From the NCBI RefSeq assembly GCF_000972385.1, contig NZ_JXTE01000026.1:1-64000 (forward strand): a stretch of DNA of 64,000 nucleotides. The letters are read 5' to 3'. Under the pieces are notes generated by a model. It ran no database searches. It worked only from the letters and a program-made list of their open reading frames with translations, and was not told the origin of the DNA. Shown piece after piece: positions 1-64,000 of the stretch (positions are counted from its first letter, which is position 1; each line of letters starts with the position of its first letter). The position numbers and the translations under genes are program-made. This stretch comes from Streptomyces sp. WM6386 (lineage in GTDB: Bacteria > Actinomycetota > Actinomycetes > Streptomycetales > Streptomycetaceae).

Positions 1-128
1 GGGAAGCCGTAACCGCCACCGGGCGGCGGCGGGGGAGGGGGCGGAGGAACGGCACCAGCCATGCGGTGACCGCAGACCTCGCACCAGTCGTCGGAACCCG
101 ACTGGTGTCCGTTCGGGCAGGTCGGCAT
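1..128 (-). CDS. Zinc-ribbon/proline-rich protein, N-terminus only (probable FHA-domain protein)
   Basis: Only the first 42 codons lie in the window; the gene runs off the left edge. The start is ATG at 126-128, preceded by a purine-rich AGGAGAGGGGG stretch. The protein begins with a zinc ribbon: Cys4 followed by CPNGH, then a CEVCGH pair near residues 17-22, and then a run of eight prolines and glycines. In Streptomyces a zinc ribbon plus a Pro/Gly linker at this place, beside VWA, PP2C and PknG genes, usually leads into a C-terminal FHA (phosphothreonine-binding) domain. That domain is not visible here, so the FHA call is inference from context. It is the last gene seen of the minus-strand signalling operon. 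Confidence 0.7.
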   Translation of the reverse strand, partial: MPTCPNGHQSGSDDWCEVCGHRMAGAVPPPPPPPPPGGGYGF

Positions 129-186
129 GTCGGCGCGTCCCCCTCTCCTTCTCTGTCCTACCAGGGTCCTGCTAGGTCACTTCTGG

Positions 187-1533
187 TCACTTCTTTACAC
201 GAACAGTCTTTGTGGACCGGGTCTCGAGAGTCATCTCGTCCGCTTCCGCGACCTTCGCCTTCAACCGCACAGTACCTGTCGCGGCATCGACCACGTCCAC
301 CACCTTCGCAAGCAGTTTCGCAGTATCGGCGTTCCCGGAGGCGCTCGCGAGCTGAACGGCCCGGCCCAGTTTGGCCGTTGCTCCATCCATATCGCCCGCT
401 TTGCGACGATCTAGCCCTTCTTGGATGGCTTGCGCCAGTTCGGCCTGGCCGGTGTAGTGGGCGACCTGAGGGTTGATCGACGTCGAGGCGACCATGTCGT
501 CGGTCCACACGGCCCGCACGAGACCTTGCGCGCCCAAGTTCTGTGCGCTGCCGTCGGGTTGGGGGACGACCAGGGAGACCCGGGCCGCCAGCATCTCCTG
601 GCCGAGGTCGGCGGCCGGGACCTCCACGCAGAGGTGGTAGTCACGGGACTCGTCTCCCCAGGAACCGGTGGGATAGTCCCCGGCGCGAGGCCCGGCCTCG
701 GTACGGCGGCCGGTCAGCTCCTCGACGGTGGGAGCGACCTGCTTGACGAACTTGATGGTGGTGCCGACCGGTGTCCACACCCGCAGGGAGACGTCCGCGA
801 CCTCCTTGCCCATGGCCGTCTCCATCATCTGTGTGAAGTCGGCGGCGAGAGCGGCCGGGTCGGCAACGATGTCCGCGGTGCCGAGCAGGGCCGAGGCGAT
901 CCCTGTGACTTCACTCACTTCCCAGTCGGTGCCCACGCCCCGGGCGTCGCATGTGAAGCGTCCGGCGCAGGCGTCGAGGGAGGCCTTGAGGTCCTGCGCC
1001 GACTCGTGTTCGTTGCGGCCGTCGGTGAGCAGGATGCCGTGGCGGATGGTGACGTCCGCCGAGGACAGCAGCCGGTCGGCGAGCCGCAGCCAGGTGCCGA
1101 TGGCGGTACCGCCGCCCGCGCTGAGCTTGCGCAGGGCCTGCTTGGCCTGGTCGCGGGTGGTGGCGTCGGCGACCGCGAGCCGGCCCCCGCCCGGATACAC
1201 CTCCTTGGCCACGTGCGTACCGCCGATCACCGCGAAGTGCACCCCGTCGCGCAGGGTGTCGATGGCGGCGGCGGTGGCGTCCCGGGCGTTGCGCATCTTG
1301 GTCGGCGGATAGTCCATCGACCCCGAACAGTCGACCATGACCGCCACCGCCGCGTCCGGTCCCTGCCCCGGTGTGAACAGGTGCGGTGCCGCGACGGCGC
1401 TTCCGATCGTGCCGCCACCGGTCGCCGTCACCGTGACGATGCCGTTGACCTCGCGGGCGCCTTCCGGCAGGTACTCGTTCTGGTACACGTCCATCGAGAA
1501 CTGCGGCACGTTGGACTTCGAGAAATTGGCCAT
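187..1533 (-). CDS. VWA-domain protein
   Basis: 448-residue cytoplasmic protein with a von Willebrand factor A domain at about residues 60-240. The metal-ion-dependent adhesion site is intact: DCSGS at residues 68-72 (Asp68, Ser70, Ser72), a GGTAIGT loop near 147 and an LLTDGR segment near 170. No signal peptide or membrane segment is evident. The C-terminal third is helical (DRRKAGDMDGATAKL region) and ends in a basic tail. It lies between the PP2C gene and the zinc-ribbon gene on the same strand. VWA domains bind protein partners through a metal ion, so it may scaffold the kinase/phosphatase system. That role is inferred; the fold assignment is firm. Confidence 0.85.
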   Translation of the reverse strand: MANFSKSNVPQFSMDVYQNEYLPEGAREVNGIVTVTATGGGTIGSAVAAPHLFTPGQGPDAAVAVMVDCSGSMDYPPTKMRNARDATAAAIDTLRDGVHFAVIGGTHVAKEVYPGGGRLAVADATTRDQAKQALRKLSAGGGTAIGTWLRLADRLLSSADVTIRHGILLTDGRNEHESAQDLKASLDACAGRFTCDARGVGTDWEVSEVTGIASALLGTADIVADPAALAADFTQMMETAMGKEVADVSLRVWTPVGTTIKFVKQVAPTVEELTGRRTEAGPRAGDYPTGSWGDESRDYHLCVEVPAADLGQEMLAARVSLVVPQPDGSAQNLGAQGLVRAVWTDDMVASTSINPQVAHYTGQAELAQAIQEGLDRRKAGDMDGATAKLGRAVQLASASGNADTAKLLAKVVDVVDAATGTVRLKAKVAEADEMTLETRSTKTVRVKK

Positions 1534-1633
1534 GCCTGCTGAATCCCCCTCGCAGACCCCACGGTTGTCGTGAGGTGATGACTGTGTGCGGACCGGTCCC
1601 CTCCGGTCCGCTGAGACGTCCCCGTAATCGGCC

Positions 1634-2983
1634 TCAGGCCGATCCTGCCCCCTGCGGCGGGGCGGGGAACGGGACGAGGGCCACTGTTACGTTGTCGTGG
1701 CCCCCGCCGTCCAGAGCGTGACCGACGAGCACCTGTGCGCTGTGCAGCGGGCGCACCGCCGCGTCGAGCGGTACGGCCTCGGCCATCTCCTGCGCCGCCT
1801 CGGCGTAGTTCCACAGTCCGTCGGTGCACACCACCACTACACCCGCACGGTCCGGCTTGAAGGAAGCGGTGTGCGGCTCCAGTTCGTACGCGTCCGCGCC
1901 GAGCCAGCCGGTGATCGCGTGGGCGCGCTCGTCGGCGTAGGCCTCCGCCTCGTTCATCAGACCCGCGGCGACCATCTGCGCGGCCCACGAGTCGTCCTCG
2001 GTGAGCCGGGCCGGCAGTGAGCTGCGGTCGACCGGGACCCAGTAGGCGCGGCTGTCGCCGACCCAGCCGACCACCAGCAGTCCGGACGTCACGATCGCGC
2101 CGACGATCGTGCAGGCCGGGGCGTTCTGGTGCGGGGCGTGCTCACGGGCCGTGGCCGGTTCCGCGGCCAGCGAGTTGACCGCGCGCGAGGCGGCGACGAT
2201 CGCGTCGTGCATGGCCTGCTGCGGGTGGGTGCCGCGCGGCAGGGCGGCGAGCAGCGCCTCGCTCGCCGCGCGGGACGCGGCCAGCGAGGCGTCGTCGGGG
2301 CGGGTCGCCGAGGAGACGCCGTCGCAGACGATCGCCATGGCGGCGGGCCGGCCGTCGGGCAGGGTCACGTTGCCGATGGCGAACGCGTCCTCGTTGCGGT
2401 GGTGGCGCAGGCCCCGGTCGCTGACTGCGGCGATCGGGCCGGACTCCTGCTCCATGTGGTCGCGTTCGCGCGGCTGGGCGTGGCCGCAGTTCTCGCAGTA
2501 GCCGTCGTGGTCGACCCGTCCTGCACGGCAGGCGACGCACACCTTGGCGCCCTCCGCAGGGGTCGGCGTCTCCTGGGCGACGCGCGGGTCGGGCGCCTGG
2601 AGCGGGTACTCGTCCGGCTCCGGCGGGCGGTCGAAGCGCACGCCGGTGACGGGGGAGACCGGGGAACCGGTGGGCGGGAGCTCATGGGCACCCGCCGCGG
2701 GCGCGGCCGGCAGCTCACGGCCGCCGGAGTCGGTGCCCGCCAGGTCCGTCGGCACATGCGTGGCCGGCGGGGTGTCGGAACCGGCCGGCTCGGAGGCGAC
2801 CGGCCAGGGGACCCCCTCGGCCGGACCCGAGCCGTTGACGACGAGCGTCGGATCGTCGTCGGGCGGGGCGGGCACCGCGGACAGGTCGTATCCGCACGCA
2901 CCGCAGAAGCGGTCACCCGACTCGAGGGGTTCCTCACAGATCGGGCACCTCGACAGGGCGATCGGCTGGGGCATCTGCGACAT
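1634..2983 (-). CDS. PP2C-family Ser/Thr phosphatase with zinc ribbons
   Basis: 449-residue protein. An N-terminal zinc ribbon (CPIC near residue 13, CGAC near 27) is followed by a long Pro/Ala/Gly linker and a second ribbon (CVAC...CENC, about 145-165). A PP2C catalytic domain fills about residues 175-440, with the metal-binding signatures NEDAF, CDGVSS, GDSRAYW, CTDGLW and GGHDNVT. It should remove phosphate from Ser/Thr and probably opposes the PknG-like kinase encoded immediately upstream. The start is ATG at 2981-2983; a TTG directly before it abuts the kinase stop codon, so the two genes are nearly fused and probably translationally coupled. No membrane segment is seen. Confidence 0.9.
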   Translation of the reverse strand: MSQMPQPIALSRCPICEEPLESGDRFCGACGYDLSAVPAPPDDDPTLVVNGSGPAEGVPWPVASEPAGSDTPPATHVPTDLAGTDSGGRELPAAPAAGAHELPPTGSPVSPVTGVRFDRPPEPDEYPLQAPDPRVAQETPTPAEGAKVCVACRAGRVDHDGYCENCGHAQPRERDHMEQESGPIAAVSDRGLRHHRNEDAFAIGNVTLPDGRPAAMAIVCDGVSSATRPDDASLAASRAASEALLAALPRGTHPQQAMHDAIVAASRAVNSLAAEPATAREHAPHQNAPACTIVGAIVTSGLLVVGWVGDSRAYWVPVDRSSLPARLTEDDSWAAQMVAAGLMNEAEAYADERAHAITGWLGADAYELEPHTASFKPDRAGVVVVCTDGLWNYAEAAQEMAEAVPLDAAVRPLHSAQVLVGHALDGGGHDNVTVALVPFPAPPQGAGSA

Positions 2984-2986
2984 CAA

Positions 2987-5515
2987 CTACACCCACGTCC
3001 GGGGGCGGTAACGATTGGCACGTTCCACCAGGTCGATCCTCTCCTCGCCGCCTCGGGCCAGCCGGGCCAGCGTGCGGTACGAACGCTCCAGGCCGAAGCG
3101 GAGTCCCCGCTCGTCCAGTTCGCTGCCGAGCAGTACCCGGCGTGCGGACGGTGCGGCGCCCTGGCCACCGGAGAGTATCCAGTCCAGCGCGGAGCCGAGG
3201 ACTTCAGCGGACAACTGCTCCCGGCGCGCCGGATCCAGTCCGTACGCGTCCAGCGCCTCGACCTGCCCCGCGGCCGCGGTCAGGTCGTCCAGGAACGGTA
3301 CGTCACCGGCGGCCGCCGTGCGTCCGCGCAGTCGCGCCCGTACGGCGGCCACGCGGGCGCCCGTGTAGTGGATGGACGACTCCGGCACCGACTCCAGTGT
3401 CCGTACGGCGCTGGGGCGGTCCCCGCTCGCGAGCTGGACGCGGGCCAGACCGAAGGCGGCGCTGACGTAGCTGGGGTCGGTCGACCACACGAGACGGTAG
3501 TACTCGGCCGCGTTGTCGAGCTGTCCCAGCACCTCCGCGCACAGGCCGAGCGCCAGCTTCGGCGCGGGCTCGCCCGGGAAGGCGTCGTAGATCGCGTCGA
3601 AGGCGAGCGCGGCGGCCTCGTGATCGCCGGTGACGAGCGAGGCGACACCGCGGTACCAGACCACCCGCCAGTCGTCGGGCCGCTCCTCCTCCAGCCGGCG
3701 CAGGGCCTCCAGCGCGGTGTGGGCGTCCCCGTTCTCCAGCCACGCCCGGATCTGCCGCAGCCGCGTCTCGACGGAGGGCGCGGGGGCGGCGGCCAGTGCC
3801 CCCAGCAGCTCGGCGGCCGCGGTGGCCATGAGCCCGGCGAGGAACCCGGCGTTGGGATCGGAGGGGTCGACCCGGGGAACGGGCAGGGCCAGGGCCGCGG
3901 CCGGTGTCCCCACCGTCTTGACGAGGGACCCGGTGCTGCCGAGCATCGGGACGACCGCGCCGGCGGCCGAGAGCTGCGGAAGGGGAGCAGGGGAGCGGCG
4001 GCGGGTGACGACCACCCGCGCCCCCAGCCGGGACACCTCGCCGTCCAGCTTCGGGAACAACTCCGTGTCGGTCACCCGCAGTTCGGGACCGAACAGCGTC
4101 GACAGCGCGGGCCGGGCGCGCCCTGTCTGGAGGGACACGACCTCCCGCAGCACGCCGGTCAGCTGCTCGGCCATCTCCTGCGCGGAGGCGAACCGGCGGG
4201 CCGGGTCCGGATCGGTCGCGCGGACCAGCAGCCGGTAGAACGACTCGTACTGACGGAAGACCTCGATGTTGTCGGGGTCCGGCAGCGAGTCCACGAAGAC
4301 GTTCGTGTAGCCCTGGAAGTCGAAGGCCAGGACCGCCAGCGTCCGCGCCACCGTGTACAGGTCGGAGGCCAGCGACGGGCCGACCTCCGCCACCTCCGGC
4401 GCCTGGTAGCCCACCGTGCCGTAGATGGCCGACTCGTCGTCGTCCATCCTGCGCACCGCGCCCATGTCGATGAGCTTGAGCTGGTCCTCGGTCTGGATGG
4501 CGTTGTCGACCTTGAAGTCGCAGTACAGCAGATTGCGGCTGTGCAGATGGCCGAGCGCCTCCAGGGCCTCGATGCCGTACGCGCAGGCCTGCTCCACCGG
4601 CAGCGGGTCGCGCTTGCCGGTGGGCGTGCGGCGGTCGTTGGCGATCTCCTTGAGCGACTTGCCGCCGACGTACTCCATGACGATGTAGCCGTCGAGCGAA
4701 CCGGTGCGCTGGTCGAGGTGCTCGACGAAGTTGTAGATCCGCACGATGTTGGAGTGCTCGATCTCCGCGAGGAAGCGCCGCTCCGAGATGGCCGCGGCCA
4801 TCGCGTCCTGGTCACCGGTGTCCAGCAGGCCCTTCAGCACCACCCAGCGGTCGGACACCGCGCGGTCCACCGCGAGATAGACCCAGCCCAGACCGCCGTG
4901 CGCCAGACAGCCCACGACCTCGTACTGGCCGTGCACGATGTCACCGGCGTTGAGCTTCGGGATGAAGGAGTACGGGTTCCCGCACTTCGTGCAGAAGCCC
5001 TCGGTGCGGCCCTGGCGCTCCCCGCGGGAGCGGCCCACCTGCGCCCCGCAGTCCGAGCGGGAGCAGAACCGCTTGCGCTCGGGGACCTCCGGGTTCTCCA
5101 GGACCATCGCGCGCGGGTCTGGCCGCGGCACGTCCGGGACCTGGACCAGGCCCACGCCGAGCCGGCCCCGGGCGCTGGTGTTGGTGCTGGAACCGGAGCT
5201 GCGCACCGACACCGAGCGGCCCGTCGTACGGCCCGACAGGGCGCGCGAGAGGCGCCCCGACACCGAGCGCCGGGACTTCGACGACTGCGACGACGTACGG
5301 GAACTGGTGCGGCTGCTGGAGCGCGAACTGCTGCTGCCCGAACCGCGGGAGCCCTTGCCGCCGCCGGTGATGCCGGTCGGTGGGGAACCCACCATGCCCT
5401 TCGAGGACACCACCGGTGCGAGACCGCAGGTGTCGCAGTACAGTTCACCGCCGCCCACGTCCTCGTACGAACCGCCGCAGCCGGGCCGCTGACAGGTCTG
5501 CTGTGCCTCACTCAT
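2987..5515 (-). CDS. pknG: PknG-like Ser/Thr protein kinase with rubredoxin-like zinc site and TPRs
   Basis: 842-residue soluble kinase. A Cys4 ribbon (C8, C13, C27, C30) precedes a Ser/Arg-rich disordered stretch (about 55-115), the likely autophosphorylation zone. A rubredoxin-like Cys4 site (C151, C156, C175, C178) follows, then the kinase domain (about 195-450): invariant lysine in VVLKG (K228), catalytic loop YCDFKVDN (D333, N338) and metal-binding DMG (D350) in place of DFG. A TPR region fills about 560-760. This order matches mycobacterial PknG, which controls 2-oxoglutarate metabolism through FHA proteins after GlnX/GlnH sense amino acids. The ATG overlaps the upstream stop as ATGA. 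The extra N-terminal ribbon and Ser-rich region make it longer than the mycobacterial protein. Confidence 0.92.
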   Translation of the reverse strand: MSEAQQTCQRPGCGGSYEDVGGGELYCDTCGLAPVVSSKGMVGSPPTGITGGGKGSRGSGSSSSRSSSRTSSRTSSQSSKSRRSVSGRLSRALSGRTTGRSVSVRSSGSSTNTSARGRLGVGLVQVPDVPRPDPRAMVLENPEVPERKRFCSRSDCGAQVGRSRGERQGRTEGFCTKCGNPYSFIPKLNAGDIVHGQYEVVGCLAHGGLGWVYLAVDRAVSDRWVVLKGLLDTGDQDAMAAAISERRFLAEIEHSNIVRIYNFVEHLDQRTGSLDGYIVMEYVGGKSLKEIANDRRTPTGKRDPLPVEQACAYGIEALEALGHLHSRNLLYCDFKVDNAIQTEDQLKLIDMGAVRRMDDDESAIYGTVGYQAPEVAEVGPSLASDLYTVARTLAVLAFDFQGYTNVFVDSLPDPDNIEVFRQYESFYRLLVRATDPDPARRFASAQEMAEQLTGVLREVVSLQTGRARPALSTLFGPELRVTDTELFPKLDGEVSRLGARVVVTRRRSPAPLPQLSAAGAVVPMLGSTGSLVKTVGTPAAALALPVPRVDPSDPNAGFLAGLMATAAAELLGALAAAPAPSVETRLRQIRAWLENGDAHTALEALRRLEEERPDDWRVVWYRGVASLVTGDHEAAALAFDAIYDAFPGEPAPKLALGLCAEVLGQLDNAAEYYRLVWSTDPSYVSAAFGLARVQLASGDRPSAVRTLESVPESSIHYTGARVAAVRARLRGRTAAAGDVPFLDDLTAAAGQVEALDAYGLDPARREQLSAEVLGSALDWILSGGQGAAPSARRVLLGSELDERGLRFGLERSYRTLARLARGGEERIDLVERANRYRPRTWV

Positions 5516-6846
5516 GACTGGGCCTCCCCCCTACGGTCCTCGGGCCCGCTCTGCTCCGGCACCCGCGGGGTGCGGAACAGGTCGGCGGCCGCCTGCTGGT
5601 AGCGCAGGACGGCCTGTTCGGCGACGCGCAGATCGCAGGGCGCGCTCCACAGCATGCGGCGCGCCGCGTCGTAGCGCTCGATGAGGAACGGATCCTCGGC
5701 GAGGCCGTGCCGGGCGACCTTCGCCTTGTACGCGTCGAGGCGGCCGCGCAGCTCCGCGCGGACCGCCAGTGGCTGGGTGACCGCGGTCAACGACTCGCGG
5801 GCCCGCAGCAGTTCGTCCTCCGCCTTCTGCTCCAGGGACTCCAGGAGCGGCGAGAGGCGGTGCCACTGGGCCTGTCTGCGGTACTCGGCGGCCGTCGCCA
5901 GCTGCTCCTGCAGCGCGGTCGGCGGTCCGCTGACGACAGGCACCTCCGTGGCGGCGATCTTCGCCAGCACCTCGCCGCGCGCGATGCGGGCCTCGGCGAG
6001 CGTACGGTCCGCGCGGGACAGCACGTCACGCAGCTTGAGCAGGCGCTGCTCGGCGTCCTGGCGGACCGTCAGCACCGCGTCGATCTCCCGGCGCACGTCC
6101 TCCAGGGCGCGTGCCTCGCGGTCGTACACCGTGGTGTCGGGCCGGCCGCCGCCCGGTGCCGAACTCCCCTGTGTCGGCAGCCAGTACGCCAGCGGGTCCG
6201 ACACCACCTGTTCCCGCAGATGCGTCAGCGTGCGCGTGATGCGCTCCAGGTCGTCGCCGGCCGGGTGCTCGCCCGGGCGGACGCCGACGGAGTGCGCGAG
6301 CTTGCGGGTGCGCTGGAGCTCCGCGGCCAGTAAATCTATGCGCGCGGGCAGCGCCGACCACACCGCGTCGGAGGCGACGACCATGTCGAGGCTCGTCGCG
6401 TACAGCTCGTTCATCCGGTCGACGAGTGTGACCAGGCTGAACTGCTCGCTCAGCTTCCCTGAATTGCCGTGCAGGGTAGGTGCGTTCGCTGTCGCCGTGG
6501 CACCGCCGGCCACCGTGACCGACTCGCCGCGCAGCAGCTCCGTCAGTTCCGCCAGGTCGCCCTGGCTGGACCAGCGGCGGCGGGACCTGATCTCCCGGGC
6601 GCTGCGCAACGCGTCCGTGTACGCGTCGAAGTACGCCCACAGCAGCGTGATCGACGCCTCCGCGGACGTCCAGCGGTCCTTGGTGACACCCGTGAGCGCG
6701 GCGCCCTCGAGCAGTCTGCGGCCCGAGTGGTCCTGCAGGGCGAGGAGCGAGGTCTCGATGGCCTCGTACTCCGCGCCGAGCCGCGCCAGCGCACGGTCCA
6801 CCTCGTCCCGGTCCATCACCGGCCCGGGGGGTCCCGTGACGCCCAT
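5512..6846 (-). CDS. Hypothetical coiled-coil protein of the GlnX/PknG operon
   Basis: 444-residue soluble protein, mostly helical and charged, with heptad-like stretches (for example about residues 15-60 and 230-420). I see no catalytic motif, signal peptide or membrane segment. The start at 6844-6846 is well supported: AGAGGTGATCG immediately before ATG nearly matches the full anti-Shine-Dalgarno complement. It sits between glnH and the kinase gene and overlaps the kinase start by four bases, so stoichiometric co-expression is likely. A scaffold or adaptor that links the membrane sensor to the kinase is a reasonable guess, but nothing in the sequence proves it. Confidence 0.8.
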   Translation of the reverse strand: MGVTGPPGPVMDRDEVDRALARLGAEYEAIETSLLALQDHSGRRLLEGAALTGVTKDRWTSAEASITLLWAYFDAYTDALRSAREIRSRRRWSSQGDLAELTELLRGESVTVAGGATATANAPTLHGNSGKLSEQFSLVTLVDRMNELYATSLDMVVASDAVWSALPARIDLLAAELQRTRKLAHSVGVRPGEHPAGDDLERITRTLTHLREQVVSDPLAYWLPTQGSSAPGGGRPDTTVYDREARALEDVRREIDAVLTVRQDAEQRLLKLRDVLSRADRTLAEARIARGEVLAKIAATEVPVVSGPPTALQEQLATAAEYRRQAQWHRLSPLLESLEQKAEDELLRARESLTAVTQPLAVRAELRGRLDAYKAKVARHGLAEDPFLIERYDAARRMLWSAPCDLRVAEQAVLRYQQAAADLFRTPRVPEQSGPEDRRGEAQS

Positions 6847-6908
6847 CGATCACCTCTCGCTGCTGGGTTGTCGGGGTTGGGTTCGTGTTGTGGGTGGTGC
6901 GCTCCGCG

Positions 6909-8006
6909 TCAGCTCTTGCGCAGGTACTCCGGAGCGGGCGGCTCGGACTTCGCCGAGTCCGTGCCCAGTGTCGCCGACAGCCACTTGTCGTACGACGCCT
7001 GCCAGCCGTTCGCGGTGTCCTTGCGGTAGTCCACCAGGATCTGGTTGACCCGGCGTACCAGATCGTCGGCGTCGAGCTTCATCGCCACGCCGTAGTACTC
7101 GGTGGTGAAGGGGGCGTCGCCCTTGAGCTCGACCGTCGGATCCTGCGCGGCCTGGCTCGCGGCGAGTGCGCCGTCGGTGACCACGGCGTCGACCTCACCG
7201 AGCTGGATCCGCACCAGGCAGTCGAGTTGGTTGGGGACGACGGTGGAGGTGATGTCGGTGGTCTTGGGGAGCTCGCCGGCCTTCTGGCGCGCCTTCAGCT
7301 CGGAGTTGGCCGTCGAACTCGCGGCCGTGCAGACCTTCTTGTCGGCGAGTGAGCCGTCGGGGCCGGTGATCGGCGAGGACTTGGGGGCGAGGACCTGCTG
7401 TCCTGTCTTGAAGTACGGGGCGGAGAAGGCCACGTCGGCCGTCCGGTCGCAGTTGATGGTCATCGTGCGGACCACCATGTCGACCCGGCCCGACTGGATC
7501 GCCGGGATACGCTGGTTGGTGGGGATCGCCTTGAACTGCACCGCGTTCGGGTCGCCGAGGATCTCCTGGGCGATCCGGTGCACCAGGTCGATGTCGAAGC
7601 CCTCCAGCGTGTTGCCGCCCTCGTCGTTGTTGGGGTCGCGGTAGCCCCAGCGGTAGCTGTTCTGGTCGACGCCGACGATCAGCTTGCGCTTCTCGCCCTC
7701 GCGGGCCTTGATCTTCTTGATGGTGTCGCCGTCCGCGCTCGACGGGGACAGCGTCTGCTTCTCCGGGGCCTTCTTGATCTGCGGGTCCAGACAGGGATCG
7801 TCCTCGGCCTTCGCCTGGACGCCGTGGGCCACGCCCGGGCCGCCGGTGCTCCCGCCCTCGCCGGACGACTGGGTCAGCGGCAGCAGCAGGACGAAGGCGA
7901 CCGCGAGGGCGCAGACGACCGCCATCGCGGCGACCCCGCCCCAGCCCTTCAGACCGGACCGCAGTGCCCGCACAGGTCGCGTACGTCGAGGATGTGGTGC
8001 TCGCAT
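6909..8006 (-). CDS. glnH: GlnH-like amino-acid-binding protein, membrane-anchored
   Basis: 365 residues. After a basic N-terminus comes one hydrophobic segment (about 20-43, AMAVVCALAVAFVLLLPL) that lacks a convincing lipobox, so it looks like a membrane anchor and not a cleaved lipoprotein signal. A family-3 periplasmic binding fold follows, with typical segments such as LEGFDIDLVHRIA, VDMVVRTMTI, DVAFSAPYF and VDAVVTD. It should bind glutamate, aspartate or a related amino acid outside the cell. No ABC permease or ATPase genes adjoin; the partner is the GlnX-like protein encoded 14 bp upstream. In mycobacteria GlnH feeds the GlnX-PknG pathway and not transport. I chose the ATG at 8004-8006 because coding quality collapses upstream of it. 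Confidence 0.88.
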   Translation of the reverse strand: MRAPHPRRTRPVRALRSGLKGWGGVAAMAVVCALAVAFVLLLPLTQSSGEGGSTGGPGVAHGVQAKAEDDPCLDPQIKKAPEKQTLSPSSADGDTIKKIKAREGEKRKLIVGVDQNSYRWGYRDPNNDEGGNTLEGFDIDLVHRIAQEILGDPNAVQFKAIPTNQRIPAIQSGRVDMVVRTMTINCDRTADVAFSAPYFKTGQQVLAPKSSPITGPDGSLADKKVCTAASSTANSELKARQKAGELPKTTDITSTVVPNQLDCLVRIQLGEVDAVVTDGALAASQAAQDPTVELKGDAPFTTEYYGVAMKLDADDLVRRVNQILVDYRKDTANGWQASYDKWLSATLGTDSAKSEPPAPEYLRKS

Positions 8007-8020
8007 CGGATTGCCCCCTC

Positions 8021-9499
8021 TCACCGGTACTCCGACAGCCTGCGGCCGATGCCGAGGACCGCGCCGGCCGCGCCCAGGACGGCGAGCACCGCGGCGCCCA
8101 CCGGGAGCCCCGTCATCGCGCCCAGGCCGTCGCCGGCCGACTGCTCGAACTCGGCCTCCTCGTGCTTGAGCGCCTTGGCGAGGTTGTCGTCGATGCTGTC
8201 GAAGCACTCGCCCGTCGCGCCCTTGGCGCCGATGACCCGGTTCAGGGCCTCTTCGTAGTTGCCGAACTCGTCCTGTTCACGGGCCGCGGCGTGCCGCTCC
8301 TTCCACACCGTCATGTTGCCCTCGGCGGCCGTGACGGGCTTCTTGCCGGTGCCGTCGTCGGCGAGCTCGGCCGCCTTCGCCAGGCCCTTGCCGAGGTTGT
8401 CCATGTCGGTCTGGAAGTCGTCGTCGTAGGCGTCCACGGTGATTTCTTCGCCCTTGGCGTCCTTGACCGTCTTCGTCTCGGCGCCGCGGGCCACCAGGGT
8501 CAGGTTCTCGTTGCCCCGCGCCTTGAGGGAGGCGATGCGGGCGTCGTGCAGCACGTTGAGCGAGCGGACGCCGTGGTCGTAGGAGTCGTTCAGGCCCGCG
8601 CGCGCGACGCTGTGACCCACGACGAGCCACAGCAGGACGACCGTCGCGGTGGCCGTCGCGGCCACCAGACCGTGGTTCATCAGGCGGTTGGTGCGCTGGT
8701 AGTTGCGGTGCTGGGCCCAGGCGAGCGCGGCCAGCGCGAGGACGCCGAGGCCTATCGCGGCCCAGGGGTAGGGCGTCGCGTCGTCGTAGTCGGCCCGCAG
8801 CCGCTGGTTCTCGTTCTTGTACAGCTCCTCGGCCGCCGGGAGCATGTCGTTCTGCATGGTCTCGTTGGCGAAGCGCAGCCAGGCGCCGCCGACGGGGAAG
8901 CCCTGGCGGTTGTTGGTCCGCGCGCGCTCCACATAGCCCTTGTACTGCGGCAGCAGACGGTTGAGCTCGGAGACGGTCGCGGCGGCGGCGGAGCCGGGGT
9001 CGGAGTTCGCGGCGGCCTTGACGAGGCCGGCCGCGGCCCGGTCGATGTCCTTCTCGTAGCGGTCGCGGGACTCGGCCGTCTCCTGGCCGCCCGCCAGGAA
9101 GCCGCTGGAGGCGGCGGTGTTGGCGTCGGCGAGGCTGCGGTAGATGTCGGCGGCGGCGCTGCTGAGCGGCTGGCTCTTGTTCAGGACGTCGTCGGCGGCC
9201 GCCGCGCGGTCCGTCATCTGCCAGGCGGTGACCGCGCCGAAGGCCACCACGAGGGCGGCGAGGAAGGCCCCGATGATGCGCAGCCGGCCGGGCTCGGTGG
9301 TGGCCGCGGCGCGCAGCCGGTCGACGCCCTCGGCGAACGCGGTACGACGGGGCTCCGGCGGTGGGGCGGGTGTGGGGGTGCCGCCGGGTGAGCCGTTGGG
9401 TGTGCCGTGGGAATGCGTCTGCTGTGGTGGTACCGCCGGCATGGTGGGCATGCCTGGTACCGGTGGTGGCGCCGCGCTGCTTTTGGGCGGGTGTGTCAC
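8021..9499 (-). CDS. glnX: GlnX-like membrane sensor protein
   Basis: 492 residues. A cytoplasmic Pro-rich N-terminus (about 1-65) leads to transmembrane segments near 75-95 (IIGAFLAALVVAFGAV), two close together near 245-300 (AIGLGVLALAALAWA and TATATVVLLWLVVG) and one at the C-terminus (GAAVLAVLGAAGAVLG). Two helical extracytoplasmic domains lie between them. This layout matches mycobacterial GlnX, which receives the GlnH signal across the membrane and passes it to PknG. The start is GTG at 9497-9499 behind a strong GGGGGAGG six bases upstream. It is the first gene of the operon, so the promoter should lie in 9500-9698. Confidence 0.85.
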   Translation of the reverse strand: MTHPPKSSAAPPPVPGMPTMPAVPPQQTHSHGTPNGSPGGTPTPAPPPEPRRTAFAEGVDRLRAAATTEPGRLRIIGAFLAALVVAFGAVTAWQMTDRAAAADDVLNKSQPLSSAAADIYRSLADANTAASSGFLAGGQETAESRDRYEKDIDRAAAGLVKAAANSDPGSAAAATVSELNRLLPQYKGYVERARTNNRQGFPVGGAWLRFANETMQNDMLPAAEELYKNENQRLRADYDDATPYPWAAIGLGVLALAALAWAQHRNYQRTNRLMNHGLVAATATATVVLLWLVVGHSVARAGLNDSYDHGVRSLNVLHDARIASLKARGNENLTLVARGAETKTVKDAKGEEITVDAYDDDFQTDMDNLGKGLAKAAELADDGTGKKPVTAAEGNMTVWKERHAAAREQDEFGNYEEALNRVIGAKGATGECFDSIDDNLAKALKHEEAEFEQSAGDGLGAMTGLPVGAAVLAVLGAAGAVLGIGRRLSEYR

Positions 9500-9698
9500 T
9501 GTTGACCTCCCCCGTGGTCATCCGTCGCCGCAAGTATCGCTGCCGGGACCGACATCCGCACCGGCCTTCACTGGATCTTGATCGGATTGCAGCGCGGTGC
9601 GCGGGTTTCCGGCATTGCTCGGCGCCCCGCACCACCCCCTGCCCATTCACACGCGGGGGGAATCTGTTCGGTTCCAGGTTCGGGTTTCGGGGGCCGCG

Positions 9699-10664
9699 TC
9701 AGGCGTCGTAATACCTCCGTACCCGGGTCTGCGCCGCCATGGTCGCCCCCAGCCCGTCCAGCCCGAGCAGGGCCGCTCCCAGCACCGGGCTCGCCGTCAC
9801 CACCTGCGGTACGGCCTTGGGGGCGCGGGATGCCAGGAGCTCCCGTATGCCGTCGTCCAGTTGGGGATGGCGTGCCGCCAGGATGCCTCCGCCCAGCAGT
9901 ACCGGGGTCTCCTCCGCGAGCAGGTCCAGGCGGCTCAGGGCCACCGTGGCCATCGTCGCCACCTCCTCCGCCAGGCGGTCCACCAGGGCGCGGGCCACCG
10001 GGTCGCCGTTGGCCGCCGTGGTGAACAGGACCGGGGTCAGTTCGTGGCGGCGGCTCGGTTCGATGTGCTCCAGGTGGAGGGCCTCGATGAGGGCGAGCAT
10101 GGTGTCGTGGCCGAAGTGGGACGGCAGCGCGCGGGAGAGGGCCGTCGGCTCCCCTCGGCCGTCCTCCGCCCTCGCCGCGTGCCACAGGGCCTCCTCGGCC
10201 AGACCCCAGCCGCCGCCCCAGTCGCCGGAGATACGGCCCAGCGCCGGGAAACGGGCGGTGCGGCCGTCGGGGCGCATGCCCACGCAGTTGATGCCGGCGC
10301 CGCAGACGACCGCCACACCGCGGGGCTCGGTGACACCTGCCCGCAGGATGGCGAAGGTGTCGTTGCGGACCTCCACCGTCGTTCCCCACACGCGCGCGTG
10401 CAGGGCCGTGGCCAACTGCTCCTCCTCGACCGGGAAGTCGGCGTTGGCCAGACAGGCCGAGACATGGTCCACCGAGGTGATCCCCGCCGCCGTGAAGGCC
10501 TCGGCCACGGGTTCGGCGAGTGCGTCCACCGCGGCCCGCACCCCCACCGCCGGTGGCCGGAAGCCCCCGCCGCGCGCGGTGGCCAGGACGGTTCCGTCGG
10601 CTGTCACGACCGCGACGTCGGTCTTGCTGTTGCCCGCGTCTATGGCGAGGACACGTGCGGTCAT
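9699..10664 (-). CDS. csnK: Sugar (glucosamine/N-acetylglucosamine) kinase, BadF/BcrA ATPase fold
   Basis: 321-residue kinase of the actin-like ATPase superfamily. It shows the phosphate-1 loop AIDAGNSKTD near residue 7, the VVCGAGINCVG loop near 115 and the GDWGGGWGLAEEAL segment near 145, which is typical of N-acetylglucosamine/glucosamine kinases. It should phosphorylate the amino sugar released by the upstream GH4 enzyme. The ATG overlaps the csnH stop codon (ATGA). It is the last gene of the ROK-regulated operon, matching csnK of the S. coelicolor/S. lividans chitosan-oligosaccharide operon by gene order. Whether the true substrate is GlcN or GlcNAc cannot be told from sequence. Confidence 0.87.
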   Translation of the reverse strand: MTARVLAIDAGNSKTDVAVVTADGTVLATARGGGFRPPAVGVRAAVDALAEPVAEAFTAAGITSVDHVSACLANADFPVEEEQLATALHARVWGTTVEVRNDTFAILRAGVTEPRGVAVVCGAGINCVGMRPDGRTARFPALGRISGDWGGGWGLAEEALWHAARAEDGRGEPTALSRALPSHFGHDTMLALIEALHLEHIEPSRRHELTPVLFTTAANGDPVARALVDRLAEEVATMATVALSRLDLLAEETPVLLGGGILAARHPQLDDGIRELLASRAPKAVPQVVTASPVLGAALLGLDGLGATMAAQTRVRRYYDA

Positions 10665-11926
10665 GCCCACGCGAGATGCTCCCGGTTGTGTGCGACCAGT
10701 CGGTCGGTGAGTTCTTCCGCGTACTCGTACTGGCCGATCAGGGGGTGGGAGAGCAGGGCGCGGAAGACACGGTCGCGGCCGCCGTGCAGGGCCGCCTCCA
10801 GGGCCAGGTCCTCGTAGGCCGTCACCGCCGCCGTCAGTCCCGCGAAGAGGGGGTCCACGGTCTGTACCGGCAGCGGGGTCGGGCCCGTCCGGCCCACCGC
10901 AGCCTGCACCTCGATCACCGCGTCGTCGGGGAGGAAGGGCAGCGTGCCGCGGTTGTGGGTGTTCACCACCTGGTACGGGCTTCCGGTGCCGGTGAGCAGG
11001 CCCGCCGCCAGGTCCACCGCCGCCTCCGAGTAGAAGGCGCCGCCCCGCCGGGACAGCAGCTCCGGCTTCTCGTCCAGCGCCGGGTCGGCGTACAGGCGGA
11101 GCAACTCCTGTTCCATCAAGGCCACTTCGGTCGCCCGGGAGGGCTTGGTCCGCAGTTCTCGTACGACCTCGTCGTGTGCGTAGAAGTAGCGCAGGTAGTA
11201 CGACGGGACCACGCCGAGGCGGTCCAGGATTGCGCGGGGCAGATGCAGATCGGCCGCGATCGCCTCGCCGTGCCCGGTCAGCAGGTCGGGCAGTACGTCC
11301 TTGCCCTCCGGGCCGCCCAGGCGTACGCCGGTCTCCCAGGTGAGGTGGTTGAGGCCCACGTGGTCGAGGAAGATCTCCGGCGGCGCCACGTCGAGCAGGG
11401 CCGCGAACTTGCGCTGGAAGCCGATCGCCACGTTGCACAGCCCCACCGCCTTGTGGCCGGCCTGGAGAAGGGCCCGGGTGACGATGCCCACCGGGTTGGT
11501 GAAGTCGATGATCCAGGCGTTCGGGTTCGTACGGCGGACCCGTTCCGCGATGTCCAGGACCACCGGGACCGTGCGCAGCGCCTTGGCAAGGCCGCCCGCG
11601 CCGGTGGTCTCCTGGCCCACGCAGCCGCACTCCAGCGGCCAGGTCTCGTCCTGTGCGCGGGCGGCCTGGCCGCCGACGCGGAGCTGGAGGAGCACCGCGT
11701 CGGCGCCGTCCACGCCCGCGTCGAGGTCGGAGGTCGTCACGATCCGGCCCGGATGGCCCTGCCGCGCGAAGATACGGCGGGCCAGGGCGCCCACCAGCTC
11801 CAGACGGTCCGCCGACGGGTCGACCAGGACCAGTTCCTCGATGGGGAGGGTGTCCCTCAACCGGGCGAAGCCGTCGATGAGTTCGGGTGTATAGGTCGAG
11901 CCTCCGCCGACCACGGTGAGTTTCAC
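10661..11926 (-). CDS. csnH: Family 4 glycosidase (6-phospho-beta-glucosidase type)
   Basis: 421-residue GH4 enzyme, a family that uses NAD+ and a divalent metal to cleave glycosidic bonds by an oxidation-elimination mechanism. The N-terminal dinucleotide-binding motif is GGGSTYTPEL (residues 8-17). GH4 hallmark segments include GLCNVAIG near 160, NHLTWE near 190 and VNTHNRGTLPFLPDD near 315. In this operon it should split imported glucosamine oligosaccharides inside the cell before CsnK acts. The product is predicted to be cytoplasmic. It is separated from csnG by an 87-bp gap that holds a perfect hairpin. Confidence 0.88.
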   Translation of the reverse strand: MKLTVVGGGSTYTPELIDGFARLRDTLPIEELVLVDPSADRLELVGALARRIFARQGHPGRIVTTSDLDAGVDGADAVLLQLRVGGQAARAQDETWPLECGCVGQETTGAGGLAKALRTVPVVLDIAERVRRTNPNAWIIDFTNPVGIVTRALLQAGHKAVGLCNVAIGFQRKFAALLDVAPPEIFLDHVGLNHLTWETGVRLGGPEGKDVLPDLLTGHGEAIAADLHLPRAILDRLGVVPSYYLRYFYAHDEVVRELRTKPSRATEVALMEQELLRLYADPALDEKPELLSRRGGAFYSEAAVDLAAGLLTGTGSPYQVVNTHNRGTLPFLPDDAVIEVQAAVGRTGPTPLPVQTVDPLFAGLTAAVTAYEDLALEAALHGGRDRVFRALLSHPLIGQYEYAEELTDRLVAHNREHLAWA

Positions 11927-11978
11927 TGGAGGGACACTCGCTTTCGGGCGCCGGGGATGGTCTTGATCGGCCGGGGGT

Positions 11979-11996
11979 CCGGGGGTTGTCCCCCGG
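11979..11996. terminator. Short GC hairpin between csnG and csnH
   Basis: A perfect 7-bp stem, CCGGGGG at 11979-11985 and CCCCCGG at 11990-11996, closes a four-base loop. It lies in the only sizeable gap after the permease genes. It has no U-run, so it may be a processing or attenuation signal that lowers csnH-csnK expression relative to the transporter genes, not a full terminator. Confidence 0.45.
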
Positions 11997-12013
11997 GGAG
12001 ACGCAGCATGCGT

Positions 12014-12907
12014 TCAGCCCTTTACTCCGGTGAGCGTGACACCCTCCACGAACGCCTTCTGAGCGAAGAAGAACACGAGGATCACGGGGGCCATGACCAG
12101 CACGGTCGCGGCCATGGTCAGGTTCCAGTCGGTGTGGTGGGCGCCCTTGAAGGACTCCAGGCCGTAACTCAGCGTCCAGGCGCCCGGGTTCTCCGAGGCG
12201 TAGATCTGGGGGCCGAAGTAGTCGTTCCAGGCGTTGAAGAACTGGAAGAGGGCCACCGCGGCGATCCCCGGCTTCGCCATGGGGAGGACGACCTTCAGCA
12301 GGGTGCGCAGGTCTCCGCAGCCGTCCACCTTCGCCGCGTCCAGATACTCGTTGGGGATCGTCATCAGGAACTGGCGCAGCAGGAAGATCGAGAAGGCGTC
12401 CCCGAAGGCCAGCGGGATGATCATCGGCCACAGGGTGCCGGAGAGGTCCAGCTGCTTCGCCCAGAACAGGTACATCGGGATGACGACCACCTGCGGCGGC
12501 AGCATCATCATCGAGATCACCAGCATCAGGGAGAGGCTGCGGCCCCGGAAGCGGAACTTGGCGAGCGCGTACGCCACCGGGACCGACGACACGACCACGA
12601 GGACGGTGCCGAGTCCGGCGTAGAGAAGTGTGTTCTTCCACCAGGTCAGAAAGCCCGGGGTGTCGAAGACCTTGCGGTAGTTGGCCCACTCCCAGGTGTG
12701 CGGGATCAGGTCCCGGCTCAGGGCCTGGTCGTCGCTCATGAGCGAGGTCAGGAAGACGAACACGAAGGGGAGCGTGAAGAACAGGGCCGCGGCGATACCG
12801 AGGGAGTGGATCGCGATCCATTCCAGGAGCGCCTTGCGGCGGGCCGTGCGTTCGGCGGGGGAGGCCGGGGTCTTCAACTCCACCGGCCGGTCCAGTACTT
12901 GGGTCAT
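12014..12907 (-). CDS. csnG: Sugar ABC transporter permease, MalG type
   Basis: 297-residue inner-membrane permease with six predicted transmembrane helices (the first around residues 33-52, HSLGIAAALFFTLPFVFVFL). The ATPase-docking EAA loop sits near residue 190 (DAAKVDGCGDLRTLLKVVLP...G). With CsnF and the binding protein it forms an importer for chitosan (glucosamine) oligosaccharides. No ATPase gene is present in the operon. Streptomyces sugar importers of this class usually share the MsiK ATPase encoded elsewhere, so this absence is expected. The start is ATG at 12905-12907, just after the csnF stop. Confidence 0.88.
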   Translation of the reverse strand: MTQVLDRPVELKTPASPAERTARRKALLEWIAIHSLGIAAALFFTLPFVFVFLTSLMSDDQALSRDLIPHTWEWANYRKVFDTPGFLTWWKNTLLYAGLGTVLVVVSSVPVAYALAKFRFRGRSLSLMLVISMMMLPPQVVVIPMYLFWAKQLDLSGTLWPMIIPLAFGDAFSIFLLRQFLMTIPNEYLDAAKVDGCGDLRTLLKVVLPMAKPGIAAVALFQFFNAWNDYFGPQIYASENPGAWTLSYGLESFKGAHHTDWNLTMAATVLVMAPVILVFFFAQKAFVEGVTLTGVKG

Positions 12908-12910
12908 TTG

Positions 12911-13852
12911 TCAGTCACCTGCCTGGATGAGACCGCCGCGGCGCCGCATCAGGATCGCGGTGAAGGCCATGGAAAGGGCGAAGAGGACGAGGGCCACGAC
13001 ACAGGCCGAGCCGTAGTCGAAGCGCTGGAAGCCCAGGTTGTAGACGAGTTGGGGGAGTGTCAGGGTCGACTTGTCCGGGTAGCCGGGCTCGAACATGGTG
13101 CCCGCGCCCTGGATCACACCCGAGGCGACCTTCCCGGCGACCAGCGGCTGGGTGTAGCACTGCATCGCCGCGATCACCCCGGTGACCACCGCGAACATGA
13201 TGATCGGCGAGATGTTGGGGATCGTGACGAACCGGAAGCGCTGCCACGCCGAGGCCCCGTCCAGCTCAGCCGCCTCGTACTGCTCCTTCGGTACGTCGAG
13301 CAGCGCGGCCATGAAGATGACCATCAGGTCGCCCACGCCCCACAGGAACAGCAGGGTGAGGGCCGGCTTGGACCAGCTCGGGTCGTTGAACCAGCCCGGG
13401 GCCGGGATGCCGGCCTTCTCCAGGACCGAGTTGACCGGGCCCGTACCGGGGTTGAGAAGGAAGGCGAAGGCCATCGTGGCCGCGACCGGCGGGGCCAGGT
13501 AGGGCAGGTAGAAGAGGGTGCGGAAGACACCCGTGCCGGTCTTGATCTTCGTGATGAGGAGACCGATGCCGAGTCCGAAGAGGACCCGCAGGGTCACCGT
13601 GATCACCACCAGCCAGAGGGTGTTGCGCAGGGCGGGCCAGAAGTAGGGGTAGCTCTCGAAGACGTAGGTCCAGTTCTTCGTCCCGCTCCATGTCGGCGGC
13701 TTGAAGCCGTCGTAGTGCATGAAGGAGAAGTAGAGCGTCGAGATCATCGGGTACGCGAAGAAGACCGTGAAGCCGATCAGCCAGGGCGACATGAAGGCGG
13801 CGGTGCGAAGTACCGAGCGGCGGCGCTTCGACCTCAGTGTGTTGGTGCTCAT
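12911..13852 (-). CDS. csnF: Sugar ABC transporter permease, MalF type
   Basis: 313-residue permease starting at ATG 13850-13852 (MSTNTLRSKRRR). It has six predicted membrane helices beginning with FMSPWLIGFTVFFAYP, and the EAA loop near residue 200 (EAAELDGASAWQRFRFVTIP) that contacts the ATPase. Its start lies two bases past the binding-protein stop codon, so translation is probably coupled. The function is inner-membrane passage of oligosaccharide delivered by CsnE. Assignment to the csn system rests on gene order and the operator upstream of csnR. Confidence 0.88.
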   Translation of the reverse strand: MSTNTLRSKRRRSVLRTAAFMSPWLIGFTVFFAYPMISTLYFSFMHYDGFKPPTWSGTKNWTYVFESYPYFWPALRNTLWLVVITVTLRVLFGLGIGLLITKIKTGTGVFRTLFYLPYLAPPVAATMAFAFLLNPGTGPVNSVLEKAGIPAPGWFNDPSWSKPALTLLFLWGVGDLMVIFMAALLDVPKEQYEAAELDGASAWQRFRFVTIPNISPIIMFAVVTGVIAAMQCYTQPLVAGKVASGVIQGAGTMFEPGYPDKSTLTLPQLVYNLGFQRFDYGSACVVALVLFALSMAFTAILMRRRGGLIQAGD

Positions 13853-13854
13853 CG

Positions 13855-15189
13855 CTACTTCGCCTGCGCGATGTCCGTGTCGATCTGCTTGGCCGCGGCG
13901 GCGAGGCCGGACTTGAGGTCCTTGGTCCTGCCGCTCTCGTACTCGTAGCCGAAGTTCTGGATCGTGGTGAGGTAGACGCCGCCGTTGAGGGAGGCGGGGC
14001 TGGTCGTGGAGTTCGGGTTCGCCGCGATCTCCAGGAACGTCTTGAAGCGCGGGTCGTACTTCAGCTTCGGGGACTTCAGGGCTGCCAGCGTGGAGGGCAC
14101 GTTGTGGATGGCGTTGGAGAAGTCGACCACCGCGTCCGTGTCCGTGGTGATGTACTTGACCAGCTCCCAGGCCGCGTTCTGCTTCTTGCTGGTGGCGGCG
14201 ATGCCGGTGATCGTGCCGGTGATGTAGCCCTTGCCGTACTGGTCGGCCTTCTCGTCGGGGACGGGCAGCGGGGCGACGCCGATCTCGAAGTCGGGCTTGG
14301 CCTCCAGGGCCATGCCCAGGCGCCATTCGCCGTCCAGCTGCATGGCCACCTGGCCGGTGTGGAAGGGGTGCTTGGGGCCCCATTCGTCACCGAGCTTGGC
14401 GCGGTACTTCTCCAGCTTCTGGTAGCCGCCGAGCTCGTCGACCAGCTTCTTCTGAAGGGTGAAGGACGAGGACACGGCCGGGTCCGTGGCGACCGTCGAC
14501 TTGCCGCTCTTGTCGAAGTACGTCGGGGAGAACTGGCCCATGTAGTGCTCGGTCGTGGTCTCCCAGCCGTGGTAGTTCGGCATGAAGCCGAGCTGCTTGT
14601 AGCTGTCGCCCTGAGTGATCGTCAGCTTCTTGGCGTCGGCCTCGAACTCGGACCACGTCTTGGGCGGACCGCTGATGCCCGCCTTCTCGAACGCGGTCTT
14701 GTTGTAGTAGAGGCCGTACGCGTCACCGAGCAGGGGTGCCGTGCAGCGGTTGCCCTCGAACTGGGTGTACTCGTTCATCGCCGTCGGGAACGTCTTGGCC
14801 GGGTCGATGCCGGACTTCTCGAAGTACGGGTTGAGGTCGATCAGGGCGCCGGAGGAGCAGAACTTGCCGACGGCGTTGGTGGTGAAGGACGAGATCACGT
14901 CGGGTGCCTTGGAACCGCCCGCGCGCAGCGCCTGGTTGATCTTGTCGTCGGTCATGTTGCCGACGACGTTGACGTGGATGTTGGGGTGCGCCTTCTCGAA
15001 GCCGGCGATCAGGGACTTGACCGCCTTCACCTCGGCGGGCGCGCTCCAGGCGTGCCAGAAGTTGAGGGTCGTCTCCTTCGAGGCGTCGTCGTCGGCGCCG
15101 GAGCTCGACTGGCCGGTACAGGCGGAGGTGGTGAGAAGGGCCGCGGAGGCGATCAGGGCAAAGGCCGTTATTCGGGCGCGCTTGGGCAT
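13855..15189 (-). CDS. csnE: Sugar-binding lipoprotein of ABC transporter
   Basis: 444-residue extracellular solute-binding protein. It has a type II signal peptide with lipobox TSAC, giving lipidation at Cys24, followed by an acidic linker. The family-1 sugar-binding fold includes TLNFWHAWS near residue 42, which is typical of oligosaccharide binders. It should sit on the outer face of the membrane and hand glucosamine oligomers to CsnF/CsnG. A 72-bp gap separates it from csnR upstream. The start ATG at 15187-15189 is preceded by GGGAG at a somewhat long spacing. Confidence 0.9.
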   Translation of the reverse strand: MPKRARITAFALIASAALLTTSACTGQSSSGADDDASKETTLNFWHAWSAPAEVKAVKSLIAGFEKAHPNIHVNVVGNMTDDKINQALRAGGSKAPDVISSFTTNAVGKFCSSGALIDLNPYFEKSGIDPAKTFPTAMNEYTQFEGNRCTAPLLGDAYGLYYNKTAFEKAGISGPPKTWSEFEADAKKLTITQGDSYKQLGFMPNYHGWETTTEHYMGQFSPTYFDKSGKSTVATDPAVSSSFTLQKKLVDELGGYQKLEKYRAKLGDEWGPKHPFHTGQVAMQLDGEWRLGMALEAKPDFEIGVAPLPVPDEKADQYGKGYITGTITGIAATSKKQNAAWELVKYITTDTDAVVDFSNAIHNVPSTLAALKSPKLKYDPRFKTFLEIAANPNSTTSPASLNGGVYLTTIQNFGYEYESGRTKDLKSGLAAAAKQIDTDIAQAK

Positions 15190-15261
15190 GGCGAGGTCTC
15201 CCTGGAGCGGGGAATGGGTGAGAGGGGCCTGACGAGAGGGGGGCTTACCGGGGGCGGGGGC

Positions 15262-16455
15262 TCAGCGCGAGGTGTCGAAGACCTCGTCGCGGGTGGCCGC
15301 CAGCGCGCTCTCCAGCGCGCCGCGCAGCACGGGGTGTTCGGGTACGTCGCCGAGGACGAGCTTGGGCCTGGCCGCGGCCAGCTCCTCCATCTCGGACTGG
15401 ACGAGGGAACGCAGCACTTCGCCGCCGGAGGCGAGCGAGGCGCCGCTCAGGACCACGAGTTCGGGGTCGAGAACGGAGACGAGGGAGGCGAGACCGGTGG
15501 CGAGACGGGTTGCGTAGGTCTCCAACAGGTGGCGGTGACTTCGCTCTTCGGACTGGGCCGCCCGCTCTACGAGGGCGGCGGCGACCTCGGCGTAGGGGCC
15601 GCTGGGGATGCCGTCGATGCCGAGTTCGCGGGCGAGCTTCGGGATGGCCTGGGAGCCGGCGAGTTCCTGGTAGCCGCCGCTGTTGGCCTTGGTGACCTGC
15701 CGGACCAGGGGGGTGCCGGGCACGGGCAGGAAGCCGACCTCGCCGGCGCCGCCGGTCCAGCCGCGGTGCAGCCGGCCGCCGAGGACGAGGGCCGCGCCGA
15801 GACCGCCCTCGTTCCACAGCAGCACGAAGTCCTCGTGACCGCGGGCGGCACCGAGCCGCTGTTCGGCGACCGCGACGAGGTTGACGTCGTTCTCGTACTC
15901 CACCGGCATCGGCAGCGCGGCGGCGAGTTCGTCGAGCAGGGTCGGCGTGTGCCAGCCAGGGAGGTGGGAGGCGTAGCGCAGCCGGCCGGTGCCCGGGTCG
16001 AAGGCGCCGGGGGTGCCGATGACGAGGCGGTGGACGTCGGCGCGGGCCAGCCCCGCCGCCTTCACGGCGCCGTCGAGGGCGTCGGTGACCTGCTGGACGA
16101 CGGGCTGCGCGGGGCGTCTGCCGGGGGTGGGCAGTTCGTACGACCCCACCGTGCGGCCGGTGATGTCGGCGACGGCGGCGAGGATGCGTTCGGGGGTGAC
16201 GTCGAGTCCGGCGGCGTGTCCGGCGGCCGGATTGACCTCGTACAGCTGGGCGTTGGGACCGGGTCGCCCCTCGGTGGTGCCGGTGGCGAGGACCAGTCCC
16301 GCGGCTTCGAGGCGGGCCAGGAGCTGGGAGGCGGTCGGCTTGGAGAGGCCGGTGAGCTTGCCGATCCGGGTGCGGGACAGCGGGCCGTGCTCCAGGAGGA
16401 GGTCCAGTGCGGCGCGATCGTTCATGGCGCGCAGCGTGCTCGGGGTGCCGGCCAT
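15262..16455 (-). CDS. csnR: ROK-family transcriptional repressor
   Basis: 397 residues. An N-terminal winged helix-turn-helix (about 15-65, with SRTRIGKLTGLSKPTASQ) is fused to a ROK sugar-kinase-like domain. The usual ROK zinc motif (CxCGxxGCxE) is absent from the equivalent region near residue 225-250, so the effector domain is degenerate and probably senses without catalysing. It heads the csn operon and should repress it until amino-sugar oligomers or their products bind. A perfect TAGGAAGGTTTCCTA palindrome lies 54-68 bp before its start. I recall a very similar box for CsnR in S. lividans. The start is ATG at 16453-16455. Confidence 0.88.
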   Translation of the reverse strand: MAGTPSTLRAMNDRAALDLLLEHGPLSRTRIGKLTGLSKPTASQLLARLEAAGLVLATGTTEGRPGPNAQLYEVNPAAGHAAGLDVTPERILAAVADITGRTVGSYELPTPGRRPAQPVVQQVTDALDGAVKAAGLARADVHRLVIGTPGAFDPGTGRLRYASHLPGWHTPTLLDELAAALPMPVEYENDVNLVAVAEQRLGAARGHEDFVLLWNEGGLGAALVLGGRLHRGWTGGAGEVGFLPVPGTPLVRQVTKANSGGYQELAGSQAIPKLARELGIDGIPSGPYAEVAAALVERAAQSEERSHRHLLETYATRLATGLASLVSVLDPELVVLSGASLASGGEVLRSLVQSEMEELAAARPKLVLGDVPEHPVLRGALESALAATRDEVFDTSR

Positions 16456-16508
16456 GTGTACCCCTCTCCCGGGACTGTTCCGCAGCAGACTTTACGGAAG
16501 GCAACTGT

Positions 16509-16523
16509 TAGGAAGGTTTCCTA
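16509..16523. promoter_or_regulatory. CsnR/ROK operator
   Basis: TAGGAAGGTTTCCTA is a perfect inverted repeat (TAGGAA / TTCCTA around a 3-base centre), upstream of csnR and the whole operon. It resembles, from memory, the AGGAAA/TTTCCT box bound by CsnR at chitosanase genes. I see no second copy in the window. Confidence 0.75.
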
Positions 16524-16578
16524 TCGGATGCAGGGAACATAAGTCCCGGTCGTGGGGGAGTCAAGGGGGGTCGAACAA

Positions 16579-16620
16579 ACCGCCCCCGCAGGAAACGGAG
16601 TCGTTACCTGCGGGGGCGGT
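16579..16620 (-). terminator. Intrinsic terminator of the secreted-protein gene
   Basis: A perfect 14-bp GC-rich stem (16579-16592 with 16607-16620) encloses a 14-base loop. On the minus strand it is followed by GTTTGTT. It lies 20 bp past the stop codon of the gene at 16641-17474 and insulates the csn promoter. Confidence 0.85.
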
Positions 16621-16640
16621 CAGGGGCGGTGCGGGGGTGA

Positions 16641-17474
16641 CTACTGGACGTCGATGTAGTCGCCGGTGGCCTTCGCGGCGGCGGTCGTGGTGGTGCCCGC
16701 GAAGACGTAGCGGTAGTAGCCGTCCTTCGACGCCGTCACGGTCGACTTGAGAAGGCCGCCGGTCGAGGAGGTCGCCGTCTTGACGGTGCTGTAGGTGTCC
16801 GAGCCCTTGGCGCGGAACTGCAGGGTGGCCTTCTGGGAGACGTAGCCGGTGTAGCTGCCGGTCTCCCAGTTGGCGCGGGTCAGCTTGCCGCTGACCGTGA
16901 TGGTCCTGCCCTTCTTCACCGGCTCCGGCGAGGCGTTGGCGGTGAGCTTGGCGGCGCGCTGGACCTTGGCGGTGCCCTTGTTGCCCCAGGCCGCGAAGCC
17001 GTACTCGAAGCTGATCTTGTCGTCCGAGTCGTCCAGGTCGGAGTCGGTCTGGCCGTAGAAGCCGCCGACCTTCCAGGTGGTGGCGTCCGCGGCCTCGAAG
17101 AGGTCGTACGACGGGTCGACGTGGAGGGTGTCGGAGCAGGACTCCGTCACCGTGGTGTCCGTCGTCGCCGTGGTGGTGCAGGCCGGCGAGGCGTCGCTCT
17201 CGATCTCGTTGTCGAAGGACGCGAGCGAGCCGCGGTAGAGCAGGACGCCCGCCGCGTTGTTCTTGTAGTCGATCGTCAGGTCGGCGGGACGGGTCAGGGT
17301 GTACGTCACCGGGACCGTGACCGCGCTGGTGGTGCCCACGACGATCGTCTTGCCGTTGTTCACGACGACGTCCGCGAAGGCGAGGTCCGGCGTGGCGGCC
17401 TGGGCGGCGGGCACGGCCAGCGCGGACAGAGCCAGGGCACCGCAGACGACGGTGCCTATGGCGAGCTTTCTCAT
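16641..17474 (-). CDS. Secreted protein of unknown function
   Basis: 277 residues. The ATG at 17472-17474 has GGGGAA eight bases upstream, which is better than the in-frame GTG four codons earlier. A Sec signal peptide (MRKLAIGTVVCGALALSALAVPAAQA, cleaved near residue 27) is followed by a beta-rich exported region. This seems to be two immunoglobulin-like halves: about 30-165, with several Asp-rich turns, and about 175-277, with KKGRTITVSGKLTR resembling bacterial Ig-like/surface repeats. No catalytic motif is visible. It is a single gene with its own terminator. Confidence 0.75.
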   Translation of the reverse strand: MRKLAIGTVVCGALALSALAVPAAQAATPDLAFADVVVNNGKTIVVGTTSAVTVPVTYTLTRPADLTIDYKNNAAGVLLYRGSLASFDNEIESDASPACTTTATTDTTVTESCSDTLHVDPSYDLFEAADATTWKVGGFYGQTDSDLDDSDDKISFEYGFAAWGNKGTAKVQRAAKLTANASPEPVKKGRTITVSGKLTRANWETGSYTGYVSQKATLQFRAKGSDTYSTVKTATSSTGGLLKSTVTASKDGYYRYVFAGTTTTAAAKATGDYIDVQ

Positions 17475-17714
17475 GTGTTTCCCCACATTCAGGGCGGACC
17501 CCTGGGCGTTGCGCTCCAGAGCAAGGGCCCGCTGATGGCTTGAACCTAAGCGAGGGAGGGTGGTGTTGGGAATGCGGAGAACGTGTGAGCAAGATTAATT
17601 CCGGAGGCGTCACACCTTCATCACGATCCAGCTTTCCGCAGGTGAACGGGTGTCGCCTGGACGGCTTCCTGTACTTTCATCCGCCTGCGAACGTGAAAGT
17701 GGAGGGGGCGCGGT

Positions 17715-18308
17715 GTGAAGACCTCGGCGGTCCTGCTGTGTGCGGCCGTGTTCCTCGTGGCCGGGTGCCGGGTGGGCGGGAACGACTCGGCGGCGGTCAC
17801 GCGTACCCCGGCCGGTACGGCGTGCTCGGACGGGGAGATCCGGTGGGCCGGGGTGAGCGAGGAGCGCAGACTCATCGCGGTGTCCCGGCCGGTCGAGGTC
17901 GGCGAGAAGGACGGGAAGGTCCGGTTTTCTCCCGTTCGGGTGCGGGAGTTGGAGCCGAGGGTGGAGATGAGCGGCGAAGGGCCGTCGGCGGGGCGGCTGT
18001 TCGCGTCGCTCGGCAAGCGCCTGGGGTGGGAGGCGGACACCCTGGCCAGGCCGGGCAGGTCGTCCGCCGTCAGGGAGCGGGACGACGTCGCCGACTTCGA
18101 GGGCGGGGGCACGTTCGTCTTCGCCCGGGCCGTCCGGTCCGTCGAGGCGAGCTTCACCGCGGACTGCTCCGGTACGCCGGTCTACGGCAGTGTCTCGTCG
18201 TGGCACGGCAGCTCCGGGGCGTCGCTCGCGTGCGGCGTGGAGCCGTCCGTGGAGGGTGCGGACGAGCCGTGGATCGCGGAGGCCTACGAGTTGGGGTGCG
18301 GCTCATGA
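17715..18308 (+). CDS. Putative lipoprotein
   Basis: 197 residues starting with GTG at 17715, behind GGAGGG. The N-terminus is a lipoprotein signal with lipobox LVAGC (Cys18). The mature part has no family I recognise. It contains two well-separated cysteine pairs and a GGGTFVFARAVRSVEASFTADC segment. Its stop overlaps the start of the next gene (ATGA), so the two are probably made together and may form a membrane complex. Confidence 0.75.
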   Translation: MKTSAVLLCAAVFLVAGCRVGGNDSAAVTRTPAGTACSDGEIRWAGVSEERRLIAVSRPVEVGEKDGKVRFSPVRVRELEPRVEMSGEGPSAGRLFASLGKRLGWEADTLARPGRSSAVRERDDVADFEGGGTFVFARAVRSVEASFTADCSGTPVYGSVSSWHGSSGASLACGVEPSVEGADEPWIAEAYELGCGS

Positions 18309-18877
18309 GTGCGGCGGCGGTGTGCTGGCGGGCCAGTGCGACCTTCTTCGGCCCGCTGATGATCCTCCCGGTGCTCCTGTCGCTCTGGGACGACCACTCC
18401 TCCTGGTCCGCCGTGGGGCAGGGGGTGCTGGCCTCGCTCGCGGCCTGGGGCGCCGTCAGCTTCGCCTGGGCGGTGGTGGCCTGGCTGCTGCTGAAGCGGC
18501 GGGCGCGGGCGGCGGGGATCCGGCTCGACTCGGGGGCGTTCGAGGAGCGGCAGACGCATCTGCTCCGGTCGGACGAGGGGGGGAAGGACCAGGTCCGCGT
18601 GCGGCTGCCGGCCTGCGAGCGGGCGTTCCTCGTCCTCGAACCGGCCGCGGACGAGGTCACCTTCCGCTGGCGGCCGGGCCGTCGCTCGGATCACTCCGTG
18701 CGGGCTTCGCTGACCCTCGACGCGGTCGCGGGGACGGTCCTGGTCGACGTGAAGGGCGGCGACGGGCACACGGGGGTGGCGGGGCTGCGCAAGGGCACGG
18801 CCTTCCTCGCGGTGTGCCAGATCGCGCGGACGCTGGGGCTGGTGGGGGCGAAAGACAGCCGTATTGGACTGGTGTGA
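18305..18877 (+). CDS. Putative membrane protein coupled to the lipoprotein
   Basis: 190 residues starting at ATG 18305, overlapping the upstream stop by four bases. Two hydrophobic helices lie near the N-terminus (FFGPLMILPVLLSLW and GVLASLAAWGAVSFAWAVVAWLLL), followed by a basic stop-transfer (KRRARA) and a cytoplasmic region of about 130 residues with no recognised domain. An open frame continues upstream of this ATG, but it overlaps the lipoprotein gene and has poor coding character, so I reject a longer start. Confidence 0.72.
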   Translation: MSAAAVCWRASATFFGPLMILPVLLSLWDDHSSWSAVGQGVLASLAAWGAVSFAWAVVAWLLLKRRARAAGIRLDSGAFEERQTHLLRSDEGGKDQVRVRLPACERAFLVLEPAADEVTFRWRPGRRSDHSVRASLTLDAVAGTVLVDVKGGDGHTGVAGLRKGTAFLAVCQIARTLGLVGAKDSRIGLV

Positions 18878-19039
18878 CGCGAGCTTGGTGGCGCTGGAGT
18901 GCGGGCTGCTGCTGACGGGGGCGTGGCGGCATCTGCCTCAGCTGGGTCCGGGCGGTACGGCGAACTCGACGCTCATGATCCTGGGCGCGCCGGCGCCGAG
19001 TGCTCCGTCGGCGAGGTGGTGACAAGCCCGCGGGCCGGT

Positions 19040-19071
19040 GGGGGCTGGTCGCGCAGTTCCCCGCGCCCCTT
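19040..19071. repeat. Dispersed Streptomyces intergenic repeat, copy A
   Basis: This 32-bp sequence (core CTGGTCGCGCAGTTCCCCGC) is identical, in opposite orientation, to 44365-44396. Both lie at the ends of transcription units. I recognise the string as common between Streptomyces genes. The rest of the 18878-19173 gap holds this repeat and the long palindrome that follows. Confidence 0.8.
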
Positions 19072-19120
19072 ACCGGGCGCGGTTTCGCGGTCGCCTTCGC
19101 CAGGTTCGCTCGGCCCTACG

Positions 19121-19160
19121 CGAAGAGGCGGCGCCCGGGATCCCGGGCGCCGCCTCTTCG
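19121..19160. terminator. Perfect 40-bp palindrome downstream of the MscS gene
   Basis: The 20 bases 19121-19140 are exactly complementary to 19141-19160, with no loop. As RNA it would fold into a very stable hairpin 13 bases past the MscS stop codon. It probably ends transcription from both directions, since the membrane-protein gene at 18305-18877 converges on it. Confidence 0.8.
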
Positions 19161-19173
19161 TACCGGGGGCGTC

Positions 19174-20268
19174 TTACTTCGTCACGCTCGGCGGCGTTAT
19201 CGGTGTCGCTGCCTGGGCCTGCGGGGAGGAGGTGTTCGCGTAGGCCGACGGGGCCGACATGCCCGCCGTCGGGTCGGTGTCCGGGGTGGCGTCCGTGAGG
19301 ACGACAGGGCCGCCCACGATGGGGATCTGGGCCGCGTCGAAGGCTCGCTTGATGCGCCAGCGGAGTTCGCGCTCGACCGTCAGGGCCTTGCCCGGCATGG
19401 TCTTCGCCGAGACGCGGACGACCATCGAGTCCAGCAGGACGTTGTCGAGGCCCAGGACCTCGATCGGGCCCCAGAGGAGCTCGTTCCAGGGCTCGTCCTT
19501 GCTCATCCGCTCGGCGACGTCGTCGATGGTCCCCTTCACCTTGTCCAGGTCCTCGTCCGCACGGACCGTGACGTCCACGCCGGCCGTCGCCCAGCCCTGG
19601 GAGAGGTTGCCGATGCGCTTGACCTCGCCGTTGCGGACGTACCAGATCTCGCCGTTGTCACCGCGGAGCTTCGTCACGCGCAGGCCGACCTCGATGACCT
19701 CGCCTGAGGCCACGCCCGCGTCGACGGTGTCCCCGACGCCGTACTGGTCCTCCAGGATCATGAAGACACCGGAGAGGAAGTCGGTGACCAGGTTGCGGGC
19801 GCCGAAACCGATCGCCACGCCCGCCACACCCGCGGAGGCGAGGAGCGGGGCCAGGTTGATCTCGAAGGTGCCGAGGATCATCAGGGCCGCGGTGCCCATG
19901 ATGATGAAGCTCGCCACCGAGCGGAGCACCGAGCCGATCGCCTGGGAGCGCTGACGGCGGCGCTCGACGTTGACCAGGAGGCCGCCGAGGGCCGTGCCGT
20001 CGACCGCCTGGACCGTGCGGTTCATGCGATCTATGAGCTTGGTGATCGCCCGCCGCACCACCACTCTCAGCACCGCCGCGATCACCAGGATCAGCAGGAC
20101 GCGCAGACCGATCGCCAGCCAGGTCGACCAGTTCTGCTCGACCCAGCTGGCGGCGTTCGTCGCGCTCTCCTGGGCGTCCTGGAGCGAGGGGACGGCGGGC
20201 GTCGACGTGCCCGAGGGGGACGGGGACGGCGACGCCGCGGCGGCCAGTAGGACGGCGGACAACGACAC
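19174..20268 (-). CDS. Small-conductance mechanosensitive channel (MscS family)
   Basis: 364 residues from GTG at 20266-20268, preceded by GGAGG eight bases upstream. A longer frame exists upstream but lacks a ribosome site. Features in order: a hydrophobic, possibly exported, N-terminus; helix near 60-85 (LAIGLRVLLILVIAAVLRVVV); helix near 125-145; the pore-lining TM3 (SAGVAGVAIGFGARNLVTDFLSGVFMI region, glycine/alanine packed); and the MscS beta domain (EDQYGVGDTVDAG...V.LR.D.GEIWYVRNGE). It should open on membrane tension and release solutes during osmotic downshift. The C-terminus is Pro/Ala/Thr-rich. Confidence 0.92.
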   Translation of the reverse strand: MSLSAVLLAAAASPSPSPSGTSTPAVPSLQDAQESATNAASWVEQNWSTWLAIGLRVLLILVIAAVLRVVVRRAITKLIDRMNRTVQAVDGTALGGLLVNVERRRQRSQAIGSVLRSVASFIIMGTAALMILGTFEINLAPLLASAGVAGVAIGFGARNLVTDFLSGVFMILEDQYGVGDTVDAGVASGEVIEVGLRVTKLRGDNGEIWYVRNGEVKRIGNLSQGWATAGVDVTVRADEDLDKVKGTIDDVAERMSKDEPWNELLWGPIEVLGLDNVLLDSMVVRVSAKTMPGKALTVERELRWRIKRAFDAAQIPIVGGPVVLTDATPDTDPTAGMSAPSAYANTSSPQAQAATPITPPSVTK

Positions 20269-20559
20269 GGCAGGTACCTCCAGGTGCAGCCCCTGCCTCC
20301 CGGTACGGCGGTCAAAGATCGTGAAGGTCACGGAAAGGTCACCGGGCGGCAGACCCACCACACTAACGGTGCATCGTGTGTGGATCGTTGCAATGTTCGG
20401 GGGAGAGACCCTCCTCACCTGGGGATGAAGAAAGGTGTGGTCGAAAACACTCTCAGCCCGTTACCGGGAGATGGTGGCGTTACCACCAGGCATGAGGGGA
20501 GACTGACTACAGATCGTCCCGGCGCGAGCCACGCGCCGCCGACGCCCGAGGAGGCATCC
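20269..20559. other. Divergent intergenic region between MscS and HNH genes
   Basis: This 291-bp gap carries the promoters of two divergent genes. I see AT-richer patches around 20360-20400 and 20425-20460 but no convincing operator, hairpin or small gene. Confidence 0.5.
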
Positions 20560-21096
20560 GTGCCGCATGTCCTGGTCCTGAACGCGTCGTACGAGCCACT
20601 GGGCGTCGTACCGCTCCGCCGCGCGCTCATCCTCGTCCTGGAGAACAAAGCGGTCTCCCTCGAGGAATCCGGCGCCTTCATGCACAGCGCAACCGTCACA
20701 GTCCCCGCACCAAGCGTGGTCCGGCTCAAGCGATTCGTCCGGGTTCCCTATCGGGGGCCCGTTCCTCTGACCCGCAGGGCGCTCTTCGCGCGCGACGGGG
20801 GCCGGTGCATGTACTGCGGTGGCGTCGCAACCAGCGTCGACCACGTCATCCCGCGCAGCCGCGGGGGCAAGCACGTCTGGGACAACGTGGTGGCGTCCTG
20901 CCGCCGCTGCAACCACGTGAAGGCCGACCGACACCTGTTCGAGATCGGATGGCGGCTGCGCCACAAACCCGCCCCGCCCACCGGTCTGGCCTGGCGCATC
21001 ATCGGGACCGGACACAGGGACCCGCGCTGGCTGCCGTACTTGCAGCCGTACGGCGCGGAAGACGCGATGGCCCGGATCGACGGCATCTCTGCCTGA
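20560..21096 (+). CDS. HNH endonuclease
   Basis: 178 residues from GTG at 20560, with GAGGAGG five bases upstream. The HNH nuclease motif sits in the middle: RDGGRCMYCGG (two Cys of a zinc knuckle), then the SVDHVIPRSRGG catalytic His segment, then NVVASCRRCNHVKADR (second Cys pair and final Asn/His). The N-terminal part (VLNASYEPLGVVPLRRALILVLENKA) is the conserved leader domain of a widespread actinobacterial HNH family. The cellular substrate is unknown. It is monocistronic and followed by a terminator-like hairpin. Confidence 0.9.
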   Translation: MPHVLVLNASYEPLGVVPLRRALILVLENKAVSLEESGAFMHSATVTVPAPSVVRLKRFVRVPYRGPVPLTRRALFARDGGRCMYCGGVATSVDHVIPRSRGGKHVWDNVVASCRRCNHVKADRHLFEIGWRLRHKPAPPTGLAWRIIGTGHRDPRWLPYLQPYGAEDAMARIDGISA

Positions 21097-21134
21097 CACG
21101 ATCCGGGCCTTTGTGCAGCCGCGGACGGTTGCGC

Positions 21135-21171
21135 ACCGGCCCCGGGGGTCCCCCGTGCCCCCGGCGCCGGT
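21135..21171. terminator. Bidirectional terminator between HNH and ABC permease genes
   Basis: 21135-21148 pairs with 21158-21171 over 14 bp with one mismatch. It lies between convergent genes ending at 21096 and 21183. Confidence 0.75.
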
Positions 21172-21182
21172 CGTCCATGCGC

Positions 21183-22598
21183 TCACGCGTAGCGCAGCTC
21201 CGCGGGGTTCAGAGAGCGGCGCAGCAGCGGGAGCGAGGTGGCGGCGGCGAGCAGACAGCAGGCGTACACCGCGGGCGGGACCAGGAGCGCGGAGTACGGC
21301 ACGTCGTGTGTCCCGTACTCCGTGTCGACCGAGGCGTACCAGGCACTGATCGCCATGCCGCCGATGCCCGCCACCGCGAGCGCGGGGGCCAGCGGTAGCG
21401 CGGTCTCCAGCAGCGTGGCCCGGATCAGCACCGCACGCGGCACCCCGGCGGCGGTCTGGGCGGCCAGCCCCCGGCGCCGGGTGGCCAGGGACTCCGCGGT
21501 GCCGACGGCGAGACCCACCAGGACGAGGCCGAGGGCGACGAGGATCGCGGCGCCCGTCAGGTCGATGCCGGTGGTGTAGTACGACACGCCCATGCCGAGG
21601 CGCCCCGCGCGGTCCTGGGCGTACAGAGCCGTCAGAAACACCGCCCGCACCCCCATGAAGCCCGAGCCGACGACAGTCACCAGCAGCACCGCCGCATGCG
21701 TGCGGGCCGACGCCCACGGGTCGTCCCGTAGCCGGGCTGCCGCGATCAGCACCGCCGGGCTTGTGGCACGGCCGGTGAGACCCTCGCCCAGCTGCCGGGC
21801 CGAGGCGCCGGACAGCCACACCGCCGCGGCGCCGACCAGCAGACACGCGGCGAAGACCGTGAGCGGGACGAGCGTGGGCTCGAACGGCGCGCGGTGGAAG
21901 GGCGTCGTCAGGGCCTCCAGCACCACGAGCGCGAGCAGCGCGGTCGCCAGCCGGAAGATCCGCCCCGGCCTCCGGGCCGGCCGCACCCGCCGGATCCAGC
22001 CCAACGGCGAGGCGACCACCCGGCGCAGCGCGAGCGCGCTGACCGCCGCGCCGAGCACCGGCACCCCCACGGCCACCAGCGCGACGAGCGCCCAGGCGAG
22101 CGGGGTGGGCCGGCTCCACAGGCGCAGCAGGGACAGCGCCGAGAACACGGTCGCCACGGCCGAGCCCGCCAGACAGGCCAGCCCGGACTCCAGCGCCGCG
22201 ATCCGCCGCACCTGCCCGGGCGTGGCCCCGGCGAGCCGCAGCCCGGCCAGCCGCCGGTCGCGGTGCACCGCACCGATCCGGGCACACTGGCCGAGGAACC
22301 CCAGCACCGGAATGAACAGGAGCAGCAGCGCGACGATGACCCCGGCGCGGGTCCCGGGCTGGTCGAGCAGCCCGGCGCCGACCGACACGCTGTACTGACC
22401 GTCCATGGTCAGCAGCACGGCGATCACCAGCCCGAACTCCGTCGCCAGCGCCGCCCCGACCCCGGTCAGCAGCACCCGCCACCACTCCCGCCGGTCCGAA
22501 CCCCGGGTGAGCAGCCAGGCCAGCCGCAGATCGGCTCGCAGCCGGTCGCCCGCGGCCCCGATCCGCTTGGTGAGGTGCTTGGTGTACGCCGTCCTCAC
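21183..22598 (-). CDS. ABC transporter permease, FtsX-like
   Basis: 471 residues from GTG at 22596-22598, which overlaps the ATPase stop (GTGA). It has a hydrophobic helix near residue 40-65, then a cluster of membrane helices in each half, arranged as two FtsX-type blocks (first ends near 210, second C-terminal, with ILVALGLVLVGLAVG). This is the MacB/LolE-type exporter or lipoprotein/peptide mechanotransmission fold. It works with the ATPase encoded just upstream; export of an antimicrobial peptide or drug is a common role, but the substrate is unknown. Confidence 0.87.
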   Translation of the reverse strand: MRTAYTKHLTKRIGAAGDRLRADLRLAWLLTRGSDRREWWRVLLTGVGAALATEFGLVIAVLLTMDGQYSVSVGAGLLDQPGTRAGVIVALLLLFIPVLGFLGQCARIGAVHRDRRLAGLRLAGATPGQVRRIAALESGLACLAGSAVATVFSALSLLRLWSRPTPLAWALVALVAVGVPVLGAAVSALALRRVVASPLGWIRRVRPARRPGRIFRLATALLALVVLEALTTPFHRAPFEPTLVPLTVFAACLLVGAAAVWLSGASARQLGEGLTGRATSPAVLIAAARLRDDPWASARTHAAVLLVTVVGSGFMGVRAVFLTALYAQDRAGRLGMGVSYYTTGIDLTGAAILVALGLVLVGLAVGTAESLATRRRGLAAQTAAGVPRAVLIRATLLETALPLAPALAVAGIGGMAISAWYASVDTEYGTHDVPYSALLVPPAVYACCLLAAATSLPLLRRSLNPAELRYA

Positions 22599-23281
22599 GC
22601 CGCCACCCCCTGCGGCAGCAGCGCGCCGTCGCTCAGGCGTACCTCGCGGTCCGCGTAGGCCGCCACCTGGGCGTCGTGGGTGATGAGGAGGACCGCGGTG
22701 CCCTGCTCGCGGGCCGTGTGCACCAGGGCCGTCATCACCTGCTCGCCGGCGAGTGAGTCCAGCGCGCCGGTGGGCTCGTCGGCGAAGACCACCTTCGGCT
22801 GGGTGACCAGGGCCCGGGCCAGCGAGGTCCGCTGGGCCTGGCCGCCGCTCATCTCGCCGGGCCGCAGCCCTTCCTGCCCGCGCACCCCGAAACGCTCCAG
22901 CCACTCCCCGGCCTTCTCGTGGGCCTCGACCCGGGCGGCGCCCGCCAGCATCAGCGGCAGGGCGACGTTGTCGAGCGCGGTCAGCTCGGGGATCAGCTGG
23001 CCGAACTGGAAGACCACCCCGAACTCGGTCCGGCGCAGCTCGCTCAGCCGCTTCTCGGGCAGGGTGTCGAGCCGCTCACCCGCGTAGGAGACCGAGCCGC
23101 CGTCCGGGCGGACGATGCCCGCCAGGCAGTGCAGCAGCGTCGACTTCCCACTGCCGCTGGCGCCGGTGACGGCCAGGATCTCGCCGGCCCGCAGCTCGAC
23201 CGAGGCGCCGCGCAGGGCCTCGGTCCTGCCGTGCGCCTTGACGAGGTCACGGGCCGCCAGAAGCGGCACTTCGTTGCTCAT
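22595..23281 (-). CDS. ABC transporter ATP-binding protein (LolD/MacB type)
   Basis: 228 residues starting at ATG 23279-23281, overlapping the PadR stop. Walker A GASGSGKST near residue 41, Q-loop QFGQLIPEL near 90, signature SGGQAQR near 142, Walker B VVFADEP near 162 and the switch histidine in LLITHD near 199 are all intact. It powers the FtsX-type permease encoded next. The three genes padR-ATPase-permease overlap by four bases each and form one operon. Confidence 0.92.
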   Translation of the reverse strand: MSNEVPLLAARDLVKAHGRTEALRGASVELRAGEILAVTGASGSGKSTLLHCLAGIVRPDGGSVSYAGERLDTLPEKRLSELRRTEFGVVFQFGQLIPELTALDNVALPLMLAGAARVEAHEKAGEWLERFGVRGQEGLRPGEMSGGQAQRTSLARALVTQPKVVFADEPTGALDSLAGEQVMTALVHTAREQGTAVLLITHDAQVAAYADREVRLSDGALLPQGVAA

Positions 23282-23811
23282 ACTGTGTCGACCTCCGCGG
23301 TCAGGGTGGTCAGCCGGCCCGCCGTGGTGGTCATCCAACGGAGGTCGGCGTCGAGGTGGTTGAGGGCGTAGTCCGCCGAGAGCACGGTCGCGAGGTCCGC
23401 GCCCTTGCCCGTCTTGACCTGGGTGAGTTCACGCATCCGCGCCATGTGGGCGGTGCGTTGCGCGCTGAGATAGGCCTCCGGGTCGCCGTCGGCGAGGATC
23501 GCGACGACGACCTTGGCGAAGATCTCGTTGGTCACGAAGGGCGCGGGCGGGGTGATCTCCCCGGCCCACGTGGCGAGTTCTCGCTGTCCGTCGGTGGTGG
23601 AGCGGTACATCGTGCGCTCCGGTCCGCCGTCGGAGTCGGTGCCCTCGACCTCGGCCAGTCCGTCGCGGACCAGTCGTTGAAGGGTTGTGTAGACCTGCCC
23701 GTAGGCCAGCGGACGGGCCTGCGGGAAACGTTCGTCGTGGCGTCGCTTGAGGTCGTAGCCATGGCTCGGCCCCGTGGCGAGCAGCCCCAGCAGGATGTGG
23801 CGGGTGCTCAT
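23278..23811 (-). CDS. PadR-family transcriptional regulator
   Basis: 177 residues beginning MSTRHILLGLLATGPSHGYDLKRRHDE, the standard PadR winged-helix start. The HTH covers about 1-80 (QVYTTLQRLVRDGLAEVE) and a helical dimerisation region (Vir_act_alpha type) covers about 95-175. Two in-frame starts are possible, ATG 23811 and an upstream ATG 23820; family homology favours the former. No clear Shine-Dalgarno is seen, so the mRNA may have a very short leader. It probably represses its own operon through the palindrome at 23825-23846 and releases it when a drug-like ligand binds. Confidence 0.88.
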   Translation of the reverse strand: MSTRHILLGLLATGPSHGYDLKRRHDERFPQARPLAYGQVYTTLQRLVRDGLAEVEGTDSDGGPERTMYRSTTDGQRELATWAGEITPPAPFVTNEIFAKVVVAILADGDPEAYLSAQRTAHMARMRELTQVKTGKGADLATVLSADYALNHLDADLRWMTTTAGRLTTLTAEVDTV

Positions 23812-23824
23812 GGCGATCATTATG

Positions 23825-23846
23825 CACTCGCTACATGTACTGAGTG
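23825..23846. promoter_or_regulatory. Probable PadR operator
   Basis: A 22-bp near-perfect palindrome has arms CACTC/GAGTG and an 8-bp core TACATGTA; only two base pairs mismatch. It sits 4-25 bp before the upstream ATG. Operators of PadR proteins often have ATGT/ACAT halves, which fits. Confidence 0.7.
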
Positions 23847-24446
23847 AATAGTGGTCGGTTATCGGTCACCGACGACCGGTCAGCGGTGGCTGGAACCGGC
23901 CACTGCCCCCGGTGGGGGAGCGCCCGAACTGTTCCCGAAGTGCCCCCATATGACGTCCGCTCAGGCACCGGGATTCAGCCAAGAGTCCTGCCCTGTGACG
24001 AAATCAGGGTTTTACAACGAGGGTCGACTCGATTTAAAGTAAGCACCGATCGCATGATGATCACGGTCGGCGCCAACCAGCCGACCCAGCAATCGGGGGG
24101 TATTGAAAGGTATGTTCGCGAAACCCAGTGGTATAGCACTGAGCTTCTGTTCGCGATGTGCTGAGACGGTCTGAGCGCCTAAGTGGCGCCCCGTGGTCGC
24201 AGAGAGTTTCCTCGACCGTCGGCGACCGTTCATCCCAGTTCAAGCGCTTTCTGTCTGACGTAAAGCCAGAGAACCGTCTTCTGCCGCGCCCTTCTCGTTC
24301 TGAGACAGGGGCTTTTCCCGCGCGCTGATCGACGGTCGGCTCCGGCTGCCGGCACTGACATGGTTTTGCCTCACCCTTGGCATGACCATGCCATTTCTTT
24401 GCCTTTTTCCAACGCACTCACAAAGTGACCAATTCCAGGTTCGAGG
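23847..24446. promoter_or_regulatory. 600-bp leader/promoter region of the NRPS cluster
   Basis: No convincing gene lies here, and the sequence is clearly less GC-rich than its surroundings. It holds a direct repeat TGTTCGCGA at 24113-24121 and 24148-24156, and between them a small hairpin CAGTG/CACTG (24126-24130 with 24137-24141). A T-rich patch with TTTCTTTGCCTTTTTCC lies at about 24391-24410. I found no iron box. The repeats could be an activator or repressor site for the cluster, which carries no regulator gene of its own. Confidence 0.5.
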
Positions 24447-27400
24447 ATGATGGCGAAAACCATGGGGTCCGAGGAATTGTCCCTGCCAGACATGCTGCGC
24501 GCGGCCGCGCTCACCCGGCCCGACCGGACCGCCGTCTCGTGCGGCACGCAGCGCCTGACCTTCCAGCAGCTCGGTGAACGCGCCGAGGTCCTGGCCGACC
24601 ATCTGTGTCGGCTCGGTGCGACGACGGACGAACCCGTCGGGATCTTCATGGATCCGTCCGTCGACCTCATGGCGAGCGTCTGGGGCGTCCTGTACTCGGG
24701 CGCTCCCTACCTGCCGCTGTCGCCGGAGTACCCGGACGAGCGCGTCCGCTACATGATCGCGGACTCCCGGACCAGGCTCATCCTCACCGACGAGTCCCTG
24801 GTCTCCCGGCTGGCCGCGCTCACTCCCGCGCACACGCGGATCGTCACCGTCGCCGGGGCACAGGCCTCCCGCGACGCCGTCGACGCCGACCACGGGGTCG
24901 TTCCCGCTGGCCCGGCTTCCGCGCGCGGCGGTGCCCTCGCGGGCCCACTGGACGCCGCGCACGGCGACACCCTCGCGTATGTCATCTACACCTCCGGGAG
25001 CACGGGCAACCCGAAGGGCATCGGCGTCGAACACCGCAGCATCGTCAGCCAGATGCGCTGGCTGGCCGGTGAACAGGGCCTGGACGAACGCCGGACGGTG
25101 CTGCAGAAGACCCCGCTGAGCTTCGACGCCGCCCAGTGGGAGATCCTCGCCCCGGCCTGCGGCAGCAGCGTGGTGATGAGTGAACGGGGCGTCTACGCCG
25201 ACCCCGGCGGGCTCCTCGACCTGATCCAGACGCACCGGGTGACCACGCTCCAGGGCGTGCCGACCCTGCTCCAGGCGCTCGTCGACTCCGGACGGCTGAC
25301 GCAGTGCACCTCGCTCACCCAGCTCTTCAGTGGCGGCGAGGCGCTCACCAAGAGCCTGGCGATCGAGCTGCTCGACGCGCTGCCGGACGTCGAACTGGTC
25401 AACCTCTACGGCCCGAGCGAGACCACGATCAACGCCTCGTCCCTCACCGTGGACCGCGAGACCGTCCAGCACGGACCCGACCACCTCTCCATCGGCCGGC
25501 CCGTGCACGGCATGAGCTTCCACATCCTCGACTCCGCCCGGCGGCCCGTGGCGCCCGGCGAGTCGGGTGAACTCCACATAGCCGGGCGGCAGCTCGCCCG
25601 CGGCTACCTCAACAACCCCGACATGACGGCCGAACGGTTCATCCCCAACCCGTTCGCCACCGACCCGGACTCCACGCGCCTCTACCGCACCGGCGACCTG
25701 ACCCGCTGGAACGACGACGGCACCGTGCAGTTCCTCGGCCGCACCGACAGCCAGGTCAAACTGCGCGGCTTCCGCGTGGAACTGGACGAGATCAAGGTGT
25801 CCATCGAGAAGCACGACTGGGTCAAGCGGGCCGCGGTCGTGGTCCGCGACGACACGAGAGTCGGCGCCAACCTCATCGCCTTCGTCGAACTCGATCCGCA
25901 CCGGGCCGCGGTCATGGACCAGGGCAACCACGGCGCCCACCACCAGTCCAAGCAGAGCAAACTCCAGCTCAAGGCCCAGCTCGCCGATCTGGGCGTCCGT
26001 CAGGAGTACGGCCTCCCGTTCATCGAGCTGCCCGGGCGGACCGCGACGGCCGAGCAGCGGCGCACGGTGTTCGCCCGCAAGACGTACCGCTTCTACGAGG
26101 GCGGCGACGTCACCCGGCAGGACCTCCTGCGCCTGCTCGCCCCCGCGACGCAGCAGGTGGCCGCGCCCCGGGACCCGGACACCCTCACCCTGACCGAACT
26201 CGGCACGCTGCTGCGCTGGTTCGGCCGGTTCACCAGCGGCGAGCGGCTGCTGTCCAAGTACGGCTACGCCTCACCCGGATCCCTGTACGCCACCCAGCTC
26301 TACCTGGAGCTGTCCGGCATCGCGGGCCTTGAGGCGGGCCACTACTACTACCACCCGGTCGAACACCGGCTCACGCTGATCGGCCCGGCCCCGGCCGGGG
26401 AGCCGAGGCTGCGGGCCCACTTCATCGGGCGCCGCTCGGCCATCGAGCCCGTCTACCGCAACAACATCCAGGAAGTCCTCCAGTTCGAAGCCGGTCACAT
26501 GGTCGGCCTCTTCGACCACGTCCTGCCCGCCTACGGACTGCGGATCTCCGCGCGCCCGGCGGAGCCGGCGGTCAAGGACGTCCTGCGCTGCCCGGACGAG
26601 GACTACTACCTGGCCTCGTACGAGATCCGCACGGCCGCGTCAGCGGCCGAGCCCACCGCGGTCGACCTGTATGTGCAGGCCAACCCGGGCCGTATCGCCG
26701 ATCTCGCCGACGGCCAGTACCGCTACGACGCCGGCGAACTGGTTCGGGTGTCCGACGAGTTGGTCCGCAAACAGGACGTCATCGCCATCAACCAGGAGGT
26801 CTACGCGCGTTCGAGCTTCGGGGTCAGCATGATCGGCGGCGCCGCCGAGGCGTGGCAGCGCTACGTCGACCTCGGCCGGGAGCTCCAGCGCCTTCAGATG
26901 AACGGTCTCGACCTGGGGCTGATGTCCTCCGGGTACAGCTCCGAGACCGGTAACCCGCTGCCCTCGGCCCGGCGTATCGCGGACCTCGTCGGCCTCGGCC
27001 CGGACACCGCGTCCTACTTCGCCGTCGGCGGCCGCATCAGCGCCCAGCAGCGGCTCAGCGAGGGCATGAAGGAGGACTCCGTGCACATGCGGGGTCCCGC
27101 AGAGATCATCAAGGACAACCTCGCCGCGGCCCTGCCGCCGTACATGGTGCCCAACCGGGTCACCGTCCTCGACGCCTTCCCGCTCACCCCCAACGGCAAG
27201 GTCGACCACCAGGCCCTGCGCGAGCTGGACAAGGCCGCCGTCGACGACACCGAGGCACCGGTCGTCCCGCCGCGCACCCCCACCGAGGAGGCCGTCGCCG
27301 CACTGTGGGCGAAGGTGCTGAAGCAGGAGCGGGTCTCCATCCGCGACAACTTCTTCGCCCTGGGCGGCCATTCGCTGACCGCGGTCTCCCTGGTCAACCG

Positions 27401-28547
27401 GATCAACCGGGAGCTGGGTGCCGCCCTGCCGCTCCAGGTGCTGTTCGACGCGCCGACCATCGCCGAACTGGCCCGGCGCGTCGACCGCGCACCCGCCACC
27501 GGGGCCTCCCGGCTGGTGCGGCTGCGCGCCGCGGACGGCGGCCGGCCGGTCTTCTGCTGGCCCGGTCTCGGCGGCTACCCGATGAGCCTGCGGCTGCTGG
27601 CCGGGCGCCTCGACCTGGACCGGCCGTTCCTCGGCGTCCAGTCCTACGGCATCAACCAGGACGAGACCCCGTACGAGACGTTCGCCGAGATGGTCGCCAA
27701 GGACCTCGAACTGGTCCGGCAGGTCCAGCCGACCGGCCCGTACACCCTGTGGGGCTACTCCTTCGGGGCCCGGCTCGCCTTCGAGGCCGCCCACCAGCTG
27801 GAGCTGGCCGGCGAGCAGGTCGACGAGGTGATCCTCATCGCGCCCGGCAAACCACCCGTGGAATTCCTCGGCGACGCGGCCGGCCGGACCTCGACCGGCT
27901 TCGACGACTCCACGTTCGTCTCCATCCTGTATTCGGTGTTCGCCGGAAACCTGGAGAAGTCGGCGGTCGAGGAATGCCTTGCCGCGACACACGACGAGGA
28001 ATCCTTCATCGCCTTCGTCAGCGACCGGTTCGAGCACCTGGACCGTGAATGGGTCTGCAGGATCGTCGGCGTGGTGCGGCGGACATTCCTCTTCGAGTAC
28101 GACCCCCGCGAACTCGCCGAGCGCACCATCGCCGCACCGGTCACCGTGTTCCGGGCCACCGGCGACCAGGAATCGTTCATCGACTCCGGTGAAGCGCTTA
28201 CCACCACACCCCCCGCGCTCCACCGACTCGAGGCCGACCACTACGAGTTGCTGCGCGCGAACGGAATAGACGAACTCGTCACCGCCATAAAGACCGCACG
28301 ACTCACCAGAAAGGTCACCGGAGTGCCGCACGTCAGCATCAAGCATTTCCCCAACAACCTCGAGGCCGAGCGGGTCACCGCCCTGGTCGACGCGATCACC
28401 AGCGCCGTCCAGGCCGCCTTCGCGGTCGACGAGGGCGCGGTCTCGATCGCACTCGAACCGGTGGCCCAGGACGTCTGGAACGAGCGGGTGTACGTCCCGG
28501 AGATCGAGAACGGCGCCGGAAACCTGGTCAAGGCCCCCAACTACTGA
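24447..28547 (+). CDS. Indigoidine-synthetase-like NRPS (A-Ox-PCP-TE) with C-terminal tautomerase domain
   Basis: 1366 residues, single module, no condensation domain. Adenylation core motif YTSGSTGNPKG is at about 181-191. By hand alignment to GrsA the specificity code reads DAWQFGLINK, which I recognise as the glutamine code of indigoidine synthetases. After motif A8 (about 431-446) the A domain is interrupted by a nitroreductase-like FMN oxidase (about 570-880), then resumes with NGKVD (Lys918). PCP: GGHS, Ser976. Thioesterase: GYSFG, Ser1105. Residues 1293-1366 form a PptA-type 4-oxalocrotonate tautomerase domain beginning PHVSIKHFP. BpsA/IndC end after the TE and are about 80 residues shorter. 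It should oxidise and cyclise glutamine to an aminopyridinedione-type product. The start is ATG 24447 with GAGG adjacent; ATG 24450 is possible. Confidence 0.9.
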   Translation: MMAKTMGSEELSLPDMLRAAALTRPDRTAVSCGTQRLTFQQLGERAEVLADHLCRLGATTDEPVGIFMDPSVDLMASVWGVLYSGAPYLPLSPEYPDERVRYMIADSRTRLILTDESLVSRLAALTPAHTRIVTVAGAQASRDAVDADHGVVPAGPASARGGALAGPLDAAHGDTLAYVIYTSGSTGNPKGIGVEHRSIVSQMRWLAGEQGLDERRTVLQKTPLSFDAAQWEILAPACGSSVVMSERGVYADPGGLLDLIQTHRVTTLQGVPTLLQALVDSGRLTQCTSLTQLFSGGEALTKSLAIELLDALPDVELVNLYGPSETTINASSLTVDRETVQHGPDHLSIGRPVHGMSFHILDSARRPVAPGESGELHIAGRQLARGYLNNPDMTAERFIPNPFATDPDSTRLYRTGDLTRWNDDGTVQFLGRTDSQVKLRGFRVELDEIKVSIEKHDWVKRAAVVVRDDTRVGANLIAFVELDPHRAAVMDQGNHGAHHQSKQSKLQLKAQLADLGVRQEYGLPFIELPGRTATAEQRRTVFARKTYRFYEGGDVTRQDLLRLLAPATQQVAAPRDPDTLTLTELGTLLRWFGRFTSGERLLSKYGYASPGSLYATQLYLELSGIAGLEAGHYYYHPVEHRLTLIGPAPAGEPRLRAHFIGRRSAIEPVYRNNIQEVLQFEAGHMVGLFDHVLPAYGLRISARPAEPAVKDVLRCPDEDYYLASYEIRTAASAAEPTAVDLYVQANPGRIADLADGQYRYDAGELVRVSDELVRKQDVIAINQEVYARSSFGVSMIGGAAEAWQRYVDLGRELQRLQMNGLDLGLMSSGYSSETGNPLPSARRIADLVGLGPDTASYFAVGGRISAQQRLSEGMKEDSVHMRGPAEIIKDNLAAALPPYMVPNRVTVLDAFPLTPNGKVDHQALRELDKAAVDDTEAPVVPPRTPTEEAVAALWAKVLKQERVSIRDNFFALGGHSLTAVSLVNRINRELGAALPLQVLFDAPTIAELARRVDRAPATGASRLVRLRAADGGRPVFCWPGLGGYPMSLRLLAGRLDLDRPFLGVQSYGINQDETPYETFAEMVAKDLELVRQVQPTGPYTLWGYSFGARLAFEAAHQLELAGEQVDEVILIAPGKPPVEFLGDAAGRTSTGFDDSTFVSILYSVFAGNLEKSAVEECLAATHDEESFIAFVSDRFEHLDREWVCRIVGVVRRTFLFEYDPRELAERTIAAPVTVFRATGDQESFIDSGEALTTTPPALHRLEADHYELLRANGIDELVTAIKTARLTRKVTGVPHVSIKHFPNNLEAERVTALVDAITSAVQAAFAVDEGAVSIALEPVAQDVWNERVYVPEIENGAGNLVKAPNY
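28323..28547 (+). other. Tautomerase domain with possible internal start
   Basis: Within the NRPS frame, GTG at 28323-28325 is followed directly by a proline codon (Pro1294). It is preceded by AGAAAGG at 28308-28314, which matches seven bases of the anti-Shine-Dalgarno complement, eight bases away. Tautomerases of this superfamily use an N-terminal proline as catalytic base. An independent 74-residue product would expose that proline after methionine removal, whereas the fused form cannot. Internal initiation is inference. Confidence 0.4.
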
Positions 28548-28607
28548 GCCCGGCGCCCGAATCCGACGGTGCCCACCCCACCAGGACATGAACCACGGAG
28601 GACCGCG

Positions 28608-29216
28608 ATGCGCACAGTGATCACCAGGATGAGGGAGGACCTCTCCGTGATCGTCGCGCGAGACCCGTCGATCCGCACGCGCGCGGAGGCCCTGCTGCAC
28701 CCCGCGCTGCCGGCGCTGTGGACCCACCGGGTGGCGCACGTCCTGTTCACCCGTGGGCACCGTCACAGCGCCCGGCTCCTCGCCTACCTGGCGCGCGCCT
28801 GCACCGGTGGCATCGAGATCCACCCGGGCGCGCGGCTCGGCCGGCGTGTCTTCATCGACCACGGGGCCGCCGTGGTCATCGGGGAGACCGCCGAGGTCGG
28901 CGACGACGTCACGATCTTCCACCAGGTCACGCTCGGCGCCGTCGGCTGGTGGAAGGACGGACGGCGCGAACCCGGCGCCCGCCGCCACCCCGTCGTCGGC
29001 GACCGCGTGGTCCTCGGCACCAACGCGATCGTGCTCGGCCCGGTCACCGTCGGCCACGACGCGCTGATCGGCGCCGGGGCGCTCGTCCTGGGCGATGTGC
29101 CCCCGAAGGCCCGCGTGATGGCCCCCGCCGCCGAGATCGTGTCCCGGCCCTCGGCCGCGGACCGCGAGGACGCGGACCAGCTGCTGCGCGCCCTGGCCAC
29201 CTCCGGGTGCTGGTGA
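28608..29216 (+). CDS. cysE: Serine O-acetyltransferase
   Basis: 202 residues from ATG 28608 with GGAGG six bases upstream. It has the short helical N-terminus and left-handed beta-helix of hexapeptide repeats typical of actinobacterial CysE: GGIEIHPGARLGRRVFIDHG near 68-87 (catalytic His/Asp zone), VVIGETAEVGDDVTIFHQVTLG, then HPVVGDRVVLGTNAIVLGPVTVG. It acetylates serine with acetyl-CoA to give O-acetylserine. In this cluster it probably supplies that activated serine to the cysteine-synthase domain of the next gene, a dedicated route outside general sulfur metabolism. Confidence 0.92.
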   Translation: MRTVITRMREDLSVIVARDPSIRTRAEALLHPALPALWTHRVAHVLFTRGHRHSARLLAYLARACTGGIEIHPGARLGRRVFIDHGAAVVIGETAEVGDDVTIFHQVTLGAVGWWKDGRREPGARRHPVVGDRVVLGTNAIVLGPVTVGHDALIGAGALVLGDVPPKARVMAPAAEIVSRPSAADREDADQLLRALATSGCW

Positions 29217-29313
29217 CGCCCAGGCCACCGGCCCCACCCCATTCGTCGCAGTACCCCGCAACGTTCACCGCATATCGACCCGACCACGTGTCGGCACGCC
29301 ATCGGAGGCACAG

Positions 29314-31539
29314 ATGATTCACGTCGGTGTACTGGAGAGCAACCTCTCCGGTTCCGGCTTCGAGGGCCTGCAGATCATCAAGGAACTCGACTGCCGGGTC
29401 ACCTTCTTCACCCGCGACCTGGACCGGTACCTCGAAGTGCCGGGCGGTCCGGCCTACTTCGAGAAGTACGTCGACGAGATCGTCCACTGCGAGACGAACG
29501 TCCTCGGGGAACTCCTGCCGCATGTGCACCGGGCCGGCGCCGAGCACCCCTTCGACGCCTTCCTGACCCTGGCCGAGTACGACGTGGTCGTGGCCGCCGA
29601 GGTCGCCGTCCTCCTCGGGCTCCCCACCGTCAGCGTCGACGGCGTCGCCACCGCCCGCAACAAGGCGCTGATGCGCCGGCGCTGCGCCGAACTCGGCGTC
29701 GCGATACCGGCGTTCCGCACCGTGCAGACGCCCGCCGAGGCGGCGGCCGCCGCGGCCGAGATCGGCCTGCCCTGCGTGGTCAAGCCGGCCGACGAGACCT
29801 CCAGCGCCGATGTCCGGCTGGTGGAGACCGCGGAACAGGCCGCCGAGCACGTCGAGCTGATCCGCTCCCGGGTGGAGAACACCCGCGGCCAGAGCCGCTA
29901 CCACGAGCTGATGGTCGAGGAGTACCTGAGCGGCCCCGAGGTCAGCGTGGAGGTCCTCGCCGACGGCGACCGCTACGAGGTCCTCGGGGTCACCGACAAG
30001 TCGGTCATCGGCCAGGGCTACTTCGTCGAACTGGCCCACAGCTTCCCCTCCGGCCTGCCCGACAAGACGGTCCGCGCCATCGGCGACCTGGCCGTGGAGG
30101 CGCTGCGCGCCTGCGGGTTCGACCTGGGCATGGCCCACGTCGAGATCAAGGTCACCGACTCCGGCCCCAAGCTCATCGAGATCAACCCCCGGCCCGCCGG
30201 CGGCAAGATCACCTACCTGGTCGACCGCGCCCTCGGCATCAAGTCACTGGAGCTGGTGGCCCAGCAGTACCTCGGCCGGCCGCTGCCGGCCCGGGTCGTG
30301 CCCGAGCACCCCGTCGCCGGCGCCGCCATCCGCTACCTGGTCGCCCGGCCGGGCCGGGTGGTGTCGGTCTCCGGCCAGGAACGCGCCGCCGCGCTGCCCG
30401 GCGTGGAGGAGGTCGTCGTCAAGCCGAAGCCCGGCGCCGTGCTGCGCGAGCCGCGCCGCAACGGCGACCGCGCCGGCCATGTCCTCGTGATCGCCGAGAC
30501 CGCCCAGCTCGCGGCGCGGACCGCCGAGGCCGCCGTCGAGGAGATCGACATCCGGACCGAGCCGGTCACCGCCCGCCCGGTCGCCGACTCCCTCGTCGAT
30601 CTGATCGGCCGCACCCCGCTGCTGCGGCTCCCCGTGGACCGCGTCCTGGACGGGGTCCCGGCCGAGACCGAGGTCCTGGCGAAGCTGGAGCTGTTCAACC
30701 CCTGGTCCAGCAGCAAGGACCGGGCCGCACTGTCGATGCTGCGCGGCGCCGAGGAGCGCGGACTGCTCACCCCCGGCAACGGCACCGTGATCGAGGCGAC
30801 CTCCGGAAACACCGGCATCTCGCTGGCCGCCCTCGCCGCCGCCCGCGGCTACCGCTGCGTCATCGTGCTGCCCGACAACGCGACCCAGGAGCGCGTCGCC
30901 ATGCTCCAGTCGCTCGGCGCCGAGGTGGTGCGCACCCCGCACACCGGCGGCTACCAGGCGGCCGTCGACAAGGCCGAGGAACTCCACCACCGGACCCCCG
31001 GCTCCTGGTTCTGCCGCCAGCACGACAATCCCGACAACACCCGGGCGCACTACGAGTCGACCGGCCCGGAGATCTGGGCCGACGCCGAGGGTCGTATCGA
31101 CGTCTTCGTCTGCGGAGTGGGCACCGGCGGCACCCTCAGCGGCGCGGGCCGCTACCTGCTGGAGCGCAACCCCGACGTACGGATCGTGGCCGTCGAGCCG
31201 GCCGGCTCGCCGCTGCTGTCCGGCGGCGAGCCCGGCACGCACACCATCCCCGGCTTCAACGGCGGCTTCATCGCACCGACCACGGAACGCGAACTCATCG
31301 ACGAGGTGATCGCGGTCGCCGACGCCGACGCCCTCGACACCACCCGGCGGCTCGCCGTGCACGCCGGCCTCACCGTCGGCGTCTCCTCCGGCGCGGTCGT
31401 CCACGCCTCGGGTGTCGTGGCCGCCCGTCCCGAGAACCGGGGCAAGCGCATCGTGACCCTGCTCCCCGACACCGGCGAGCGCTACCTGAGCCTGCTCAGC
31501 CGCGTCGCCGAGGAGCAGGCGGCCGGGGGCACCCGGTGA
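29314..31539 (+). CDS. ATP-grasp ligase fused to a cysteine-synthase-family PLP enzyme
   Basis: 741 residues from ATG 29314 (GGAGG five bases upstream). Residues 1-420 are an ATP-grasp carboxylate-amine ligase: CVVKPAD (ATP lysine), MVEEYLSGPEVSVE and the metal-binding ending LIEINPRPAGGK. Residues about 423-741 are a complete beta-family PLP enzyme like O-acetylserine sulfhydrylase: PLP lysine in SSSKDRA (Lys468), substrate loop ATSGNTG and phosphate cradle GVGTGGTLSG. The PLP half should replace the acetyl group of O-acetylserine with a nucleophile (sulfide, amine, or an organic group). The ATP-grasp half should then form an amide with that amino acid. I do not know a characterised protein with this fusion. 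Confidence 0.9.
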   Translation: MIHVGVLESNLSGSGFEGLQIIKELDCRVTFFTRDLDRYLEVPGGPAYFEKYVDEIVHCETNVLGELLPHVHRAGAEHPFDAFLTLAEYDVVVAAEVAVLLGLPTVSVDGVATARNKALMRRRCAELGVAIPAFRTVQTPAEAAAAAAEIGLPCVVKPADETSSADVRLVETAEQAAEHVELIRSRVENTRGQSRYHELMVEEYLSGPEVSVEVLADGDRYEVLGVTDKSVIGQGYFVELAHSFPSGLPDKTVRAIGDLAVEALRACGFDLGMAHVEIKVTDSGPKLIEINPRPAGGKITYLVDRALGIKSLELVAQQYLGRPLPARVVPEHPVAGAAIRYLVARPGRVVSVSGQERAAALPGVEEVVVKPKPGAVLREPRRNGDRAGHVLVIAETAQLAARTAEAAVEEIDIRTEPVTARPVADSLVDLIGRTPLLRLPVDRVLDGVPAETEVLAKLELFNPWSSSKDRAALSMLRGAEERGLLTPGNGTVIEATSGNTGISLAALAAARGYRCVIVLPDNATQERVAMLQSLGAEVVRTPHTGGYQAAVDKAEELHHRTPGSWFCRQHDNPDNTRAHYESTGPEIWADAEGRIDVFVCGVGTGGTLSGAGRYLLERNPDVRIVAVEPAGSPLLSGGEPGTHTIPGFNGGFIAPTTERELIDEVIAVADADALDTTRRLAVHAGLTVGVSSGAVVHASGVVAARPENRGKRIVTLLPDTGERYLSLLSRVAEEQAAGGTR

Positions 31540-32804
31540 CGGCGCCCGTGGACGACAGGCCCCGCCTGCTGATGGTGATGCCGTACCGCCAGTTCGTCCG
31601 CAAGGCACAGGCCGAGGGGTTCTGGGTCGGCGCGATCTGGGACCCGCGGCTGGAGTCGCCGGAGTACCTGGACGACGTACGCGCACTGGCGGACGTGTTC
31701 GTCACGGCCGACTTCGGGGACGAGGAGCTGCTGCGCCGCACCATCCGTGAGGTGGCCGAGGAGCACCGCGCCTCGGTGATCTACCACATCGGCCGCGAGG
31801 AGACGATGGCCGCCGCCTACGAGGTGGCCGAGGAACTGCACATCGAGGTCAACCCGGCCGAGGCGGTGCGGCTCCTCACCGACAAGCACGCCATGCGGGA
31901 CCTGCTCGCCGCACGCGGACTGTCCCCGGTGTCCTTCGAGGCGGTGGCGACCCGGCGCGAGGTACCGGACGCGGTCCGGCGCATCGGCCGCCCGGCCGTG
32001 GTCAAGCCGACCGCACTGGCCGGCAGCCGGGGCGTGTTCCTGTGGCAGGAGGAGGCGGATCTCGCGGTCTGGACAGCGCTCGTCGAGCAGTACGGCTACG
32101 ACGGTCCGTTCCTGGTCGAGGAGTATCTGCGCGGTCCCGAGTACAGCGTGGAGACACTGAGCCGGGACGGTGAGCACCGGATCGTCGGGATCACCGAGAA
32201 GCTGCTCGGCGCGCCGCCGCTGTTCGTGGAGGTGGGGCACGTCCATCCGGCGCCGCTGCCCCCGGAGCGCCGGCGGGCCGTCGAGGACCTGACGACCGAA
32301 CTGCTCACCGCGTGCGGCTACCGGTTCGGTCCCGCGCACACCGAGGTGATCTGGACCGAGGCCGGTCCCCGCGTCGTCGAGTCGCAGGCCCGGCTCGGCG
32401 GGGACCGGATCCCACGCCTCATCGAGCTGGCCACCGGCCTCGACATCGAGCAGGCGATCTTCGCCGGCCTGGCGGGCACCCCGGCCGGGCCCGCCGCGGC
32501 GACCGCGACGGCGGTCGTGCGGTTCTTCGCCTTCCCGCCCGGCCACGTAGACGAGATCCGCGGCCTCGACACGGTCGCCGGGCTCGGGTACGTCGACGAG
32601 CTGAACCTCCGGCCGAGCCCCGGCGACACGGTGGCGGAGGTCCGCGACTCCAAGAGCCGGCACGGACACGTCATCGTCGCCGGCGCCACCGCCGAGCAGG
32701 CCCGGGACCGGGTCGCGGAGGTGCTCGCCGCCATCGAGCTCGTCATCGACGGAACGCCCGTACGCGCGGACGGCCGGGCCGGAGTGCTCGGGACGCCCGT
32801 ATGA
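31536..32804 (+). CDS. ATP-grasp ligase, second of three
   Basis: 422 residues from GTG 31536, overlapping the previous stop (GTGA). ATP-grasp signatures in order: pre-ATP-grasp half ending near residue 110, VVKPTALAGSRG (ATP-binding lysine and glycine loop), FLVEEYLRGPEYSVE, and metal-binding VVESQARLGGDRIPRLIE, where the usual E-x-N becomes ESQ but Arg and Gly-Gly are kept as in BacD/YwfE-type amino-acid ligases. It should couple an amino acid carboxylate to an amine with ATP cleavage to ADP. The substrate is unknown, but the cluster makes amide-linked products likely. Confidence 0.88.
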   Translation: MTAPVDDRPRLLMVMPYRQFVRKAQAEGFWVGAIWDPRLESPEYLDDVRALADVFVTADFGDEELLRRTIREVAEEHRASVIYHIGREETMAAAYEVAEELHIEVNPAEAVRLLTDKHAMRDLLAARGLSPVSFEAVATRREVPDAVRRIGRPAVVKPTALAGSRGVFLWQEEADLAVWTALVEQYGYDGPFLVEEYLRGPEYSVETLSRDGEHRIVGITEKLLGAPPLFVEVGHVHPAPLPPERRRAVEDLTTELLTACGYRFGPAHTEVIWTEAGPRVVESQARLGGDRIPRLIELATGLDIEQAIFAGLAGTPAGPAAATATAVVRFFAFPPGHVDEIRGLDTVAGLGYVDELNLRPSPGDTVAEVRDSKSRHGHVIVAGATAEQARDRVAEVLAAIELVIDGTPVRADGRAGVLGTPV

Positions 32805-32836
32805 CTCTCCCCCCACCCCGCAGGAAGGCAGTGCCC

Positions 32837-32872
32837 ATGCAGTCCGTACCCGCACTCAGGAGCTCGTCATGA
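32837..32872 (+). CDS. Possible 11-residue leader or substrate peptide ORF
   Basis: ATG 32837 starts an 11-codon frame (MQSVPALRSSS) whose TGA overlaps the ATG of the third ATP-grasp gene. AGGAAGG lies upstream, nine bases from this ATG (GCAGTGCCC between them). It may only be a translational-coupling device, or a substrate peptide; it is too short to judge by coding statistics. Confidence 0.3.
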   Translation: MQSVPALRSSS

Positions 32873-34128
32873 CCGCCCCCGCCAGCGACGCCCAGGTGGT
32901 GTTCATCGGCTTCAACATGGCCTACCTGCACGCGATCGAGGGCAACGTCCCGAGCGGGTCCGTCGTGGTGATCGAGGAACCCGACATCCTTCGCAAGCGG
33001 GACCTGGCAGGCGCCGCGGGACGCTTCGACTGCGTGGACCGCATCGTGCCGGCCAACTACCACCAGTCGACCGAGGCCCTCGACCTGGCGGCCGAACTGA
33101 CGGCCGTGCGCCCCGTGGCCGCGGTGGTCCCGGGCCTGGAGTACGCGGTGCCCGCGGCGGCCGCGCTGGCCGAGAAGCTCGGGCTGCCCGGCGCGACCGA
33201 ACAGGCCGCGCAGGCGCTGCGGGACAAGGTCCGGCTGCGCGAGGTCTCCGGCGCCGCCGGTGTCCGCAACCCGCGCTGGCGCGAGGTGTTCGGGCCCGAG
33301 GACATCCTCGAGTTCGCGGGCGACGGCCCGGTCGTGGTCAAGCCGGCGAACCGGCAGGCCAGCGTCGGCGTACAGCTGCTGGACTCGGTCGACGCCGAGA
33401 GCGCGGCGCAGGCCTGGGAGCGGACCTCCTCCGCGACCGAGCGGGTGTCGGTGCCCGACCGGGAGCTGGCGTGGCGGTACCTGGCCGAAGAACGCCTTCA
33501 GGGGCCCGAGTTCAGCGTCGAGGCGCTGGTGCAGCGGGGCGAGATCGTCTTCCAGAACGTCACGGCCAAGACCGTGATCCCAGGGCCCTACCCGGTCGAG
33601 CTCGGCCATCTGCTGCCCGCTCCGCTCGACGAGGACACGCAGGCCGCGTTCACCACGGCCATGCGGGCGCTGGTCGCCGCCACCGGCTATCAGACCGGCA
33701 TCCTGCACGCCGAGTGGATCCTCACCGAGTCCGGTCCGACGCTGGTCGAATGCGCCGGCCGCTGCCCCGGCGACCATCTGATCGACCTCATCGACCTGGC
33801 CTACGGCACGACGATCAGGCTGACCCTGATCGACCTGCTGGCCGGACGTCCGGTCACGCTGCCCCAGGTGTCGGAGCAGACCTCGGCGATCCGGTTCCTG
33901 GCCGCCGAGCCGGGCACCGTCACAGAGGTCTCCGGCGTGGACGTGGCCCGGGACCTGCCCGGCGTCGAGGTCGTGGAAGTGGGCGTCGGGACCGGCGACG
34001 AGGTCCGGCCGTGGGCGTCCTCCTGGGACCGCGCAGGCCATGTCATCGCCACCGGGCCGGACGCGGACACCACACGCCGACGCGTGCTGGACGCGGACGC
34101 GGCGGTCCGTATCGCCACCACCGGCTGA
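32869..34128 (+). CDS. ATP-grasp ligase, third of three
   Basis: 419 residues from ATG 32869 (AGGAG five bases upstream). It contains VVVKPANRQASVG (ATP lysine), RLQGPEFSVEALV and the metal segment LVECAGRCPGDHLIDLI, which deviates from the usual E-x-N-x-R (here ECAGR with CPGD). It is related to the preceding ligase in length and order of motifs but clearly diverged, so the two probably use different substrates. A C-terminal domain of about 110 residues follows the catalytic fold in each. The product is likely the last amide bond of the cluster's metabolite. Confidence 0.87.
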   Translation: MTAPASDAQVVFIGFNMAYLHAIEGNVPSGSVVVIEEPDILRKRDLAGAAGRFDCVDRIVPANYHQSTEALDLAAELTAVRPVAAVVPGLEYAVPAAAALAEKLGLPGATEQAAQALRDKVRLREVSGAAGVRNPRWREVFGPEDILEFAGDGPVVVKPANRQASVGVQLLDSVDAESAAQAWERTSSATERVSVPDRELAWRYLAEERLQGPEFSVEALVQRGEIVFQNVTAKTVIPGPYPVELGHLLPAPLDEDTQAAFTTAMRALVAATGYQTGILHAEWILTESGPTLVECAGRCPGDHLIDLIDLAYGTTIRLTLIDLLAGRPVTLPQVSEQTSAIRFLAAEPGTVTEVSGVDVARDLPGVEVVEVGVGTGDEVRPWASSWDRAGHVIATGPDADTTRRRVLDADAAVRIATTG

Positions 34129-34178
34129 GTCCGCGGCACCGCCGACCGAGTCCGTATCACCACTGATTGAGGAAGCAC

Positions 34179-35450
34179 ATGTCCGACCTCTGGCAGCGCG
34201 TCCGCGGCTGGCGCGGGTCCGTCCCGGGAGGGACGGCCGGCATCCGGCTGGCCGTGCTGACGTCGATCGACGCCGTCGGCACCGGCGCCTTTCTGGCCGT
34301 CTCCGTGCCCTTCATCACCCGGTCCGTCGGCCTGTCGGAGGGGCAGCTCGGACTCGGTCTGACCGTGTCCGCCGCCATCGCCCTGGCCACGGCGATCCCG
34401 ATCGGCGTCCTCGCCGACCGGATCGGCCCCAAGAAGGTCCTGGTCTGGCTGAGCGTGTGGCGCTGCGCCTGGTTCGTGGCGTACCCGTTCGTCCAGAACC
34501 TGTGGCAGTTCCTCACCGTGGTGTGCCTGCTCGGCCTGGTCGACAAGGCGTCCGCGCCGATGTCACAGGCCCTGGTCGGCCAGGTGACGAAGGCCGAGGA
34601 CCGGGTCAGGGCCGTCGCGATCCTGCGGTCGCTGCGCAACGTCGGCTTCACCGTCGGCGCCCTGCTGGGCGGCATCGGGCTGCTCATCGACAACCGGGCG
34701 GGCTACGCGGCGATCCTGCTGCTCAACGCCGCCTCGTTCGCCGTGCTCGCGATGCTGGCCGCCCGGCTGCCGATCCTCAGCGCGCCGGCGAAGAGCCTGC
34801 GCCGACGGTTCTCGGTGAGCGTGCTGCGCGATGTGTCGTTCCTGTCGTTCACGGGGATCAACGCCGTGCTCACCATGCACATGACCCTGCTGAGCATCGG
34901 CATCCCGCTGTGGATCGTCGGGCACACCGACGTGCCGTCCGCGGTGATCGCCCCGCTGGTCGCCGTCAACACCGTGCTCGCGGTCGCCCTCCAGGTGCGG
35001 GCCAGCCGCGACACGGACACCATGGCCGGCGTGGCACGCGCCCTGACGCGGGCGGGGCTCTCCCTCGCGCTGTGCTGTGTGCTGCTCGTCGCGGCACCGA
35101 AGCTGCCGGTCGTCCTGGCCGTCGGCGTGCTGCTGCTGGCCATGATCGCGCTGACCGGCGGTGAGCTGTTCCAGTCCGCCGGCGGTTGGGGCGGCTCCTA
35201 TCTGCTGGCGGCGCCCCAGCAGGAGGGCGTCTATCTGTCGGTCTTCTGGCTCGGCGTGGCCGTCCAGCAGATCGCGGCGCCGATCCTGGTCAGCCTGGTC
35301 GTCACGACCGGCACCACGGGCTGGGTCGTCCTGGCCGCCCTGTTCGCCGTCTGCGGTCTGGCGGCACCGCCCCTGTGCCGGTGGGCGCAGAAACGGGCGG
35401 ACAGCAGGCCGCAGCCGGAGCCCGAGCCGACGCCGGCCGAGGCGGTATAG
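34179..35450 (+). CDS. MFS transporter, probable exporter of the cluster product
   Basis: 423 residues from ATG 34179, with TTGAGGAAG upstream. It has about twelve transmembrane helices. The major facilitator loop 2-3 motif is recognisable as GVLADRIGPKKVLVWLS near residue 75, and a conserved Arg/Gly-rich segment (LRSLRNVGFTVGALLGG) lies in helix 5. It belongs with drug/peptide exporters and closes the cluster on the plus strand. Export of the product and self-protection are the likely roles. The cytoplasmic C-terminus is Pro/Glu-rich. Confidence 0.9.
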   Translation: MSDLWQRVRGWRGSVPGGTAGIRLAVLTSIDAVGTGAFLAVSVPFITRSVGLSEGQLGLGLTVSAAIALATAIPIGVLADRIGPKKVLVWLSVWRCAWFVAYPFVQNLWQFLTVVCLLGLVDKASAPMSQALVGQVTKAEDRVRAVAILRSLRNVGFTVGALLGGIGLLIDNRAGYAAILLLNAASFAVLAMLAARLPILSAPAKSLRRRFSVSVLRDVSFLSFTGINAVLTMHMTLLSIGIPLWIVGHTDVPSAVIAPLVAVNTVLAVALQVRASRDTDTMAGVARALTRAGLSLALCCVLLVAAPKLPVVLAVGVLLLAMIALTGGELFQSAGGWGGSYLLAAPQQEGVYLSVFWLGVAVQQIAAPILVSLVVTTGTTGWVVLAALFAVCGLAAPPLCRWAQKRADSRPQPEPEPTPAEAV

Positions 35451-35471
35451 CCATAGCGCTCCGCGGATCGA

Positions 35472-35497
35472 GGCCCGGCGGTCGCCCCCGCCGGGCC
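35472..35497 (+). terminator. Terminator of the biosynthetic cluster
   Basis: A perfect 10-bp GC stem (GGCCCGGCGG with CCGCCGGGCC, six-base loop) starts 22 bp past the MFS stop. It separates the cluster from the small peptide/malQ unit. Confidence 0.75.
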
Positions 35498-35646
35498 CGG
35501 TCGTGTCGTGGCCGCAGCGGGATCGGGACGTACGCAACAGAATGTGAGGAGATGCACGTTGTAGCCATTCGTACGTCTGCCACGGCGCCCACTGGGTAGG
35601 GCTGCGATAACCCGCAAGGTCGCCGTACTCGACAAGGAGGCCCCTC

Positions 35647-35877
35647 GTGGTCGCTCCCGCACAACCCCGCTCCAAACCCGTGGCGCAGCCGTCGTCCCTC
35701 GAACCCGAGCCGCACTTCTGCGTGTTCAGCGCGGAGGGCGCCTGCGCCGAGATCCCGCTGACCAGTGAGGCGCCGCTGCCCGACGCGGAGCCCCTCACCA
35801 GCGAGCCGCCACTCGCCGAAGCCGCACACCTGACCAGCGAGTCGGCGGTCTTCGAGCCGGACCTCGCGAGGCTGTAG
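35647..35877 (+). CDS. Small repeat-containing peptide upstream of malQ
   Basis: 76 residues from GTG 35647 with an excellent ribosome site (AAGGAGG, six-base spacing). The first 35 residues are Pro/Ser-rich with two cysteines (Cys25, Cys33). The rest holds LTSE at residues 38-41, 50-53 and 62-65, an exact 12-residue period, each followed by acidic residues (LPDAE, LAEA, VFEPD). The encoding DNA is a 36-bp degenerate tandem repeat. Its TAG touches the malQ ATG, so the genes are coupled. I do not recognise the family. It could be a regulator of malQ, a structural peptide, or a precursor of a modified peptide. Confidence 0.65.
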   Translation: MVAPAQPRSKPVAQPSSLEPEPHFCVFSAEGACAEIPLTSEAPLPDAEPLTSEPPLAEAAHLTSESAVFEPDLARL

Positions 35878-37965
35878 ATGGCGGCGCAGGGGTCGGCCGA
35901 ACCGCCTTCCGAGGACCTGTCACGCCTCGCCGAGCTGCATGGCGTCGCCACCTCGTACAGCCCCTCCCCGGACCGTACGGTCGCCGCTTCGGCCACCGCC
36001 GTCACCCTCGCCCTGGCAGCCCTCGGCGTCGACACCGGCCGCCCCGCGGCCGCGCTGGCCGCCCGCGAGCGTGAGCTGCGCGACCGGCTGCTGCCACCGA
36101 CGGTGGTCTGCTGGGGAGGCAGCCCGCCCGCGTCCCTGGGGAAACTGCCCAGGGGCACTCGGCTGCGGATCGAGACCGAACAGGGCGAGACTCGGGCCGC
36201 CGCCGACCAACTCCCGCCCGGCATCCACCGGTTGACCGCCACGGCGCCGGACGGCCGGGTGGCCGAGTCCCACCTGGTGGTCGCCCCCGCCCGGCTCCCC
36301 GCGGCCACCGGACGCTCCTACGGACTCCTCGTCCAGCTCTACTCCCTGCTCTCCCAGCACTCCTGGGGCATGGGCGACCTCGGCGACCTCACCGAACTGA
36401 CCGCCTGGGCCGGGCGGGCGCTCGGCGCCGGGTTCGTGCAGGTCAACCCGTTGCACGCGGCGGTGCCCGGCGCCCCCACGGACCCCTCGCCGTACCGGCC
36501 CTCCTCGCGGCGCTTCCCGGACCCGGTGCATCTGCGGGTCGAGGACGTGCCCGAGTACGCCCATGTCACCGACCGCGAGGCGGTGCGCTCGCTCGCCGAA
36601 CGGGCCGGGAGGCTGCGCGAAGCGGTGCTGGACAAGGGCGCGTTGATCGACCGGGACGCCGTGTGGGAGCTCAAGCGGGAGGCGCTGGAGCTGGTGCGCG
36701 AGGTGCCGCTCGGCCCCGGCCGGCGGGCCGCTTACGTCGACTTCCTCGCCGAGGAGGGCGAGGCCCTGGAGGACCACGCCACGTGGTGTGCGCTGGCGGA
36801 GGTGCACGGCTCGGACTGGAGCCGGTGGCCGGCCGGGCTGCGGGACCCCCGCTCGCCGGAAACGGCCCGCGCCCGCGCCGAGTTGATGGACCGCGTCGAC
36901 TTCCACTGCCGGCTCGCCTGGCTCACCGACGCCCAGCTCATCGCCTCGCAGCGGGCGGCGCGGGAGGCCGGGATGCCGGTCGGGATCGTCCACGACCTGG
37001 CGGTGGGCGTGCACCCCGGGGGCGCCGACGCCTGGGCACAGCAGGACTACTTCGCGGCCGGGATGTCGGTCGGCGCACCGCCGGACGCCTTCAACGCGCG
37101 CGGGCAGGACTGGGGACTGCCGCCGTGGCGCCCGGACCGCCTGGCCGCATCGGGCTACGCCCCCTACCGACGCCTGCTGAAAGCCCTCTTCCGCTATGCC
37201 GGCGCCCTGCGCATCGACCATGTGATGGGCCTGTTCCGCCTCTGGTGGGTCCCGCAGGGACACCCGCCGACCGAGGGCACCTATATCCGCTACGACGCCG
37301 AGGCGATGCTCGCGATCCTGGTCCTGGAGGCCACGCGCGCCGGGGCGGTGGTGATCGGCGAGGACCTGGGCACGGTGGAGCCCGGGGTGCGCGAGACGCT
37401 GCGCGAACGCGGGGTGCTCGGTACGTCGGTGCTCTGGTTCGAGCGGGACTGGGAGGGCGACGGCCGGCCCCTGCCGCCGGAACGCTGGCGTGCCGACTGC
37501 CTCGCCACCGCGACCACCCACGACCTGCCCTCCACCGCGGCCCGACTGACGGGCGAACACGTCGAACTCCGCTACCGGCTGGGCCTGCTGACCCGGGAAC
37601 TGGCGGAGGAACGGACGGAGGCGGCGGCGGACACCGGGGAGTGGCTGGAGGTACTGGCACGACTGGGATTGCTGCACGGCACCGGCGGCGGCCACAGCAC
37701 ATCGACGGAGGAGGCCGAGATCCAGGCGGTGCACCGGTTCCTGCTGCGTACGCCGGCGAGGCTGGTGGGGGTGTGGCTACCGGACGCGGTGGGTGACCGA
37801 CGGCCCCAGAACCTGCCGGGCACATGGGACCAGTACCCGAACTGGCGCCTGCCGATCGCGGACGCGGAGGGAAGGCCCGTGACGCTGGAGGGGCTGGCGG
37901 GTTCGCCGCGCCTGCACGGTCTGGTGGAGGTACTGCGCGGGCCTCGCACGGTCGGGCCGGGTTGA
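35878..37965 (+). CDS. malQ: 4-alpha-glucanotransferase (amylomaltase)
   Basis: 695 residues, GH77 family. The N-terminal extension (about 1-140) is the actinobacterial MalQ beta-domain; the catalytic barrel follows. Recognisable GH77 segments are VQVNPLHAAVPG, SPYRPSSRRFPDPVHLRVED, LRIDHVMGLFRLWWVP (nucleophile aspartate in RIDH), GEDLGTVEPGVRETL (acid/base glutamate) and TATTHDLPSTA. It transfers glucan chains between maltodextrins in the cytoplasm and serves glycogen/maltose metabolism. It starts at ATG 35878, immediately after the small-peptide stop, with GAGG eight bases upstream inside that gene. Confidence 0.95.
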   Translation: MAAQGSAEPPSEDLSRLAELHGVATSYSPSPDRTVAASATAVTLALAALGVDTGRPAAALAARERELRDRLLPPTVVCWGGSPPASLGKLPRGTRLRIETEQGETRAAADQLPPGIHRLTATAPDGRVAESHLVVAPARLPAATGRSYGLLVQLYSLLSQHSWGMGDLGDLTELTAWAGRALGAGFVQVNPLHAAVPGAPTDPSPYRPSSRRFPDPVHLRVEDVPEYAHVTDREAVRSLAERAGRLREAVLDKGALIDRDAVWELKREALELVREVPLGPGRRAAYVDFLAEEGEALEDHATWCALAEVHGSDWSRWPAGLRDPRSPETARARAELMDRVDFHCRLAWLTDAQLIASQRAAREAGMPVGIVHDLAVGVHPGGADAWAQQDYFAAGMSVGAPPDAFNARGQDWGLPPWRPDRLAASGYAPYRRLLKALFRYAGALRIDHVMGLFRLWWVPQGHPPTEGTYIRYDAEAMLAILVLEATRAGAVVIGEDLGTVEPGVRETLRERGVLGTSVLWFERDWEGDGRPLPPERWRADCLATATTHDLPSTAARLTGEHVELRYRLGLLTRELAEERTEAAADTGEWLEVLARLGLLHGTGGGHSTSTEEAEIQAVHRFLLRTPARLVGVWLPDAVGDRRPQNLPGTWDQYPNWRLPIADAEGRPVTLEGLAGSPRLHGLVEVLRGPRTVGPG

Positions 37966-38062
37966 CGCGGGGGATCGGCGGATCCATGCCGTCCCCCTCG
38001 CGTCGCTCACGTATGGCACCCCGGGCGCGCGGGGCCATAAGGCATTCGATACTTTTGGGATC

Positions 38063-38329
38063 GTGGACAAGAAGAACGCCCTGCGCGCCGGTGCCCTGGC
38101 TGCCGGTACGACGCTGATGATGCTGCTCATGACGTCTCCCGCGCTCGCAGTCACCCGCGACGACGGCGACGACCCCGGTCCGGGCCTGAGCGTCATGGAG
38201 ACGCTGGGTCTCTACGTCGTGGCCCCGCTCGCGATCTTCGCGGTCATCGCCGGTCTGGTGATGGTCCTGGACAAGTCCCACCCGGAGCACCGGGTGAGCG
38301 CCAAGCCCAAGGCCGCCTCGAAGGCCTGA
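38063..38329 (+). CDS. Small membrane protein
   Basis: 88 residues from GTG 38063. It has an N-terminal signal-like helix (AGALAAGTTLMMLLMTSPALA, possibly cleaved near residue 29), a short Asp-rich exposed stretch, one membrane helix (LGLYVVAPLAIFAVIAGLVMVL, about 48-69) and a Lys-rich cytoplasmic tail. There is no good Shine-Dalgarno, but GATACT lies about ten bases before the start, so the transcript may be leaderless. Function unknown. Confidence 0.7.
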   Translation: MDKKNALRAGALAAGTTLMMLLMTSPALAVTRDDGDDPGPGLSVMETLGLYVVAPLAIFAVIAGLVMVLDKSHPEHRVSAKPKAASKA

Positions 38330-38342
38330 CCGCACGCTTCCA

Positions 38343-38383
38343 GGGGCGCCGGCCCCGCCCCGCACGGGGCGAGGCCGGCGCCC
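38343..38383. terminator. Long GC hairpin between convergent genes
   Basis: About 20 bp of complementarity (arms GGGGCGCCGGCC and GGCCGGCGCCC plus CCGCCCCG/CGGGGCG, with one bulge and one mismatch). It lies between the small membrane protein and the TetR gene and can end transcription from both sides. Confidence 0.75.
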
Positions 38384-38408
38384 TCGGTGTGTTCTCCCGC
38401 GCGCCCGC

Positions 38409-39029
38409 TCAGGGGCTCGGCGCGGTCAGATACCGCTGCACCGTCGGCGCCAGCCACGCCACGATCTCCTCGGGCGCCAGCGCCACCGCGGACGGGATCC
38501 GCAGCACATAACGGGTCAGCGCGAGGCCCAGCAGCTGCGACGACACGAGCGCGGCCCGCGCCGGGACCTGCTGGGGGTCCGGGCACGCCCGCTCGGCGAT
38601 CGGCAGCAACTGGTCCCGGAAGATGCCCTGCATCCGCTCGGCCCCGGCCGCGTTCGTCGCGCCCACCCGCAGCAGCGCCCTGAGTACCTCGTTCTCCTCC
38701 CAGGTGGCCAGGAAGTGCGTGACGAGCGCCCTGCCGACGTCCTTGCGGGGCAGCGCGCCCACGTCCGGCAGCCGCAGATCGATGGCGACCGCCGCCGCGA
38801 AGAGGCCCTCCTTGTTGCCGTAGTAGCGCATCACCATGGACGGATCGATGCCCGCGTCCTTGGCGATCGCGCGGATGGTGGCCCGCTCGTAGCCGTCGGC
38901 GGCGAAGCGTTCGCGGGCCGCGGTGAGGATCGCGCCACGGGTGGCGTCGGAGCGGCGGGGGGCGCCGGGGCCGGGGCCGGGACCGAGGCCGGGAGGCGTG
39001 GTCTTGGTGTCGCTGTTGCTGCCGTTCAT
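38409..39029 (-). CDS. TetR-family repressor
   Basis: 206 residues from ATG 39027-39029. A Gly/Pro-rich N-terminus precedes the TetR helix-turn-helix at about 25-70 (ILTAARERFAADGYERATIRAIAKDAGIDPSMVMRYYGNKEGLF). The C-terminal ligand/dimer domain (about 90-206) resembles the TetR_C class of drug or aromatic-compound sensors. It faces the flavin monooxygenase gene across a 127-bp region packed with TTTGCCAACA-type repeats, so it very likely represses both genes. Confidence 0.9.
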   Translation of the reverse strand: MNGSNSDTKTTPPGLGPGPGPGAPRRSDATRGAILTAARERFAADGYERATIRAIAKDAGIDPSMVMRYYGNKEGLFAAAVAIDLRLPDVGALPRKDVGRALVTHFLATWEENEVLRALLRVGATNAAGAERMQGIFRDQLLPIAERACPDPQQVPARAALVSSQLLGLALTRYVLRIPSAVALAPEEIVAWLAPTVQRYLTAPSP

Positions 39030-39050
39030 GTCTACGAGCGTAGGCCAACA

Positions 39051-39147
39051 TATGTTTGCCAACAAGTGTTTGCCAACAACTGTTGACTCTCTTCGGAGTC
39101 CTCGCTAGCTTCGTCAACAAGCGTCGGCAAACAAGCGTTGGCAACAG
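39051..39147. promoter_or_regulatory. TetR operator array
   Basis: TTTGCCAACA occurs at 39055-39064 and 39069-39078 (14-bp period). Inverted relatives GGCAAACA and GTTGGCAACA lie at about 39126-39146, right before the monooxygenase start. The paired direct and inverted copies suggest two TetR dimer sites, one near each promoter. Confidence 0.7.
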
Positions 39148-39156
39148 GAGGCCACC

Positions 39157-40608
39157 ATGAACGGCACCGCCACCCACCGCACCGTGATCGTCGTCGGCTC
39201 CGGGCCCACCGGCCTGTTCCTCGCCGGCGACCTCGCCACCGCGGGTGTCCCGGTCACCCTCCTCGAAAAGCGCCCCCACGAGATCAGCAACCTCTCCCGT
39301 GCCTTCGGTGTGCACGCCCGCACCCTGGAGCAGCTCGACGCCCGGGGGCTCGCCGACCAGCTGCTCGCCACCGGCGACACCATCACCGGCCTGCGCGCCT
39401 TCGACCGCCTCACCCTCGACCTGACCACGCTTCAGTCCCGCTTCCCGTTCATGCTCATCACCCCGCAGTACGAGGTCGAGCGGCTGCTGGAGCGGCGGGC
39501 GAGGGAGGCCGGGGTCGAGTTCGCGTACGAGAGCGAGGTCGTGGGGCTGCGACAGGACGCCGACGGGGTGGAACTGGAGGTGCGGGGCGCGGACGGGACG
39601 GTCGCCGTCCGCCGCGCGGCCTATGTCGTCGGCGCCGACGGACACCACAGCGCCGTACGCCGGGCGATCGGCCTGGACTTCCCCGGGGTCTCCGTCATCA
39701 AGTCGCTGTTCCTCGCGGACGTACGGCTCGCCGAGCGGCCCGAGGACGTGCTCACCGTCAACGGCGTGGGCGACTGCTTCGCGATGATCGCCTCCTTCGG
39801 TGACGGCTGGTACCGGGTCATGGGCTGGGACCGCCGCCACGAGGTCCCCGACGACGTCCCGATCGACCTCGACGAGGTCAGGGACGTCACGCGCCGCGCC
39901 CTGGGCGCCGACTACGGCATGCACGACGCCCGCTGGCTCTCCCGCTTCCACAGCGACGAACGCCAGGCGCCGCGGTACCGGGTCGGGCGGGTCTTCCTCG
40001 CCGGCGACGCCGCGCACATCCACTCCCCGGCCGGCGGCCAGGGTATGAACACCGGCCTCCAGGACGCGGCCAACCTGAGCTGGAAGCTCGCCGCGGCCGT
40101 GCAGGGGTGGGCGCCCGGCGGGCTCCTCGACACCTACGAGAGCGAGCGGCACCCGGTCGGCAGGGCGGTGCTGCGCAGCAGCGGCGGACTCGTCCGGCTG
40201 GCCCGCGCGCAGAGCCCGGCACTGCGCGCCGTCCGCGCCCTCGTCTCCGCCGTCGGCAACGCGGTCGGTCCCGCCCGGCGCAAGGCCCTGGGCCAGATCT
40301 CCGGCATCGGCTACAAGTACCCCGCCCCTCGCGGCGCCCACCGTCTCACCGGCACCCGTGTCCCCGACGTCGCCCTGGCGGGCGGCCGCCTGTACGAGGC
40401 CCTGCGCGGCGGCGGGTTCGTCCTGATCACCCCGGACTCGCAAGCGTACGAGGACCCGGGCACCCGCAAGGACCGGCTGACCGTGAAGCGCTGGGCGAGC
40501 GACCGTCGTACGACCGTCCTGGTGCGCCCCGACGGATACGTGGCCTGGGCGGCGGACGCACCGGACGCCACGGCGATCGAGAACGCGGTCGCCGCCGCCG
40601 TCGGGTGA
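39157..40608 (+). CDS. FAD-dependent aromatic monooxygenase
   Basis: 483 residues, PheA/TfdB-type flavoprotein hydroxylase. FAD-binding motifs: GSGPTGLFLAGDLATAG near residue 14 (dinucleotide fold), a DG fingerprint (VGADGHHSAVRRAIG) near 160, and GD-containing GRVFLAGDAAHIHSPAGGQGMNTGLQDAANLSWKLA near 280. A thioredoxin-like C-terminal domain is short and lacks cysteines. It uses NADPH and O2 to hydroxylate an aromatic substrate (rifampicin-monooxygenase-like enzymes belong here). ATG 39157 has ACAGGAGG close upstream. Control by the divergent TetR suggests induction by its own substrate. Confidence 0.92.
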   Translation: MNGTATHRTVIVVGSGPTGLFLAGDLATAGVPVTLLEKRPHEISNLSRAFGVHARTLEQLDARGLADQLLATGDTITGLRAFDRLTLDLTTLQSRFPFMLITPQYEVERLLERRAREAGVEFAYESEVVGLRQDADGVELEVRGADGTVAVRRAAYVVGADGHHSAVRRAIGLDFPGVSVIKSLFLADVRLAERPEDVLTVNGVGDCFAMIASFGDGWYRVMGWDRRHEVPDDVPIDLDEVRDVTRRALGADYGMHDARWLSRFHSDERQAPRYRVGRVFLAGDAAHIHSPAGGQGMNTGLQDAANLSWKLAAAVQGWAPGGLLDTYESERHPVGRAVLRSSGGLVRLARAQSPALRAVRALVSAVGNAVGPARRKALGQISGIGYKYPAPRGAHRLTGTRVPDVALAGGRLYEALRGGGFVLITPDSQAYEDPGTRKDRLTVKRWASDRRTTVLVRPDGYVAWAADAPDATAIENAVAAAVG

Positions 40609-40763
40609 ACGGGGGGTGGGGCGGCCCGAGAAGGCCTTGTGCCGCCTCGCCTGATGAGGGGGCGGTCTGAGTGGTGTCTTGCGCCGCCCCGCCAGGTGAA
40701 GGGCCGGCCCAGCGGTGTCTGAAGCGGGTCGGGTGAAGTCCTCTACGGTTCGGCAGTGCCCTG

Positions 40764-40822
40764 AAGGGGCGCGGGGCGTATCTATGTGCGGCTCCGCCGC
40801 GGGGCGCCGCCAGCCACGACGG
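40764..40822. repeat. Dispersed Streptomyces intergenic repeat, variant copy
   Basis: It starts AAGGGGCGCGGGG like the 32-bp repeat at 19040 and 44365, but continues TATCTATGTGCGGCTCCGCC and ends CCAGCCACGACGG. I recall this longer version from other Streptomyces intergenic regions. It fills much of the 260-bp gap between convergent genes. Confidence 0.65.
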
Positions 40823-40868
40823 CGCCGCGGACGGCCGACGGCACATCGCGGCACTTCCCGCGGAGCGC

Positions 40869-41390
40869 TCAGTGCGGAGGCGTCTGGGTTCCTGCCAGCA
40901 AGTGGCGGAGCAGGTCGGCCAGTTGGTCGGCCTGTTCGTCGGTGAGGACGGACATCGCCTGCGTCTCGGTGGCGAGGCCCGCGCCGACCGCCTCGTCGAG
41001 GACGTTCAACCCCTTGTCGGTGAGGGTGACTTGGAGGCCCCGGCGGTCGTGCGGGTCGGGGGAGCGGCGGAGCAGGCCCGCGCGTTCCAGCTTGTCGAGC
41101 CGGCCGGTCATGCCGCCCGTCGTGAGCATCAGCGTCGCGGAGAGCTCGCGAGGCGAGAGGGCGTAGGGCTCGCCGGCGCGGCGCAGGGTGGCCAGGACGT
41201 CGAACTCGCCGCGGGAGATCCCGTAGGGGGCGTACGCCTTCTCCATCCGGTCGCCCATCGCCCGTGACAGCCGGAAGATCCGCCCGAAGACCTCCATCGC
41301 CCGGGTGTCGAGGTCGGGCCGCACGGTGCCCCACTGCTCGACGATCGCGTCGACGGGATCCCTGGGGGGCTGCTGCGACGTGGCGTTCAT
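40869..41390 (-). CDS. MarR-family regulator
   Basis: 173 residues from ATG 41388-41390. The winged helix covers about 45-125 (SRGEFDVLATLRRAGEPYALSPRELSATLMLTTGGMTGRLDKLERAGLLRRSPDPHDRRGLQVTLT), with the DPHDRR wing typical of MarR. It faces the EamA transporter gene across a region with a perfect palindrome and three 15-bp repeats. It probably represses both and responds to a small molecule exported by the transporter. Confidence 0.92.
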   Translation of the reverse strand: MNATSQQPPRDPVDAIVEQWGTVRPDLDTRAMEVFGRIFRLSRAMGDRMEKAYAPYGISRGEFDVLATLRRAGEPYALSPRELSATLMLTTGGMTGRLDKLERAGLLRRSPDPHDRRGLQVTLTDKGLNVLDEAVGAGLATETQAMSVLTDEQADQLADLLRHLLAGTQTPPH

Positions 41391-41427
41391 GGGGTGAGTA
41401 TCCGCCCGCGAGCCGGTCGGCCGCAAG

Positions 41428-41477
41428 AAAGTAGCTTGCGAAAAAGTGGCTTGCAGGAAAGTTGCTTAGCGCTAAGC
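41428..41477. promoter_or_regulatory. MarR operator region: triple repeat and palindrome
   Basis: AAAGTAGCTTGC (41428), AAAGTGGCTTGC (41443) and AAAGTTGCTTAG (41458) form three direct repeats with an exact 15-bp period. The last overlaps the perfect 14-bp palindrome GCTTAGCGCTAAGC (41464-41477). The region is AT-rich and lies between the divergent starts. Confidence 0.75.
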
Positions 41478-41528
41478 TGCTTCCGAGTAAGTTAATTTCT
41501 GGCGTGCCACCGCATGAAGGGAACCGTC

Positions 41529-42470
41529 ATGACGCGGTCCGCGACCATCCTCCTCACCGCCCTCGCTCCCATCTCCTGGGGCACCACCTACGCCGTCACC
41601 ACCGAGTTCCTCCCGGCCGACCGCCCCCTGTTCACCGGGCTGGCGCGCGCCCTGCCCGCCGGGCTGCTGCTGCTCGGGGTTGCGCGGGTGCTGCCGAAGG
41701 GGGCCTGGTGGTGGAAGGCGACGGTGCTCGGGGCGCTGAACATCGGTGCGTTCTTCCCGCTGCTGTTCCTGTCGGCGTACCGGCTGCCCGGCGGTATGGC
41801 CGCGGTCGTCGGGTCGGTGGGGCCGCTGCTCGTCGTCGGGCTGTCGGCGCTGCTGCTGGGGCAGCGGCCGACCGTGCGGAGTGTGGTCACCGGGGTCGTC
41901 GCGGCGTTTGGGGTCAGTCTCGTCGTACTGAAGGCGGCCGGAGCTCTCGACCCCGTAGGTGTACTGGCGGCCTTCGCCTCGGCCGCCTCCATGTCCGCCG
42001 GGACCGTGCTGACCAAGCGGTGGGGGCGGCCCGACGGAGTGGGTCCGCTCGCGCTCACCGGGTGGCAGCTGACCGCGGGCGGACTGCTCATCGCGCCGCT
42101 CGCGCTCCTGGTCGAAGGCGCCCCGCCCGCGCTCGACGGACGGGCGGTGGGCGGCTACCTCTATCTGGCGCTGGCGAACACGGCGGTCTCGTACTGGCTC
42201 TGGTTCCGTGGGATCGGCCGGCTCAGCGCCACGCAGGTCACCCTCCTCGGCCCGCTCTCCCCGCTGACCGCCGCGATCGTCGGCTGGGCGGCGCTCGGCC
42301 AGGCGCTGACGCCGGTCCAACTGGCGGGGATGGCGGTGGCGTTCGGGGCGACGGTGGCGGGGCAGCTGGGGCAGCGGAAGACGCGCACGGCCGGTCGATC
42401 GTTCAGTTTTACTGAAAGGAACAGTCGTAAAGATTCGATGGACGTGACAGATGCGGCGCTGCGACGGTAG
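41529..42470 (+). CDS. EamA-family (DMT) transporter
   Basis: 313 residues from ATG 41529, preceded by GAAGGGAA. Ten hydrophobic helices fall into two EamA repeats, for example APISWGTTYAVTTEFLPADRP in the first and SAGTVLTKRWGRPDG near the second. It is an inner-membrane exporter of amino acids or other metabolites. The last 25 residues (GRSFSFTERNSRKD...) are not hydrophobic and are encoded by AT-richer DNA that looks like the promoter of the next gene; the family normally ends near QLGQRK. This suggests the stop codon has been lost or moved. Confidence 0.87.
   Translation: MTRSATILLTALAPISWGTTYAVTTEFLPADRPLFTGLARALPAGLLLLGVARVLPKGAWWWKATVLGALNIGAFFPLLFLSAYRLPGGMAAVVGSVGPLLVVGLSALLLGQRPTVRSVVTGVVAAFGVSLVVLKAAGALDPVGVLAAFASAASMSAGTVLTKRWGRPDGVGPLALTGWQLTAGGLLIAPLALLVEGAPPALDGRAVGGYLYLALANTAVSYWLWFRGIGRLSATQVTLLGPLSPLTAAIVGWAALGQALTPVQLAGMAVAFGATVAGQLGQRKTRTAGRSFSFTERNSRKDSMDVTDAALRR
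42402..42416. promoter_or_regulatory. Probable operator of the second EamA gene
   Basis: TTCAGTTTTACTGAA is a perfect inverted repeat (TTCAGT/ACTGAA). It lies 90 bp before the second EamA start, inside the 3' end of the first. LysR-type or similar regulators use T-N11-A or such palindromes; the LysR gene downstream is the candidate binder. Confidence 0.5.
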
Positions 42471-42505
42471 ATCCACCGAGATCACCGCCCAGTGGAAGGA
42501 CCCCA

Positions 42506-43405
42506 GTGACCGCCGTCCTCGAAAGGACCGCCCGTACCACCTCCGCCCCGAGGGCCGCCGCCCTCGGGGTTCTGCTCGCCGCCGTCGCGACCGTCGTCTG
42601 GTCCGGCAGCTTCATCACCTCCCGTGCGCTGCACGACAGCGTGCCGCCCGTCCAGCAGGCCTTCTGGCGCTGGATCGTCGCGCTCGTCGCGGTCGCCCCC
42701 TTCGGGGCCCGACAGGCTTGGCGGCAGCGGAAGGTGATCAGGCGGCATCCCGGTTTCGTGGTGCTCGCCTCGCTGCTCGGGGTGGCCGTCTACAACACCC
42801 TGGTCAACCAGGCCGGTTCGACCACCCCGGCCGCCAACATGGGCATGATCATGGCCGCCTCGCCGGTGCTGATGGCGGTGTTCGAGCGGATGAGCGGCGT
42901 ACGGATCGGGGCGCGCCGGGTCGGTGGGCTGCTGGTCGCGTGCGGGGGCGTGGTGCTGCTCGTCGGGGGCGGAGCGGGGCTCGCCGCGGGTGACCTGTGG
43001 ATGATCGCCGCGGCCTGCTGCTTCGGGTCGTACAGCGCGCTGCTGCGCCGAAAGCCCGCGGAACTCGGCGGTACGGCCTTCCTGTTCACGACCTTTCTGT
43101 TCGGCACCGTCCTGCTGCTGCCCGCGCAGGGGGTGAGCCTCGCCGTCCAGGGCGGGTTCGAGCCGACGGCCGGCACGGTGTTGCCCCTGCTGTACGTCGG
43201 GGTCTTCTCCTCGGCCGTCGCCTTCTTCGCCTGGAACCGGGCCATCGCCCTGGTCGGTCCGTCCCGGGCCGGAGTCGTGTACTACCTCCAGCCCCTCTGC
43301 GTGGCCCTGCTGTCCTGGGCCCTGCTCGGCGAGACGGTCTCCGCGGCGCAGGCGCTGTGCATGGCGCTGATCCTCGGCGGGGTGATGCTGGGTGCCGCCG
43401 GATAG
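42506..43405 (+). CDS. EamA-family (DMT) transporter
   Basis: 299 residues from GTG 42506 with GGAAGGA seven bases upstream. Ten predicted helices form two EamA repeats (WSGSFITSRALHDSVPPVQQAFWRW in the first, LVGPSRAGVVYYLQPLCVALLSWALLGE in the second). It is a probable metabolite exporter. It is only distantly similar to the preceding EamA protein. The gene ends close to the start of the LysR gene on the same strand, which is a typical LysR-controlled exporter arrangement. Confidence 0.9.
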   Translation: MTAVLERTARTTSAPRAAALGVLLAAVATVVWSGSFITSRALHDSVPPVQQAFWRWIVALVAVAPFGARQAWRQRKVIRRHPGFVVLASLLGVAVYNTLVNQAGSTTPAANMGMIMAASPVLMAVFERMSGVRIGARRVGGLLVACGGVVLLVGGGAGLAAGDLWMIAAACCFGSYSALLRRKPAELGGTAFLFTTFLFGTVLLLPAQGVSLAVQGGFEPTAGTVLPLLYVGVFSSAVAFFAWNRAIALVGPSRAGVVYYLQPLCVALLSWALLGETVSAAQALCMALILGGVMLGAAG

Positions 43406-43415
43406 GTTGGCCGCC

Positions 43416-44324
43416 ATGCTCGAGTGGGACATCCGGAAACTGCAGATCCTGCGGACGCTGCGGGAGCAGGGCACCGTGACCGCGACGGCCGAGGCGCTGC
43501 GGATGACGCCGTCCGCGGTGTCGCAGCAGCTGACCAACCTCGCCAAGCAGTTGGGCGTGCCGTTGCTGGAGGCGCGGGGCCGGCGGGTACGGCTCACGGA
43601 CGCGGCACGGCTGGTGCTGCGGCACGCCGAGGCGGTGTTCGAGCAACTGGAGCGGGCGGATGCCGAACTGTCGGCGTATGTGCACGGCGAGGTCGGTGAG
43701 GTGCGGGTCGCCGCCTTCTCCACGGCCGTGCCCGCGCTGGCGGTGCCTGCGGTACGGGCCCTGCGGGCGACGCACCCGGGGGTGAGCGTGCGGGTGCGCG
43801 AGGCGGAGGCCGGGGAGGCGTACGAGCTGCTGGCCGGCGGTGAGGTCGACCTCGCGCTGTCGCTGGCCGCGCAGGCGCCGGAGGTGGGGGACGGGCGGTT
43901 CACACGGGTCGAGCTGCTCGCGGACCCGCTGGACGTCGCCCTGCCGCCCGGTCACGCGCTCGCGACCGTCGAGGGGCTGCGGCTGGCCGATCTCGCCGGG
44001 GAGTCCTGGATCTTCGGGGGCAGCGGGCCCTGGTCCGACATCACGCGCGGGGCGTGCGAGGCGGCCGGGTTCAGCCCGCGGCAGGGGCATTCCGCGGCGG
44101 GGTGGACGGCGATCCTCGCCATGGTCGAGGCGGGCATGGGGGTGGCGCTGGTGCCGCGGATGGCGGCGGTGCGGCGGGACGGGGTGGTCATGCGGGAGCT
44201 GGGGGCGGACCGGCCGGTGCGGCACGTCGTGGCCGCGGTGCGGAGGGGGAGCGAGGCGGGGGTTGCGGTGGGGAGGGTGCTGTCGGCCTTGGAAAGCGTT
44301 GCCGGGAGGCTTGCTCGGTGGTGA
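43416..44324 (+). CDS. LysR-family regulator
   Basis: 302 residues. The start is set at ATG 43416 (MLEWDIRKLQILRTLREQG); an in-frame GTG at 43392 overlaps the transporter gene and is less likely. The winged HTH covers residues 5-65 (TVTATAEALRMTPSAVSQQLTNLAKQLG). The ligand-binding LysR substrate domain follows (about 90-295), with GGEVDLALSL and GMGVALVPRMAAV. It probably controls the EamA gene directly upstream. Confidence 0.9.
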   Translation: MLEWDIRKLQILRTLREQGTVTATAEALRMTPSAVSQQLTNLAKQLGVPLLEARGRRVRLTDAARLVLRHAEAVFEQLERADAELSAYVHGEVGEVRVAAFSTAVPALAVPAVRALRATHPGVSVRVREAEAGEAYELLAGGEVDLALSLAAQAPEVGDGRFTRVELLADPLDVALPPGHALATVEGLRLADLAGESWIFGGSGPWSDITRGACEAAGFSPRQGHSAAGWTAILAMVEAGMGVALVPRMAAVRRDGVVMRELGADRPVRHVVAAVRRGSEAGVAVGRVLSALESVAGRLARW

Positions 44325-44364
44325 GCCGGGGTGGCATGTGAGCCGGCGGCAACTGCACGCACCC

Positions 44365-44396
44365 AAGGGGCGCGGGGAACTGCGCGACCAGCCCCC
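44365..44396. repeat. Dispersed Streptomyces intergenic repeat, copy B
   Basis: Exact reverse complement of 19040-19071 over 32 bp. It lies between the LysR and pepN genes, which converge. Confidence 0.8.
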
Positions 44397-44462
44397 GCTC
44401 GGCCGCACTCGCGACACGGCCTCGCACCCCACCCCCCTTTGCGGCCCTGCCCCGGTACGGCA

Positions 44463-44493
44463 AGGGGCGCCCGATGGCTCACCGGGCGCCCCT
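44463..44493. terminator. Terminator between LysR and pepN genes
   Basis: A perfect 11-bp stem, AGGGGCGCCCG (44463-44473) with CGGGCGCCCCT (44483-44493), encloses a nine-base loop. It lies 18 bp past the pepN stop. Confidence 0.8.
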
Positions 44494-44510
44494 CATCGTC
44501 GTACCGGCGA

Positions 44511-47120
44511 CTATGACGCCGCCGCGTCCGCCGCCTGTGCCTTCAACGCGCGCTCCACGCCCGCGCGGGACTCCGAGACCAGGCGGCGCAGGGCCGCGTT
44601 GGGCTCGGCGGAGGCCAGCCAGGCGTCCGTCTTGTCCAGGGTCTCCTGGGAGACCTGGATCGTCGGGTAGAGGCCGACCGCGATCTGCTGGGCGATCTCG
44701 TGCGAGCGGGCGTCCCAGATGCCCTTGACCACCTCGAAGTACTTGTCCGTGTACGACGCCAGCAGCTCCCGCTGCCCGGTCTGGACGAAGCCTCCGATGA
44801 CGGCCTCCTGAACCGCGTTCGGGAGCTTGTCGGACTCGATGACCTGGGCCCAGGCCTCGGCCTTGGCCTCCTCGGTCGGACGGGCGGCACGGGCGGTGGC
44901 CGCGTGGCGCTCGCCGGCCGCCGTCCTGTCACGCTCGTACTCGCCCGCGATCTCCGTCTCGTCGAAACGGCCGACCGACGCCAGACGCTCCACGAACGCC
45001 CAGCGCAGCTCGGTGTCGACGGCCAGGCCCTCGATCGTCTGCGAGCCCTCCAGCAGGGCGTCCAGGAGGTCCAGCTGCTCCGGCGTACGGGCCGTGGCCG
45101 CGAACGCGCGCGCCCACGCCAGCTGGTGGTCGCTGCCCGCGGCCGCCGAGCGCAGATGCGCCAGCGTGGCGTCCGTCCAGCGGGTCAGCAGGGCTTCGCG
45201 GGCGGCCGGGTCGGCGTACAGCTCGATCGCCAGCTTCACCTGGCGGTGCAGGGACTGCACGACACCGATGTCCGACTCCTTGCCGATGCCGGACAGGACG
45301 AGGGAGAGGTAGTCGCGGGTGGCCAGTTCCGCGTCGCGGGTCATGTCCCACGCCGAGGCCCAGCACAGCGCGCGCGGCAGCGAGGACTCGAAGTCGCCCA
45401 GGTGCTCCGTCACGAAGGCCAGGGACTGCTCGTCCAGGCGGACCTTCGCGTACGACAGGTCGTCGTCGTTGAGCAGGACCACCGCCGGACGGCGCTTGCC
45501 CACCAGCTGCGGTACGGCGGTCAGTTCGCCGTCCACGTCCAGCTCGACACGCTCGTCGCGGACCAGCTTGCCGCTGGTGTCGTCCAGTTCGTACAGGCCC
45601 ACCGCGATGCGGTGCGGACGCAGCGTCGGCTCACCCTGCGCGCCCGCCGGCAGCGCAGGGGCCTCCTGGCGGATCGCGAAGGAGGTGATGACACCGTGCT
45701 CGTCCGTCTCGATCTCGGGACGCAGGATGTTGATGCCGGCCGTCTGGAGCCACTTCTCCGACCAGTGCTTCAGGTCACGGCCGGAGGTCTCCTCCAGCGC
45801 GCCCAGCAGGTCGGACAGCCGGGTGTTGCCGAACGCGTGGCGCTTGAAGTACGCCTGCACGCCGCCGAAGAACTCGTCCATGCCGACGTAGGCGACGAGC
45901 TGCTTCAGGACGGAGGCGCCCTTGGCGTAGGTGATGCCGTCGAAGTTGACCAGCACGTCGTCGAGGTCGCGGATCTCGGCCATGATCGGGTGCGTCGACG
46001 GGAGCTGGTCCTGGCGGTACGCCCATGTCTTCATGGAGTTGGCGAACGTCGTCCACGAGTGCGGCCAGCGGCTGTCCGGGGCGTACGCCTGGCAGGCGAT
46101 CGACGTGTACGTGGCGAACGACTCGTTCAGCCACAGGTCGTTCCACCACTCCATGGTGACCAGGTCGCCGAACCACATGTGCGCCAGCTCGTGCAGGATC
46201 GTCTCGGCGCGCATCTCGTACGCGGCGTCGGTGACCTTCGAGCGGAAGACGTACTGGTCGCGGATGGTGACCGCGCCCGCGTTCTCCATCGCGCCCGCGT
46301 TGAACTCCGGCACGAACAGCTGGTCGTACTTCTTGAACGGGTACGCGTAGTCGAACTTCTCCTGGAACCAGTCGAAGCCCTGCCGTGTCACCTCGAAGAT
46401 CGCGTCCGAGTCGAGGAACTCGGCGAGGGAGGGGCGGCAGTAGATGCCGAGCGGCACGGACTGGCCGTCCTTCTCGTACACGCTGTGGACCGAGTGGTAC
46501 GGGCCGACGATGAGCGCCGTGATGTACGACGAGATCCGCGGGGTCGGCTCGAAGACCCAGATGTCGTCCTTCGGCTCCGGCGTCGGGGAGTTGGAGATGA
46601 CCGTCCAGCCGGAGGGAGCCTTCACGGTGAACTGGAAGGTGGCCTTCAGGTCGGGCTGCTCGAAGGAGGCGAAGACGCGGCGGGCGTCCGGCACCTCGAA
46701 CTGGGTGTACAGGTAAGCCTGCTGGTCGACGGGGTCGACGAAGCGGTGCAGACCCTCGCCGGTGTTGGTGTACGCGGCATCCGCGACCACGCGGAGCACA
46801 TTGCGGCCCTCCAGCAGGCCGGGGAGCGCGATGCGGGAGTCCTTGAAGACCTCGGCCGGGTCGAGCGGGTCCCCGTTGAGCGTCACCTCGTGGACGGCCG
46901 GGGCCACCAGGTCGATGAAGGTCTCGGCGCCTCCCCCACTCTCGGCTCCGCTCGAGCGGGAGGTGCCCCCACCGGCGACGTCGAAGCGCACCGTGGTCAC
47001 GGACCGGTAGGTACCGCCCTCTTGCGCGCCGGAGAGGTCGAGATCGATCTCGTACGAGTCGACGCTGAGCAGCTTCGCCCGCTGTTGCGCCTCTTCGCGA
47101 GTCAGGTTTGTGCCAGGCAC
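44511..47120 (-). CDS. pepN: Aminopeptidase N (M1 metallopeptidase)
   Basis: 869 residues, cytoplasmic. The substrate motif GAMEN is at about residue 285. The zinc site HELAHMWFGDLVTMEWWNDLWLNE at about 318-341 has both histidines and the distal glutamate. A catalytic tyrosine lies downstream and the ERAP1-like helical C-domain covers about 530-869. It removes N-terminal amino acids from peptides. The start is GTG 47118-47120 behind GAGGAG. Oddity: residues about 50-68 (GGGTSRSSGAESGGGAE) are encoded by a 40-bp Streptomyces repeat inserted in frame. A paralogue ends at the right edge of the window. Confidence 0.95.
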   Translation of the reverse strand: MPGTNLTREEAQQRAKLLSVDSYEIDLDLSGAQEGGTYRSVTTVRFDVAGGGTSRSSGAESGGGAETFIDLVAPAVHEVTLNGDPLDPAEVFKDSRIALPGLLEGRNVLRVVADAAYTNTGEGLHRFVDPVDQQAYLYTQFEVPDARRVFASFEQPDLKATFQFTVKAPSGWTVISNSPTPEPKDDIWVFEPTPRISSYITALIVGPYHSVHSVYEKDGQSVPLGIYCRPSLAEFLDSDAIFEVTRQGFDWFQEKFDYAYPFKKYDQLFVPEFNAGAMENAGAVTIRDQYVFRSKVTDAAYEMRAETILHELAHMWFGDLVTMEWWNDLWLNESFATYTSIACQAYAPDSRWPHSWTTFANSMKTWAYRQDQLPSTHPIMAEIRDLDDVLVNFDGITYAKGASVLKQLVAYVGMDEFFGGVQAYFKRHAFGNTRLSDLLGALEETSGRDLKHWSEKWLQTAGINILRPEIETDEHGVITSFAIRQEAPALPAGAQGEPTLRPHRIAVGLYELDDTSGKLVRDERVELDVDGELTAVPQLVGKRRPAVVLLNDDDLSYAKVRLDEQSLAFVTEHLGDFESSLPRALCWASAWDMTRDAELATRDYLSLVLSGIGKESDIGVVQSLHRQVKLAIELYADPAAREALLTRWTDATLAHLRSAAAGSDHQLAWARAFAATARTPEQLDLLDALLEGSQTIEGLAVDTELRWAFVERLASVGRFDETEIAGEYERDRTAAGERHAATARAARPTEEAKAEAWAQVIESDKLPNAVQEAVIGGFVQTGQRELLASYTDKYFEVVKGIWDARSHEIAQQIAVGLYPTIQVSQETLDKTDAWLASAEPNAALRRLVSESRAGVERALKAQAADAAAS
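46931..46970. repeat. In-frame palindromic repeat inside pepN
   Basis: A 40-bp element of the form CTCCCCCAC...CTCGAG...GGTGCCCCC, 33/40 identical to 60780-60819. It encodes the Gly/Ser-rich insert of PepN. I recognise similar sequences from other Streptomyces genomes. Confidence 0.75.
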
Positions 47121-47200
47121 GCGGTCATCTCCTCGTTATGTGTGGGTTCGGCGGTTCGGCCATCCTTCCACGGGTCCCGTACCGAACGCGATGTTCACAA

Positions 47201-47310
47201 CCCGCCGGTGACCGGGGCGGACACGCGAGAGCGCGGGAGACATGACCACCTGCACCGCACGCCCCATCACCCCCGAGATCCCGCGATCCGTCCCGGCGGG
47301 CGTCCCTGGG
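47201..47310 (+). pseudogene. Duplicated 5' end of the DUF1203 gene
   Basis: ATG 47242 begins MTTCTARPITPEI, which mirrors the start of the intact gene at 47381 (MTTYTALPIPPSV). Similarity continues upstream to a CCCGCC block 41 bases before each ATG. After about 17 codons the copies diverge and the frame holds no DUF1203 sequence. This looks like a decayed tandem duplication. Confidence 0.55.
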
Positions 47311-47380
47311 GACCGCCGCTCCAAGGGTCACGTCCGTATCCCGCCAGTCATCCGGCCGGTTCCGCGCCAGCCTGGGATCC

Positions 47381-49157
<1,777 letters not shown>

Positions 49158-49245
49158 TGTACGACTCCAGATCCGAAGTTCTGAGGCCGGACACCGCGGC
49201 TGTGTTTGCGCGGTGTGGCTGGATGCGCGGGCTGGTTTTGACATC

Positions 49246-49269
49246 CTCCCCCTCTCAGAAGAGGGGGAT
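49246..49269 (-). mobile_element. Right-end hairpin of the TnpB element
   Basis: CCCCCTCT (49248-49255) pairs with AGAGGGGG (49260-49267) around CAGA, overlapping the tnpB stop codon. IS200/IS605-type elements end in such subterminal hairpins, and the guide (omega) RNA of TnpB normally spans the gene's 3' end and this right end. The exact element boundary, probably within about 30 bp below 49246, is not determined. Confidence 0.65.
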
Positions 49270-50556
49270 TCCAACCCGGGCGGGTTGAGGTTCACGGGCG
49301 CTCGAACGGCCGGTAGCCGTTGTCACCCCTCCGGCACCGGCTGTTCGCCGGGGGCGAGCAATCCCGCCCTGTCCTGCCGCGACATTGATACTCGCGTTCT
49401 CATCCGCGTTGCAGGTGAACCCGCAGGACACACAGACGAAGTCGGCTTGGCTCTTGCGCGACTTCTTCTCGATCCATCCGCAGGCCGAGCAACGCAGCGA
49501 CGTAAAGGGTGCGGGAACGTCCTCGACCCGGCCCGGAGCCTTGTGCTCGGTACGCTGCCGGAGCAGACCCCACCCCTGCGCGAGGACAGCCCGGTTCAGC
49601 CCGGCCTTCTGCGCCACGTTCCTGCCCGGCTCCGCGAGGGTGCCCCTGGCCGAGCGGGTCATGTTCTTGATGTTCAGTCTCTCGAACCGCACCAGACCGT
49701 ACGTCCTGGCGAGCATGGTGCTGGTCTTCTCACACCAGTCCTTGCGCCGGTTCGCCTCGCGGATCTTCAACCCGGCGATCTTGGCGTGCTCGGAGGCCTT
49801 GGCCTTGCTGCCCTTCGGGGCCCGCGCTGCCCGCCGCTGGTGCTTGCGGATCCGTGCGCGCTCTTTCACTGTGAGCTGCGGGCACTTCAGTTTCCGGCCG
49901 TCGGAGAGGGCGGCGGTGATCGTCACCCCCCGGTCGACACCGATGACGTCGCTTGTCGCAGGCGCGTCGAGCGGCTCGGGGATGACAGCGAAGGCGATGT
50001 GCCACCGGCCGTTCCGGAAGGTGACACGGAACGTTTTCGCGGCAGGCGGAGCGGCGCCCTTGCCCTTGCGGGACAGCCTGAAGCGAACCCAGCCACAGCC
50101 CGGTACCTTGACCTGTGCCCACCGCCGGTTCAGCTTCTGTACGACGACGGAGCGGCCCATGACCTGCTTGCCGGTCTTCGGGTTAAGCCTTGGGCGGCCG
50201 TCCGGCTCGAATTCAGGTACCCGGTCGGTACCGATGACACGGAAACCCTCATGTTCGTGTTTCCGGCGCCAGGTCGGCTGGCCGAATCCAGAGGTGAAGC
50301 GGGCGGCCCTGGCTTTGGCGAAGTCCTTCAGAGCCTGCTGCTGCACGTCCGCGTTCCCTGCCCGGAGCCACTCGTTCTCATACCAGGCCTCGGTGAGTTG
50401 ACGGCACTGCTCGGCGAACCCGGGCGCGGATTTTCGCTCCGGCTGCCAGTGCGAATGCTGCTCGACAGCGAGGTTCCACACGTATCGGGCGTGCGCGCAG
50501 TGCAGCAGCATCTGCTGCTCCTGCTCGACCGTCGGGTACGCGTGAAACCTTGCCAT
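49255..50556 (-). CDS. tnpB: TnpB RNA-guided nuclease (IS200/IS605 OrfB)
   Basis: 433 residues, apparently intact. N-terminal helix-turn-helix/wedge region, then the RuvC nuclease: first Asp in VIGVDRGV (about 224-231), Glu in LVRFERLNIKNM (about 293-304), zinc ribbon CSAC...CVSC (about 361-382) and final Asp in NADENASINVA (about 388-398). All three catalytic acids are present. There is no TnpA gene, so it is a stand-alone tnpB that needs a transposase in trans. The start ATG 50554-50556 lies inside an inverted repeat, with TAGATT six bases before it, so the mRNA is probably leaderless. Confidence 0.93.
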   Translation of the reverse strand: MARFHAYPTVEQEQQMLLHCAHARYVWNLAVEQHSHWQPERKSAPGFAEQCRQLTEAWYENEWLRAGNADVQQQALKDFAKARAARFTSGFGQPTWRRKHEHEGFRVIGTDRVPEFEPDGRPRLNPKTGKQVMGRSVVVQKLNRRWAQVKVPGCGWVRFRLSRKGKGAAPPAAKTFRVTFRNGRWHIAFAVIPEPLDAPATSDVIGVDRGVTITAALSDGRKLKCPQLTVKERARIRKHQRRAARAPKGSKAKASEHAKIAGLKIREANRRKDWCEKTSTMLARTYGLVRFERLNIKNMTRSARGTLAEPGRNVAQKAGLNRAVLAQGWGLLRQRTEHKAPGRVEDVPAPFTSLRCSACGWIEKKSRKSQADFVCVSCGFTCNADENASINVAAGQGGIARPRRTAGAGGVTTATGRSSAREPQPARVGIPLF

Positions 50557-50587
50557 GGGACCAATCTAGCTCAAATATGGTCCCATG
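50554..50587. promoter_or_regulatory. Inverted repeat containing both start codons of tnpB and the RHH gene
   Basis: CATGGGACCA (50554-50563) and TGGTCCCATG (50578-50587) are perfect 10-bp arms around 14 AT-rich bases. Each arm contains one start codon (tnpB minus, RHH gene plus). The small DNA-binding protein encoded beside it probably binds here and controls both genes. Confidence 0.65.
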
Positions 50588-50788
50588 AAGCATGTAAACC
50601 TCAGACTCCCCGACGATCTGCACGAACAGGCCGTGGCTGCCGCTGCCGATGACGATCGTTCCTTGAACTCGTGGCTGGTCGCCGTCGTGCGGCGCGCTGT
50701 CACCCCAGGTTCGGCGCAGGACCGACCAGGAGACGGTCAGGCTGCCGCTGTCCCGCCGCACGGGAACGGACATTCACGCCGACCCTGA
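50585..50788 (+). CDS. Ribbon-helix-helix DNA-binding protein (Arc/HicB type)
   Basis: 67 residues. The first 42 form a ribbon-helix-helix: beta strand KHVNLRLPDDLHEQ, two helices (AVAAAADDDRSLNSWLVAVVRRAV). The tail is Gly/Pro-rich and disordered. It is transcribed divergently from tnpB with start codons 28 bp apart. RHH dimers bind short palindromes, so the inverted repeat covering both starts is the likely site. It could be a repressor of TnpB expression or an antitoxin-like solo protein; no HicA toxin is next to it. Confidence 0.75.
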   Translation: MKHVNLRLPDDLHEQAVAAAADDDRSLNSWLVAVVRRAVTPGSAQDRPGDGQAAAVPPHGNGHSRRP

Positions 50789-50994
50789 GTGGCAGGTGCA
50801 TGGACCGGAAGTGAGGCGGAGGACGAGGTCGGCGGTGCCCGCGCATCTTGCCCACCGGTCCAGCGGCCTTGCGGGGACACGCCCACGGCGGGCGTCCCCG
50901 GCGCCCCTCAGCGGCAGACGGAGACGGAGTGAAGAGATATCCGGGAATCGGACCGAACGTTTCCGCGCCCACCGGCGTCATAGAGGAAACGCGG

Positions 50995-51175
50995 CTAGGC
51001 CCTGTCGTCAAATTCCCGTCGTCCGCCCGAAGGGCGGGCCCCGCGGCGTCAGGTGCGTGCTCTCGGCGTGCCGGGCACAGGCCCTCGTACTGGTTGTACG
51101 TGGGTCTGTGACCGGTGCGGCGAGAGTGCGTGCATGGCGTCGCGGGGCAGGCGGGAATTTGACGACAGGGCCTAG
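50995..51175. mobile_element. 181-bp foldback MITE
   Basis: Perfect 24-bp terminal inverted repeats (50995-51018 and 51152-51175), each ending in CTAG, enclose a sequence whose two halves are also imperfectly complementary. The whole element can thus fold as one hairpin around TGGTTG near 51091. It carries no gene. It is a miniature inverted-repeat element, probably mobilised by a related full-length IS. The rest of the 50789-51189 gap (50789-50994) shows only a CGTTTCC/GGAAACG inverted repeat at 50958-50991. Confidence 0.88.
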
Positions 51176-51189
51176 GGGAGGGGGTGGCT

Positions 51190-51729
51190 GTGCTGCGCAG
51201 AAAGGCCCGCCGCGGCGAGGGGGACGGCGTCCATGACGGGCCGGACGACCCCCTCGACGCGGCCCAGGAACGTCGGGTGCGAGCCGTGCTCGCGCTCGGC
51301 GGCGTACCGCAGGCGGACCTGCCGGACGGGGTGCAGCAGGTCCGCCTACGGTTGCTGGAGCGGGCGGCGAAGGGGTACGAGGCGCCGCGCGACGTCTCGG
51401 CGTGGGCAGCCGTCGTCGCCTCCAACCTCGCCATGGACTGGCACCGCGCCAAGCGCCGTCAGGAGCGGATCGGCGAACGCCTCGCCTCCCTGCGCCAGTT
51501 GGAGCACCCCTCGGGCGAGGACACCAGCGTGCTCTCCCTCGCCGTCGCCCAGGGACTCGATGAACTGCCCGACTCCCAGCGCCAGGTCCTCGTCCTGCGT
51601 TTCTTCGCGGACCTGCCGGTACGCGACATCGCGCACGAGCTCGGCGTCCCCGAGGGCACGGTCAAGAGCAGGCTGCACACGGCGGTCCGCGCACTGCGCA
51701 CCCGCCTGCACGAGGGTGAGGTGGTGTGA
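51190..51729 (+). CDS. RNA polymerase sigma factor, ECF type
   Basis: 179 residues. Of two in-frame GTGs, 51190 has the better spacing from GGGGAGGGGG; 51184 would leave no gap. Region 2 covers about 30-90 (QQVRLRLLERAAKG, WAAVVASNLAMDWHRAKRR). Region 4 covers about 115-170 (LDELPDSQRQVLVLRFFADLPVRDIAHELGVPEGTVKSRLHTAVRALR). No region 1 or 3 is present. The downstream membrane protein, two bases away, is the natural anti-sigma candidate. The MITE ends 14 bp before the start. Confidence 0.9.
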   Translation: MLRRKARRGEGDGVHDGPDDPLDAAQERRVRAVLALGGVPQADLPDGVQQVRLRLLERAAKGYEAPRDVSAWAAVVASNLAMDWHRAKRRQERIGERLASLRQLEHPSGEDTSVLSLAVAQGLDELPDSQRQVLVLRFFADLPVRDIAHELGVPEGTVKSRLHTAVRALRTRLHEGEVV

Positions 51730-51730
51730 C

Positions 51731-52483
51731 GTGACCGCCGAACACGACGGCATCGACGCGCTGATGGCCGCGATCACCGACGAACCACTGTCCGAGGAAG
51801 CCCGCGGGGACTCCGCCTTCATGGCCGAACACCGGTCGGCGAGCGCCGACCTGGCGCTGCTGCGCGAGCAACTGGGCGTCATCGGCCACGCCCTCGCCGA
51901 GCCGGTCCAGGCCCCGGCCCCGGCTCCGGCTCCGTCCCTGGTTCCGGCCCCGAAGCCGGCTCGGGTGGGTCCCTCACGCACCCGCCGATGGGTCCCCAAA
52001 CTCGCCCTCGGTGGCCTGGCGGTGGCCGCGGCGGCCTCCGTGGTCGCCGGTCTGGGCTGGCTGATCGCCACGGGCGGGCCCGACGCCATGTCCGGGTCGG
52101 AGGACAGCGGCTCCAGCGCCCAGAAGTCCGGGGCCGACGCGGACGCAGGCACCCGCTTCGGCAGCCCGTACTACCTCGCCTGCACCCGTCTCGTGGTCGA
52201 AGGCACGGTCACCTCGGTCGAACGGCTCGTGGACGGGGTGCAGTTGCGGATCACCGTGGAGGTGAGCCGTTACTACAAGCAGGACGGGCAGCAGCCGGAC
52301 ACGCTCACCTACGTCATCGAGGACACGTTCAGTCGCGGTCTCGTCAAGGGCGACCAGGTGCTGTTCGGGGTCCCCAAGGGCGACGCGGTGCCCGACCACT
52401 GGGTGGTCGGAGAGAAGGCGGTCGCCCGGGAACGGGCGTGGATCACGGCCTCGTTGCCGGAGTCGCGCAAGCTGACCTGCTGA
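51731..52483 (+). CDS. Membrane protein, probable anti-sigma factor
   Basis: 250 residues from GTG 51731. The cytoplasmic N-terminus (about 1-85, with EHDGIDALMAAITDEPLSEEARG) is followed by a Pro/Ala linker, one membrane helix (about 92-118, LALGGLAVAAAASVVAGLGWLIA), a Ser/Gly/Asp linker and an extracytoplasmic domain of about 110 residues with two cysteines. No zinc HxxxCxxC anti-sigma motif is visible. Position directly after the sigma gene and topology suggest it holds the sigma factor at the membrane. That role is inferred. Confidence 0.75.
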   Translation: MTAEHDGIDALMAAITDEPLSEEARGDSAFMAEHRSASADLALLREQLGVIGHALAEPVQAPAPAPAPSLVPAPKPARVGPSRTRRWVPKLALGGLAVAAAASVVAGLGWLIATGGPDAMSGSEDSGSSAQKSGADADAGTRFGSPYYLACTRLVVEGTVTSVERLVDGVQLRITVEVSRYYKQDGQQPDTLTYVIEDTFSRGLVKGDQVLFGVPKGDAVPDHWVVGEKAVARERAWITASLPESRKLTC

Positions 52484-52501
52484 CGGAGGCGGGCACGACG
52501 A

Positions 52502-52532
52502 AGGGGCGGGCGCCCGATGGACGCCCGCCCCT
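52502..52532. terminator. Bidirectional terminator
   Basis: AGGGGCGGGCG (52502-52512) pairs perfectly with CGCCCGCCCCT (52522-52532); CCTTTGT follows on the plus strand. It separates the sigma operon from the convergent protease gene. Confidence 0.85.
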
Positions 52533-52551
52533 CCTTTGTCGTACCGGCAAC

Positions 52552-55500
52552 CTACGGGGTGACCTTCTCGATCTTCACGCTGCCGATGCCCGCGACCGTG
52601 CCGCGCGCGTTCACCAGCTGGACCTGACCGAAGAACTCACGGCCCTCAGGAGCGGCCGCCAGGGCGGTGACGTTCGCGGAGACGTCCGCGGTGCCACCCG
52701 TTCCCAGCTTCACCGCGGCCGAGTCGTCGACCGAGACGGCGCCCAGGGCGGCGGAGAAGAACACGTCCCGGTAGTCGTAGGCCGTCGAACCGGCCGGGAT
52801 CGCGTAGCCGATGACCTGGACGGTGTAGGTACCGGCGGCGGGGTTCGCCACCGAGACGGACTCCTCCGAGTCACCGTCGGCGGAGGTACCGGCCTCCTCG
52901 CCGTTGCCGTCCAGGACGACCAGGTCGAGGTCGGCGGCCGCGTCGGAGACGTTGCCGATGGCGACGTCCAGCGACTTGGCGCCCTCGGGGACCTCGACGG
53001 TGGTGACCTGGGTCTCGCCGTCGGCGATGGTCGGGCGGGCCGACTTGGCCGAGCCGAGCGGGCCGCCGACGAGCTTGCCGTCGAGCGCGGCGAAGTTGTT
53101 CGTCACCTTCCAGGAGGCGGCGGTCGGGGTGCCGACCTTGGCCTCGGGCACGGTCACGACCTCCGGGTCGAAGGCGGCGCCGAGGACGGTGACGTCCAGC
53201 TTGTACGGGTTGTCGAGCAGCGGCGACGTACGGCGCGACTCGAGCTCGATCTCCCACACGCCCGGCGTCGGGTTCGGGTACGACCGCACGTCGGGGCGGC
53301 AGCCGTTGCCGTCGAGGTAGTTGCTGTAGCAGAACGGAGTACCGGCGAACGCGGAGTTCTCCGCGGACACACCGTACGGGTGGATCGACATGAACCGGGT
53401 CTGGCTCTGGCCCTTCAGCCCGCCGATGGCGACCTCGAGGGACGTGGCGCCCTCGGGGACGGTCACGAAGTAGTGCTGCGTGCCGTTGCGCTGGACCGTG
53501 TCGGACGCCGAGTAGGTGTACTTCAGCGGCGTCGAGACCACGACCGTGTTAAGGATCTGCTTGTCGACGCCCTCGGTCCTCGGATCGTCGACCTCGAGGA
53601 TCGCGCTCTTGAGACCGGCGGTCGGCGACTTCGCGGCGATCTTGACGGTGACCGGCTTGTTCAGCTCCAGCTTGACCTCGTCCGAGCCGACGATCGAGAA
53701 GGTGCCGGAGGCGTTGTTCTCGAGGTGCAGCTCGTGACGTATCGCCTTGTCGGCGCCGGACGTACGGGTGATGGTGACCTCGTACGACTTCTTGACGCCG
53801 GCCTTCAGGCCGCCCTCACGGTCGTAGATGCCGGTGCCGAAGCCCGGCGTCTTCAGGAACTGGTCGATCGCGGTGTCGACCGGCGCCTTGACGGTGTAGT
53901 CGTGGGCGGTCGCGCCGTCCTTGATGGAGTCCCAGGCGTCCTCGATGTTGATGAGGCCCGCGCCCTCCTCGTACGCCTGCACACCCTTGATGTGGTCGGC
54001 GGTCGAGGTCAGCGCGGTGCGCAGGCTCTGCGGGGTGAGCGCGAGGCCCTTCGCCTTGGCGGCGGACAGCAGCAGCGCCGAGGCGCCCGCGGCCTGCGGG
54101 GACGCCATCGAGGTGCCCTGGAGCATGCCGTAGCCGGCCGGCAGCGAGTAGCCCGCCTCGGCGACCGGGGCGCCCGGCATCCAGGTCTGGATCGTGTTGA
54201 TCGCGGCACCCGGGGCGACCAGGGTCGGCGTGAAGCCGCCGTCCTCACGCGGGCCGCGCGAGGAGAACGGCATCATCGCGTACGACTTCGTCACGGCCGA
54301 GCCGTAGTTGGAGTACCACGTCGCCTTGGAGATCGAGGCGCCGACGGAGATCACCTTGTCGGCCAGACCGGGGTCGCCGATGGTGTTGGCACCCGGGCCG
54401 GAGTTGCCGGCCGAGATGACCAGCTGGACGCCGTAGGTGTCGATGAGGCGCGTGTAGAGCTCGGCGCGGGCGTTGTTGCCGTCGTTGAGCGCGGGCAGAC
54501 CGCCGATGGACATGTTGACGATGTCGACACCACGGTTGGCGACGAGGTCGATCATGCCCTCGGTGAGCGCGATGTTGGTGCAGCCCGGGCCGAACACACA
54601 GGCGCGGGACGACACGAGCTTCGCGCCCGGGGCGGCACCGTTCATCTTGCCGCCGAACAGGCTGTTCGCGGCGGTGATGCCGGCGACGTGCGTGCCGTGC
54701 TCGCTGGAGATCATGCCGATGTTGACGTAGTCGGCCCTGGCGCCGGAGGCGTTGTAGACGACGTCCTTGCGGATCTCGGCGACGAAGGGGATGCGCTCGG
54801 AGACCTCGGTCGCCGGGTTGTCCGTGCCGAAGTAGGCGATCTGGTGACCGTCCTTGTACGGCTTCAGGGCCTCTTCGTCGGTGAAGTCGTGGTCGTCGTC
54901 GAGGTCGACGCGCATGGTGCCGGCCGCGGCGTCGTAGAGCACGCCCCAGGCGTCGGTGGTGTCGCCGTCACGGTTGACGTCGCCCAGCTGGTCGCCGCCG
55001 GCGGTCACGGACTCGTAGAAGTAGTTGAACTTGTACGAGCCGTCGGGCGCCTTGAAGGTCTCGGCGGCGCCGCCCGCGGGGGTCGCCGAGAACGTCGGGC
55101 CCGCCACGGAGGTGAGCATCCGCCGCCAGGAGAGGTCGCCGTCGGAGACCGGGTCGGTGGAGGTGACCCAGTCGACGACCTTGCGCTCACCGGTGGTGGT
55201 CTTCTGCAGCGACGGGTGGCCGAGGTCGATGCCCGAGTCGAGGATGCCGATGGTGATGCCGCGGCCGTCCGCCTTCGGGTGGTCCTCGACGAAGTCGACG
55301 GCGCCCGTCTCGAAGGACGGGTTGTACGGGTTCTCGGCAGGGGTCTTCTTGCCGGGCGCCGCGGGCGTGGCCGCCTTGCTCACGGCTGCGCCCTTGGAGG
55401 TGTCCGCGCTCGGCGTCGGGTCGTCCAGCGGGATCTCCTGGCGCAGGTCGATGCCGTGCACGGAGGAGAGCTTGACGGCGGCGGCGATGGCCGAGTCCGC

Positions 55501-55869
55501 CTTCGCGGTGGGGACGGTGGCGCGGACGTAGCCGACCTTGTCGAAGGTGCGGCCCACGAGGCCGCCGGCCACGGCGTCCAGCTGCTTGGCGACCTGCTCG
55601 GTCTGCCCCGGAGCGGTCGCGATCATCATCGAGATGTTCTTGTCGCCGTCGGCCTTCGCCTCGGCGAGCAGGTCCGCGTCGTCCGAACCGAGCTTCTCGT
55701 GAGCGGACTTGACGCCCGGGTCGGCCGCGGCGGGCGCGTCGGCAGCGGCGACGGCCATGGGAATCGGCCCGGCCGCGGAGAGCGCGGCCACGAGACCGGC
55801 GGCCACGGCTATACGCACCACGCGTCTCGCGCCGCCCGATATCGGTTCGCGCTGGGGGGTGAGGGTCAT
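52552..55869 (-). CDS. Large secreted subtilisin-family (S8) serine protease
   Basis: 1105 residues from ATG 55867-55869 (AAGGG six bases upstream; the ATG two codons earlier lies inside that site). Signal peptide (about 8-43, RIAVAAGLVAALSAAG...AVAAADA), then a propeptide to about 145. The S8 catalytic triad is complete: Asp in GILDSGIDLGHPSL, His in SEHGTHVAGI and Ser in LQGTSMASPQAAG. The C-terminal half (about 640-1105) is beta-rich, with a proprotein-convertase-like/PPC domain (AAGTYTVQVIGY). It should be exported and degrade extracellular protein. It is monocistronic, and the 5' region holds CCCTTTAG/CTAAAGGG (56039-56066). Confidence 0.93.
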   Translation of the reverse strand: MTLTPQREPISGGARRVVRIAVAAGLVAALSAAGPIPMAVAAADAPAAADPGVKSAHEKLGSDDADLLAEAKADGDKNISMMIATAPGQTEQVAKQLDAVAGGLVGRTFDKVGYVRATVPTAKADSAIAAAVKLSSVHGIDLRQEIPLDDPTPSADTSKGAAVSKAATPAAPGKKTPAENPYNPSFETGAVDFVEDHPKADGRGITIGILDSGIDLGHPSLQKTTTGERKVVDWVTSTDPVSDGDLSWRRMLTSVAGPTFSATPAGGAAETFKAPDGSYKFNYFYESVTAGGDQLGDVNRDGDTTDAWGVLYDAAAGTMRVDLDDDHDFTDEEALKPYKDGHQIAYFGTDNPATEVSERIPFVAEIRKDVVYNASGARADYVNIGMISSEHGTHVAGITAANSLFGGKMNGAAPGAKLVSSRACVFGPGCTNIALTEGMIDLVANRGVDIVNMSIGGLPALNDGNNARAELYTRLIDTYGVQLVISAGNSGPGANTIGDPGLADKVISVGASISKATWYSNYGSAVTKSYAMMPFSSRGPREDGGFTPTLVAPGAAINTIQTWMPGAPVAEAGYSLPAGYGMLQGTSMASPQAAGASALLLSAAKAKGLALTPQSLRTALTSTADHIKGVQAYEEGAGLINIEDAWDSIKDGATAHDYTVKAPVDTAIDQFLKTPGFGTGIYDREGGLKAGVKKSYEVTITRTSGADKAIRHELHLENNASGTFSIVGSDEVKLELNKPVTVKIAAKSPTAGLKSAILEVDDPRTEGVDKQILNTVVVSTPLKYTYSASDTVQRNGTQHYFVTVPEGATSLEVAIGGLKGQSQTRFMSIHPYGVSAENSAFAGTPFCYSNYLDGNGCRPDVRSYPNPTPGVWEIELESRRTSPLLDNPYKLDVTVLGAAFDPEVVTVPEAKVGTPTAASWKVTNNFAALDGKLVGGPLGSAKSARPTIADGETQVTTVEVPEGAKSLDVAIGNVSDAAADLDLVVLDGNGEEAGTSADGDSEESVSVANPAAGTYTVQVIGYAIPAGSTAYDYRDVFFSAALGAVSVDDSAAVKLGTGGTADVSANVTALAAAPEGREFFGQVQLVNARGTVAGIGSVKIEKVTP

Positions 55870-56108
55870 CGGCATCCCTTGTAGGTAAAGGAACGTGCGG
55901 TAGCGGCCGGGGCCGATCGGTCCTGACCGCGAAGGTCCGGAAATGCGACCCCGGACGATCGCACAGCTTTACGCATGGGAAGGATGTTTAGGGAGAGTTG
56001 ACCGAATCGATATGGGCAGATGGGGAAAACCCGCGATCCCCTTTAGGGATATGAGTGACTAAAGGGACAACTCGCCCTGCCGTCTCCCAGGTTCCTCTGG
56101 TAGAGCCC

Positions 56109-56636
56109 TCAACTTTCCTTGGTGCGCGCGTAGTGCCGCGACGCCTTCGCCCGGTTTCCGCAGGCCGCCATCGAGCACCAGCGGCGCGTGCCGTTCCGTG
56201 AGGTGTCGAAGAAGTGCAGGATGCACGCCTCGTGGGCGCAGCCGCGGATCCGGTCGGGCGCGGTGCTGAGAAGCTCCAGGTAGTTGCGTGCGGCGAGCCA
56301 GGCGGGCCCCCAGGCGGGGTCGCGGAACTCCGGAACCTCGCCGGGTCCTTCCGTGGTGAGGGTGGCCCGGATCCGGCCGTGCTCGAGGACGGCGTCGAGG
56401 GGTGCCGCGGCGGCTTCGTGGACGGCCTTGTGCAGCGCGTCCCGCGCCTGGAGCGCATGCCGCAGAGTGGGTGCGTCCGCCTCGAACCGCCCGTCGAGCG
56501 CGTTGGCTCCGAGCCACACCGCCAGCCCGTCGATGCCGGTCAGCAGGTCCTGCACGGCCCCCTCCCGCATCCACCGCGTGTTGAGCAGGTCGAGCGCGAG
56601 GGGCTCGCCGATGAGGGGGCGGGGGTCGGCGGACAT
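56109..56636 (-). CDS. CGNR zinc-finger (ABATE) regulator
   Basis: 175 residues. The N-terminal ABATE domain (LALDLLNTRW) is followed by the C-terminal CGNR zinc finger: RGCAHEACILHFFDTSRNGTRRWCSMAACGNRAKASRHYAR (four Cys, then the CGNR tetrad). Such proteins are thought to be stress-linked DNA-binding regulators. It is divergent from the VOC gene across 110 bp and probably regulates it. Confidence 0.92.
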   Translation of the reverse strand: MSADPRPLIGEPLALDLLNTRWMREGAVQDLLTGIDGLAVWLGANALDGRFEADAPTLRHALQARDALHKAVHEAAAAPLDAVLEHGRIRATLTTEGPGEVPEFRDPAWGPAWLAARNYLELLSTAPDRIRGCAHEACILHFFDTSRNGTRRWCSMAACGNRAKASRHYARTKES

Positions 56637-56746
56637 GTGAGGGCTCCCTTCCGTGCTAACCGCTCAAGACTACGTGACTGGTTGCACCGACTGCATATAA
56701 CCCTTAATGTTGTTTTGACAGGTTAGATCTGCTGAAGGGGACAGCC

Positions 56747-57190
56747 ATGACCTTGCGCACCGGCCACATCGGTCTGAACGTCACCGACCTCGACCGCTCG
56801 CTCGCCTTCTACCGAGACGTCCTGGGCTTCGCGGCGATCGGCGAGGGCAAGGACGAGGACCGGCGCTACGCCTTCCTGGGCGACGGCGAGAGCCTCGTCC
56901 TCACGCTCTGGCAACAGGCCGCAAAGGGCTTCGAGGGCGACCGCGCCGGACTGCACCACCTCGCCTTCGAAGCGGACTCGATCGACCGGGTCAGGGAGTA
57001 CGAGCAGGCGCTGCGGACGTACGGAGTGGACTTCGCCTACGAGGGGCTCGTCGCCCATCGAGAGGGCGCTGCCTCGGGCGGCATCTTCTTCCACGACCCG
57101 GACGGCACGCGCCTGGAGATCTCCGTGCCGAGTGGCGCCCAGGGCGCGCCGGCGCCGGTCGAGTCGGCGCCGACCTGCGGCTTCTTCTAG
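56747..57190 (+). CDS. VOC-superfamily (glyoxalase-like) protein
   Basis: 147 residues from ATG 56747 (AAGGGGA upstream). It has two beta-alpha-beta-beta-beta modules: HIGLNVTDLDRSLAFYRDVLGF and the matching LHHLAFEADSIDRVREYE, with metal-binding His in the first and in the LHHLAF segment and Glu in DGTRLEISVP. It may be a glyoxalase, dioxygenase or antibiotic-binding protein; the substrate is unknown. Its start opposite the CGNR regulator suggests control by it. The PNPOx-like gene follows after two bases. Confidence 0.87.
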   Translation: MTLRTGHIGLNVTDLDRSLAFYRDVLGFAAIGEGKDEDRRYAFLGDGESLVLTLWQQAAKGFEGDRAGLHHLAFEADSIDRVREYEQALRTYGVDFAYEGLVAHREGAASGGIFFHDPDGTRLEISVPSGAQGAPAPVESAPTCGFF

Positions 57191-57192
57191 TC

Positions 57193-58077
57193 ATGGGCGT
57201 CTATCACGCGGGTTCGCGGGCCGTGCAGGACCGGGTCGGCGTGCGGGGGACCGCGGACCATGTGGGGCGGGCGATCGGCGAGGGCATCAAGCCGGTCGCC
57301 GCGGCCTTCCTGGAGATGCAGCCGTTCCTGGTGGCGGGGGCCGGCGACCCGGCGACGGGCAGGGTGTGGGCGTCGGTGCTGACCGGCCCGCCGGGCTTCG
57401 TGCGCGCCACCGGCCCCCACCAGATGTCGGTGACGGGCGGCGTCCCGGGAACCGACCCGCTCGCCACCGCCCTCGCCACCCCCGGCACACCCGTCGGCAC
57501 GATCGCCCTGGACCCCCGCACCCGCCGCCGTATGCGCCTGAACGGCCGACTCCGGCCGACCGAACGGGGGTTCGCGGTGGCGGCGGAGAAGGTGTTCGCC
57601 AACTGCCCCAAATACCTGCAGAGGAGAGAGTCGTACGAGGTGGTGGACGCGCGGAGCGGCGGCGCGCCGCAGCGTGGGGTCGAACTGACGCCGGACCAGG
57701 CCGAGTTCATCACCTCGTCCGACACCTTCTTCCTGGCCACCGTCCACCCGGCAGGCGCCGACGCCAGTCACCGGGGTGGCAACCCCGGCTTCGTGACGGT
57801 GACTTCACCGCGCGAGCTGAGCTGGCGGGACTACCCGGGCAACGCCATGTTCCTCACCCTGGGCAACCTCGCGACGGACCCCCGGGCGGGCCTGCTCTTC
57901 CTGGACTGGACGACGGGCACGCTGCTCCAGCTGACCGGCGAGGCGAGGACGGAGTTCGACGGGGCGGAACGCAGGGTGTGCTTCCGGCTGGCGGAGGCCC
58001 TGGAAACCCCCTCGGCGGTGCCGCTGCGCTGGTCGGCGCCCGAATACTCACCGGCCAATCCGGGTCCGGCGGGCTAA
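57193..58077 (+). CDS. Pyridoxamine 5'-phosphate oxidase-family flavoprotein
   Basis: 294 residues starting two bases after the VOC stop. It has two split-barrel flavin-binding halves: the first around 30-130 (QPFLVAGAGDPATGRVWASVLTGPPGF), the second around 165-260 (SSDTFFLATVHPAGADASHRGGNPGFV, NLATDPRAGLLFLDW). It belongs to the large FMN/F420-binding PNPOx-like group and is unlikely to be the true PdxH. The substrate is unknown. It is translationally linked to the VOC gene. Confidence 0.85.
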   Translation: MGVYHAGSRAVQDRVGVRGTADHVGRAIGEGIKPVAAAFLEMQPFLVAGAGDPATGRVWASVLTGPPGFVRATGPHQMSVTGGVPGTDPLATALATPGTPVGTIALDPRTRRRMRLNGRLRPTERGFAVAAEKVFANCPKYLQRRESYEVVDARSGGAPQRGVELTPDQAEFITSSDTFFLATVHPAGADASHRGGNPGFVTVTSPRELSWRDYPGNAMFLTLGNLATDPRAGLLFLDWTTGTLLQLTGEARTEFDGAERRVCFRLAEALETPSAVPLRWSAPEYSPANPGPAG

Positions 58078-58086
58078 CTTCCCCCT

Positions 58087-58545
58087 ATGCGCAAGAAGTT
58101 GAGGGTGGCGGCCTACGCCATATGCGTCCGTGACGGCCAACTCCTCCTCGCCCGCTGGATCGGCGACGACGGCCGGCCGGAGTGGACCCTGCCGGGCGGC
58201 GGCATGGAGCACGGCGAGGACCCTTACGACACCGTCCATCGGGAGGTGGCGGAGGAGACGGGCTACACCATCGAGATCACCGGCCTGCTGGGTGTGCGCT
58301 CCCGCCGCCACTCCTCCCGCCGCCGCTTCGGCCGCACCGTCGACCACCACGGCGTAGGCCTCGTCTACGAGGCCCGCGTCACCGGCGGTGACCTCCGCCC
58401 CGAGATCGGCGGCTCCACGGACATGGCCGCCTGGCACGACCTGGACACGGTGCCCGACCTGAACAGGGTGGGCCTGGTCGACATCGGCCTGAGCCTGTGG
58501 CGCGAGCGGCCCGCGGCGGGACGGGTGACGCAGGTCCAGGAGTAG
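58087..58545 (+). CDS. NUDIX hydrolase
   Basis: 152 residues from ATG 58087. The Nudix box is complete: GGGMEHGEDPYDTVHREVAEETGY (G-x5-E-x7-REVAEETG), residues about 38-61. It hydrolyses a nucleoside diphosphate linked to another moiety; the substrate cannot be told. It lies nine bases after the PNPOx gene, so the three genes VOC-PNPOx-NUDIX form an operon. Confidence 0.92.
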   Translation: MRKKLRVAAYAICVRDGQLLLARWIGDDGRPEWTLPGGGMEHGEDPYDTVHREVAEETGYTIEITGLLGVRSRRHSSRRRFGRTVDHHGVGLVYEARVTGGDLRPEIGGSTDMAAWHDLDTVPDLNRVGLVDIGLSLWRERPAAGRVTQVQE

Positions 58546-58701
58546 TCGGCCCGACCGTCGCCCCGGATGGCGACCCGCCCTCCCCCTACCCCGCAAGATG
58601 AACACGGAGTGACCGCCTCCCGGCCGTTCGACGAGCGGCCGTGGACGCGGAAGGCAGCCCAAGATCCACGTACGGTGATCGGTGTTGCGCGTTGCGGTCT
58701 C

Positions 58702-58723
58702 GTTCACGCGCAGGTCATTCCCG
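58702..58723 (+). promoter_or_regulatory. Possible PHO box
   Basis: GTTCACGCGCA followed by GGTCATTCCCG are two 11-base direct-repeat units; the first matches the PhoP consensus GTTCACC at six of seven positions, the second only weakly. It is 90 bp upstream of the metallophosphoesterase gene, in a 267-bp gap with no other gene. A phosphatase controlled by phosphate would make sense. Confidence 0.35.
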
Positions 58724-58812
58724 GTGCCAACGATCCAGAGTGAGCGGGTTGTTCGCGACAGCGAGCGCCCCGCGACCACTGCCGACGCGTTCGCACTCGG
58801 GGAGACCGCGCC

Positions 58813-60576
58813 ATGTCGCGCACACGCTCTGTCGCCACCTCCGCCCTGGCGGTCAACCGCCGTACCGTCCTCGCGGCCACCGGCGCCGCGGCCGTCTCCG
58901 CGGGTGTCGGTTACGCCCTGCGGCCCACCGACAGCCAGGCCGCCACCACCACCGGCACCGCTGCCCAGGGGGCGCCCGTGGCCCAGTCCCGGCAGGCCCC
59001 GGCCGTCCCGCTCGCCCCGTACACCCGGGGCACGACCGTCGCCACCGTCGCCGCCGCCCGTACCGCCTCCGGCTTCCGCCGCCTCGGTGACGGTCCCGGC
59101 TGGGAGCGGGTGGTGCGCAGTGAGCTCGCCGCACCGAAGGCGGGCCGCGCGGGCCGCCGTACCGCGCTCGCCGCGTTCGTCCAGCTCACCGATCTGCACC
59201 TGATCGACGCCCAGCACCCGCTGCGCCTGGAGTACCTCCGCTCGACCGACGTGCACGCCTGGCGGCCGCAGGAGGCGCTGACCGTGCACGGGGCGATCGC
59301 GCTCGTGGAGCGGATCAACGCGCTGCGCGGCGCTCCCGTCACCGGCGCGCCGCTGCACTTCGCCATGACCACCGGCGACAACACGGACAACAACGCCAAG
59401 TCCGAGCTGGAGTGGTTCCTGAAGGTCATGAGCGGTGGCCGCGTCACCGCCAACACGGGTGATCCGCGACAGTACGAGGGCGTCCAGAACAGCGGGATCA
59501 AGCAGTACTGGCAGCCCGACACCACCGTCCGTGACGCCGACAAGCAGCGCGGCTTCCCGCACCTCGACGGCTTTCTCGCCGCCGCGATCCGCGAGCTGAA
59601 CAGCCCCGGCCTGAACCTCCCCTGGTACTCCACGGTCGGCAACCACGACTCCATGCCGCTCGGCTGCTACGCCTCCCACGGCGACTCCTGGCTCACCGAG
59701 TACGCCGTCGGCGGCAAGAAGCTGATGAGCCTGCCCGCGGCCGAGGCCAAGAAGCTCCAGGACGCCATCAAGAAGGCCAAGGACCCGAGGGGCGTCGGCT
59801 TCCGCGACCTCCTCAAGGCCCACGCCCGTGACATGCGCTCGGTGACACCGGACGAGCTGCGGGCACCGTTCACCCCGCGCGAGTACGTGCAGGCCCACCT
59901 GGACCCGGCGTACCGCGGTCTCGGCCCGGTCGGCCACGGCTACTCCACCGCCAACCTCGACGCGGGCACCCAGTACTACTCCTTCCGCATCGCCGAGGAC
60001 GTCATCGGCATCAGCCTCGACACCACCGACGCGGGCGGCCACTACGAGGGGTCCGTCGGGACGGCCCAGATGAAGTGGCTGGACAAGACGCTGAAGGACA
60101 ACAAGGACTCGTACGCCGTCGTCTTCAGCCACCACACCAGCAAGTCGATGGACAACACCCGCCCCGACCCGGCCCGCCCCGGCGAGCGCCGCCACACCGG
60201 TGCCGAGGTCATCACCCTGCTCGGCCGTCACCGGGGCGTCCTCGCCTGGGTGAACGGTCACATCCACCGCAACGAGATCACCCCGCACGCCGTCGGCAAC
60301 GGCCGTTCCTTCTGGGAGATCTCCACCGCCTCCCACGTCGACTACCCCCAACTCGCCCGCGTCGTCGAGCTGGTGGACAACAAGGACGGCACGATCTCCC
60401 TCTTCACCACCTGCGTCGAGTCCTCGGCCCCGCACCGCACGGACTTCGCCGACCTCTCCCAGACGGGCCTGGCGGCCCTGTACCGCGAGCTCTCCTACAA
60501 CGCCCCCGGCGGCCGCACGGACCTGGCGGGCACGAAGGGCGACCGCAACACGGAGCTGGTCCTGAAGAAGGGCTGA
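58813..60576 (+). CDS. Exported metallophosphoesterase (TIGR03767-type)
   Basis: 587 residues from ATG 58813. The N-terminus has a Tat-like signal (NRRTVLAATGAAAVSAGVG, then cleavage near residue 40). Calcineurin-type motifs follow: QLTDLHL (first Asp/His), TTGDNTDN (metal Asp/Asn), TVGNHDSMPLG (GNHD), VFSHHTS and VNGHIHRNE (GHxH). All metal ligands are present. It should hydrolyse phosphoesters outside the cell. It is monocistronic. Confidence 0.92.
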   Translation: MSRTRSVATSALAVNRRTVLAATGAAAVSAGVGYALRPTDSQAATTTGTAAQGAPVAQSRQAPAVPLAPYTRGTTVATVAAARTASGFRRLGDGPGWERVVRSELAAPKAGRAGRRTALAAFVQLTDLHLIDAQHPLRLEYLRSTDVHAWRPQEALTVHGAIALVERINALRGAPVTGAPLHFAMTTGDNTDNNAKSELEWFLKVMSGGRVTANTGDPRQYEGVQNSGIKQYWQPDTTVRDADKQRGFPHLDGFLAAAIRELNSPGLNLPWYSTVGNHDSMPLGCYASHGDSWLTEYAVGGKKLMSLPAAEAKKLQDAIKKAKDPRGVGFRDLLKAHARDMRSVTPDELRAPFTPREYVQAHLDPAYRGLGPVGHGYSTANLDAGTQYYSFRIAEDVIGISLDTTDAGGHYEGSVGTAQMKWLDKTLKDNKDSYAVVFSHHTSKSMDNTRPDPARPGERRHTGAEVITLLGRHRGVLAWVNGHIHRNEITPHAVGNGRSFWEISTASHVDYPQLARVVELVDNKDGTISLFTTCVESSAPHRTDFADLSQTGLAALYRELSYNAPGGRTDLAGTKGDRNTELVLKKG

Positions 60577-60671
60577 AACCCACTCAACCGGCCCACCCGG
60601 CTCAACCTCGGTGATATCGGCCGTGTCTCACCCCCCGACCACGCTCGACGAAGAGCACAAAGGGGAGAGAC

Positions 60672-61853
60672 ATGACCGTACGGACGACTCTCGTGGCGGC
60701 GACGGCCGTGGCGCTGTCACTGGCCCTGACGGGCCCCGCGTTCGCGGCGGCACCCGCCAGAGGTGACCACGAGGCGACCCTCCCCCAGTCTCGGCTTCGC
60801 TCGACCGGGGGGACCCCCATGGCGATCGAGGCCGCGGTGAAGGACGGTGTGCCCGGGGTGACGGCGACGGCGAGGACCGGACACGGCGTCTGGTCCACGA
60901 CCGCCGGTGTGGGCAACCTCCGGACGGAGCAGCCGCGTTCGGTCCACGACCGCTTCCGCGTCGGAAGCATCACCAAGACCTTCGTGTCGACGGTGCTGCT
61001 GCAACTGGAGGCGGAGGGCCGGCTGTCGCTGGACGACAAGGTGGCGAAGTGGCTGCCGGGCACGGTTCGGGGCAACGGCCACGACGGCCGCCGGATCACC
61101 CTGCGCCGGCTCCTCAGCCACACCAGCGGCATCTTCAACTACACCGCCGACGACGACTTCGGCAGGACGTACTTCCTCAAGGACGGCTTCTTCGAGCATC
61201 GCTACGACACGAAGGCGCCGGCGGACCTGGTGGCCATCGCGATGACCCACAAGCCGGACTTCGCGCCGGGCACGTCCTGGAACTACTCCAACACCAACTA
61301 CGTCCTGGCGGGCATGGTGATCGAGAAGGTCACGGGCAGGCCGTACGGGGACGAGGTCCGCCGACGGATCGTGGAGCCCCTGTCCCTGGACGCCACCTCC
61401 GTCCCCGGCACCCGGGTCACCGTCCCGCGGCCCAGCAGCCGCGCCTACTCCAAGCTCGCCGAGACGGCGACCGGACCGACGTACGACGTCACCGAGCTGA
61501 ACCCCTCGCTGGCCGCGGCGGCGGGCGAGATGATCTCGGACTCCTCGGACCTGAACCGCTTCTACTCGGCCCTGCTGGAGGGCCGGCTGCTCCCGCCCGA
61601 GCAGCTCAAGGAGATGAAGACCACGGTGACGGCCGGGGAATTCCCGGACGCCGGCTACGGCCTCGGCCTCATCGACCGCAAGCTGTCGTGCGGCGTCCAT
61701 GTCTGGGGCCACGACGGCGGCATCCACGGCTCGAACTCGGTGGCGGTGACCACGAAGGACGGCCGCCACTCGCTCGCCCTCAACTTCAACGGGGACTGGT
61801 CGGGGGACACCGATGCCGTGATCGAGGCGGAGTTCTGCGGCAAGGAGAGCTGA
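60672..61853 (+). CDS. Secreted serine hydrolase (beta-lactamase/D-alanyl-D-alanine carboxypeptidase fold)
   Basis: 393 residues. Sec signal (about 1-26, VAATAVALSLALTGPAFAAAP). Catalytic SxxK is SITK near residue 99 (RVGSITKTF), the second motif is YSN (WNYSNTNYVL), and HDGGIHG stands in for KTG. It is a class C beta-lactamase/penicillin-binding-like hydrolase that probably trims cell-wall peptides. Residues about 37-50 (LPQSRLRSTGGTPM) come from an in-frame copy of the 40-bp Streptomyces repeat also found in pepN. Start ATG 60672 has AAAGGGGAG upstream. Confidence 0.9.
   Translation: MTVRTTLVAATAVALSLALTGPAFAAAPARGDHEATLPQSRLRSTGGTPMAIEAAVKDGVPGVTATARTGHGVWSTTAGVGNLRTEQPRSVHDRFRVGSITKTFVSTVLLQLEAEGRLSLDDKVAKWLPGTVRGNGHDGRRITLRRLLSHTSGIFNYTADDDFGRTYFLKDGFFEHRYDTKAPADLVAIAMTHKPDFAPGTSWNYSNTNYVLAGMVIEKVTGRPYGDEVRRRIVEPLSLDATSVPGTRVTVPRPSSRAYSKLAETATGPTYDVTELNPSLAAAAGEMISDSSDLNRFYSALLEGRLLPPEQLKEMKTTVTAGEFPDAGYGLGLIDRKLSCGVHVWGHDGGIHGSNSVAVTTKDGRHSLALNFNGDWSGDTDAVIEAEFCGKES
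60780..60819. repeat. In-frame palindromic repeat inside the serine hydrolase gene
   Basis: 40-bp element 33/40 identical to 46931-46970, in the same orientation on the plus strand. It encodes an exposed linker between signal peptide and catalytic domain. Confidence 0.75.
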
Positions 61854-61928
61854 GGCTCCGGGCCCTGGCTTTGCCGGGTCTTTCATTGACAAGGGTTCAA
61901 TGGAAAGTCGAAGATCCGCTCGACATTC

Positions 61929-62429
61929 ATGGGATTTTCGAGGCGGCATATTGTGGCGTCGGGTCTGACCGGTCGGGTTGCCCGGCGGTCGCAGCGGTTC
62001 TTGGAGCCCGGTGAGCAGGTCGGGCGCGTCGTGCTGGCGCAGGGTGGGCTCAATCCCTGGTTGCAGAACGCCTTCTTCCTGAGTGGGCTCATCGGGGCGC
62101 GCTTCGCCGCCGCCTCGTGGGGCGGGCCGGGTGTTTTCGATCTGCTCTGGACCCTTCTGGGGGCGCTGGCCGGAGCCGTTCTCGCCACCGCGTTCATCAG
62201 CCGCCGTGTGGTGCTGATGACCGACCGGGGTGTCGTCGTGCTGGAGTACGGGCGGTTCGGGAGCGTGCAGCCGACACGCGTGCTCGCGCGGTTGCCGGCG
62301 GGGACGGGACTGGGCCCGCTGTCCGGGCTGTGGGCGCGGACCGAGCTGGCCGGTGAACGGCTGTGGATCCACCGGAGATGGCACCGGAACGCCGTTGTGC
62401 CGAGGGCGCCGCACGCCGGTGGGCGGTAG
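61929..62429 (+). CDS. Putative membrane protein
   Basis: 166 residues from ATG 61929. There are two hydrophobic segments (LQNAFFLSGLIGARFAAA near 46-63 and FDLLWTLLGALAGAVLATAFI near 69-90), then a basic loop and a C-terminal beta-rich region (RRVVLMTDRGVVVLEYGRFGSVQPTRVLARLP) that looks like a PH-like membrane-associated domain. The function is unknown. There is no ribosome site. The 75-bp leader holds TTGACA at 61886-61891 and is AT-rich. Confidence 0.65.
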   Translation: MGFSRRHIVASGLTGRVARRSQRFLEPGEQVGRVVLAQGGLNPWLQNAFFLSGLIGARFAAASWGGPGVFDLLWTLLGALAGAVLATAFISRRVVLMTDRGVVVLEYGRFGSVQPTRVLARLPAGTGLGPLSGLWARTELAGERLWIHRRWHRNAVVPRAPHAGGR

Positions 62430-62443
62430 GCGGTCGCATGCGT

Positions 62444-62486
62444 GAGGAGGGGCCGCCGATCCCCCTCCGATCGGCGGCCCCTCCTC
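62444..62486. terminator. Perfect 18-bp-stem terminator between convergent genes
   Basis: 62444-62461 is exactly complementary to 62469-62486, with a seven-base loop. It ends both the membrane-protein gene and the AbiEi/DUF559-like gene. Confidence 0.9.
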
Positions 62487-62515
62487 CCCCCTCCTGATCC
62501 CGCCCCGGTCCGTCA

Positions 62516-63562
62516 CTACCGGGGCAGCACCACGACATACGCCGCCGGATCGCGGTCGCCCGACGCCATGAGCGCCGTGCGGACCACCGCCGCCTGCTGT
62601 TCCGCCGCCTCACGGAGCTTCTTCGGGGTGATGTGGACGACCGTGATGCCGAGCCGCTCCAGGTGCTCGCGCTTGCGGGCGTACTCGGACCACAGGGCGT
62701 CCTCGTCCTGACGGGGGGCCCGGGTGTCCAGTTCCACGGCCACCGCCTGTTCCGGCCAGTACGCGTCCAGGCCGCCCAGGTGGGGGCCGCCGGGAAGGCG
62801 GAGGTCGACGTTCCACACCGGGTCCGGCAGGCCGTGCTCGCGGACCATGCGGTACAGGCGGTCCTCCGCGATCGCCCTGCCCTCCGCGAGCAGGGAGTCC
62901 ACCGCGTCCACCACATGCGGGCGGCTCAGCAGCTTCGCGTCGTTCAACTCACGGACCACCGCCGCCGGTTCGCAGTGACCGCCCCGGACCGCTTCCGTGA
63001 GCAGACGGCGTACCACTCCCGCGTCCGACAGTTCCGCCACCGCGTCGGCCAGGGCGCGCGGCACCGGCGCCACCGGGAGGCCCGTGACCTGGTGCGGGGC
63101 CGGCATGGACGTCGTACGGACGATGCGGGCGCAGCCCGTCGAGCGCAGCCGGCGCAGGCGCGGGACCAGGACGTCCAGCTTGTCCAGCGACATCAGCGGG
63201 GGCGCCGACGTGAAGCCGTGCAGCGTCAGGGCCGCCAGGCCGGTCAGCATCGCTTCCGCGTACGTCGGGGCGTGCGGCTGCTCGGCTCCGGGCTGGGCCG
63301 GGACCCCCGCCGGGCGCTCCTTCGCCGTGTACATCAGGACCGCGTGCAGGCGCTCCTCGCTGGTCGGCGGGCCCGGGTGGAGCAGGATCACGCCCGGGAG
63401 GAGCTGCTGCCAGGGGCCGCCGGGGCGGCACTGCTCGTTCGTCTCGGTCGATGAGACGCCGTGCGACCTCAGCTGCGCGGTCGTCATCACCCGGCGGTGC
63501 ACCTCCGAGAGGTGGCGGACCGGGCGGGGGGAGAGCGGGGGGACCGGGGTGTTGTGGTTCAT
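62516..63562 (-). CDS. AbiEi/DUF559-like protein (winged helix plus endonuclease-like domain)
   Basis: 348 residues from ATG 63560-63562. The N-terminus has an AbiEi-style winged helix (RPVRHLSEVHRRVMTTAQLRSHGVSSTE) and transcription-factor-like middle. The C-terminal part (about 240-348) fits a Vsr/DUF559 restriction-endonuclease fold: LPDPVWNVDLRLPGGPHLGGLDAYWPEQAVAVELDT, followed by RKREHLERLGITVVHITPKKL (D...ExD/K pattern). In actinobacteria such proteins are common and uncharacterised. No AbiEii toxin gene adjoins, so it is not a classic abiE pair. It lies alone between two terminators. Confidence 0.75.
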   Translation of the reverse strand: MNHNTPVPPLSPRPVRHLSEVHRRVMTTAQLRSHGVSSTETNEQCRPGGPWQQLLPGVILLHPGPPTSEERLHAVLMYTAKERPAGVPAQPGAEQPHAPTYAEAMLTGLAALTLHGFTSAPPLMSLDKLDVLVPRLRRLRSTGCARIVRTTSMPAPHQVTGLPVAPVPRALADAVAELSDAGVVRRLLTEAVRGGHCEPAAVVRELNDAKLLSRPHVVDAVDSLLAEGRAIAEDRLYRMVREHGLPDPVWNVDLRLPGGPHLGGLDAYWPEQAVAVELDTRAPRQDEDALWSEYARKREHLERLGITVVHITPKKLREAAEQQAAVVRTALMASGDRDPAAYVVVLPR

Positions 63563-63676
63563 GCAGCGGGGATTCCCGCCGTTGATCTGATTCCTAACCC
63601 CTGTTACGTGCCTGTCGACGAATACGGACAAGGCGGTACTAAAGGACGGGTGTTCGGATGCCGAGTAGGCAACGAA

Positions 63677-63709
63677 AACCCCTGGTCCGAATGGGTTGGA
63701 CCAGGGGTT
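63677..63709 (-). terminator. Terminator downstream of the right-edge aminopeptidase gene
   Basis: AACCCCTGGTCC (63677-63688) and GGACCAGGGGTT (63698-63709) form a perfect 12-bp stem. On the minus strand it is followed by TTTTCG, as expected for an intrinsic terminator. Confidence 0.8.
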
Positions 63710-63760
63710 ACGGCCGTTATTGCCTGAATTTCGTAACGGCTACCAAGAGCCCAAGCTCAG

Positions 63761-63826
63761 GGCAGAGATCGGTAGAGATCGGCAGAGATCGGCAGAGATC
63801 GGTGGAGACCGGCGGAGATCGGCGGG
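63761..63826. repeat. 10-bp tandem repeat
   Basis: Six units of GGCAGAGATC or close variants (GGTAGAGATC, GGTGGAGACC, GGCGGAGATC) with a partial seventh. It lies directly after the stop codon of the right-edge aminopeptidase gene, between gene and terminator. Confidence 0.85.
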
Positions 63827-64000
63827 TCAGCCCGCCGTCGCGTCGCACTCCTGTCCGCGCAACGCCCTTGCCAGGTCGTCCCTCGCCTCCAGCACCAGAC
63901 GGCGAAGGGCCGGGGCGGCTTCCTCGTGCTCCGCCAGCCACGCGTCCGTCGCCTCCACCGTCGCCTGCGACTGCTGCAGCGACGGGAACAGGCCGCCGAC
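63827..64000 (-). CDS. Aminopeptidase N paralogue, C-terminus only
   Basis: The last 57 codons of a gene that continues past the right edge. The visible end (GLFPSLQQSQATVEATDAWLAEHEEAAPALRRLVLEARDDLARALR) aligns closely with the end of PepN at 44511 (GLYPTIQVSQETLDKTDAWLA...LRRLVSESRAGVERALK). It should be a second M1 aminopeptidase. The catalytic part is outside the window. Confidence 0.85.
   Translation of the reverse strand, partial: VGGLFPSLQQSQATVEATDAWLAEHEEAAPALRRLVLEARDDLARALRGQECDATAG

Follow-up and report, generated by a model that had tools for sequence, protein, structure and literature searches.

The 64,000-nt stretch of DNA analysed here (the window) comes from the genome of the soil actinomycete Streptomyces sp. 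WM6386 (856 contigs, 9,215,882 bases in total) and holds, within positions 24447-35450, six + strand genes that form a conserved but apparently unstudied gene cluster. It is probably an orphan natural-product cluster with an exported small peptide-like product. Our preferred reading, held at a probability of roughly 0.42, is a joint product in which the CysK domain would join the ring made by a nonribosomal peptide synthetase (NRPS) to alanine, after which the ligases would cap it. Gene content, conserved gene order, intact family motifs, the NRPS clade and the absence of a cupin gene were observed directly. If the joint product is true, indigoidine-type chemistry, with its pigments and C-nucleosides, would reach amino acids and peptides as well, and a CysK-family enzyme would use a ring nucleophile. 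The features are as follows.

24447-28547, + strand: NRPS, A-Ox-T-TE-tautomerase, 1366 aa (Pfam AMP-binding, PP-binding and thioesterase; residue comparison of 44 NRPSs; clade)
28308-28325, + strand: predicted internal translation start, with AGAAAGG at 28308-28314 and GTG at 28323-28325, immediately 5' of the Pro1 codon
28326-28544, + strand: PptA/4-OT-like tautomerase domain, Pro1 to Tyr73 (profile match to 1gyj)
28569-29216, + strand: serine O-acetyltransferase of the CysE/EpsC family, 215 aa, C-terminus -SGCW (NCBIfam; tail in relatives)
29314-31539, + strand: fusion of AG1, a LAL-type ATP-grasp domain, with a CysK-type PLP domain, 741 aa (Pfam, NCBIfam; frame in 16 genes; CysK tree)
31536-32804, + strand: AG2, L-amino-acid-ligase (LAL)-type ATP-grasp, start overlapping the end of the fusion gene by 4 bases (Pfam; solved LALs BL00235 and BacD; tree)
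32869-34128, + strand: AG3, LAL-type ATP-grasp (Pfam; tree)
34167-35450, + strand: MFS transporter, probable exporter, TTG start as called (Pfam; kept in place among relatives)
35429-35511, no strand: point where the window diverges from relative L005, which has cupin, deaminase and luciferase-like genes there (blastn, tblastn)
35472-35497, + strand: hairpin 3' of the MFS gene, arms 35472-35481 and 35488-35497 (folding; weak terminator evidence)

A conserved unit and its missing cupin gene

Open reading frames, Pfam and NCBIfam confirmed the six genes at the positions given in the initial annotation, all with open frames throughout, including the exporter gene, whose position is conserved, and with no regulator inside the cluster, as had been claimed. 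The annotation also called the cluster unrecognised, and no description of it was found in the open-access literature, judged from titles and the starts of abstracts. The hairpin said to end the cluster is present, but the evidence that it is a terminator is weak: the 60-nt stretch folds with z -1.0 against shuffles, 37 of 200 shuffles fold as well, and the sequence 3' of the hairpin has no run of T.

Genome contigs were scanned with the fusion protein, which gave 22 loci. Fifteen of these (L005-L019) hold a full-length fusion at 75-97% identity; they belong to 13 named Streptomyces, "Actinobacteria bacterium OV320" and Phytohabitans suffuscus, and the cluster has its closest named counterpart in Streptomyces canus (97% identity for the fusion, 94% for the NRPS). 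The other seven (L020-L026), partial matches at 29-41%, were dropped. The order NRPS-cysE-AG/CysK-AG2-AG3-MFS is found in 14 of the 15 loci, the contig of L009 stopping after AG2 so that the order is seen only that far. One further full set is carried by genome G052, and in the genome search that had been proposed as a check the six-gene order was therefore kept in all 15 relatives whose right flank is intact (14 named and G052). Because the order is kept although the left flanks differ among most relatives, the linkage is more than chance; together with the single NRPS clade, this supports the earlier view of one linked biosynthetic unit. On the right side, several relatives have in common a further MFS gene and a gene for a solute-binding protein.

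The unit is rare. A full-length fusion occurs in 6 of 246 sampled genomes of the genus, our own included, four being the genomes of L011, L013, L017 and L018; class-wide, 2 of 394 genomes (our own and one of the same genus) have it at E <= 1e-140. The class is thus limited in extent, and with S. canus, S. galbus and S. achromogenes among its named carriers it is directly testable. Individual copies vary. L007 has an IS605-kind transposase gene between AG2 and AG3, the NRPS match of L011 is split over two frames, and the AG3 and MFS matches of L016 each lie in two frames. These splits may be real or sequencing errors; not every copy is demonstrably intact, which would count against a joint product.

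The relatives have one gene more than the window. In each of the 15 intact-flank relatives the MFS gene is directly followed by a gene for a 150-aa quercetinase-like cupin. Among solved structures the cupin matches quercetin 2,3-dioxygenase best (4e-11), and H53, H55, E60 and H94 are kept in 7 of 7 aligned sequences. Opposite-strand deaminase and luciferase-like genes lie next to it in 14 of the 15, Phytohabitans being the exception. None of the three genes was found in the 64 kb window, and the best match to the cupin genome-wide is 30%, with none above. The window matches L005 up to 35429 and resumes at 35511, with L005 16085-18263 intervening, and is about 2.2 kb shorter than its nearest relative at this site. 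The initial annotation was thus right about the six genes, but overlooked the relatives' cupin and its absence here. The deaminase and luciferase-like genes were not counted as core, since the genome has a paralogous pair (63% and 48%) on contig C112. Cupins 40-45% identical occur at L062, L064, L069 and L071, near CysK, and at L107, so that the CysE-CysK-cupin combination recurs.

The oxidising NRPS and a tautomerase with a predicted internal start

The window NRPS has the A-domain code DAWQFGLINK, with T Ser976 and TE Ser1105. In a comparison of 44 NRPSs it keeps the indigoidine-synthetase residues, as do the IndA-linked relatives. The T, Ox and TE serines are identical in all 44 rows, the ten-residue A code shows single substitutions in a few rows, all outside type A (the cluster of the window and its relatives), and the TE histidine is missing solely from the shortened row of L011. 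By these residues the NRPS would have the Gln-specific A-Ox-T-TE make-up of the indigoidine and minimycin systems (IdgS, BpsA, IndC, MinA), Gln specificity itself being predicted, and the Gln-type oxidising NRPS of the initial annotation is supported. A passage in PMC10989907 describes IdgS as cyclising L-Gln to 3-aminopiperidine-2,6-dione with oxidation afterwards, and one in PMC8724604 assigns to the tautomerase domain the readying of the ring for C-glycosylation in minimycin synthesis; together, these suggest that the same NRPS product may be expected here.

In the 44-row NRPS tree, type A forms one branch (100), as do five CysK-linked NRPSs, called type C (100), and types A, B and C group with one IndA-linked row at 88. 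A search with the Ox domain found 34 places in 31 of 242 genomes of the genus, six of them type A. The surroundings of all 28 others (L070 and 27 more) were inspected; six are linked to a special CysK, namely L107 (G056), L070 (G221), G080, G092, G142 and G158, the last four with the CysK about 13-14 kb from the NRPS and shared genes in between. Eight of the 28 carry a member of the family to which IndA belongs (PF04227 in the one member tested). A seventh CysK linkage, about 11 kb apart in G023, is doubtful and was set aside as probably chance, its NRPS grouping with the IndA-linked ones. Conservation of the NRPS apart from the ligases, named earlier as counter-evidence, was not seen within the type A clade, but the wider NRPS family does occur without ligases.

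The indigoidine-synthetase-like core had been recognised before, but the C-terminal domain (residues 1294-1366), a PptA-like tautomerase, had been overlooked. Alone it scores 64.2 against NCBIfam PptA (1.2e-17), under the cut-off of 83, and a ten-sequence tautomerase profile matches E. coli YdcE (1gyj) over its full length with Pro1 aligned (2.6e-17). Unlike PptA, it forms the in-frame 3' part of an NRPS gene and has a predicted internal start. Many of these Ox-NRPS loci have a tautomerase either fused to the NRPS or next to it; in L109, L110, L111, L115, L121 and L127 it reads as a small gene of its own adjoining the NRPS gene.

Tautomerases of the 4-OT type use an N-terminal proline, and Met is removed when Pro follows. 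All 17 type A genes have a start codon (15 GTG, 2 ATG) immediately 5' of Pro1, and the four other fused genes (L107, L114, L117 and L118) likewise have GTG or ATG there. AGAAAGG, GGAAAGG or AGGAAGG stands 8 bases upstream in 16 of the 17; L016 has a purine-rich site farther upstream instead. Codon columns were counted in 16 genes (L011 left out, L147 added), where 10 of 1307 columns contain start codons only. Among these, the column before Pro1 is the sole one with anti-SD pairing <= -7.5 kcal/mol in 16 of 16 genes (mean -8.1), the next-best having a mean of -6.0 and reaching the threshold in 6 of 16. The rare Arg codon AGA, 32 of the 1857 Arg codons in these genes, occupies the Shine-Dalgarno-like site in 11 of the 16 genes. 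Pairing by itself is unremarkable, as about 6% of other in-frame ATG/GTG codons equal it (L011 included), and rare codons occur elsewhere too, since 7 of 1349 columns show them in 8 or more genes and five of these columns lie at the 5' end or close to it (L011 included). The case for a nested start lies in the start codon and the pairing being kept together. These data point to the probable synthesis of a free tautomerase from within the NRPS gene, which would explain how a tautomerase that needs its catalytic proline at the N-terminus can work when fused. Indigoidine clusters are known to have both fused and separate forms, and the passages concerned in PMC3992020 and PMC12224551 do not mention an internal start; among the papers listed by our literature search, none reported one in such NRPSs.

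The CysE/CysK module and the ligases

The O-acetylserine/PLP module of the initial annotation is supported by the CysE/EpsC and CysK families. CysE exceeds the NCBIfam cut-off for EpsC (166.1 against 150) and lies below that for cysE (170.9 against 210.65). Its gene has a GTG start as called; relatives are similar from residues 3-14 onwards, and translation may therefore begin further downstream. All 16 type A genes checked encode a CysE ending in -GCW, and -SW or -CW ends it in L107 and 11 others of the related clusters read (L059-L065, L069, L071, L072 and L076); L058, L067, L068 (type C) and L074 are without it. Classical CysE has a C-terminal Ile that docks into CysK, which makes a dedicated CysE/CysK pair plausible here.

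In all 16 genes compared, the frame of the fusion runs uninterrupted for 738-778 codons and GGAGG precedes the same start, so that, judged by its frame, the ATP-grasp/PALP fusion is real. Five shorter database entries (P0031 and four more) begin inside this frame and look like start mispredictions. P0053, an apparent ATP-grasp/CysK/CysE fusion, reads out of frame between and after the domains and was not used.

The CysK-type domain (about residues 423-728 of the fusion) shares with O-acetylserine sulfhydrylase (OASS) and O-ureidoserine synthase the family, the PLP lysine motif and the TSGNTG loop, but lies in its own clade, apart from the OASS row of the tree, and its CysE is Trp-ended. This domain and most of its clade have LPDNATxER where OASS-like L142 has MPESMSVER; QQF of L142 is QH in 34 of 38 rows, and IQGLGAGF is IPG[FL]NGGF. 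Type A has its own W in FNPWSSSKDR (15 of 16) and its own F in GFNGGF (16 of 16). We take the differing motifs to lie on the nucleophile side of the pocket. The OASS comparison rests on L142 and solved structures, since six of seven intended housekeeping CysK controls carry another, presumably CBS-like, motif set and L142 alone is OASS-like. The CysK tree agrees with the NRPS tree, types A and C each forming one branch.

All three ligase domains (AG1 being about residues 1-416 of the fusion) score above both Pfam cut-offs, ATP-grasp_4 and LAL_C2, and match the solved LALs BL00235 and BacD by sequence, in support of the ATP-grasp ligases of the initial annotation, here as predicted L-amino-acid ligases. 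They differ from known LALs (BacD, BL00235, DdaF) in being three per cluster, one of them CysK-fused, and their scores are far under the BacD and DdaF model cut-offs. In a 53-row ATP-grasp tree, the AG2 clade includes 11 sequences from other CysE/CysK loci and the AG3 clade four type C sequences, while AG1 pairs solely with one lone sequence, L073. Other products encoded at the type C loci are an anthranilate/aminodeoxychorismate synthase-like fusion, a prephenate dehydrogenase-like protein, an AMP ligase and tandem ATP-grasp proteins.

A candidate pathway and its alternatives

By analogy with characterised relatives, the NRPS would load L-Gln, release 3-aminoglutarimide and oxidise it to an aminopyridinedione. 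The tautomerase, freed by the internal start with Pro1 at its N-terminus, would set the nucleophilic tautomer, and CysE would make O-acetylserine. Less certainly, the CysK domain may form aminoacrylate, which the pyridinedione ring could attack via carbon or nitrogen to give beta-(aminopyridinedionyl)-L-alanine, a joining modelled on that of ring and ribose in minimycin synthesis. The three LAL-type domains would extend this ring amino acid by at least one residue, and the product would leave the cell through the MFS protein. The relatives' cupin would add one more change, a step that this strain may have lost.

Several results point to such a joint product: the NRPS residues match those of IndA-linked relatives, a tautomerase with a ring-preparing role in minimycin synthesis (in the passage of PMC8724604) is fused or adjacent, the NRPS and CysK clades pair, CysK departs from OASS at nucleophile-side motifs with a W and an F of type A's own, and the ligases are of LAL type. 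Type B (G056, L107) adds a further argument. It consists of NRPS-tautomerase, EamA, cysE, cysK and cupin, and no ATP-grasp match was found within its 20 kb, so that CysK is the sole joining enzyme seen there. On the other side, members of this CysK subfamily, carrying largely identical motifs, are also present in genomes that gave no Ox-NRPS match (e.g., G084, G109, G209 and G012), and types B and C, unlike type A, share the motif form of those genomes; the nucleophile therefore need not be the NRPS product. A bolder version is less probable: CysK would bond the aminopyridinedione to a serine-derived aminoacrylate to give a new aza-aromatic amino acid, the tautomerase needed for this would come from the nested start, and the amino acid would be the core shared by a wider class of clusters with NRPS, CysK and ligases (types A, B and C).

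The strongest competitor, a possible though less favoured one, has two separate building blocks, as in the initial annotation: CysE and CysK would use an unrelated small nucleophile to build a beta-substituted alanine, an aminopyridinedione or aminoglutarimide would come from the NRPS, and the two would be joined through amide bonds by the ATP-grasp ligases. Three ligase domains suit several such bonds, and CysE/CysK occur together with AG2-type ligases at loci of genomes without an Ox-NRPS match. Type B, lacking an ATP-grasp match in its 20 kb, argues against it, as does the aminopyridinedione itself, whose amine is weakly basic and which dimerises readily to indigoidine.

The window's copy could also be unproductive or make only a precursor now that the cupin is gone, which would be compatible with the joint product. 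We consider this unlikely: the cupin is constant among intact-flank relatives and has no genomic substitute above 30% identity, but the six remaining genes have open frames and the cupin's absence may be an assembly error.

It is less probable still that CysE and CysK merely supply the ligases with cysteine or another S- or N-bearing alanine, such as 2,3-diaminopropionate. The PALP domain just passes NCBIfam cysKM (344.7 against 344.15), but misses the cysK equivalog cut-off (336 against 350.95) and stays well short of that for SbnA (221 against 350), the CysK domain stands apart from the OASS row, and Pfam finds no SbnB-like gene among the cluster's proteins.

An ordinary indigoidine or minimycin cluster beside unrelated neighbours, which the indigoidine-synthetase-type NRPS residues might suggest, is very improbable and already disfavoured: the cluster lacks IndA (as the initial annotation had held, PF04227 is absent from the six proteins, and the genome's single homologue lies on contig C19), it has CysE, the AG/CysK fusion, two more ATP-grasp genes and the MFS gene instead, to which its relatives add the cupin, these neighbours travel with the NRPS though left flanks differ, and the NRPS belongs to a clade of its own.

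A probable internal start and other gene ends within the cluster

The NRPS gene ends in a PptA-like tautomerase domain, and a probable internal start is found immediately 5' of the codon for its first residue, Pro1.

28308-28325, + strand: start codon and Shine-Dalgarno-like site, conserved at the equivalent place in relatives

From sequence, we predict that the tautomerase region is probably a nested gene. In the downstream cysE gene (28569-29216), as well as in those of related clusters, the encoded protein has a conserved C-terminal Trp (-GCW or -GSW), whereas classical CysE ends in Ile. The ATP-grasp/CysK fusion (29314-31539) is hidden in annotations because five family members examined in the database begin inside the frame, so that their ATP-grasp domain is truncated or missing altogether.

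Related cluster types

Three further arrangements were distinguished among related loci.

Type C: L057, L058, L067 and L068 with L109-L112 (genomes G080, G092, G142 and G158); also L070 (G221)
Type D: L062, L064, L069 and L071; cysE, cysK and cupin genes
Type E: L059, L060, L061 and L076; cysE, cysK, MFS, AG2-like ligase and FMN-reductase genes (identity of the last checked in L076)

Type C clusters contain several ATP-grasp genes and an Ox-NRPS gene near CysK; the annotated G142 locus, at least, also carries an aminodeoxychorismate/anthranilate synthase-like fusion, a prephenate dehydrogenase-like gene and an AMP ligase. We would guess at p-aminophenylalanine-type chemistry. No Ox-NRPS match was found in the genomes of the four type D loci, and type D might represent an alternative route to an imide-type nucleophile. 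L064 additionally has EamA, second cupin, asparagine synthase, PrpF and acyl-CoA dehydrogenase genes. We know of no product for the compact type E set.

Flanking frame, insertion and paralogues

Immediately ahead of the 4-alpha-glucanotransferase gene is a small open frame, 93% kept in the nearest relative (L005) and without a Pfam match.

35647-35877: 76-aa frame with a repeated LTSE-like motif

In L007, an OrfB/IS605-type transposase gene on the opposite strand (13526-14734) interrupts the AG2-AG3 interval. Elsewhere in the window's own genome (contig C112, 12386-13533), a luciferase-like and a deaminase gene are paralogues (63% and 48%) of the pair flanking the cluster in relatives.
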